32,615 bases of DNA from Cyanobium sp. CACIAM 14 (lineage in GTDB: Bacteria > Cyanobacteriota > Cyanobacteriia > PCC-6307 > Cyanobiaceae): positions 1 through 32,615 of the forward strand of contig JMRP01000032.1 in NCBI GenBank assembly GCA_000708525.1. The letters are read 5' to 3'. The position numbers and the translations under genes were made by a program. Shown piece by piece: positions 1 to 32,615 of the stretch. The notes beneath the pieces were generated by a model. The model did not search any database and had not been told where the DNA came from. It saw only the letters and a list, made by a program, of their open reading frames with translations. Position 1 is the stretch's first letter. Every line of letters starts with the position of its first letter.

Positions 1-21
1 GCCCTCCGGTAGGAAACGGGG

Positions 22-351
22 ATGGCGATCATCGAAGAACCCACCATCGACAACTTCGACGACATCGACGGCCTGTCAAGCCTCATCGATGCCTGCGATC
101 TGGTGATCTCGATCTCCAACACCACCGTGCATCTGGCCGGCGGGCTGGGCAAGCCCACCTGGGTTCTGCTTCATGATGTTCCGGATTGGCGCTGGGGCCT
201 GAAGGAGAACCGTTGCCTCTGGTATTCCAGCCTTCGGCTGTTTCGCCAGCAGCAGCGCAGTGACTGGTCACCCGTGCTGCTGCAACTCCAGGGTGCCCTC
301 AATGAGCGTCTCAACAGGCCGCCCCGCCTTCTTCCGCTTTTCGATGTCTGA
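22..351 (+). CDS. Glycosyltransferase family 9-like protein, C-terminal fragment
   Basis: This 109-residue frame matches the C-terminal half of the heptosyltransferase-like (GT-B) domain often found at the end of TPR proteins. The signature runs from DLVISISNTTVHLAGGLGKP to VPDWRWG and then WYSSLRLFRQ. The N-terminal TPR and sugar-acceptor half is missing. A TAG codon lies in the same frame at 10-12, followed by Glu-Thr-Gly before the ATG at 22. In this family the homologous segment continues through an ETG-like stretch, so the ATG is probably not the native start and the gene is either interrupted or misread there. It converges on the broken sialidase-like gene with 29 bases between them. 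The likely role of the intact protein is transfer of a sugar to a surface glycan or protein. The family call is good; whether it is a working gene is doubtful. Confidence 0.6.
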   Translation: MAIIEEPTIDNFDDIDGLSSLIDACDLVISISNTTVHLAGGLGKPTWVLLHDVPDWRWGLKENRCLWYSSLRLFRQQQRSDWSPVLLQLQGALNERLNRPPRLLPLFDV

Positions 352-380
352 ACCGCGGCACCGCAGCCCTCAGGGCGGAC

Positions 381-1423
381 TCAGGGCGACCAGATGGTGG
401 CGGCGATTTGCTGCGGAGGCAGCTCCCGCGTGGCCCAGTAGTACACCGTCAGCAGTTGCCCGTCGGCCCGCTGCGTCAAGCGCGGGTAGCCCAGATCGGG
501 ATCGTCGTGACGGTCGGCGTGGAAGTCGTCCCGCAGCACACGCTCCTCCCCCCAGGGGCAGCCCTCGTCATCGCTGAAGCGCGCGATCAGCCGGCGCTGG
601 TCCCGCTCCCCGAAGACGCAGCAGAGCCGTCCGTCCTCCAGGCGCACCAGGGCTGGCGGATTGCCGTTCGCCGTTCCGGTCTCCGCCACCCGCGCCGCCA
701 GGGCCCAGCTGCGCCCCCGGTCGGCGCTGCGGTAGAGATCGATCCAGCAGATCTCGCCACGAGGCGCCCCTCGGCGAATCGTTGTGAGCAGGTGCCCATT
801 CCGACAGTCCATCGTAGCGGGCATCACGGCCCGCGCCGGATCGCTGGGTGGTGCCACCCAGCTGAGGAACCGGAACGAACGCCCGCCGTCGCTGGTGCGG
901 GCACAGAAGGTGCGATCCGTGAGCCAGCCATCGCGGCGGGCCGAGAGCAGCAGCAGGCAGCTGCGGGGCTTTCCACTACCGCGTCCGTGCGGGCCGTGGT
1001 CTCCCATCCGCTGAGCTCTGGGCATGCCTCCAGGCCCGTCAGGGCGAAGGGGCCTTTCCAGGAATGGCCTTGGCCGCCGGAGTGGAAGAGGGCGCCGGAG
1101 GGGTAGTCATTGCCGTGGTAGCCCGTTCCCACCACCCGCAGGGCCAGACCCGCCGCGCCGAAGTCGATCGGGCTCCGCGCAGGCACCGGCCGTCCGGTTG
1201 CCGCGAAAGGTTCCAGTGGTTCGAGGGTCCAGGAGTCGCCCTGGTCCGTGCTGCGGGCCAGCCGGGTGTGGCAGGGCTCCACGACGTTGTGGCCGGGCTG
1301 CTCCCGGAAGACGCCCTCACTGAAGGCCACCAGCATCTCCATCCCTTCCCAGCACCAGAGGCCGTTATTTGCGGGCCAGCCGGCGAAGCCATCCGGCCTG
1401 GAGTGAACAACGACGTGGCGCAT
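381..1423 (-). pseudogene. Sialidase/BNR-repeat protein, one-base frameshift
   Basis: Two overlapping reading frames make up one protein. The N-terminal part starts at ATG 1423 and carries GLWCWEGMEMLVAF and the Asp-box STDQGDSW. The C-terminal part ends at 381 and carries SADRGRSW and SDDEGCPW, both Asp-boxes (SxDxGxxW), plus the related TSDGGRSF. The frame passes from one to the other at a run of four G (plus strand 965-968). Adding one G there joins VVES to PRSCLLLLSARRDG and gives a clean 347-residue product. The family is a six-bladed beta-propeller exo-alpha-sialidase-like fold, but its substrate in cyanobacteria is not known. It lies 40 bases downstream of chlI on the same strand. It could be a true pseudogene or a homopolymer sequencing error. 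Confidence 0.75.
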
Positions 1424-1463
1424 CGGTTGCGCGAGAGGTGTAGGGGGATCATCTCTCGGTGAC

Positions 1464-2561
1464 TCACCCAGCCAAGGCCAGCTCGAAGGCCCGCCGGTCG
1501 GTCTCGCCGCTGGGCAGGGACCGCTCGAACACCTTGCAGAAGGTCTTCACCACCCGCTCGCCCGAGTCGATCTGCTCCAGGGGGTCCTTGCGCAGCCGGT
1601 GGCGCAGGCAGCAGGCCACCACCCGCGCCACGTCGTCGTCGCTCACCTCCAGATGGCCCTCGAAGGCCGCCAGGGCCCGGGCGGCCCGGTTGGTGACGAT
1701 GTCGCCCCGCAGTCCGTCCACGTCCAGTTCACCGCAGACCGCGGAGATGCGGATGCGCAGATCGTCGTCGATGCCCACCTGGGGCAGCCGCTCCTGGGCC
1801 TCCACCACCCGGGCCTGCAGGGCCTCCTGGCTGCTCTGCAGCCGCTCGCTGAAGCCGTCCGGGTCGGCGTCGAAGCAGGTGCGCTGATCCACCACCTGCA
1901 CCCGCAGTTCCGGATCCCGCACGGTGCGCACCTCCACGCTCATGCCGAAGCGATCCAGCAGCTGGGGGCGCAGCTCCCCCTCCTCGGGGTTGCCGGAGCC
2001 GATCAGCACGAAGCGGGCCGGGTGCCGCACCGACACCCCCTCCCGCTCCACCGTGTTCCAGCCCGAGGCGGCCGAATCCAGCAGCACGTCCACCAGGTGG
2101 TCGTCGAGCAGGTTCACCTCGTCGACGTAGAGCAGGCCCCGGTTGGCCTTGGCCAGCAGGCCGGGCTCGAAGGCCCGCACCCCCTCGCTGAGGGCCTTCT
2201 CGATGTCGATCGTGCCGCAGAGCCGGTCTTCGGTGGCCCCCAGGGGCAGATCCACCATCGGCACCTGGCGCTGCTCCACCGGCAGCTGCTCGCCACGCTC
2301 GAGCCGCTGCCGCACCTCGCTGCTCTGCAGGTCGGGGTCGCTGGGGGAGCTGTTGTAGGGATCGCCCGCCACCACCTCGATCGCCGGCAGCAGGTCGGCC
2401 AGTGCCCGGATGGTGGTGGACTTGCCAGTGCCGCGGTCGCCCATGATCATCACCCCGCCGATGCGGGGATCGATCACGTTCAGCAGCAGCGCCAGTTTCA
2501 TCTCCTCCTGCCCCACGATGGCGGTGAAGGGGAAGACCCTGCGCTTCCTGGATGGCGTCAC
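1464..2561 (-). CDS. chlI: Magnesium chelatase ATPase subunit I
   Basis: ChlI is the AAA+ motor subunit of magnesium chelatase. With ChlD and ChlH it inserts Mg2+ into protoporphyrin IX, the first step committed to chlorophyll. The 365-residue product has Walker A GDRGTGKS at residues 41-48 and Walker B LLYVDEVN at 143-150. It also has the characteristic N-terminal VFPFTAIVGQEEMKLALLLN and the sensor region GSGNPEEGELRPQLLDRFG. The start is GTG at 2561, which overlaps the TGA of the DUF3370 gene by four bases (GTGA). That spacing and the ChlI N-terminus both support this start. It is the last intact gene of a co-directional run from cytM, which suggests translational coupling. ChlD and ChlH are not in the window. 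Confidence 0.97.
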   Translation of the reverse strand: MTPSRKRRVFPFTAIVGQEEMKLALLLNVIDPRIGGVMIMGDRGTGKSTTIRALADLLPAIEVVAGDPYNSSPSDPDLQSSEVRQRLERGEQLPVEQRQVPMVDLPLGATEDRLCGTIDIEKALSEGVRAFEPGLLAKANRGLLYVDEVNLLDDHLVDVLLDSAASGWNTVEREGVSVRHPARFVLIGSGNPEEGELRPQLLDRFGMSVEVRTVRDPELRVQVVDQRTCFDADPDGFSERLQSSQEALQARVVEAQERLPQVGIDDDLRIRISAVCGELDVDGLRGDIVTNRAARALAAFEGHLEVSDDDVARVVACCLRHRLRKDPLEQIDSGERVVKTFCKVFERSLPSGETDRRAFELALAG

Positions 2562-4069
2562 GGACGGGTTGCGGGCGGAGTCCCGGATTGTTTCACAGCC
2601 CCCCGTTCGCCGTTCCGCTCCGCCGGGGCCGGGGCGATGGGCCGCAGCGTCAGCGCCTGGGGAGGGGTGGCGTCGGCCGGGTAGACGAGGCGCACCCGCA
2701 GCTGCCGTTCCTGGGCCGGCTTCAGGCTGATGCTGCCGAGGGCGGGGCCTTCCTCGCCGGAGCGCAGCACCAGATGGAAGCGGCGCCGGCCTCCGGGGCC
2801 CCCCCGTTCGTCGTCGAGACCGGTGACCTCCACCGTGCCCCGGAACATCACCGCCCGGGACGGCGTTGTGTTGAAGCGCAGCCCTCCCAGGGCCTGGTCG
2901 CTCTTGAGGGGCGAGTCCAGGGCCAGGGCCAGCTGCACCGGCCGGTCCGTGTCGTTGCGCAGCGGCAGGCTGAGGTCGTAGGCCACGCCGTAGTTGCCGT
3001 GGGCGGCCCAGGCGGTGCCCGGATAGAAGGCGCGCAGCGGCGCCGTCTGCACCTGGCCGGTGCCCAGTGTCCCCCGTTCCAGGGAGCTGATCGGCCAGGA
3101 GATGGGCGCCCGGCTCACCGACAGGGTCCCCTTGCCGGGATCGCTGAGCCGTCCGTGCCAGGCACTCCCCACCTGGACGCCGCTGACCCGGGAGTAGACC
3201 ATCGCTCCCCTGGCTCCCTCCGGGGTGGGGGGATGTTCCTTCGGACTCAGGCCGCCCTGCAGCAGCCGTTCCCAGACGGCGGGCTCAGGCGGCCGCTCCC
3301 CCGGCCCCAAGGTCGCCAGGGTGGCCAGGTCCACCGGGCCGTCGCTGAACAGGCGCAGCTGCAGGTTGCGGCCGTTGAGCAGGGGATCGAGGCCCCGCAC
3401 CGGCAGGGGCAGCACGAGCAATGTGCTCAGCTGGCCCGGCGGCAGCGTCCAGCCATCCGGCACCAGGGGACTGCGCTGGCGGGCCAGCAGTTCGGTGGCC
3501 ACCCGGCTGCCGGGGCCGGAGTAGATCGGGGTGGTGCCCTGCTCCATCAGCGTCGGCAGCGGCAGGAACGGGGCCGCCGGCTGGTCGGGCTGCAACGACT
3601 GGGACAGGGCGGTGGAGCCCGCCAGCACCCGCAGCTTCACCGGCATGGTGCCGCGGGGGGCGGCCACCACCGCCAGCCACAGGGTGGAATCGAGGCTCTC
3701 CGGGGTGCCGGCATAGACATGATGGCTGAACAGTTCGAACGGGCCGTTGACGGCGGCGTTCAGGTGGGCCGAGGGGTCACCCAGGGGCCGCCCGGCGTAG
3801 CCCCGCTGGCCGTCGAAGGTGGAGAGCAGGATGCCGGGCCCCCGGATCAGCTCGGGGTTGTTGTCGTTCAGCATCGGCACGTCGTCCAGCCGGCCCGGCA
3901 GCGGCACCACGGTTCCGGGCCTCACCACCGTCGCCGCCGGCGCGGGGCTGGGCGCGGGAGCGGGTTTGACCCCGGGAACCTGCTGCGCCTGCAGTGGCCC
4001 GGCCAGGCCGGCCACCAGGGGCAGCGACAGGAGCAGGGCGGAGGCCGGAGAGCTCACGGACCGTCTCAT
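2558..4069 (-). CDS. DUF3370 family exported protein
   Basis: This 503-residue protein starts with a cleavable signal peptide: a basic MRRS, a hydrophobic core, and a likely cut after Ala28 (LQA-QQ). A Pro/Ala-rich linker follows to about residue 50. The remaining sequence matches the cyanobacterial DUF3370 family (for example VPLPGRLDDVPMLNDNNPEL, AAHGNYGVAYDLSLPLRNDT and the LRVRLVYPADATPP tail). Members are presumed to be periplasmic or cell-envelope proteins; the biochemical role is unknown. Its ATG at 4069 overlaps the TGA of the upstream serine hydrolase gene (ATGA), and its own stop overlaps the chlI start. Co-expression with an envelope-facing serine hydrolase suggests a wall or periplasm role, but that is inference. 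Confidence 0.8.
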   Translation of the reverse strand: MRRSVSSPASALLLSLPLVAGLAGPLQAQQVPGVKPAPAPSPAPAATVVRPGTVVPLPGRLDDVPMLNDNNPELIRGPGILLSTFDGQRGYAGRPLGDPSAHLNAAVNGPFELFSHHVYAGTPESLDSTLWLAVVAAPRGTMPVKLRVLAGSTALSQSLQPDQPAAPFLPLPTLMEQGTTPIYSGPGSRVATELLARQRSPLVPDGWTLPPGQLSTLLVLPLPVRGLDPLLNGRNLQLRLFSDGPVDLATLATLGPGERPPEPAVWERLLQGGLSPKEHPPTPEGARGAMVYSRVSGVQVGSAWHGRLSDPGKGTLSVSRAPISWPISSLERGTLGTGQVQTAPLRAFYPGTAWAAHGNYGVAYDLSLPLRNDTDRPVQLALALDSPLKSDQALGGLRFNTTPSRAVMFRGTVEVTGLDDERGGPGGRRRFHLVLRSGEEGPALGSISLKPAQERQLRVRLVYPADATPPQALTLRPIAPAPAERNGERGAVKQSGTPPATRP

Positions 4070-5193
4070 GGGGTGTCTCGCCGGCCCTGTGCCGGGCGTG
4101 GTGCCTGCGCCTGGACCTGCGCCTGCTCCGGCGCCTGGCCCTTGATCAGGGTCCGGGCGACCGTGCCCGCCATCGCCCGGATCAGTTCGGCGGAGCGGGG
4201 ATCGTTGAACGGTCCCTTCACCATGAACGCGGCCACGGCCCTCTGACCATTGGGAAGCTCGATCAGGGCGGCGTCGGCGTAGGCGATGCCGATGTCGCCG
4301 GTCTTGTTGTAGACGGTGATGCCCTCGGGCAGGAGCTCGCTGTCGGGATCGGGGGAGTCCTTGCCCATCCCCATCAGCAGCCCCAGGGGGATGAGGGTGT
4401 TGGTGCGGGAGGTGGCCATGATCTGCCGGAACAGGTCCCGGGCCCTTGGGGTGAGCTTGTCACCGGTGTCCACCAGGGCGATGGCGCGCGCCAGGTCGCG
4501 GGAGCTGGTGGTGTTGGTGCCATCGAGATCCGGGAGCCAGTTGTTCACCACCGTGGCGGGCAGGCCCAGGCTGCGGAAACGGCTGTTGAGACTGGCCTTG
4601 CCCCCCAGACGGCGGATCAGCAGGTTCGTGGCGGTGTTGTCGCTCACCCGGATCATCTCGGTGGCGGCCTCGAAGAAGGGGAAGCGGGTGCCCAGCGGTT
4701 TGTTGGCCATCCAGCCGGCCCCGCCGCCCACCACCTCCTTGGTGAGGGGCATGGGCTCGTTCCAGCGCAGCTTGCCCTCATCCAGATCCTCCAGGCTGGC
4801 CAGCAGGATCGGCACCTTGATGGAGCTGGCCGCCGGCAGCGGCCGGTCGGGCTGCATCTGGGCGAAGCGGCCGTCGTCGAGCACCAGCAGGAAGCCGCTG
4901 GCGGTGAGATCCTTCTGGGCCGCCGCCAGTCGGCTCCACTGCTGGCTGAGGCCCACCAGTTCCTGGCGGGGCTCGAAGCTTCCCAGGGGCATCCCGCCGC
5001 TGGCCGGTTTCTTCGCCGAGGGCAACGGCGCGGTCGTGCCGATGGCCCCCTGGGCGAGCCGCGGCGCCAGCAGCTTCAGGGAGGTGCCCACGATCACTCC
5101 GAGCCCGGCGCCGAGCACGAGCAGCCGCAGCACCAGGCCCACCGGGCGGAGCCACGGGTTGCTGCGGGAACGGGGTGGACGGCCAGCGCTCAC
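4066..5193 (-). CDS. Class A beta-lactamase-like serine hydrolase, membrane-anchored
   Basis: An open frame continues up to 5559, but the part above about 5200 is a shadow of the methyltransferase gene. GTG at 5193 is the first plausible start and leaves a 31-base gap, giving 375 residues. An N-terminal anchor (about residues 15-37) is followed by a Ser/Pro/Ala linker and a penicillin-recognising fold. Ser123-Ser-Ile-Lys126 fits SxxK, Ser184-Asp-Asn186 fits SDN, and Lys297-Thr-Gly299 fits KTG. In class A enzymes a Glu activates deacylating water in the omega loop. Here the corresponding stretch reads NWLPDLDGTN, with Asp but no Glu. The enzyme may therefore be a slow beta-lactamase, a D,D-peptidase-like hydrolase, or use Asp instead. 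No clear Shine-Dalgarno is seen at the GTG. Confidence 0.8.
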   Translation of the reverse strand: MSAGRPPRSRSNPWLRPVGLVLRLLVLGAGLGVIVGTSLKLLAPRLAQGAIGTTAPLPSAKKPASGGMPLGSFEPRQELVGLSQQWSRLAAAQKDLTASGFLLVLDDGRFAQMQPDRPLPAASSIKVPILLASLEDLDEGKLRWNEPMPLTKEVVGGGAGWMANKPLGTRFPFFEAATEMIRVSDNTATNLLIRRLGGKASLNSRFRSLGLPATVVNNWLPDLDGTNTTSSRDLARAIALVDTGDKLTPRARDLFRQIMATSRTNTLIPLGLLMGMGKDSPDPDSELLPEGITVYNKTGDIGIAYADAALIELPNGQRAVAAFMVKGPFNDPRSAELIRAMAGTVARTLIKGQAPEQAQVQAQAPRPAQGRRDTP

Positions 5194-5224
5194 GGCGGAG
5201 GGGGAGGGTCGCGACGGCCCGACC

Positions 5225-5995
5225 CTAGTGGTCCTGCGGAGAAGGGAAAGGGCGGCGGCTCGCCCAGCGCAACTGGCACACCATGCCCCGCAGCAGGGCC
5301 ACGTCCGGACTGCTGACCTGCCCCCGCTGCAGCAGGGCCCGCAGCTTCGCCATCCGGGCATGGGCGGTGTGGGGCAGCAGGAACCCCACCTCCAGCAGCA
5401 GCTCCCGGGCGTCGGCGAGCATGGCTTCCAGCTCCCCCCGCGGACAGGGCGGCTCCGCCAGGGGCGGCTCTGCGAGGGGCTGTGGCGCCGCTGCCGGTTC
5501 GATCGCAGACCCGAGGCGCTGAAGGCGGTGCAGGTCGTGGAGCACCACCGCCACCGCATGGGAGAGGTTCAGGGAGCCGTGGGACGTGGGGACCGGAACC
5601 TGAAGCAACCGGCCCGCCTGCAGCAGCTCGTCGTTGCTGAGGCCCCGGTCCTCCCTGCCGAACACCAGCGCCGCCGGGTGGGGCTGATCCCCGGCCAGCA
5701 GCCAGGCCAGGGCCTCATCGGGCGACTGCAGCGGCAGGGGCTCCCCTTCCGGACGGCCGCTGGTGGCCACCACCCGTCCGCAATCGGCCAGGGCCTCGGC
5801 CAGCGTGGGGAAGACGACGGCCTCCTGCAGCAGGGGCAGGGCCTTCACCGCCATCCGCCGGGCCTCCTCACCGAGGTGATCGCAGCGGGGGGCGACCAGG
5901 CGCAGTTCCTCGAGGCCATAGGTGCGGCAGAGCCTGGCCACGCTGCCAACGTTGAGGGGGCCCGCCGGTTCGACGAGCACCAGCTTCGGACTCAA
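5225..5995 (-). CDS. TrmJ-type SpoU/SPOUT RNA methyltransferase
   Basis: This 256-residue protein carries the three SpoU (TrmH) motifs: PLNVGSVARLCRTYG near residues 13-27, ALVFGREDRGLSNDEL in the middle, and PTSHGSLNLSHAVAVVLHDL. They build the trefoil-knot SAM site of 2'-O-ribose methyltransferases. The N-terminal layout resembles TrmJ (position 32 of tRNA), so a tRNA target is likely but not proven. A C-terminal helical extension (ELEAMLADARELLLEVGFL) is typical of the TrmJ-like group. The start is TTG at 5995 and overlaps the cytM TGA as TTGA. The TTG is supported by the family N-terminus, which begins right there (SPKLVLVEP). The gene sits between cytM and the serine hydrolase. Confidence 0.88.
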   Translation of the reverse strand: MSPKLVLVEPAGPLNVGSVARLCRTYGLEELRLVAPRCDHLGEEARRMAVKALPLLQEAVVFPTLAEALADCGRVVATSGRPEGEPLPLQSPDEALAWLLAGDQPHPAALVFGREDRGLSNDELLQAGRLLQVPVPTSHGSLNLSHAVAVVLHDLHRLQRLGSAIEPAAAPQPLAEPPLAEPPCPRGELEAMLADARELLLEVGFLLPHTAHARMAKLRALLQRGQVSSPDVALLRGMVCQLRWASRRPFPSPQDH

Positions 5996-6405
5996 GGCAG
6001 GCTGTGCAGGAACGCCAGCAGGTCGGCCATGGCCTGGGGCTCGGGCTGGAAGCTGGGCATCGGCGGGGTGCGCCCGCTCACCACCTGCTGGATCAGCTGC
6101 CGGTCGTTCTTGCGCCGCTCGACCCCGTGCAGGTTGGGACCCACCAGCCCCTGGGCCGCCAGGCCGTGGCAGCCGGCGCAGTTGAGACGGAACAGGCGGC
6201 CGCCGTCGGCCGCCGAGCCGGTGAGCTCGAGGGTCTGACGGGTGTAGGGATCGCTGCGGGCCGCCGGCAGCACCACGAGCACCAGCAGCAGGCAGGCCAG
6301 CGCCGCCAGGGTGGCCAGGGCCGCCACCAGGCTGCGGCGCCGCTGGGGTGCTTCGGGCAGCCCCGGGGACGGCACGGACATGGCGGGGCCGGAGGACGGA
6401 GTCAT
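5992..6405 (-). CDS. cytM: Cytochrome c, CytM type
   Basis: This is a small membrane-anchored c-type cytochrome of 137 residues. A basic N-terminus (QRRRS) precedes one transmembrane helix at about residues 26-47. The heme site is Cys76-Ala-Gly-Cys79-His80, and the likely sixth ligand is Met116 in PPMPSF. The layout, short C-terminus (LLAFLHSLP) and position beside petG match cyanobacterial CytM. That protein is reported to influence respiratory and photosynthetic electron flow rather than act as the main carrier. An internal Met at position 9 is an alternative start. It heads the minus-strand run ending at chlI and is divergent from petG, with 110 bases between the two starts. Confidence 0.88.
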   Translation of the reverse strand: MTPSSGPAMSVPSPGLPEAPQRRRSLVAALATLAALACLLLVLVVLPAARSDPYTRQTLELTGSAADGGRLFRLNCAGCHGLAAQGLVGPNLHGVERRKNDRQLIQQVVSGRTPPMPSFQPEPQAMADLLAFLHSLP

Positions 6406-6515
6406 GACCTTGGGGATGGGCAGGTCAAAGGGCTCATCACAGGACGGTGCAGGATCGGGCGGGGCCGGCCGGGCTCATGAAAGAATGGCGCATCGCCAGA
6501 AGACTCCGGCCCTCC

Positions 6516-6629
6516 ATGATCGAACCCCTCCTCTGCGGCATCGTTCTCGGCCTGATTCCCATCACCCTGGTGGGGCTGTTCGTGGCGGCCTGGAACCAGT
6601 ACCGCCGCGGCGGCGTGCTGGGGGGCTGA
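6516..6629 (+). CDS. petG: Cytochrome b6-f complex subunit PetG
   Basis: A 37-residue single-span protein beginning [18 protein letters not shown] and ending YRRGGVLGG. PetG is a small subunit of the thylakoid cytochrome b6f complex, needed for its assembly or stability. Length and sequence agree throughout with PetG of picocyanobacteria. An in-frame GTG at 6447 would add 23 residues, but the conserved protein starts at ATG 6516. It is divergent from cytM. Confidence 0.95.
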
Positions 6630-6678
6630 ACAACCCAGCTCAATCATCAAGCCTAAGCACGGAGGCCGTAGCTGCGGC

Positions 6679-6730
6679 GGTTCTCAGGGCAGGCTTGTAT
6701 GGGCCCGGTTCTCAGGTCACGGTTCTCAGG
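6679..6730. repeat. Three copies of GGTTCTCAGG on a 14-base pitch
   Basis: Exact copies of the decamer GGTTCTCAGG start at 6679, 6707 and 6721, so the spacings are 28 and 14. They lie in the 109-base gap between the convergent ends of petG and the HpsJ-like gene. Function is unknown; this could be a short tandem array with one lost copy or a protein-binding site. Confidence 0.6.
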
Positions 6731-6738
6731 GCAACCTC

Positions 6739-7617
6739 TCACGGTCGGGGAGGGCTGGAGGGCTTGTCTTCCTCCGCAAGGCTGCGCAGATAGTCTTCGG
6801 CCTCCTCCCTGTCAGTCCTGTGGCCACGCTTCGAGCCGGTGGGGGTAAAGGCTCTCTTGCGCTGCTGGAAACGGCCCAGCCATTGCTGCAGCAGCGTGCC
6901 CTCCCAGCCGCGGCGCCGGCAGAGGGAGGCGAAGGCGATCGTCATCACCAGGGCGGAGAGAACAGAGCGAACGCCCGCCTGGGCCAGTTGCCAGACATCC
7001 GTGGCCGGAAGGCCCCTGAGCTGGTCACGCGCCCGGATTTCGGTGCGATCCAGGGACTCCAGCATCGATTGGCGCAGCTTCGGCAGGGGCTGTGCCAGGT
7101 CGGCCGCATCCAGCGGTGGGGCCTTGAGGGCAGCCAGCCGGCGCTGAAGCTCCTGGCTGGTGGGGGCGGTGCGGATCGCCTGGCGCAGGGTGGCGAGCCT
7201 GCCACTCACAGTGCCGAGCCGATTCTGCTGCTGGGCGTTCACGTTGCTGATGCCGCGCCAGAGCGCATAGCCCTGCAGGGGGATGAGCAGCAGAAATCCC
7301 AGCACGGCGATCAGGGCCCAGGAGGCGAAGTCGTCGCGGCGACGGGCCAGCCGTGGGTTGCCAGGCGCCAGATAAGCCGCCAGATGCACCAGCGCCAGCC
7401 CCAGCAGGGCGAGAAAGCCGTTGTTGATGAGGGCATTGGACACTCCCAGCTGCCAGCCCGGCTCCAGCAGACGGGTGGGCAGGAAGGCGGAGAGCCCCTG
7501 CAGCACGTAGAGCACGAGCAGGCACACCCCGGCGATGCCGATCTGCGACGGGGTCAGCCAGTCCGTGCTGGAACTGGTCTCCGAATCGGGGTCGAAGCGC
7601 GTGGGGGGTGAAGCCAT
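6739..7617 (-). CDS. HpsJ-like membrane protein
   Basis: This 292-residue protein has three hydrophobic helices near residues 26-46, 64-83 and 100-120. A soluble, helix-prone region with Gln and Arg (NVNAQQQNRLGTVSGRLATLRQ) follows, then a fourth span near 219-233 and a charged C-terminus (DREEAEDYLRSLAEED). This layout and the NaQQQNRL-type loop resemble cyanobacterial HpsJ-family proteins. Those are linked to hormogonium polysaccharide secretion and, in some genomes, to cyanoexosortase loci. The assignment rests on recall of the family and is not certain. It is notable that a PEP-CTERM-like protein is encoded 1.7 kb away on the same strand. The start is ATG at 7617. Confidence 0.6.
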   Translation of the reverse strand: MASPPTRFDPDSETSSSTDWLTPSQIGIAGVCLLVLYVLQGLSAFLPTRLLEPGWQLGVSNALINNGFLALLGLALVHLAAYLAPGNPRLARRRDDFASWALIAVLGFLLLIPLQGYALWRGISNVNAQQQNRLGTVSGRLATLRQAIRTAPTSQELQRRLAALKAPPLDAADLAQPLPKLRQSMLESLDRTEIRARDQLRGLPATDVWQLAQAGVRSVLSALVMTIAFASLCRRRGWEGTLLQQWLGRFQQRKRAFTPTGSKRGHRTDREEAEDYLRSLAEEDKPSSPPRP

Positions 7618-8249
7618 GGCGGATCCGGTGGAACGGTGGGAAGACGGGGGCTGTGCCTGCCAGCGGCTGTCCTGGCGTGGGCGCCTGAGATGAACTTAAA
7701 CCGCTCGTTCGTAGTCGCTCAGGCCTCCGGCTCCCGGCTCGAAACGGCTGGAACAGGCGCTCCGCCATGGGCCGAAGGAGAAACCCTGGCGGTGAGATCA
7801 GGCTCTCGATTGGGACCTTCCGTTGGACCTGCTGTGCTTCCTGCTGCATCGCCCCCCACGCCATTCCGGTCATGGGATTTCGATTCTTCAGCAGTTCTGA
7901 GGCCCATCTGCAGCCGCTTCCCCACCGCTCCCGCGGGCGCTGGGGGTGGCGGAATGGCCGACAGGGCTGCCCAGCTCCTTTCGTGGGCCGGGTTGACTGC
8001 CCCTCCCGGCAATGCCTCGATGCCCATCTGGCGGCGACCGCTCTGGTGCAGGGGCAGCGGTTGGTGTGTCTCGATGCCGATGTCGAGCGATTCCCCGGAC
8101 TCCACTGGCTCCAGCTGGAGGAGCGGCCCCCTCCACTCTGAGCCCTCCCGTGCTCCGGATCGCCGCCCACCAGAACCTCCGCCATGGCCTCGGCGAGGGG
8201 CTTCCGCTGGGCGATCGGCAGCCGCTGCCGCGACGGTTAGGTTGTTGCC
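7618..8249. other. Gene-free stretch with toxin remnant
   Basis: These 632 bases hold no intact gene that can be defended. Several long frames cross it on both strands, but they are shadows or have odd composition (runs of Arg, Pro, Ser). The only recognisable content is the VapC/PIN-like remnant at about 7953-8141 on the plus strand. The rest probably contains the promoter of the HpsJ-like gene and that of the MNT/HEPN pair, but no convincing -35/-10 boxes were found. Confidence 0.5.
7953..8141 (+). pseudogene. VapC-type PIN-domain toxin, C-terminal remnant
   Basis: The frame from 8019 to the stop at 8141 reads DAHLAATALVQG, then RLVCLDADVERFPGLHWLQLE. This is the typical C-terminal part of PIN-domain toxins: DAHLAAxA helix, LxSxDxDF strand, RFPGLxW end. 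Just upstream, a different frame reads AGLTAPPGN, which fits the residues normally directly before that block. The frame changes between 8013 and 8019. No N-terminal catalytic Asp segment and no antitoxin partner were found. It is therefore read as the decayed end of a VapC-like ribonuclease. An MNT/HEPN pair begins 109 bases further on. Confidence is moderate because only about 45 residues carry the signal. Confidence 0.5.
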
Positions 8250-8615
8250 ATGAGGGTTACCGCCTCCCAGCGTCGCCACTGGCAGGAGCGCCTGGCCCTG
8301 GAACGGGAGGCCGGTTCGCTGCGTCTGGCGCGCGCCCTGCCGGCGGCCCGCCGCTGCGCCGCGGCCCTGCAGCGTCGCTGGCCCCAGATCCAGGGCGTCT
8401 GGCTCTTCGGTTCCGCCGTGGAGGGAAGGTTCGGGATGGATTCCGACATCGACCTGGCGGTGGAGGGGCTCCCGAACCTGGATCTGCTCGAGGCGATGGC
8501 GGAAGTGGAAGCCGCTGCCGCCGAAGACGACATCCCGGTGGATCTGGTGCGACTGGAGAGCCTGCCCCCCCACTGGCAGCGGCGGATCCGGGATCGGGGC
8601 CGGCTGCTGCAGTGA
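8250..8615 (+). CDS. MNT-type nucleotidyltransferase (MntA-like antitoxin)
   Basis: This 121-residue protein has the minimal nucleotidyltransferase signature: Gly54-Ser55 followed by Asp66-x-Asp68 (FGSAVEGRFGMDSDIDL), and a third acidic residue at Asp98 (IPVDLV). In MNT/HEPN systems such proteins neutralise the HEPN ribonuclease; some do so by adding AMP to it. All the acidic residues for catalysis are kept. An Arg/Ala-rich helix of about 45 residues precedes the domain. Its TGA overlaps the GTG of the next gene by four bases, as expected for a coupled toxin-antitoxin pair. Confidence 0.85.
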   Translation: MRVTASQRRHWQERLALEREAGSLRLARALPAARRCAAALQRRWPQIQGVWLFGSAVEGRFGMDSDIDLAVEGLPNLDLLEAMAEVEAAAAEDDIPVDLVRLESLPPHWQRRIRDRGRLLQ

Positions 8616-9127
8616 GCGGCAACGTTCCTTCCCGGCAGCAGCTGGACGATCTCCTGGAGGACCTGTCGGTGGAGCGCGGCAAGCTTCAGGCTCTGGTGGA
8701 GAGTCTGCGGGAGATCGCCCCGACCGGGGATCGGCAGGCTGCTGATTGGCAGACCGTTCACCCGCTGTGGGTGGATGCGGCGGCCCTGCGCCTGCAGAGG
8801 TTGTCCACCGGCATCGAGCGCTGCTGCGTGCTGATCGTGCGGGTGTTCAACGGCGCCACACCGGAGGGTGGGGACTGGCATCGGCGGCTGCTGGAGCGGA
8901 TGGGCTTCGCCACCGCCGTTCGGCCCGCCGTGCTGAGCGACGCCACGGTGCGAGGCCTTGGCGAACAGCTTCGCTTCCGCCATGTCGTGCGCCATCTCTA
9001 TGCCTATGAACTGGATGCCGAGCAGGTGAGGCGTCTGCTGGATCGGGCTCCGATCCTCTGGAGCGAGGTGAGCGCGGATCTCGAGCGTTTCACGTCCTGG
9101 CTGCAGGAGCTGCGGGCCGTTTCGTGA
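8612..9127 (+). CDS. HEPN-domain (HepT-like) ribonuclease toxin
   Basis: Starting at GTG 8612 the protein is 171 residues and largely helical. The frame is open further upstream, but that part overlaps the MNT gene. The GTGA overlap and the family N-terminus (QQLDDLLEDLSVERGKLQ) support this start. The HEPN motif Rx4H is present as Arg123-HVVR-His128 and is followed by YAYELD, a typical sequence of the HepT-like group. Such proteins are metal-independent ribonucleases whose activity is blocked by the partner nucleotidyltransferase. The downstream frame from 9124 is not supported as a gene. Confidence 0.82.
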   Translation: MSGNVPSRQQLDDLLEDLSVERGKLQALVESLREIAPTGDRQAADWQTVHPLWVDAAALRLQRLSTGIERCCVLIVRVFNGATPEGGDWHRRLLERMGFATAVRPAVLSDATVRGLGEQLRFRHVVRHLYAYELDAEQVRRLLDRAPILWSEVSADLERFTSWLQELRAVS

Positions 9128-9238
9128 GGGGCGCCAGCAGCCGTCCGAGCGGCATCGACGCCGGCCGCCGGGCCAACACTTCGCCCCAGCCCAACGAGCC
9201 GGAGCCGGCGGAGGGCAAGGGCTGTGCGTGGGGGCACG

Positions 9239-9266
9239 AAAAAAGGCCCCGCCGGGAGACGGGGCC
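9239..9266 (-). terminator. Rho-independent terminator of the PEP-CTERM-like gene
   Basis: On the minus strand a 7-bp GC stem (9260-9266 with 9245-9251, GGCCCCG/CGGGGCC) with an 8-base loop is followed directly by six T (complement of 9239-9244). It lies 24 bases past the stop of the gene ending at 9291. Confidence 0.85.
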
Positions 9267-9290
9267 AGTGGAAGAACACAGTCAGGGAGG

Positions 9291-10115
9291 TCAGGCCCTG
9301 GCCGAAGACTTGATGCGCCTGCGCAGCTTGCGGCTGAAGCCGAAGGCGACACCAGCGCCCATCACCGGCAGGGGTCCGGGGACAGGTGTTCCTATTTGCG
9401 AGTAGTCGTTGGCAAAGTTATCAACGACAGATGTTGGAGTCCACCAATCTCGCACCCAGATCTGATTGACTCCAGCAAAATTGCATGTCTGGGGTGCCCC
9501 ATTCGATGTCAACGTGCAGAGATCTCCTGCTGGAGCGGTCCTGTTTACTGGGTCTACTCCTGCGTCGGCATTGTAGGCGGCAAGACTGGAGTAAACGGCT
9601 TTGGTAACCGTGCCAGATTGAAATTGTCCACTGAGAAAGGCATCATCAAGCAGGTAGTTGGGATCCTTAGCCACCATGGTGTAGCCTAAGAAGCCGCCAT
9701 TGGTATCAAACTGTCCCTGTCCAGCTAAGTCCGCATCAACGTGCCACGGGTGCGGATCATTAGGGCCGGTGTAAGTAAATTGGATCGTGGAGCCATCTGG
9801 CATGCTGCTCCAACCCAAAAGTTGGAGTGTCTTGTCGCTGGGGTAAATGTTGTTTCCAGGGGGGTTCGGTACAGAACCAGTAACACTATTCGTGTCGCAC
9901 TGTGCTCCGCTGCTTGTGCCCCAGGAACATGTGTAACCGTTGCCAAATGCGTCCCAAGCCGCCTGAGCCGACCCAGCGCCAAGCAGGGAAGCTCCCCCCG
10001 CCAGCAAGGCAGCTCCCATCAGGCCTCGGACTAGTGATCTCTTCCGGAATGCCGTGAAGCCGCCATGGGGAGAGCCGAGGACCCTCGCCAGGGAAGTGGT
10101 GATGGATGTTGTCAT
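9291..10115 (-). CDS. PEP-CTERM-like exported protein
   Basis: This is a 274-residue secreted protein. A long N-terminal signal (FRKRSLVRGLMG, then a Gly/Ala core) has a likely cut after Ala52 (AQA-AW). The mature part is Asn/Gly/Thr-rich with Cys pairs near the start and in CTLTSNGAPQTC, and shows no enzyme motif. The last 30 residues form a tripartite sorting signal: VPGPLP, a short hydrophobic stretch (VMGAGVAFGF), and a basic tail (SRKLRRRIK). This is the cyanobacterial variant of PEP-CTERM, processed by an exosortase, which is not in the window. Base composition of the mature region looks lower in GC than its neighbours, suggesting transfer. It has its own terminator. Confidence 0.8.
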   Translation of the reverse strand: MTTSITTSLARVLGSPHGGFTAFRKRSLVRGLMGAALLAGGASLLGAGSAQAAWDAFGNGYTCSWGTSSGAQCDTNSVTGSVPNPPGNNIYPSDKTLQLLGWSSMPDGSTIQFTYTGPNDPHPWHVDADLAGQGQFDTNGGFLGYTMVAKDPNYLLDDAFLSGQFQSGTVTKAVYSSLAAYNADAGVDPVNRTAPAGDLCTLTSNGAPQTCNFAGVNQIWVRDWWTPTSVVDNFANDYSQIGTPVPGPLPVMGAGVAFGFSRKLRRRIKSSARA

Positions 10116-10252
10116 GGTGGGGCGTGCGGGGTGCGCAGTGGTTTTTCTAAGCCAACTACCAGTGAACCCCCAGTTATTCTTGGCCCAGGAAGATCATCTG
10201 CATTGAATGTGCAGCAGGTGGGCATCGAAAGCGCAGCAGGACATGTAGAACT

Positions 10253-10274
10253 GTTGTGGATGCCGTTGTGGATG
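10253..10274. repeat. Direct repeat GTTGTGGATG x2
   Basis: Two exact copies of GTTGTGGATG at 10253-10262 and 10265-10274, separated by CC, lie between rsmD (ends 10286) and the PEP-CTERM-like gene. Read on the minus strand they contain CATCCACAA, which is close to but does not match the DnaA box consensus. No function is assigned. Confidence 0.45.
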
Positions 10275-10285
10275 TCGGCAAGTCC

Positions 10286-10852
10286 TCACCTTCCGCCCTC
10301 CTCTTCCAGCAGCACCACCGTGCTGCCGCCGTAGCGCCGCTGGTCGCGAAGCCGCCAGCCGGCCGGCAGCTCGGGCACCGCATCGCTGGCGCACTCCCAC
10401 ACCAGGAGGCCGCCCGGGCGCAGCCAGTTTCCTTGGTGCACCGCCACTGCGATCGGGATGTGAAGTCCGGCGGCATAGGGCGGATCCGCGTAGATCAGAT
10501 CGAAGGGTGCCTCGCAGGCACGCCCCAGCCAGCGCAGCACCTCGTCGCACACCACCGTGGCGCGGGGAGCCTGGGGCGCCGATGGCCGGCCCTTCAGCAC
10601 CGCCTCCAGGTTGGCCCGGGCCACCGCGGCGATGCGGCGATCCCGTTCCACCGCAATCACGTCGGCCGCCCCCCGCTGCAGGGCCTCGCAGGCCATGGCG
10701 CCGCTGCCGCAGCAGAGATCCAGCCAGCGGCAGCCCGGAAGCTCGGCGGCCAGCAGGTTCATCACCGCCAGCCGCACCCGCGAGGCGGTGGGGCGGGCCG
10801 TGGCGCCGGGCGGGCTCCGCAGCTTGCGGCCCCCGCTGAGCCGCAGCGTCAC
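10286..10852 (-). CDS. rsmD: 16S rRNA (guanine966-N2)-methyltransferase RsmD
   Basis: This 188-residue Rossmann-fold methyltransferase starts MTLRLSGGRKLRSPPG and contains TRPTasrvRlavmN-like residues (ARPTASRVRLAVMN). The SAM-binding motif WLDLCCGSGAMACEAL and the catalytic YADPPYAAG for exocyclic amine methylation are both present. RsmD modifies G966 of 16S rRNA (E. coli numbering) in the 30S P-site region. The start GTG at 10852 overlaps the TGA of hisH (GTGA). It is the last gene of the minus-strand run from trxA. No hairpin terminator was found after it. Confidence 0.92.
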   Translation of the reverse strand: MTLRLSGGRKLRSPPGATARPTASRVRLAVMNLLAAELPGCRWLDLCCGSGAMACEALQRGAADVIAVERDRRIAAVARANLEAVLKGRPSAPQAPRATVVCDEVLRWLGRACEAPFDLIYADPPYAAGLHIPIAVAVHQGNWLRPGGLLVWECASDAVPELPAGWRLRDQRRYGGSTVVLLEEEGGR

Positions 10853-11472
10853 AGGGCGGCCAGCCAGTCGAGCCAGCGGCGCAGCATCGCCGCCCCCACC
10901 GGTCCCGATTTCTCCGGGTGGAACTGGCAGGCCGCGATGGACCCCTGCCAGACCGCCGCAGAGACCGGGTGGCCCGCGTAGTCGACCCGTGCGGTGGTGG
11001 CCGCCGCATCGGCCGGCTCGGCGGCGAAGGAATGGACGAAGTAGACCCAGGCCTCGGGGGTGGCCTCCGGCAGCAACGGGCTGGGGGTGGCCGGGATCAG
11101 GGGGGCCCAGCCCATGTGGGGCAGGGGATGGCCGGGGACCCGCGGCAGGGACTTCACCCGGCCGGCCAGCAGGCCCAGCCCTTCGGAGCGGCCTTCCTCG
11201 CTGGCCTCGAACAGCAGCTGGAGGCCGAGGCAGATGCCCAGCAGCGGCCGGCCGCTGGCGCAGGAGCGGTGCAGGGCCTGCTCCAGCCCGGCCGCCCGCA
11301 GCCGTTCCATGGCCGGATCGAATGCGCCCACCCCCGGCAGCACCAGGGCCTCGCAGGCGTCCAGGGAGGCGGCGTCGTGCACGGTCTCCAGGTCGGCGCC
11401 GAGCCGTTCGAAGGCCCTCTCCACCGAATGGAGATTGCCCATGCCGTAGTCGATCAGGCCGATGCGGGTCAT
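10849..11472 (-). CDS. hisH: Imidazole glycerol phosphate synthase glutaminase subunit HisH
   Basis: HisH supplies ammonia from glutamine to HisF for imidazole glycerol phosphate in histidine synthesis, with AICAR as by-product. The 207-residue class I amidotransferase has IGLIDYGMGNLHSV at the start, the oxyanion region LPGVGAF, the nucleophile Cys81 in GICLGLQLLF, and the His-Pro-Glu of CQFHPEKS near residue 190. All triad residues are present. Its ATG at 11472 overlaps the TGA of the LOG gene (ATGA), and its stop overlaps the rsmD start. HisF is not in this window. Confidence 0.95.
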   Translation of the reverse strand: MTRIGLIDYGMGNLHSVERAFERLGADLETVHDAASLDACEALVLPGVGAFDPAMERLRAAGLEQALHRSCASGRPLLGICLGLQLLFEASEEGRSEGLGLLAGRVKSLPRVPGHPLPHMGWAPLIPATPSPLLPEATPEAWVYFVHSFAAEPADAAATTARVDYAGHPVSAAVWQGSIAACQFHPEKSGPVGAAMLRRWLDWLAAL

Positions 11473-12656
11473 GGCGGACCGCCGGTCGGCATCCGCTCGG
11501 CGGGGTGTTCGAGCGCCGGGTCGGCCGCCAGATCGAGGCCGTTGAGGTGATCGATGAACTGGTACAGACGCCCGACGCGCCGCTTGTCGAAACGCAGCCG
11601 CAGGCAGGGCCGCAGCAGTCCGTTGTCGTCGACCCCCTCGCCGCTCTGGATGGCGCCTTCCTCCAGCAGGTCGGCGAAGCTGCGGTTCAGCTCAGGCAGC
11701 AGCGACCGGGGCACCTCGGCGTTGAGCAGCAGCTCGATGCGGTCCTCCCCCAGCAGGGCGCTGTGGAACACCCGGTAGAAACGGCAGATGTGCGCGACGG
11801 CTTCCTCCGCGCAGGAGGCCTCCACCACCAGATCCACGTCCTCCGGCGAGATCAGGCCCCGCGCCGCCAGTTCGCTGTGCACGTTGCGCTGCCAGACGCT
11901 CCAGAAGTCGTCGCCCGGCGGTGCCACCAGCACCAGGGGAATGGGCGGGGTGCGGCCGGTCTGGATCAGGGTGAGGCACTCGAACAGTTCATCGAGCGTG
12001 CCGAATCCGCCGGGCATCACCACCAGGGCATCGCTCTCCATCAGGAAGAAGAGCTTGCGGGTGAAGAAGTAGCGGAAATACAGCAGCCGGTTGTCGCAGG
12101 CGCTCACGAACGGGTTGGGGTGCTGCTCGAAGGGCAGATCCACGTTGAGGCCGATGCTGTGGTCGCAGCCCGCACCGCTGTTGGCTCCTTCCATCACGCC
12201 GCCACCGGCCCCCGTCATCACCTCGAAGCCCTGCTCCACCGCCAGCCGGGCCACCTCTTCGGCCAGCAGGTAGCAGGGATCCTGCCGCCGAGTGCGGGCC
12301 GAGCCGAAGACGCTGATCTTGCGGGTGCTGCGGCGGGGCCTGAACACTTCCAGCGCCTCGCTGATGTCGGCCAGGCAACCGGTGATCAGGCGCCACTCCT
12401 CATCCTCCTTCTCGCCGCGGGCCACCTCGAGCAGGGAAACGATGGCCCTCTCGATCTGGCGGCGCTGCGGATGGCCGCTGAGCTCCTCGGCGAGCGCCTG
12501 CAGAGGGCTTCTGCCCGCCGAGGCTGAGGGGCTCAGCGGTGGCGGGCTCGGGGGTGGGGGAGAGGTCAGTGGAGCGGATTCAGAGGTATTTGCTGATGGT
12601 GCCGGAGAGGGTGTTCTTGGGCACGGCTCCCACGACGGTGTCGACTTTCTGCCCAC
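11469..12656 (-). CDS. LOG family protein (TIGR00730-like), start uncertain
   Basis: The core (from about residue 113) has the lysine-decarboxylase-like/LOG fold: [18 protein letters not shown], and the hallmark [15 protein letters not shown] enzymes release the free base from nucleoside monophosphates (cytokinin activation in plants). A C-terminal extension of about 100 residues is typical of the longer cyanobacterial forms. The start is a problem. The frame opens at GTG 12656, which would overlap trxA by 77 bases and give a Pro/Ser-rich leader. After the trxA stop at 12580 no ATG, GTG or TTG occurs before conserved sequence; a CTG near 12559 is the only near-cognate choice. The stop overlaps the hisH start. 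The family call is firm; the N-terminus is not. Confidence 0.85.
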
Positions 12657-12903
12657 CTTTGAAGAGCATCAGCGTCGGAATGCTGCGAATGCCGTACTGG
12701 CTGGCGACGTTGGGATTCTCGTCGGTGTTGAGCTTGTAGACGCGGATCTTGCCTTCGTATTCCTTGGCGATCTCATCCACGATCGGCGCCACCATGCGGC
12801 AGGGCCCGCACCAGGGGGCCCAGAAATCGACCAGCACGGGCACATCGCTCTTGAGCACGTCTTGCTCGAAGGAGGCGTCGGTGACGGCTGCGGCGCTGGA
12901 CAT
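12580..12903 (-). CDS. trxA: Thioredoxin
   Basis: A 107-residue thioredoxin with the active site Trp31-Cys32-Gly-Pro-Cys35 and the cis-proline segment [11 protein letters not shown]. The C-terminus [16 protein letters not shown] is characteristic of the m-type/TrxA group of cyanobacteria. It reduces target protein disulfides, fed by ferredoxin- or NADPH-thioredoxin reductase. It is first in a minus-strand run with the LOG gene, hisH and rsmD, and follows guaB3 by about 245 bases. An AGGA sits almost directly against the ATG, closer than usual for a ribosome-binding site. Confidence 0.97.
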
Positions 12904-13022
12904 TCCTGGCTGACTCGGGAGAAGGTCAATCTAGCAACCGGCATCTCGCCAGCCCCCTGGCCCGGGCGGAGCGTTGCAGGTCGTAGCGCAGGCACGCCCG
13001 GGGTGCCTGGATGGGGTAATAC

Positions 13023-13044
13023 AAAAAGCCCGGGCACGCCGGGC
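13023..13044 (-). terminator. Rho-independent terminator after guaB3
   Basis: On the minus strand, GCCCGG/CCGGGC (13039-13044 with 13028-13033) forms a 6-bp stem with a 5-base loop and is followed by five T (complement of 13023-13027). It ends the guaB3 transcript before the trxA promoter region. Confidence 0.75.
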
Positions 13045-13094
13045 CGGGGGGTGTGAGGAGTGTGCGAGCCGTAGCCCCCACATCCTGAGGTTAG

Positions 13095-13137
13095 CCCCCC
13101 ATCTCGCCCTGAGAGGGGGGGTGTCCCGGAATGGGAC
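13095..13137. other. Two adjacent hairpins in the guaB3 3' region
   Basis: One stem pairs 13095-13105 with 13111-13121 (C6/G6 plus TCTC/GAGA, one mismatch). The next pairs 13123-13127 with 13133-13137 (GTCCC/GGGAC). Both lie between the guaB3 stop and its terminator and lack a T-run. They may stabilise the 3' end of the mRNA. Confidence 0.5.
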
Positions 13138-13149
13138 GGCGCGGTTTTC

Positions 13150-14313
13150 CTATTTACCCATGCCCAGCTGCTGGGCCTTCTGGTACACCTTGCCCTCGGT
13201 GAGCAGCGAGGGCGCCACCACCACTTCCACCTGCTGCATCTCCCGGAGGGTGCGGGCCCCAAGGGTGCCCATGGAGGTGCGGATGCAGCCGAGCAGGTTC
13301 TGGGTGCCGTCATCGAGGCCTGCCGGACCCCGCAGGATCTTCTCGAGGCTGCCCGTGGTGCCCACCTTGATGCGGGTGCCCCGGGGCAGCACCGGGCTGG
13401 GTGTGGCCATGCCCCAGTGGAAGCCGCGGCCGGGCGCTTCGGCGGCCCTGGCGATCGGCGAGCCGATCATCACCGCGTCGGCGCCGCAGGCCAGGCATTT
13501 GCAGATGTCACCGCCGGTGACGATGCCACCGTCGGCCACCACGGGCACGTAGCGGCCGCTCTCCTTCTCGTAGTCGTCGCGGGCGGCGGCGCAGTCGGCC
13601 ACGGCGGTGGCCTGGGGGATGCCGACCCCCAGCACCCCGCGGGAGGTGCAGGCGGCGCCGGGGCCGATGCCCACCAGCACGCCGGCGGCCCCGGCCCGCA
13701 TGAGTTGCAGGGTGACCTCGTAGGTGACGCAGTTGCCGATCACCACCGGCACGCCCAGGTCACGGCAGAGGGCGGCCAGATCGAGGGTCCGCCCGCCTTC
13801 CGGGCCGATGTGTTCGGTGGAGACCACCGTGGCCTGCACAAAGAAAAGATCGGCGCCCGATTCCGCCACCGCCGCCCCGAAGCGCAGGGCCGCGGCCGGG
13901 GTGGCGCTCACCGCCGCGATGCCGCCGCCCGCCTTGATCTCGGCGATCCGCCGGCGGACCAGGTCCTCGCGCACCGGCTGGCTGTAGAGCTCCTGCATCA
14001 GACCCACGAACGCGTCGCGGCCCACCGAGGCGATCCGCTCGAGGATCGGTTCGGGATCGTCGTAGCGGCACTGGACCCCCTCGAGGTTGAGCACGCCCAG
14101 GGCGCCGAGCCGGCTCAGCTCGATGCACATCCGTACATCCACCACCCCGTCCATGGCACTGGCGATGATCGGGATCTCCCTCTCGATTCCGCCCAGGCTC
14201 CAGCGGCAGTCGGTCACCTCCGGATCCACGGTGCGGCCACCAGGCACCAGGGCGATCTCGTCGATGCCATAGGCGCGGCGGACGGTCCGGGAGCGACCGA
14301 GCTGAATGTTCAC
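13150..14313 (-). CDS. guaB3: GuaB3-family IMP dehydrogenase-like protein
   Basis: The protein belongs to the IMPDH/GMP-reductase (beta/alpha)8 family. GTG at 14313 gives 387 residues and the family N-terminus (NIQLGRSRTVRRAYGIDEIALVPG). The open frame reaches 14346, but those 11 extra residues are not conserved. Catalytic Cys222 lies in GPGAACTSRG. The glycine-rich phosphate loop VVADGGIVTGGD and AVMIGSPIARAAEAPG follow. There is no CBS pair, which separates GuaB3 from canonical GuaB. Members from cyanobacteria convert IMP to XMP using NAD, so this may be the guanine-nucleotide branch enzyme. Three hairpins follow the stop, the last a terminator. Confidence 0.93.
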   Translation of the reverse strand: MNIQLGRSRTVRRAYGIDEIALVPGGRTVDPEVTDCRWSLGGIEREIPIIASAMDGVVDVRMCIELSRLGALGVLNLEGVQCRYDDPEPILERIASVGRDAFVGLMQELYSQPVREDLVRRRIAEIKAGGGIAAVSATPAAALRFGAAVAESGADLFFVQATVVSTEHIGPEGGRTLDLAALCRDLGVPVVIGNCVTYEVTLQLMRAGAAGVLVGIGPGAACTSRGVLGVGIPQATAVADCAAARDDYEKESGRYVPVVADGGIVTGGDICKCLACGADAVMIGSPIARAAEAPGRGFHWGMATPSPVLPRGTRIKVGTTGSLEKILRGPAGLDDGTQNLLGCIRTSMGTLGARTLREMQQVEVVVAPSLLTEGKVYQKAQQLGMGK

Positions 14314-14389
14314 CGTTGAGCGGACACAGTCGCCACAAACTATCAACCGGTCCGCGCCGGCCCCCTTGGCGGAGCCTGGTCGCGGCGGG

Positions 14390-15043
14390 TCAGTCCCTGC
14401 CGCGGAAATCGTTCCAGCGCCGGCCCCACTCGGCGAGGACCTGCTCCCGGTCGCTCTTCCTCACCAGCCGGGTGAGGGAGAAGCGGGTCACGGCGATCAG
14501 TCCCACCAGTTCCAGCAGGCCGCCCACCAGGGGCAGGCTGTCGAGGGTGCCGATCAGGGAGGCGTAGACCCGCAGCAGCAGGATCACGCCGATCAGGATC
14601 GCCAGCCCCTTGAGCGGGCCGCGGATGCGCTGCCACTGGGCCTGGAGCTCGCCGCTGGCGAACCAGTCGCGGAGTTTCTGCAGCAGCAGCTCGAACTCGC
14701 CGCCCCCTTCCCCGCCGCTCTGGGCGGCGCCCTCCAGGGGCGGGACCTCCAGGGTGGAGGCGATGCCGGGCTCGCCGGTGGGCGCCGGTGCGGGCTGGGC
14801 CGCAGGAGCCGGGGGCGGTTCGGGCGTCGGTGCAGGGAGCGGTGCGACCGGCGGCACGCTCACGGTCTCGGCCTGTGGCGGGGCCACCGGTTCGGGCTCA
14901 GGCTCGGCCACCGGTTCGGGTGGGGCCGCAACGGGTTCCGCCTCCGATGACGCGACCGTGCCCGTCCCCTCGCCGCCAGTCGGTATCGATTGCGGCGAAG
15001 GCCCGTTCTCCTCGGACGAAGGGCTGAAGGGGGTCTCGGCCAT
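14390..15043 (-). CDS. CAAD-domain membrane protein (CURT1-like)
   Basis: Residues 1 to about 110 are low complexity, rich in Pro, Ala and Glu. From about 118 a CAAD domain follows: an amphipathic helix (FELLLQKLRDWFAS), two adjacent hydrophobic helices (about 145-165 and 170-188, with LDSLPLVGGLLELVGLIAV between), and a charged C-terminal helix (SDREQVLAEWGRRWNDF). CAAD domains are appended to some cyanobacterial aminoacyl-tRNA synthetases and are shared with the CURT1 proteins that bend thylakoid membranes. No synthetase domain is present here, so a thylakoid membrane-shaping or anchoring role is more likely. It lies on the same strand as guaB3, 76 bases upstream. Confidence 0.82.
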   Translation of the reverse strand: MAETPFSPSSEENGPSPQSIPTGGEGTGTVASSEAEPVAAPPEPVAEPEPEPVAPPQAETVSVPPVAPLPAPTPEPPPAPAAQPAPAPTGEPGIASTLEVPPLEGAAQSGGEGGGEFELLLQKLRDWFASGELQAQWQRIRGPLKGLAILIGVILLLRVYASLIGTLDSLPLVGGLLELVGLIAVTRFSLTRLVRKSDREQVLAEWGRRWNDFRGRD

Positions 15044-15113
15044 GGCTGGCGCGGCGGCTTTCGCCGGAGCTTACGGCCGTTTGCCCGAACCGCTTCCGCC
15101 CCCGCCGGACACG

Positions 15114-16268
15114 TCAGCTGTCGAGAGGAATCAGCCCGCTGCGACCGGGGAGCGTCCGGAGGGGAAGACGCAGGGGAAAGCGACCCTCCTCGAGCCAGCT
15201 GATCAGCTCACGGCCGATGGCTTCGGCCAGCCGCGGACTGTGGGCCGGAGCGGTGGTGACCCGGTGCCCTTCGACACGGATCCGGCCGGATTTCAGCCGG
15301 GCGTAGCTGACGGACCCGAACCGCGGCCGGAGGCGGCGGGGGACCGAGACGTCCAGCACCGGAGCCTCGAGATCCTCGTCTCCGCAGGCCGCCTGGGCCG
15401 CGACGGCTTCGCTGATCAGAGGGATCGGTGCCGCCATCGCCACCAGCAGGGCGGCGCCATGTCCCTCGAAGAAGCAGGGCCGCACCCATTCGGGGCGCAG
15501 GCCATGCAGATCCACGCTCACCGCCGCCACCACCCCCGGGCTGAGGGCATGGCCGCCGGCGGAGCGAGGCACCCCGGGCTGGTGGCCGCTGCCGCTGCCC
15601 ACCACCCAGCCGATGGCGCCCCCCACCAGCACCGGAGAGCCGGGACCCAGCAGCGCCAGGCCGGGCATGGTCAGGCCGATGCTGCCGGCGCCGCCGCAGC
15701 TGTAGAGCCCGTTGCCGAAGGGCCCCAGCACCGGCCCCCAGGGGCTGCGCAGCACCCCTTCCGCGCTGCTCACGGCCACCAGGCCGTTTTCCGTGATCCC
15801 CCGGTGCAGCAGGAGCCGGCCGGAGCCGATCCGCTCCAGATCGAGCCGGGTCTGCAGATCCCGCCGGGGCTGCAGGGCGGTGGTCTCCCCGGTGGCGCTC
15901 AGGGTGAGGGACTCCCCCCTGAGCAGACGGTCGAGCAGATGGGCCCCGCCTCGCCGCTGCCCGTCCCCCAGTCCGCCGCCGATCGGCAGCACCAGATCAC
16001 CGCCACCGCCGCCGCTCTGGGCGCCGATGGCCTCCAGCTGGACGTCCCGGAAGCGGATCGGCGGGTCGGTGGGGCCGAGGTTGAGATGGAGGCTGCCCTG
16101 GTCGGTGAATTCGGCGTTGGCGGCCACCACCACGTCGGTGGTGGCGTAGGCCTCCGCCAGTCCTGCCTCGGCCACCAGCCGACGGAAGTCGGCGGCGGCC
16201 CGCACCCGCAGCTGGCCCCGGCGCTGGAGCCGGCGCAGGGCTGATTCGCTTCGGGCCTGCAGGGTCAT
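15114..16268 (-). CDS. Homocysteine biosynthesis protein (DUF39 family)
   Basis: This 384-residue protein matches the DUF39/HcyBio family. The pattern includes TDVVVAANAEFTDQGSLHLN, GPTDPPIRF, the region FGNGLYSCGGAGSIGLTMPGL, and GAIGWVVGSGSGHQPG. In archaea and some bacteria this family takes part in making homocysteine from aspartate semialdehyde and a sulfur source. The cyanobacterial role is not established. A conserved Cys lies in YSCGGAGS. The C-terminus (VSYARLKSGRIRVEGHRV) is also of the family. The start ATG 16268 is only 33 bases from the gyrA ATG in the opposite direction. Confidence 0.75.
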   Translation of the reverse strand: MTLQARSESALRRLQRRGQLRVRAAADFRRLVAEAGLAEAYATTDVVVAANAEFTDQGSLHLNLGPTDPPIRFRDVQLEAIGAQSGGGGGDLVLPIGGGLGDGQRRGGAHLLDRLLRGESLTLSATGETTALQPRRDLQTRLDLERIGSGRLLLHRGITENGLVAVSSAEGVLRSPWGPVLGPFGNGLYSCGGAGSIGLTMPGLALLGPGSPVLVGGAIGWVVGSGSGHQPGVPRSAGGHALSPGVVAAVSVDLHGLRPEWVRPCFFEGHGAALLVAMAAPIPLISEAVAAQAACGDEDLEAPVLDVSVPRRLRPRFGSVSYARLKSGRIRVEGHRVTTAPAHSPRLAEAIGRELISWLEEGRFPLRLPLRTLPGRSGLIPLDS

Positions 16269-16301
16269 CGATAGGATGGTGTGCGACTCCTACGGTCTTG
16301 C

Positions 16302-18959
16302 ATGGCGGATCCAACCGGACCCGGTGAATCCGACGAACGCATCATCCAGACCGACCTGGGCAACGAGATGTCGCGCTCCTATCTGGAGTATGCGATGAGC
16401 GTGATCGTGGGTCGGGCCCTGCCCGATGCCCGCGATGGTCTCAAGCCTGTGCACCGGAGGATCCTCTATGCCATGTACGAGCTCGGTCTGACCAGCGACC
16501 GGCCGTACCGCAAATGCGCCCGCGTGGTGGGCGAAGTTCTCGGCAAATACCACCCCCACGGTGACACGGCCGTCTACGACGCCCTGGTGCGCATGGCCCA
16601 GGACTTCTCGATGCGCATGCCGCTCGTGGACGGGCACGGCAACTTCGGCTCGGTCGACAACGATCCGCCTGCGGCGATGCGGTACACGGAATCCCGGCTG
16701 CAGGCGCTCACCACCGACAGCCTGCTCGAGGACATCGAGTCCGAGACCGTCGATTTCATCGACAACTTCGACGGCTCCCAGCAGGAGCCCACGGTGATGC
16801 CGGCGCGCATCCCCCAGCTGCTGCTCAACGGCTCCACCGGCATCGCGGTGGGGATGGCGACGAACATCCCACCCCACAATCTCAGCGAGCTGATCGATGG
16901 CCTGCTGGCCCTGATCGCCGACCCGGAGCTCGACGATCGGACCCTGATGACGATCATCCCGGGGCCCGATTTCCCCACCGGCGGCCAGATCCTCGGCCGC
17001 CGCGGCATCCGCGAGACCTACACCACCGGTCGCGGCTCCGTGACCATGCGCGGCGTCGCCAGCATCGAGACGATCGAGGCCAAGGGGCGGCCCGATCGCG
17101 ATGCGGTGATCATCACCGAGCTCCCCTACCAGACCAACAAGGCGGCGCTGATCGAGCGGATCGCCGAGCTGGTGAACGACAAGAAGCTCGAGGGCATCGC
17201 CGACATCCGCGACGAAAGCGACCGCGACGGCATGCGCATCGTGATCGAACTGCGCCGCGATGCCTACCCGCAGGTGGTGCTGAACAACCTGTTCAAGCTC
17301 ACCCCCCTGCAGAGCAATTTCAACGCCTACATGCTGGCGCTGGTGAAGGGGGAGCCGCTGCTGCTCACGCTGCGGCGGATGCTGCAGGTGTTCCTCGATT
17401 TCCGTTTCGAGACGATCGAGCGGCGCACCCGCTACCTGCTCCGCAAGGCGGAGGAGCGCGATCACATCCTGCTCGGCCTGCTGATCGCCCTCGACAACCT
17501 CGACGCGATCATCGCCCTGATCCGTGCCGCCGCCGACACCGCCACAGCCCGCCAGGAGCTGATCGAGCAGTTCGGCCTCAGCGAGGTGCAGGCCGATGCC
17601 ATCCTGCAGATGCAGCTGCGGCGCCTGACGGCCCTGGAGGCCGACAAGATCCGCCTCGAGCACGAGGATCTGCTCGCCAGGATCACCGACTACAAGGACA
17701 TCCTGGCCCGCCGTGAGCGGGTCTTCGGGTTGATCGAGGAGGAACTGCGCGTCCTCCGCAGCCGCTACGACTCGCCCCGCCGCACCGAGATCCTCGATCT
17801 GGAGGGTGGCCTCGAGGACATTGACCTGATCGCCAACGAGCGCTCGGTGGTGCTGCTCACGGAGAACGGCTATCTGAAACGGATGCCGGTGAGTGAGTTC
17901 GAGGCCACGAGCCGAGGCACCCGCGGCAAGGCCGGCACCCGCAGCCAGGGCGAGGAGGCAGTGAAGCTGTTCATCAGCTGCAACGATCACGACGCGCTGC
18001 TGCTGTTCAGCGACCGGGGGGTGGTGTATTCCATTCCCGCCTACCGGGTGCCGATCGGCAGTCGCGGGGCCAAGGGCACCCCGATCGTGCAGCTGCTGCC
18101 GATTCCCCGGGAAGAGGCGATCACCTCGCTGCTCTCGGTGAGTGCCTACGAGGACAACGTCCAGCTGGTGATGCTCACCAGCGGCGGCTACATCAAGCGC
18201 ACCAATCTCTCGGCCTTCGCCAACATCCGCTCCAACGGTCTGATCGCCATCTCCCTCGAGGATGGAGACGCCCTGCGCTGGGTCCGGCGGGCCCTCCCCG
18301 GCGACAGCGTGCTGATCGGCTCCCTCAAGGGGATGACGATCCACTTCCGCCTCAGCGATGAGGAGTTGCGCCCCCTGGGCCGCACCGCCCGCGGTGTGCG
18401 GGCCATGAACCTGCGCCCGGGCGATCGTCTGGTGAGCATGGACGTCCTTCCGGCGGAACTGGCCGACCGGGTGGCCAGCACCTCCGGGCTCGCCGCCGAG
18501 GAGGCTGCCTCCGAGGAGGAGGACGGTGACGAGGTGGCACCCAGCGAGGGTCCCTGGGTGCTGGTGGCCAGCGCCAGCGGCCTGGGCAAGCGGGTGCCGG
18601 TGGATCAGTTCCGGCTCCAGAAGCGCGCCGGGATGGGGCTGCGGGCGATGAAGTTCCGTCGGGAGGCCGATGTGCTCGTGGGCCTCAAGGTGCTGGGGGC
18701 CGGCGATGAACTGCTGCTCGTCAGCGAGCGGGGGGTGATCGTGCGCATGAAGGCGGATGTCATTCCCCAGCAGTCCAGGGCGGCCACGGGCGTGCGGCTG
18801 CAGAAACTGGATGCGGGAGACCGTCTCACCGAAGTGGTGCTGGTGCCGCCGGCCGCCGAGGAGGAGGCTTCCGAGGCCGCCTTCGCCGAAGCCGTTCAGG
18901 GTGAAGGCGAAGAGGTTTCGCCCGGTGGCGAACTGCCAGGGGACGGGGCCGAGCCCTGA
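16302..18959 (+). CDS. gyrA: DNA gyrase subunit A
   Basis: GyrA cuts and rejoins DNA in the ATP-driven supercoiling gyrase (with GyrB, not in the window). The 885-residue product has the N-terminal breakage-reunion domain. Catalytic Tyr128 sits in AAMRYTE, and the quinolone-resistance region [10 protein letters not shown] has Thr89 at the E. coli Ser83 position. The C-terminal beta-pinwheel follows. Its GyrA box is the variant SRGTRGKAG rather than QRRGGKG, as in other cyanobacterial sequences. An acidic insert ([12 protein letters not shown]) lies in the late blades and a Glu-rich tail ends the protein. ATG 16302 is preferred over GTG 16281 because the family starts near [24 protein letters not shown] at 16272 could serve as a -10 box. 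Confidence 0.97.
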
Positions 18960-19073
18960 TCCCCTGAGCCGGCGGTCCGGGGCGGTGCGGGCCTTTCGAT
19001 GCGCGCCTTGCCACATCCCACCCGGAGACGCAAGAACTGCGCGTACGGTTCGAGGGATGTGCCTGCCGCCGCG

Positions 19074-20306
19074 ATGGAACAACTGACTCCCGAGGGCCTC
19101 AGGGTCGTCAACGAACTGGCCCAGCGCTACGGCTTCAGCCAGGAGGCCGTGATCCACATGATGTTCGCCATGCTCCGCGGACGGGGCGGCATGGCCCAGT
19201 TCAACCATCCGGAGTTCGCCGGTTCCGGGCAGTGGATGCGCAGCGGCATGCTGATGCTGGGGGACATGTTCAACCATGCCCTCAAGGCGAGGGTCGACGG
19301 GCTGTGCCAGGCGATCGCCGCTCAGCTCGCCAGCCAGCCGGAGCTGTTCCCGGTCGGCAGCTTCCAGGCCCAGAGCCAGAGCGGCGGCGGTCAGCAGATG
19401 CAGGTGGGTGGTTCGGGTCAGCAGATGCAGGTGGGGGGTGGCGGCCAGCAGATGCAGACAGGCCCGGGCGGGATGGCGCCCATGCCGCCGATGGGGGTCG
19501 GGGGCGGCAGCCTGTTCAGCCCGGATCCACGCGACACCTGGTGGCCGAAGGAGCTGGGCAGCCCCAGTGCCATCGGTGCCCAGAACGATGTGCGTTACGC
19601 CTTCTTCCCGTCAGCAGGCCGGCTCGCCGTGGAGGCGAACGGACGGGTGACCGTGTACGACACCGGCGAGCACCACATCGCCGGCTTCTCCCACCAGCAG
19701 GGACCCGGCGGTGCCGTGGTGTTCAGCACTCCCGGGGGCACTGTGAGCCTGGCGAGTCTGTCTCCCCTCGCCGGCGGCACGTTTCAGCAGGCCCAGAGCT
19801 CCGCTGGGGGAAGCCAGCAGCAGCAGGTGAGCACCGGCATGGCGCCGATGGCGGGCATGGGTTCGATGGCGCCGATGAACTTCTCCCCGATGGGCTCGTT
19901 GGAACCCTGGTGGCCGAAGGACCTGGGCAGCCCCAGTGCCACCGGTGCCCAGAACGAGCTGCGCTACGCCTTCTTCCCGGCGGCCCGCCGTCTGGCGGTG
20001 GAGGTGAACGGGACGCTGAGCCTGCACGACACCGGCGATCTGCAGATCTCCGGCTGCTCCCAGGACAGTGGCGCCGAGGGGGTGCGGTTCAGCACCGGCA
20101 CCGGCAGCGTCGCCCTCGCCAGCCTGCCGGAGGTGAGGCCCACGGCATCGGCGCCCGAGCCGCCACCGGCGGCGGAACCCACCCACCAAGGCGGGAAGGC
20201 TGACGTGCTCGACGCCCTGGCCCGGCTCGGCGAACTCAGGGACAGGGGCATCCTCACGGAGGCGGAATTCGCCGGCAAGAAAGCCGAGCTGCTCGGCAGG
20301 CTGTGA
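19074..20306 (+). CDS. SHOCT-domain protein with duplicated core
   Basis: This is a 410-residue protein. Residues 1-92 are a conserved helical module (MEQLTPEGLRVVNELAQRYG, NHPEFAGSGQWMRSGM). A Gln/Gly/Met-rich linker contains three 9-residue repeats (QQMQVGG). Then come two copies of a beta-rich unit, residues 155-230 and 278-352, each starting WWPK(E/D)LGSPSA and including YAFFP and RLAVE. The C-terminal SHOCT helix pair is at 377-410 (LGELRDRGILTEAEFAGKKAEL). Related proteins normally seem to have one core unit; the second looks recently duplicated because the DNA is still very similar. SHOCT domains are thought to mediate oligomerisation or binding; function is unknown. ATG 19074 fits the family start; ORF sequence upstream to 18999 is not conserved. 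Confidence 0.82.
   Translation: MEQLTPEGLRVVNELAQRYGFSQEAVIHMMFAMLRGRGGMAQFNHPEFAGSGQWMRSGMLMLGDMFNHALKARVDGLCQAIAAQLASQPELFPVGSFQAQSQSGGGQQMQVGGSGQQMQVGGGGQQMQTGPGGMAPMPPMGVGGGSLFSPDPRDTWWPKELGSPSAIGAQNDVRYAFFPSAGRLAVEANGRVTVYDTGEHHIAGFSHQQGPGGAVVFSTPGGTVSLASLSPLAGGTFQQAQSSAGGSQQQQVSTGMAPMAGMGSMAPMNFSPMGSLEPWWPKDLGSPSATGAQNELRYAFFPAARRLAVEVNGTLSLHDTGDLQISGCSQDSGAEGVRFSTGTGSVALASLPEVRPTASAPEPPPAAEPTHQGGKADVLDALARLGELRDRGILTEAEFAGKKAELLGRL
19392..19472 (+). repeat. Three 27-base tandem repeats inside the SHOCT gene
   Basis: CAGCAGATGCAG recurs exactly at 19392, 19419 and 19446, a period of 27 bases. It encodes three Gln-Gln-Met-Gln-Val/Thr-Gly units in the linker. Confidence 0.85.
19536..20129 (+). 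repeat. Long imperfect direct repeat (duplicated core unit)
   Basis: Unit A (19536-19763) and unit B (19905-20129) are offset by 369 bases, a whole number of codons. Their first 75 bases differ at only a few positions, for example TGGTGGCCGAAGG and CTGGGCAGCCCCAGTGCC in both. Similarity falls off toward the end of the unit. The segment between them is a Gln/Met-rich linker. Confidence 0.85.
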
Positions 20307-20349
20307 CGCTCTGCCAGGTCTGCACCGATGGGCGCTTCGCCGAGGTGCC

Positions 20350-20545
20350 GAACTAAGGGGGCGCGGCGTGGTGGTGAAGGCCCTGAGCGCCACAGAGCCG
20401 GAGGCGCCAAGGGCCAACACCTACCGCCGCTTCGAGTAGACGGCCCTGCGCAGCCGTGCGCTGGAGCGCTGCGCCGCTGCCGGGGTGCGCTGGCACCGGG
20501 GCCGGGCCGGTCACCCCCACTACGCGATGGATTGGGGTCCGCAGG
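20350..20545 (+). pseudogene. Decayed partial copy of crtL
   Basis: Block 1 (20350-20424) matches crtL 22799-22873 at 65 of 75 bases by hand count and still reads VKALSATEPEAP. Block 2 (20422-20508) matches 23003-23089 at 74 of 87 bases. Between them 132 bases of crtL are missing. The break falls where crtL has TACGGC at both 22871 and 23003, so deletion between short repeats is likely. A TAG at 20437 stops the frame. A third short match, TACGCGATGGAT at 20521, corresponds to crtL 23354 and implies a further 252-base in-frame loss. The remnant begins 43 bases after the SHOCT gene and ends before the GT-C gene. Confidence 0.88.
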
Positions 20546-20761
20546 GCGCAGGTTCAAGATGAACCGTACGCCCGCAGCAATGCTGACGAGCATTTTCGTG
20601 CTTCATTCTTGGAAGCCGCTGGAGATTGTTTGCACCGTACGGGCCGCATTCGAAATTGCCGGTAGACTGAGACTTAAATTCTGCCGATCATTTTCCTCCA
20701 CATCAATGAACTGGAGAAACATTGGTTGGCGGTTTACCCTTGTCGGCGTTGGTGAGAGCGT
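20546..20761. other. AT-richer leader before the GT-C gene
   Basis: Base composition drops in GC from about 20545 and stays lower through the following gene. The region likely holds the promoter of that gene, but no convincing -35/-10 pair was found. GGTGAGAG just before the ATG at 20762 may be its ribosome-binding site. Confidence 0.45.
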
Positions 20762-22432
20762 ATGAATGCCTTGAAGTTCTCCGGTGATGGAACCCGCAAG
20801 GGCATCGGTGTTCCGCTCGAGTTGATTGCTTTGCTTCTCGTGTGGATCTTTGGTGTCCTCATGAATCTGACAAAGGCCTTTCATATTGATGACACGGTTC
20901 ATTTGGAGACTGCAAAGTGGATATTGCAGCATCCATGGCATCCCATGAGCGGCAGGATCAACTGGGACCAGAATGCGGAACCAATCCATACGCTGAACCA
21001 GCCCCATCTGTACTTCTATCTCCTGGCGGCATGGGGCCGGGTCTGGGGTTTTGGGGAAGTGCAAATGCACATGCTTCAGGCGTTCTTCGCGCTCGCTTGC
21101 ATTCTCCTGATCTATCTTATCGCGAAGATATACGTTTCCTCCAGGGCTCTGATTGTCACATCATTGATCGCCTTGAGTCCTGCTTTTGTGGTGGGACAAA
21201 ATCTGATGGTCGATATTCCCCTTCTTTCATTCTGGCTGGCTTTCTATTACTTTCTCCTGGGGCCCCAAGGCATGCCGGAAAGTCGGCGATGCATCCTTTC
21301 TGGGTTTTTCTGTGGATGCGCGTGCCTTGTTAAATATTCCAGTCTGCCTTTGATTGCTGTGATGTTTGCGTACTTTGTTATCAGGCGGAACTATCGCATG
21401 CTTTGGACGGTTTTTATTCCCATTGCGTTGTTGGGCTTATGGTCTCTGTTTAACTATTTCGATTACGGCTCAGTGCACATTCTGGGTCGTTCCTCGGGGC
21501 AATGGGGTTTGAAGTGGTTGCTGGTTCAGGTTTTCTCGTTTGTGGTCTGCATGGGCTCTATCCTGCCCTATGCTTTTCTTTATTATCGATGGATTGGGCG
21601 TAAGCATACGGCTCTTAACAAGATTGTTCGAGCATTCCTGCTGGGAGGAATTCTTCTGTTTGCCGTTGTAGTGGCTGGCGCATTTGTAAATCTCTTTGGC
21701 GAATCTCTTGCAACGAGGCTCCTTTTGTTGCTCTTTTTTCTCAATGGAGCCTGCATTGGATTGTTATTGCTCTGGGTCCTTTTGAGGTCGTTCAGGTATC
21801 TGCCACGGAGTGGTCATGAAGTTACGCTGCTGCTTTCTTTGTGGGTTGCCTTTGGGGCTGTATTCACTGTTGTCTTTACTCCATTCATGGCGACTCGTCA
21901 TGTTCTTCTATTTATTGTTCCAATCACCCTCTTGCTGACCCGTTATGTCGAGAAGCGGTCTGCTTTTTCCTGGAACGTCATGGCCCTTCTGGTCGCGGCT
22001 TCTCTCAGTACTGTGTTGGGTTTGTCGGATCGGGACTGGGCCAACTTCTACAGGGAAAAGGCAGCCTTGATTCGTGCCGATCTGCCAGCTGATGCAAACG
22101 TCTATTTCACGGGACATTGGGGATGGCAGTGGTACGCCGCTCAGCAAGGAATGAAGCCACTTGAAGCCCTGAATCCACAGCTTCGAGTTGGCGATTACTT
22201 GGTGCATCCCACTGGAATTCCTCAGCAGACCTTGGAGCATGTCCCGCCTGGCTTGCGTTTGGTCGTTGTGAAAAGGTATGAGGATGCTCCGTCTGTTCTT
22301 TCTTTCTTCTCGACAAGATATAAGCACGGGAGTTTTTATGCTTCCGGCTTCACGACTCCTCCCTGGACGGTGACTTGGAGGCCAATCCCGCCTGTCGTGG
22401 TCTACAAGGTCATGCCGTCGGGCATTCCCTAG
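20762..22432 (+). CDS. GT-C glycosyltransferase, ArnT/PMT-like membrane protein
   Basis: This 556-residue polytopic protein has about ten or more hydrophobic spans. The first lumen-side loop carries the acidic pair in AFHIDDTVHLETA, the place of the catalytic DD/DE motif in GT39/GT83-type enzymes. LMVDIPLLSFWLAFYYFLLG is the second hallmark. A soluble C-terminal part (about residues 430-556) includes VYFTGHWGWQWYAAQQG. Such enzymes move a sugar from a polyprenyl-phosphate donor to a lipid or protein on the outer face of the membrane. The acceptor cannot be told. The gene is visibly lower in GC than its surroundings, uses many A/T-ending codons, and sits between a decayed and an intact crtL, all consistent with horizontal gain. 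Confidence 0.75.
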   Translation: MNALKFSGDGTRKGIGVPLELIALLLVWIFGVLMNLTKAFHIDDTVHLETAKWILQHPWHPMSGRINWDQNAEPIHTLNQPHLYFYLLAAWGRVWGFGEVQMHMLQAFFALACILLIYLIAKIYVSSRALIVTSLIALSPAFVVGQNLMVDIPLLSFWLAFYYFLLGPQGMPESRRCILSGFFCGCACLVKYSSLPLIAVMFAYFVIRRNYRMLWTVFIPIALLGLWSLFNYFDYGSVHILGRSSGQWGLKWLLVQVFSFVVCMGSILPYAFLYYRWIGRKHTALNKIVRAFLLGGILLFAVVVAGAFVNLFGESLATRLLLLLFFLNGACIGLLLLWVLLRSFRYLPRSGHEVTLLLSLWVAFGAVFTVVFTPFMATRHVLLFIVPITLLLTRYVEKRSAFSWNVMALLVAASLSTVLGLSDRDWANFYREKAALIRADLPADANVYFTGHWGWQWYAAQQGMKPLEALNPQLRVGDYLVHPTGIPQQTLEHVPPGLRLVVVKRYEDAPSVLSFFSTRYKHGSFYASGFTTPPWTVTWRPIPPVVVYKVMPSGIP

Positions 22433-22468
22433 AAAGTTTCTATCTGTGATCTCAGGAGTGGTGGCGAT

Positions 22469-22490
22469 CGTGCTTCGCCCGTGCTTCGCC
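22469..22490. repeat. Tandem repeat CGTGCTTCGCC x2
   Basis: Two exact adjacent 11-base copies at 22469-22479 and 22480-22490, just past the GT-C gene. No role is assigned. Confidence 0.55.
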
Positions 22491-22586
22491 TTCCGCTTGC
22501 AGTGCTCTCTGGCAGGGCTTGTCAAGTTTCTGCACCCAGGTGGTGAGTGGAAAAAGGACCGTGGGACGGAGGACCTGGTCCCAGGC

Positions 22587-22619
22587 GAGGCACCCTCCGC
22601 CTCCTTGAGAGGGTGCCTC
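22587..22619. other. Perfect 11-bp inverted repeat in the crtL upstream region
   Basis: GAGGCACCCTC (22587-22597) and GAGGGTGCCTC (22609-22619) pair perfectly around an 11-base loop. There is no T-run on either strand, so it is not a standard terminator. It lies in the 297-base gap between the GT-C gene and crtL, which otherwise shows no gene. It could be a transcript-end structure, a regulator site, or a mobile-element end. Confidence 0.65.
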
Positions 22620-22729
22620 CCATGGTCGAAGTGATCCCCCCTGATGGTCTGTTCCAGGTCTTCTGATCGGCTCTGGAGCCTCTCCTGCGGTCCTCCCGCG
22701 AGCGTCGATACATTGGCCTCTCTCGCGAG

Positions 22730-24022
22730 GTGTCCCCCCTGACTCATCCCCACGTGCTGGTGATCGGCTCCGGCCCGGCCGCCCTCACCATCGCCGCCGA
22801 GCTCGGGGAGCGCGGCGTGGCGGTGGAGGCCCTGAGCGCCACTGAGCCGGAGGCGCCCTGGCCCAACACCTACGGCATCTGGGGCGACGAGGTGGATGCT
22901 CTGGGGCTGGGGCATCTTCTGGCGCATCGCTGGACCGACACGGTGAGCTACTTCGGCGCCGGCTGCGAGCAGGGCTCCGAACCCACCCCCCATGGCCGCG
23001 ATTACGGCCTCTTCGACAAGCAGGCCCTGCAGAGCCACGGGCTGGAGCGCTGCGCCGCTGCCGGCCTGCGCTGGCACCGGGGCCGGGCCGATGGCATCGA
23101 GCACGGGGAGGATGGGTCCACGGTGCATACCGAGGCGGGGGAGCGGAGACATGCCCGGCTGGTGATCGACGCCACGGGGCACGAGCCGTGCTTCGTGACA
23201 CGACCGAGCGACGGTCCGGTGGCCGGGCAGGCGGCCTACGGGATCGTGGGCCGCTTCTCCGCCCCACCGGTGGAGCCCGGCCGGTTCGTGCTGATGGACT
23301 ACCGCTGCGACCATCTCCGCCCGGAGGAACTGGCCGAGCCGCCCACCTTCCTCTACGCGATGGATCTGGGGGACGGCCGCTTCTTCGTGGAGGAAACGTC
23401 CCTGGCACTGGCGCCGCCCGTTCCCTTCGCGGTGCTCCAGGACCGTCTCCAGCGCCGCCTGGCCCGCCGGGGGGCCGCCGTGACGACGATCGAGCATGAG
23501 GAGTTCTGTCTCTTCCCGATGAACCCGGCCCTGCCGGATCCCGCGCAGCGGGTGGTGGGCTTCGGCGGCGCCGCCTCGATGGTGCACCCGGCTTCCGGCT
23601 ACCTGGTGGGAGGGCTGCTGCGGCGGGCGCCCGCCCTGGCCGCGGCTATCAGCACTGCCCTGGGGGCCCCTGAGCTGGACGGGGCGGCCCTGGCCGCGGC
23701 GGCCTGGGAGGGGCTGTGGCCGGCGGATCTGCGCCGCAAGCATGCCCTCTACCGCTTCGGCCTGGAGAAACTGATGCGCTTTCGCGAGGACCAGCTGCGC
23801 CATTTCTTCCGCACCTTCTTCCGGATGCCCAACGCGCAGTGGTACGGCTTCCTGACCAACACCCTCACGGTGCCCGAGACCTTCCGGGCGATGCTGGGCC
23901 TCTTCGCCCGTGCCCCCAACGACGTGCGCTGGGGCCTGATGGCCCCCGAGGGGCGGGAGCTGGCCCTGCTCGCCAAGGTGCTGGATCCCGACGCTGCCGT
24001 CTTCAGGGCGTCGCCAGGCTGA
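22730..24022 (+). CDS. crtL: Lycopene cyclase, CrtL family
   Basis: CrtL closes the ionone rings of lycopene on the way to beta- (or epsilon-) carotene and zeaxanthin, and is a membrane-associated flavoprotein. The 430-residue protein has the dinucleotide-binding VIGSGPAALTIAAEL at residues 10-24 and the family blocks PWPNTYGIWGDEV, VIDATGHEP, FLYAMDL and FVEETSLAL. GFGGAASMVHPASGYLVGG and FFRMPNAQWYGFL follow. Whether it makes beta or epsilon rings cannot be decided by eye. The start is GTG 22730; the frame has no better start nearby. The 3' end overlaps mqo by 20 bases, tail to tail. Parts of this gene are duplicated and decayed at 20350-20545. Confidence 0.93.
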   Translation: MSPLTHPHVLVIGSGPAALTIAAELGERGVAVEALSATEPEAPWPNTYGIWGDEVDALGLGHLLAHRWTDTVSYFGAGCEQGSEPTPHGRDYGLFDKQALQSHGLERCAAAGLRWHRGRADGIEHGEDGSTVHTEAGERRHARLVIDATGHEPCFVTRPSDGPVAGQAAYGIVGRFSAPPVEPGRFVLMDYRCDHLRPEELAEPPTFLYAMDLGDGRFFVEETSLALAPPVPFAVLQDRLQRRLARRGAAVTTIEHEEFCLFPMNPALPDPAQRVVGFGGAASMVHPASGYLVGGLLRRAPALAAAISTALGAPELDGAALAAAAWEGLWPADLRRKHALYRFGLEKLMRFREDQLRHFFRTFFRMPNAQWYGFLTNTLTVPETFRAMLGLFARAPNDVRWGLMAPEGRELALLAKVLDPDAAVFRASPG

Positions 24023-25535
24023 GCACCTCCGCGCTCTCGCGACGGATCCGCCGGCAGAGATCGGCGTCCTGGCGTAGCGAGGCGCCGTAGGAAGGAAGGA
24101 TCGTCCTGAGGGTGTGCTCCCAGCCGTCGGGCAGCTTCTCGCGGAAGCAGGAGCGCAGGATCTCCAGGGCGATCCCCACCGCCACCGAGGCCCCGGGGGA
24201 GGCCCCCAGCAGGGCGATCAGGGAGGTGTCCGCCGCATGCACCACCTCGGTGCCGAACTGCAGCACCCCGCCTCTGGCCCTGTCACTCTTGATGATCTGC
24301 ACCCGTTGTCCGGCCACGGCCAGATCCCAGTCGGACGGACGGGCGTTCGGATAGAACTCCCGCAGGGCGTCGAAGCGCTGCCGGGCGCTGGCGAAGATCT
24401 GGCTGATCAGGTACCCGGTCAGCGAGAGGTTGTCCCGGGCCGCCGCCAGCAGCGGCAGAAGGTTGTCCGCCCGCAGGGAGCGGGGCCAGTCGCAGAGGGA
24501 GCCGGTCTTGAGGAACCTGCTGGAGAACCCGGCATAGGGGCCGAACAGGATCCAGCGCCGGCCGTCGACGAGGCGGGTGTCCAGGTGAGGCACCGACATC
24601 GGCGGCGCGCCGGCAGCCGCCATCCCGTAGACCTTGGCGTGATGGCGGCTGGCTAGCTCGGGATCGCCGCAGCGCAGCCAGAGGCCGCTCACCGGAAACC
24701 CCCCGTAGCCCCTTGCCTCGGGGATGCCCGCGTTCTGCAGCAGGCTGAGGGCGCCGCCGCCGGCTCCGAGAAACACCGTGCCGGCCTCGACCAGCTGCGT
24801 CTCCCCCTGCTCCCGGTCGCGGACCTCCAGCCGCCAGCCGCCTTGCAGGAGGCGCCTCAGGCCGATCACCGTGGAGTCGAAACGGGCTTCGAAGGGGGGG
24901 CGCCGGCGTAGGTGGGCGAGCAGACGGCTGGTGAGGGCGCCGAAGTCCACGTCGGTGCCGCCGGCGATGCGCGTGGCCGCCAGCGCCGCCCCAGGCTCGC
25001 GCCCCTCGATCAGCAGCGGCGCCCATTCCGCCACCTGGCCGGGGTCTTCGCTGTAGGCCATGTCCGCGAAGCAGTGGTGGGCGCTCATCAGCCGATGGCG
25101 TTCGCGCAGGTAGGCCCGCCGCTCCTCCCCCAGCACGAAACTCATGTGGGGGACCGCATGGATGAAGCCCCCGGGGGCGTCAAGGGCGCCCTTGCGCACC
25201 AGATGGGTCCAGAACTGGAGGGAGAGATCGAAGCCTTCGTTGATCTCCAGGGCCTTGCCGAGGCTGATCGAGCCATCCGCCGCCATGGGCGTGTAGTTCA
25301 GCTCGCAGTTGCCGGCATGGCCGGTGCCGGCGTTGTTCCAGGGGCTGGTGCTTTCCTGGGCTTCCCGCGGCAGGCTCTCGATGAGCAGCACGCTCAACCC
25401 CGGGTGGAGCTCCTTGAGCAGGGTGCCGAGGGTGGCGCTCATGATCCCCGCCCCCACCAGGGCCAGATCGACGGTGGTCAGCGTCACGGGAGCGGAAGTA
25501 CGGAGCGCTCTGGCGCCGGAAACCTGTCGCGTCAC
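24003..25535 (-). CDS. mqo: Malate:quinone oxidoreductase
   Basis: Mqo is a peripheral membrane FAD enzyme that oxidises malate to oxaloacetate and passes electrons to quinone. The 510-residue product has the FAD motif ALVGAGIMSATLGTLLKEL and the family blocks WNNAGTGHAGNCELNYTP, GGTDVDFG, FLGAGGGALSLLQ and GYGGFPVSG. LFGPYAGFSSRFLK, GASPGASVAVGIALE and a C-terminal LRTILPSYG also fit. All are well kept, so it is likely active. The start at GTG 25535 adds 16 residues over a second GTG at 25487 (VTLTTVDLALVG), which is equally possible. It is divergent from the PAP/fibrillin gene and convergent with crtL. Confidence 0.95.
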   Translation of the reverse strand: MTRQVSGARALRTSAPVTLTTVDLALVGAGIMSATLGTLLKELHPGLSVLLIESLPREAQESTSPWNNAGTGHAGNCELNYTPMAADGSISLGKALEINEGFDLSLQFWTHLVRKGALDAPGGFIHAVPHMSFVLGEERRAYLRERHRLMSAHHCFADMAYSEDPGQVAEWAPLLIEGREPGAALAATRIAGGTDVDFGALTSRLLAHLRRRPPFEARFDSTVIGLRRLLQGGWRLEVRDREQGETQLVEAGTVFLGAGGGALSLLQNAGIPEARGYGGFPVSGLWLRCGDPELASRHHAKVYGMAAAGAPPMSVPHLDTRLVDGRRWILFGPYAGFSSRFLKTGSLCDWPRSLRADNLLPLLAAARDNLSLTGYLISQIFASARQRFDALREFYPNARPSDWDLAVAGQRVQIIKSDRARGGVLQFGTEVVHAADTSLIALLGASPGASVAVGIALEILRSCFREKLPDGWEHTLRTILPSYGASLRQDADLCRRIRRESAEVLSLATP

Positions 25536-25597
25536 GGTATCCGATGGCCATGAGGGGCTGGCAGCATGGCAGCCATCGCCTCCGGCGCCGGCCGCTG

Positions 25598-26218
25598 ATG
25601 GATCCCTCCAGTCCCACCGCCGGTCCGGCCCTACCCCCTGCGTCCGGTCCCGTCGCGGCGGCTCGGGACTGCCGAGAGGAACTGCTGGCGCTGCTGCGGC
25701 CCGGGGCCTCCCTGACAGGGAGTGGCAGGGACGAGCGGATCCGTGAGTTGCTCGAACGGCTCGAGCGGTTGCAACCGGCGGATCTCACGATTCAGGCCGC
25801 CGCTCTCTCAGGGGTCTGGGAGTTGCGGTGGAGCAGCAGCTCCCTCCCGTATCTGGCCACCCAGCCCTGGTTGGAGAACCTCCAGGTGCTCGATCCCGCT
25901 GCCGGCCGGGCCATGAACCTGCTGCGCCTGGCCGGACCCCTGGGCCCTGTGGCGGGGATCGCCGTGCAGGCCAGGATCTCCATCCCACCCGATCCGCCTC
26001 ATCAGCGGGTCACGGTGCGCTTCGAGCGAGGGGGCTGGCTGGGGCCCCGGTGGGGAGGGGGGCGTCTGCAGCTGTTCCGGGAGGTGCGCCAGGGGTTCCC
26101 CGCCTGGCTGGATGTCACCGTCCTCGACGACGCGCTGAGGATCAGCCGCGGCAACGCCGGCACTCTCTTCGCCCTGCTGCGCCGGCCGGACCTGGACCGT
26201 GCCTCCCTGCTGCCGTGA
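25598..26218 (+). CDS. PAP/fibrillin family protein
   Basis: This 206-residue protein matches the plastid-lipid-associated (fibrillin) family. An N-terminal helical part (REELLALLRP...IRELLERLERLQP) precedes the lipocalin-like core. The core starts LSGVWELRWSSSS and runs through QVLDPAAGRAMNLLRL and VTVRFERGG. The C-terminus WLDVTVLDDALRISRGNAGTLFAL carries the family-typical end (D..LRI.RGN.G..FVL). Members coat or associate with thylakoid lipids and lipid droplets. ATG 25598 is taken as the start; an in-frame ATG at 25544 would add 18 Arg/His-rich residues. Its stop is 7 bases from the end of the convergent exonuclease gene. Confidence 0.85.
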   Translation: MDPSSPTAGPALPPASGPVAAARDCREELLALLRPGASLTGSGRDERIRELLERLERLQPADLTIQAAALSGVWELRWSSSSLPYLATQPWLENLQVLDPAAGRAMNLLRLAGPLGPVAGIAVQARISIPPDPPHQRVTVRFERGGWLGPRWGGGRLQLFREVRQGFPAWLDVTVLDDALRISRGNAGTLFALLRRPDLDRASLLP

Positions 26219-26225
26219 GAGACCA

Positions 26226-27056
26226 TCACCAGTCGTCGTCCTCGCCTTCGGCCGACTCGGGCGGCCAGGCAAGGTGCGCCACCACCGGGGCATGGTCGCT
26301 GGGCTGGTCGTTGCCCCGCACCGCCTTGTGGATCACGCAGCCCGTGGCGCAGGCCAGCAACTGATCGCAGAGGTAGATGTGATCGATGCGCCAGCCCCGG
26401 TCCATGTCCCAGGCCCCGGTGCGATAGTCCCACCAGCTCCAGTGGCCGCTGTCCGGCTCGAACACCCGGAACACGTCGCGCAGCCGCTCCCCCAGGGCGG
26501 CCCTGAGGGCCCGCCGTTCCGGATCGCTGGCCATGATGCCCCCCTCCAGCCGTCCGGGATCGTGGATGTCGCGGGACTCCAGGGCGATGTTGAAGTCCCC
26601 CACCATGGCGAGGGGTTCTCCCTCCGCTTCCTGGGCCTGCAGATACCGCTGCAGACAGGCCAGCCAGGCCAGCTTGTAGGGGTACTTTTCCGACGTCAGG
26701 GATGAGCCGTTGGGCACGTAGAGATTGAGCACCCGCAGGCCATCGATCGAGGCGCTGATCACCCGTTTCTGCTCGCCCAGCTCCACGGCCGCCGGATCGT
26801 CCGGCAGAAGGGCGTCGAAGCCCACCCGCACGTCCGCCATCGGCAGCCGGCTGAGGATGGCCACCCCGTTGTAGGCCTTCTGGCCGCTGATCACCGCCCG
26901 GTAGCCCAGCGCCTCGAAGGCGGCATGGGGAAACAGTGCATCGGCCACCTTGGTCTCCTGCAGGCAGAGCACCTCGGGAGCCTCCGCCGCCAGCCAGACG
27001 CTCACCTGATCGAGCCGGGTGCGCACCGAGTTGACGTTCCAGGTGGCGATGCGCAT
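26226..27056 (-). CDS. xth: Exodeoxyribonuclease III (AP endonuclease)
   Basis: This 276-residue member of the exonuclease III/EEP superfamily repairs abasic sites and trims 3' ends. The ATG at 27056 opens the family N-terminus MRIATWNVNSVRTRL with Asn7. Glu34 lies in CLQETKVAD, and YVPNGSS, MVGDFNIA (Asp and Asn metal/phosphate ligands), WWDYR, RIDHIYLC and the final SDHAPV (Asp-His pair) follow. All catalytic positions are present. The frame is open up to 27611, but that part is not conserved and overlaps other genes. The C-terminus is acidic (EGEDDDW). Confidence 0.95.
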   Translation of the reverse strand: MRIATWNVNSVRTRLDQVSVWLAAEAPEVLCLQETKVADALFPHAAFEALGYRAVISGQKAYNGVAILSRLPMADVRVGFDALLPDDPAAVELGEQKRVISASIDGLRVLNLYVPNGSSLTSEKYPYKLAWLACLQRYLQAQEAEGEPLAMVGDFNIALESRDIHDPGRLEGGIMASDPERRALRAALGERLRDVFRVFEPDSGHWSWWDYRTGAWDMDRGWRIDHIYLCDQLLACATGCVIHKAVRGNDQPSDHAPVVAHLAWPPESAEGEDDDW

Positions 27057-27137
27057 GGCGGCAGTGACGGACCGCTCGGGCGGCAAAGGGCTCTTATCAT
27101 GGAACTTCGGTCTTTCCTTACCCCGCCGGCTGGAGCC

Positions 27138-27488
27138 ATGGTCCGTCCCCTCTCCCGGCGCGCCTGCGCCGCCCTGCTGGGCACCCTGGCCCTTCTGCCG
27201 GCCGCCGGGGTCCGCGCCCAGCAGGCCGGCTACGGCCAGACCCTCGGCACCAGTCCGCAGGAACGCCAGCTGTTCGACTACGGCCCGGGCAAATCCGGTT
27301 CCGGTAGCGGTTCGATCCTCGACAGCACCAATCCGATCGATCTGATGAACAAGCTGCGCCGCAGCACTGCCCTGGACAACGCCACACCTCCCAGTTCTGC
27401 GGTGGATGCGGCCCTCAGGGACTTTGACGCCCAGACGGTGAAACCGGCGCCGCAGGGGACTTCTTCTGGCTCGCTGAAGGGGATCTGA
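27138..27488 (+). CDS. Small exported protein of unknown function
   Basis: A 116-residue product with an Arg-containing N-terminus (MVRPLSRRAC), a hydrophobic Leu/Ala core, and a likely signal cut after Ala27 (VRA-QQ). The mature part is Gly/Ser/Pro-rich and has no known domain; DLMNKLRRSTALDNATPPSSAVDAALRDF is its most structured stretch. TGGAG two bases before ATG 27138 supports this start; ATG 27099 is an alternative that would spoil the signal peptide. It is divergent from xth, and its last 74 bases overlap the end of the TPR gene on the other strand. Confidence 0.65.
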   Translation: MVRPLSRRACAALLGTLALLPAAGVRAQQAGYGQTLGTSPQERQLFDYGPGKSGSGSGSILDSTNPIDLMNKLRRSTALDNATPPSSAVDAALRDFDAQTVKPAPQGTSSGSLKGI

Positions 27489-28317
27489 GGGGCTCGAGTC
27501 CCCAGCTGGCCGCCAGTTTGTCCAGCCTCGGGTCCGGCTTGTCAGGGTCGGGAGTTCGCAGTCGGGCCTGGGCCAGGGCGTCCTGGGCTCCCTTGCCATC
27601 CCCCTGGTCATGGCGCAGCAGGGCCAGGCCCAGCAGGGGCCGCTGATCCTGGGGGAAGAGACCGGCCAGCTGGAGGTAGGTGGCCGCGGCAGCGGCCGCC
27701 TGCCCGCGCTTGAACTGGAGTTCGGCCAGCAGCAGACCGATGCCGAGGGCTTCCGGTCTCACCTCGGGCTTCGTGGCCAGGGTGTAGGCCGCCGTGACGC
27801 GGGACTCGGCGGCGGCGCCCCGGCCTTGTTCCAGGTTCAGCAGCGTGATCAACTGGAGGGCTTCCACCTGGGTGGGCCGGAGGTTCAGGATCTGCCGCAA
27901 TTCCCGCTCCGCTCCGCTGCGGTCACCCTGATCCCGTCGCAGTTCGGCGAGCATCAGCCGCAGCGACCAGCGCTCGGGTTCCCGATCGGCCATCGGCTCG
28001 AGCAGGCTGATCGCCTCGGGCTTGCGGTCGAGGGCCACCAGCAGCTCCAGCAGGCGCTGACGGTCGGCGGGGTCCGCCTCGTCGGCGTCGACCCGCAACC
28101 GCAGCCGGGTGGCCTCCTTGGTCAGGAGGGTCCGTCTGGGGTCGGCGCTCGACTGGGTGGCTGACTGGCGTTGACCCAGCCACCAGCCGCCGGCGAGGGC
28201 CACCGCCACGACCATCACCGCCGTCAGCAGGGGCCAGGGGCCAGAAAGGCTGCGGCGGGTGGGGGGCATCCGCTGGCGGAGAGGGCGCGGGATCGGCTCC
28301 GGGTCTGGTCTGGGCAT
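27415..28317 (-). CDS. Tetratricopeptide-repeat membrane protein
   Basis: The start at ATG 28317 gives 300 residues; the frame extends upstream to 28452 but that part is not protein-like. A Pro/Arg-rich N-terminus is followed by one transmembrane helix (about 29-48, AVMVVAVALAGGWWLG). Then come several TPR-like helix pairs, for example PERWSLRLMLAELRRDQGDRSGAERELRQIL and PRLL-type LFPQDQRPLLGLALLRHDQGDGKGAQDAL. It resembles CcmH/CycH-like TPR scaffolds in layout but lacks heme-handling motifs. Protein-protein scaffolding at the membrane is the likely role. It overlaps the small exported gene tail to tail and is divergent from the gene at 28400, with 82 bases between the starts. Confidence 0.72.
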   Translation of the reverse strand: MPRPDPEPIPRPLRQRMPPTRRSLSGPWPLLTAVMVVAVALAGGWWLGQRQSATQSSADPRRTLLTKEATRLRLRVDADEADPADRQRLLELLVALDRKPEAISLLEPMADREPERWSLRLMLAELRRDQGDRSGAERELRQILNLRPTQVEALQLITLLNLEQGRGAAAESRVTAAYTLATKPEVRPEALGIGLLLAELQFKRGQAAAAAATYLQLAGLFPQDQRPLLGLALLRHDQGDGKGAQDALAQARLRTPDPDKPDPRLDKLAASWGLEPLRSPSASQKKSPAAPVSPSGRQSP

Positions 28318-28351
28318 CGCGCTTCCTCTGCTGCTTGCTCTGCTGCTTACA

Positions 28352-28380
28352 TTGACGCCGGGCCAGTCCTTGCATAGCCG
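28352..28380 (+). promoter_or_regulatory. Possible sigma-70-type promoter
   Basis: TTGACG at 28352-28357 is a good -35 match and is followed 15-17 bases later by a weak -10 (CATAGC or TAGCCG). It lies 20-48 bases before the ATG at 28400. The -10 is poor, so this is tentative. Confidence 0.3.
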
Positions 28381-28399
28381 CGGGGTTTTCACTTCCACC

Positions 28400-29122
28400 A
28401 TGCGCCAGCATCCCATTTCCCCGGTCACCGAGCCGATGCAGTACCGGGCCATCGGAGTGGTGCGTGGTTGCTACGTCCCTGTCGATCCCGAACAGCTCAC
28501 CCGTGGGGTGATCCGCACGGCGGAGGGCACCGAGATCGAGGCGGTGGTGCTCGGCCGCCTGCTCACCCTGATGCGCCGGCACCTCGATCTGACCGCCCCC
28601 CATCTGTGGGTGGTCTATCCCCGCTCCCGGGAGGAGAACCAGCTGCATCTGCAGATGGTGGGGGTGTGGGAACCCAGCACCCTGGCCGCGCCTGCCGAAA
28701 CCGCCTCCGTCGCCCCCGCCGCCGCGGAGACCACCCCCGCCGACACCCCTGGCGATGAGTCCGTCGACCGGTTGCCGGAGGGTGACGACTACTTCTCCAT
28801 CCGCGGGGAACTGATCTTCACCCGCCCTGAGACGGGGGATCTGGTGATCAAGGTGCGGCAGCAGCCCCGCCCCGACGGCAGCCGTCCCGTGCCGTTCAAG
28901 CTCCAGCTGCGCGGCGAGATCCCCCTGGAGCACCTGCGCCACTTCGTGGCCCTCGACCTGCGGCGTCAGGGGCAGCAGCTGGAGCTGGAGCGCTACGAGG
29001 TCATCGGACCGGTGGCGACCCGCGGCAACCGCGGCGGCCGGGCCCGCCGTCCGGGCGGGGAGCGGGGTGGCCCTGCCAAGCCCAAGGGGCACGGCCGGCC
29101 CGTGAGCCGCCAGGGACGCTGA
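28400..29122 (+). CDS. Conserved cyanobacterial protein of unknown function
   Basis: This 240-residue protein appears to have two conserved parts. The first runs from about residue 13 (MQYRAIGVVRGCYVP, then TEIEAVVLGRLLTLMRRHLDL and HLWVVYPR). The second runs from about 130 (DDYFSIRGELIF, LVIKVRQ, PFKLQLRG). An Ala/Thr/Pro linker separates them. The last 35 residues are strongly basic with RGG-like groups (RGNRGGRARRPGGERGG), a feature seen in nucleic-acid-binding tails. This recalls a cyanobacterial family of unknown function that the reader should confirm by search. RNA or DNA binding is inference from the tail only. The next gene follows after one base. Confidence 0.7.
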   Translation: MRQHPISPVTEPMQYRAIGVVRGCYVPVDPEQLTRGVIRTAEGTEIEAVVLGRLLTLMRRHLDLTAPHLWVVYPRSREENQLHLQMVGVWEPSTLAAPAETASVAPAAAETTPADTPGDESVDRLPEGDDYFSIRGELIFTRPETGDLVIKVRQQPRPDGSRPVPFKLQLRGEIPLEHLRHFVALDLRRQGQQLELERYEVIGPVATRGNRGGRARRPGGERGGPAKPKGHGRPVSRQGR

Positions 29123-29123
29123 G

Positions 29124-29765
29124 ATGGGGGACGGAGCCCTCAGCGCCGGGGTCGTGGTGCTGGCGGTCAGCCTCCTCTCCCTGGCGGCCCCGCTGCTCGG
29201 TCTCTCCCCCTGGTGGATCACCCTGCTGGTGGCCCTCGCCCTCGGTTCCCTGACCATCGACGCGGCCCGCTTCGGCGGCCGGGGCGGGCACCTGCTGGCC
29301 GAAGCCCTGCCCGGCGGTGAGCTGCGCCTGCGCCGCATCGCCGTCCATGAGGCGGGCCATGCCCTGGCGGCGGCCTCTGACGGCGTCTCGGTGCGGCGGG
29401 TCCTGGTGGGCAGCCTGGCCTGCCTGCGGGCCGGGGTGGACAGCGGTGGCTGTACCGAGTTCGCCCTGCCCGGGAGCGTGAAGCTCTCCGCCGAGGATCT
29501 GCGGCGCTGGAGCCGGGTGCTCCAGGCCGGGATCGCGGCTGAGCGGCTGATCTACGGCGACAGCGTCGGTGGCGATGACGACCGGGCCCTGCTGGGGCGT
29601 CTCTGGGGACTGTCGGGGTTCGATGTCGAGACGGCCCGCAGGGAGCAGCGCCGGGCCCGCCGCGAGGTGGAGCAGGTGCTCCGCTCCCGCCGGGCCGAGA
29701 TCGAGGCCGAGGCTGAGCGGCTGCTGGCGGCGGCCCCGAGGCTCGGCCGTCGCCCCCCCCCATGA
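29124..29765 (+). CDS. FtsH-like M41 peptidase domain without AAA ATPase
   Basis: This 213-residue protein has two N-terminal hydrophobic helices (about 8-26 and 30-46) followed by a zinc peptidase domain. The motif His75-Glu76-Ala-Gly-His79 and the later GIAAERLIYG...GGDDD segment align with FtsH, where HEAGH and the Asp after AGRAAEEL...G coordinate zinc; Asp153 would be the third ligand. The AAA+ module that normally precedes this domain is absent. A helical, Arg/Glu-rich C-terminus (REQRRARREVEQVLRSRRAEIEAEAERLL) follows. It may be a membrane protease acting on small or partly unfolded substrates, or a regulatory partner. It starts 1 base after the previous gene and its TGA overlaps larC (ATGA). 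Confidence 0.75.
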   Translation: MGDGALSAGVVVLAVSLLSLAAPLLGLSPWWITLLVALALGSLTIDAARFGGRGGHLLAEALPGGELRLRRIAVHEAGHALAAASDGVSVRRVLVGSLACLRAGVDSGGCTEFALPGSVKLSAEDLRRWSRVLQAGIAAERLIYGDSVGGDDDRALLGRLWGLSGFDVETARREQRRARREVEQVLRSRRAEIEAEAERLLAAAPRLGRRPPP

Positions 29766-30991
29766 CTCTGGCCCTGCTGGACTGCCCGACCGGTCTGGCC
29801 GGCAACATGCTGCTGGCGGCCCTGTTCGACCTGGGCCTGGAGGAAGGGGTCATCCACGTCCCTCTGGCGGCCCTGGGCCTGGAGGGGCGCTACCGGCTGC
29901 AGATCGAGGAACGTCGCAGCGCCGGGCTGAGGGGATTGCATCTGGCGGTGCAGGTCCTGGAGAGCGAGCCGGTGCACCGCCCGTGGGGGGAGCTGCGCCG
30001 CAGCCTCCTGGCGGCACCCCTGGAGCCGGCCCTGCGGGAGCGGGTGCTGGCGGTGTTCACCCTGCTGGCGGAGGCGGAGGCCGCCGTTCATGGCCATCCC
30101 GCCGAGGCGGTCCACTTCCATGAGGTGGGAGCGATCGATGCCCTGGTGGACATCGTGGGGGTGTGCGCCGGCCTGCTGCATTTCGGCGTGGACCAGCTCG
30201 TCTGCGGAGTGCCGCCGGCGGGCCATGGAAGTGTGGCCACGGCCCACGGGTCGCTGCCGCTGCCGGCGCCGGCGGTGCTGGAGATCGCCCGCTCCCGGGG
30301 CCTGCCGCTGGCCTCCAGCCAGGGCTTCCCCGCCGGCGAGCTCACCACGCCCACCGGGCTGGCGTTGATGGCCTGCTGGGCCGATCGCTTCGGCCCGCCC
30401 CCCGGCGCCGTGCCGTTGCAGGTGGGTGTGGGGCTGGGCACACGCCCGCTGGACCGGCCCAACCTGCTCCGGCTCACCCTCGCCCGCCCCCTGGAGGAGC
30501 CTGCACCCGAAGCCGGCGACGGCGACCCCGCCGCTCCGTCCTGTGAATCCCTGCTGCTGCAGCAGGCGCAGATCGACGACGCCACCGCCGAGGACCTGGC
30601 CTTCCTGGCCGAGGCGCTCCGTCAGGCCGGGGCCCTGGAGGTGTTCAGCCAGTCCGTGGCCATGAAGAAGGGACGGCAGGGCACCCTGCTGACGGCGCTG
30701 ATGGCGCCGGAGCTGGGGCCGCCGCTGCGCCAGGTTTGGTGGGCCCACAGCACCACGCTGGGAGTGCGGGAGCAGCTCCAGCGCCGCTGGGTCCTGCCCC
30801 GCCGGAGCGGCACCCTCCCCACCGCCCTCGGACCTGTGCGGATCAAGTGGGCCCGCCTGCCGGGCGGCGGCGAACGCGCCAAGGCGGAGCACCGGGATCT
30901 GGCGGATCTGGCGCGCCGTCATGGCTGCTCCCTGGCCGAGGTGCGGGCCGTGGTGCAGCGTGCCCTCGAAGCCGGGGAGGGGGAGCCATGA
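29762..30991 (+). CDS. larC: LarC-family nickel-pincer cofactor protein
   Basis: LarC inserts nickel into the pyridinium bis-thiocarboxylate cofactor of lactate racemase-type enzymes, using CTP. The 409-residue product has the family N-terminus LLDCPTGLAGNMLLAALFDLGL, the hallmark FHEVGAIDALVDIVG, GHGSVATAHGSLPLPAPAVLE, GELTTPTGLAL, GLGTRPLDRPNLLRL, and the C-terminal domain with ATAEDLAFL and MKKGRQGTLLTAL. At residue 15 it has Asn where most members have Asp (GDM). Neither larB, larE nor larA is in the window. It overlaps both neighbours by four bases. Confidence 0.88.
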   Translation: MTLALLDCPTGLAGNMLLAALFDLGLEEGVIHVPLAALGLEGRYRLQIEERRSAGLRGLHLAVQVLESEPVHRPWGELRRSLLAAPLEPALRERVLAVFTLLAEAEAAVHGHPAEAVHFHEVGAIDALVDIVGVCAGLLHFGVDQLVCGVPPAGHGSVATAHGSLPLPAPAVLEIARSRGLPLASSQGFPAGELTTPTGLALMACWADRFGPPPGAVPLQVGVGLGTRPLDRPNLLRLTLARPLEEPAPEAGDGDPAAPSCESLLLQQAQIDDATAEDLAFLAEALRQAGALEVFSQSVAMKKGRQGTLLTALMAPELGPPLRQVWWAHSTTLGVREQLQRRWVLPRRSGTLPTALGPVRIKWARLPGGGERAKAEHRDLADLARRHGCSLAEVRAVVQRALEAGEGEP

Positions 30992-32040
30992 ACCGCTGGT
31001 TCCGCCGGCTTGCGGATCGTTGCGCCGCGCTGGCCGCCGCCTGGCGCCTGCCTGCGGGTCTGCCCTCGCGCGTGAAACTGCCCCGGATGCCCGGCCTGCC
31101 CGGTGGCCTGCGGCCCTGGATCACCCTGGCCAGCATCGGCTTCGTGCTGGCCGCCCTGATCAGCCACGGCCAGCAGATGGTGCGGCAGCGGCTCGATGGC
31201 CAGGGCTGGCTTTGGCTGCTGCTGGGGGTCGGCGTGAGCCTGCTCAGTCTGATGATGAACGGGCTGGCCTGGGGGGTGGTGCTGCGCTGGCTGGGCCTGC
31301 GGCCCGACTGGGCGGCCGTGGTCGAACTCCACCTGGCCACCAATCTGCGCAAGTTCCTGCCCGGCGGCATCTGGCACCTGGCCTCCCGGGTGCAGCAACT
31401 GCGGAGCGAGGGGGCACCGCTTGCGGCTCCCACCGGTACCGCCCAGGCGCTGGTGGCGGTGCTGCTGGATCCCCTGCTGGCGGCGGTGGCGGCCCTGGCG
31501 CTGGTGCCCTTCGGCGGCTGGCAGGGAGGTCTGGGCCTGGTCTGCCTGGTGCCCCTGGCCCTGCTGCTGCCCCACTGCCTCGATCCGCTCCTGCTCAGTC
31601 TCGAGCGACGCCGGGCCCGGGACCTAGGACTGGAGGGGGATCTGGAGCGGGAGGCCGCGGCGGTGCCGCCGAGCGGCCTGCGGGGTTATCCCTGGGCGCC
31701 GCTTCTGGCGGAGATGGCCTTCGTGCTGCTGCGTTTCGCCGGCTTCCGCTGCTGCATCCAGGCCTTCGACCTGCAGGGCAGCCTCGATGGCCCCGTCTGG
31801 CTGGCGGGCTTCGCTCTCGCCTGGACTGCCGGCCTGGTGGTGCCCGGGGCTCCCGGTGGTCTGGGGGTGTTCGAGGCGGTCCTGCTGCTGCGGCTGGGGG
31901 GAGCGCTGCCGGAAGCCTCGTTGCTGGCGGTGGCCCTCAGCTACCGGCTCGTCGTCACCCTCTCCGACCTGCTGGCGGCTTCCCTCGTGGCCCTCGACGG
32001 TGCGGTCGCCAGGGCCCTGGCCACGGACCCCGAGCCTTAG
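30988..32040 (+). CDS. UPF0104/YbhN-like (LPG synthase transmembrane-type) membrane protein
   Basis: The start at ATG 30988, preceded by GGGGGAG, overlaps the larC stop (ATGA) and gives 350 residues. About eight hydrophobic spans follow a basic N-terminus. Family marks are NLRKFLPGGIWHLASRVQQL near the middle and PGAPGGLGVFEAVLLLRLGG toward the end. The fold is that of the lysyl-phosphatidylglycerol synthase transmembrane (flippase-like) domain; no aminoacyl-transferase domain is attached. Proteins of this kind are thought to move or modify lipids or lipid-linked glycans, but substrates are unknown. Stop to next start is 47 bases. Confidence 0.8.
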   Translation: MNRWFRRLADRCAALAAAWRLPAGLPSRVKLPRMPGLPGGLRPWITLASIGFVLAALISHGQQMVRQRLDGQGWLWLLLGVGVSLLSLMMNGLAWGVVLRWLGLRPDWAAVVELHLATNLRKFLPGGIWHLASRVQQLRSEGAPLAAPTGTAQALVAVLLDPLLAAVAALALVPFGGWQGGLGLVCLVPLALLLPHCLDPLLLSLERRRARDLGLEGDLEREAAAVPPSGLRGYPWAPLLAEMAFVLLRFAGFRCCIQAFDLQGSLDGPVWLAGFALAWTAGLVVPGAPGGLGVFEAVLLLRLGGALPEASLLAVALSYRLVVTLSDLLAASLVALDGAVARALATDPEP

Positions 32041-32087
32041 TCAGCCCTTCTCCACAGGACCTAGTGTCGCCTTGACCCGGTTGCGCC

Positions 32088-32558
32088 GTGGTGAACACTC
32101 CCCCCCGCGGTCTGGCCCAGCCCAGCAGCCTCCGTACCAGCCTCAACGACCGCGGCCAGCGGCTGACTCCACAGCGCCAGAGGGTGCTTGACCTGTTCGA
32201 GCGGATCGGCGAGGGCAGCCATCTGAGTGCCGAGGAGGTCCACCTGCGGCTGGCCCGCAGCCAGGAGCCGGTGTCCCTGGCCACTGTCTACCGCACCCTG
32301 CGGCTGCTGAGTTCCATGGGGTTGCTGCAGGAGCTCGAACTCCCCGAGGGGGGGCGCCGTTTCGAGCTGGCCGGCGACGCCCATCGCGACCACCACCATC
32401 TGGTGTGCGTCCGCTGCGGCCGCACCGAGGAGTTCGAGAGCGGCGCCGTGCTTGCCGCCGGCGAGGAGGCGGCCGGCGCGCTCGGGTTCCGGCTGCTCGA
32501 GTGTGTGCTCAACGTGCGGGCGCTCTGCCCCGCCTGCGCCGCCGAGGAACGGGGTTGA
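32088..32558 (+). CDS. Fur-family metalloregulator, possibly Zur (FurB)
   Basis: This 156-residue protein has the Fur winged helix (LNDRGQRLTPQRQRVLDLF, HLSAEEVHLRL, SLATVYRTLRLLSSMG) and the dimerisation domain. The His-rich AHRDHHHLVC and the structural zinc site Cys107/Cys110 with Cys147/Cys150 (CVRC and CPAC) are complete. The N-terminal pattern SLRTSLNDRGQRLTPQR and LQELELPEGGRRFE look more like cyanobacterial FurB/Zur than FurA or PerR. It could repress zinc-uptake genes, but none is in view. Start GTG 32088 or the adjacent GTG 32091. The last 57 bases of the window hold no identified gene. Confidence 0.85.
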   Translation: MVNTPPRGLAQPSSLRTSLNDRGQRLTPQRQRVLDLFERIGEGSHLSAEEVHLRLARSQEPVSLATVYRTLRLLSSMGLLQELELPEGGRRFELAGDAHRDHHHLVCVRCGRTEEFESGAVLAAGEEAAGALGFRLLECVLNVRALCPACAAEERG

Positions 32559-32615
32559 GCGAAGGGCGGGGGCTTGCCTCAGGCAGGCTCAGCTGCAGAT
32601 CGGCCCACGGTCCCG

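Follow-up and report, generated by a model that had tools for sequence, protein, structure and literature searches.

A decaying partial copy of crtL beside a foreign-looking glycosyltransferase gene in Cyanobium sp. CACIAM 14

In the genome of Cyanobium sp. CACIAM 14, a gene for a membrane glycosyltransferase lies between the intact lycopene beta cyclase gene crtL and a short fragment resembling crtL, which raises the question of what this fragment is and how the three came to stand side by side. The window analyzed here is the whole stretch of 32,615 nucleotides, and all genes and crtL-like blocks given with coordinates below lie on its forward strand. The left neighbour of the fragment is a gene whose product carries a C-terminal SHOCT domain (18999..20306; Pfam SHOCT, 2.2e-08). 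The fragment is separated from the glycosyltransferase gene by a stretch of lower GC content (0.52, 20538..20761), and that gene, foreign-looking and encoding a PMT_2 protein of the GT-C kind with 556 amino acids, occupies 20762..22432 with an intact frame. It is followed by a stretch (22433..22707, GC content 0.62) whose right limit was set by eye by comparing the crtL leader with genomes G018 and G017; a search of the own genome with 22420-22740 found no second copy. The intact crtL (22730..24022) begins with GTG and scores 631 bits against the NCBIfam equivalog NF045687, above the cut-off of 500.

The fragment consists of blocks collinear with crtL. Block 1 (20347..20421) equals crtL 22796-22870 at 65 of 75 bases, exactly as the original prediction had counted by hand, and block 2 (20422..20511), which holds an in-frame TAG, equals crtL 23003-23092 at 76 of 90 bases, as compared with 74 of 87 in that count. 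At the DNA level, the two main blocks were recovered from the own genome with E-values of 5.9e-22 and 5.4e-21, and the alignment score of 20304-20540 was 117.5, versus 32 for the top of 100 base shuffles. An independent repeat search of the window paired 20347-20427 with 22796-22876 (86%), 20422-20535 with 23003-23116 (78%) and 20517-20537 with 23350-23370 (86%). The gapped alignment placed losses of 132 and 252 bases between the three blocks, and it agrees with the proposal that the 132-base deletion ends on two TACGGC hexamers, at crtL 22871 and 23003. Microhomology of at least 6 bases, as seen here, occurred at 0.47% of 199,764 random crtL junctions; the joint between blocks 1 and 2 now reads TACCGC in the remnant versus TACGGC in crtL.

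A third match and a further in-frame loss had been proposed as well, and this part stands with moderate support. The probable block 3 (20512..20537) equals crtL 23345-23370 at 19 of 26 bases and implies the further loss of 252 bases; its score was equalled in 2 of 300 shuffles, so it is weaker than blocks 1 and 2, and the aligned junction of the 252-base loss has exact microhomology of 0-2 bases only. The left copy lacks the leader and the first 22 codons of crtL and is recognisable up to codon 121 of 430, or up to codon 213 with block 3 included. On either side, similarity to crtL did not exceed chance: the best score was reached by 22 of 60 shuffles in 20304-20350 and by 23 of 60 in 20538-20765, so the original ends of the duplication have been lost. 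Searched against the own genome, 20300-20765 matched only crtL and, weakly, two short stretches (E-values 1.0e-4 and 0.0024). The same region also gave many short non-crtL matches to DNA of the genus at E-values of 8.2e-5 or weaker, all of which score far below the own crtL and are either very short or located in the GC-rich centre of the query.

In a tree with relatives from 28 of the 41 other genus genomes, the remnant and the window's own crtL were sisters with an ultrafast bootstrap of 98, the tree resting on little, as the remnant contributes 191 bases. The branch of the remnant was 0.203 long and that of the intact crtL 0.006. Over the 191 sites, the remnant shared 160 with its own crtL and 133 with G018, the best of the 28 relatives. 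Differences between the remnant and crtL were spread evenly over the codon positions (11/12/8), whereas those between G018 and crtL were not (10/7/24), and this evenness points to an unconstrained pseudogene with no purifying selection. When the consensus of 20 relatives served as reference, the 26 differences over 166 sites divided into 14 changes of the remnant, 5 of crtL and 7 undecided. The remnant is altered at sites that are invariant in the relatives compared, and its disabling lesions comprise the in-frame TAG, the lost start region, the 132-base deletion and the missing 3′ end. By its anatomy and decay, 20347-20537 is very probably a pseudogene, the decayed residue of a crtL duplicate that arose within this lineage after its split from G018, the closest sampled relative.

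The arrangement in G018, the closest relative by crtL, is simpler. A counterpart of the SHOCT-gene protein (80% identical) directly precedes crtL there across a gap of 202 bases, with neither remnant nor glycosyltransferase gene, as the original prediction had expected of a relative. Two contrary outcomes had also been named in advance, namely a better match of the blocks to genes other than crtL and an intact second cyclase; no match to 20300-20765 off the own contig beat crtL in the 42 genus genomes, with at most 15 candidates scored per genome, and none of these genomes held two whole crtL genes in a census that included several partial matches at contig ends and no match at all in G040. 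The left position of the remnant, following the SHOCT gene as crtL does in G018, also suits another reading, in which the remnant represents the original crtL of the locus, and the allele of a related strain that arrived with the glycosyltransferase gene supplied the intact gene or at least its 5′ part; such an order would result if one end joined by homology and the other illegitimately. But the intact crtL has a near-zero branch, and it groups with the remnant apart from all 28 relatives, so the donor of an incoming allele must have been very close, and we consider this reading unlikely.

As for the gene between the two copies, its protein matched the PMT_2 domain with 53.1 bits (curated cut-off 26.1). 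A structure predicted from an alignment of 8 sequences reached a pLDDT of 77.5 and a pTM of 0.83, and a search with this model returned 21 PDB chains at E-values up to 0.001, which by title belong to the ArnT, OST/PglB/AglB, PMT, ALG12 and Aft/Emb kinds of glycosyltransferase. The best structural match was ArnT 5f15 (E-value 9.8e-08), with a TM-score of merely 0.43-0.44 and an rmsd of 16.7. The predicted model supports the GT-C fold of a PMT_2 protein. Near the first membrane helix, H41, I42, D43 and D44 are the same in all 8 aligned sequences, and the acidic pair in this H41-D44 segment is presumably the catalytic site.

At E-values up to 1e-10, the own genome was the only one with this gene among 42 genomes of the genus, 300 of the family and 386 of the phylum, three sets that overlap. 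Relatives elsewhere amounted to 63 named loci, of which 49 are Bacteroidota by title and none is titled as a cyanobacterium. The GC content at third positions was 0.568, versus 0.844-0.945 in six other genes of the window. This taxonomic spread and base composition bear out the claim that a foreign-looking gene lies between copy and original, and the gene most likely came from outside cyanobacteria, as judged from sequence. A misjoin that placed a contaminant's gene in a cyanobacterial contig would explain the lack of relatives in the cyanobacterial genomes searched, and the genome is a draft of 71 contigs in which contig 32 measures 32.6 kb. Such an artefact is nevertheless highly improbable: within one contig the gene has cyanobacterial sequence to its left and to its right, which would need two misjoins, and the contamination estimate is 0.07%. 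Being just 84% identical to crtL (160/191), the remnant itself is no assembly duplicate.

Searches for a vehicle gave no candidate. The GT-C protein was not found in plasmids, and its three pattern matches in viral contigs included no relative; the crtL protein was not found in phage records, 20300-22900 was not found as DNA in plasmids, and no donor genome was found in which the GT-C gene already adjoins crtL. We took the translation just before crtL to resemble the N-terminus of an IS5-type transposase. This candidate was rejected: Pfam searches of 22431-22631 and of three peptides from two of the three forward frames were empty up to an E-value of 10, a plasmid tblastn gave no match, and PF13340, absent at the locus, weakly matched one other place in the genome (E-value 0.026). 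Three short matches of 22430-22735 in the genus outside the own genome (E-values 0.005-0.009) were taken as chance, as were two Pfam matches under the cut-offs (E-values 0.056 and 0.13) in the open stretch 20583-20765.

Foreign DNA was most likely gained together with a local duplication of crtL, and the left copy decayed afterwards. DNA bearing the GT-C gene would have joined the chromosome at crtL, with crtL homology on one side, either by a single crossover of a circle or by a homologous join at one end combined with an illegitimate one at the opposite end. From left to right, the outcome would be a truncated crtL, the newly gained gene and a complete crtL; since the right copy would retain the function, the left one would be free to decay, and it has lost at least one internal stretch through short-repeat deletion. 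Of the two-copy event proposed originally, the decay of the left copy and the keeping of the right one stand, as given by the changes and branch lengths above, while the union of insertion and duplication is plausible: that one event made both has a somewhat less than even chance in our judgement. Somewhat less probable again is a history of two events, in which a tandem duplication of crtL came first, decay of the spare copy set in, and an unrelated illegitimate insertion later brought the GT-C gene between the copies, into an interval already tolerant of insertions. The gyrA-crtL interval varies from 56 bases to 6.3 kb between both matches in 13 genomes, with extra DNA that differs among relatives, and among the 12 relatives examined none showed a convincing crtL piece upstream of the gene itself, so an insertion there needs no crtL duplication. 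Against such a history, its products must happen to be nested, and a whole left copy must also lose its 3′ half.

The gain of both together, our preferred reading, is an ordinary gene gain with a duplication scar and needs no new system or mechanism. It is a small readable case in which a spare crtL fragment, the by-product of a gene gain, decays, and in which a core pigment gene acquired a new neighbour, probably from another phylum, no mobile element being found. More speculative, and rather doubtful, is the idea that the gyrA-crtL gap serves the genus as an insertion slot without visible integrase, holding different foreign genes in different species, with the crtL scar recording one gain through homology to the core gene next to it. 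If this were true and such scars were common, gene gain by one-sided homology could be counted in genomes.

Bacterial pseudogenes can carry in-frame stops, changes at conserved sites and deletions between short repeats, and the crtL remnant is like them down to its 6-base repeat deletion, with no difference seen. Searches of the open literature found no paper on a crtL pseudogene in Synechococcus, on horizontal gene transfer or genomic islands with a pseudogene in Cyanobium, or on partial lycopene cyclase duplication in cyanobacteria. In homology-facilitated illegitimate recombination (HFIR), foreign DNA integrates through homology at one end while its other end is joined illegitimately, the foreign join has 3 to 10 bases of microhomology, and a deletion similar in size to the insert is generally present (PMC3240628). 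The likeness is that a foreign-looking gene is flanked here by a partial copy of a homologous gene and by a complete one. The original junctions at this locus are eroded, and crtL stands on both sides of the GT-C gene, so that either side may have been the anchor. For the type VI orphan immunity arrays of Vibrio cholerae, it is proposed that new gene modules enter beside a conserved anchor in a manner akin to HFIR (PMC5361080). An older gene is left behind there, as the crtL remnant is here, but the leftover immunity genes are kept, whereas here the leftover decays and a single glycosyltransferase gene forms the insert. In merodiploids formed by transformation, DNA uptake doubles a gene and one copy is free to change; the duplications described, which lie between repeats, are about 100 to 900 kb long, whereas the one at this locus lies inside a single gene (PMC3784515).

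The remnant at 20347-20537 is a decayed duplicate of crtL, the intact lycopene beta cyclase gene at 22730-24022 (+), and it lies beside a gene most likely gained horizontally; the original prediction was correct in its observation and, in essence, in its interpretation. Both kinds of event are common, and here they have left a clean record of little surprise. The draft genome of Cyanobium sp. CACIAM 14 is spread over 71 contigs totalling 3.21 Mb (completeness of 96.56, contamination of 0.07), and the window is the entire contig 32 (32,615 bases). When the window was searched for repeats, blocks matching crtL were detected near 20347-20537, and gapped alignment distinguished three: 20347-20421 corresponds to crtL 22796-22870 (65/75 bases, exactly the count predicted), 20422-20511 to 23003-23092 (76/90 bases; the predicted match holds, its count having been made on a slightly different stretch), and 20512-20537 to 23345-23370 (19/26 bases). 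The main match scored 117.5 against 32 for the best of 100 base shuffles, whereas the score of the third block was attained by 2 of 300 shuffles, so that this block is only probably a real crtL match. Searched with crtL protein, the same genome yielded two fragments besides the intact gene, and one of these fragments contains an in-frame TAG. By their listed coordinates, crtL and mqo (-) share 20 bases at their ends (24003-24022).

Between successive blocks, 132 and 252 bases of crtL are absent from the remnant. The 132-base loss has TACGGC at each of its ends in crtL, as had been proposed for an in-frame deletion, and microhomology of at least 6 bases occurred in 0.47% of 199,764 random crtL junctions; at the 252-base loss, exact microhomology was just 0-2 bases at 15 alternative placements of the junction. 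That both losses are divisible by 3 carries little weight, as the same would be expected for two random losses in 1/9 of cases.

To polarise the 26 differences between remnant and crtL over 166 sites, the copy departing from the consensus of 20 relatives was taken as the changed one. This assigned 14 changes to the remnant and 5 to crtL (7 undecided), and the tree gave branches of 0.203 and 0.006, respectively, in agreement with the predicted decay of the left copy. Remnant and crtL were paired with an ultrafast bootstrap of 98, and the next branch (support 88) was G018, the closest relative by crtL. Over 191 sites the remnant was identical to the window's crtL at 160 and to that of G018, the best of 28 relatives, at 133. 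By codon position, the differences from crtL were 11/12/8 for the remnant and 10/7/24 for G018. Since the pair excludes G018 and third-position differences number 8 versus 24, these comparisons date the duplication to after the divergence from G018; that the intact gene on the right is instead an incoming allele from a close relative seems improbable. The even spread over codon positions gives no indication of selection on the remnant.

Within the material examined, the crtL scar was seen only in the window. A crtL match was found in 41 of 42 genus genomes (this one included), and more than one in only four: this genome; G020, with different gene parts on two contigs; G034, with adjoining parts on a single contig; and G035, where a nearly complete gene is accompanied by a C-terminal fragment at the end of another contig (G035:C165:2-238) that is either a second copy or a redundant contig. 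Of 151 genomes sampled from the family, 147 had a match and many had two; among the matches listed, G061, G066, G069, G071, G093, G110, G112 and G124 each had two long ones, which we take to be crtL-b and crtL-e. As the original prediction anticipated for relatives, crtL comes next after the SHOCT gene in G018, 202 bases separating the matches, and neither remnant nor GT-C gene was found there. Stretches around gyrA-crtL were taken from 14 relatives (L113-L126); in the 13 where both genes were visible, the distance between matches ranged from 56 bases to 6.3 kb. Upstream DNA was compared with the same genome's crtL for 12 of the 14 relatives, from SHOCT in G018 and G017, from gyrA in nine, and over all upstream DNA in G008, where gyrA was not seen. 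No second crtL piece was found upstream of crtL in these 12, apart from two weak G008 matches (40 and 47 bases, E 0.001 and 0.005, one on the opposite strand) taken as chance. Self-comparison of the 14 stretches (E ≤1e-6) gave no repeats of at least 50 bases except in the SHOCT region of G018 and G017, a 156-base repeat at 80-81%; the window's SHOCT gene (18999-20306, +) has a 157-base internal duplication (19537-19693 and 19906-20062, 83%) in the same region. Pfam was applied to five interval genes: four of G024, whose filling includes glutaminase, bestrophin-like, DAO-type oxidoreductase and UPF0114 genes, and one of G017, a 784-residue gene (GC 0.55) in the GT-C gene's place between SHOCT and crtL with a weak Peptidase_M10_C match (E 1.8e-4).

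The 556-residue product of the GT-C gene (20762-22432, +) contains a PMT_2 domain that scores 53.1 bits against a cut-off of 26.1; an NCBIfam search named no family, and no PDB sequence matched at E ≤0.1. A structure search with the predicted model (from 8 sequences, pLDDT 77.5, pTM 0.83) placed ArnT first (E 9.8e-08), followed by oligosaccharyltransferases, protein mannosyltransferases and related enzymes, with modest superposition on all of them (TM about 0.3-0.47). HIDD (41-44) and GHWGWQWY (451-458) are invariant in 8/8 aligned sequences. The product is presumably an inner-membrane enzyme that takes a sugar from a lipid carrier and passes it to an external acceptor. At E ≤1e-10 the gene was found in this genome alone among 42 genus, 300 family and 386 phylum genomes (overlapping sets). 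A pattern-led scan of named genomes gave 63 loci, none with a cyanobacterial title; by title, 49 were Bacteroidota and 14 others, including Eisenbacteria, Gemmatimonadetes, Proteobacteria and Chloroflexi. Best segments were 41% identical, and a Gemmatimonadetes MAG reached 43% across the alignment; no close donor was found in these genome sets or the scan. GC3 is 0.568, versus 0.844-0.945 in six other window genes. Absence from the other cyanobacteria searched, non-cyanobacterial relatives and deviating GC3 together indicate that the gene was most likely gained from outside the phylum, which bears out its predicted foreign look. Between it and crtL lies an inverted repeat (22581-22625; 17-base arms, 88%, 11 bases between), either a terminator or a remnant of something else.

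Tentatively, we suggest that one event made both the insertion and the duplication. Incoming DNA in which the start of crtL adjoined the foreign gene would have integrated through one crossover, or through homology at one end combined with illegitimate joining at the other, and such integration would yield a 5' portion of crtL, then the foreign gene, then a complete crtL. Two separate events are a real, if somewhat weaker, possibility; one event and two are not told apart because the left copy has lost its ends. DNA uptake is possible judging from two parts of a Competence (ComEC) domain that complement each other in this genome (G000:C3:6-494 and G000:C28:36502-36786), probably a single gene divided between two contigs. 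Naturally competent species are those for which homology-facilitated illegitimate recombination (HFIR) is described, with 3 to 10 bases of microhomology at the illegitimate junction in most cases and generally with an accompanying deletion (PMC3240628).
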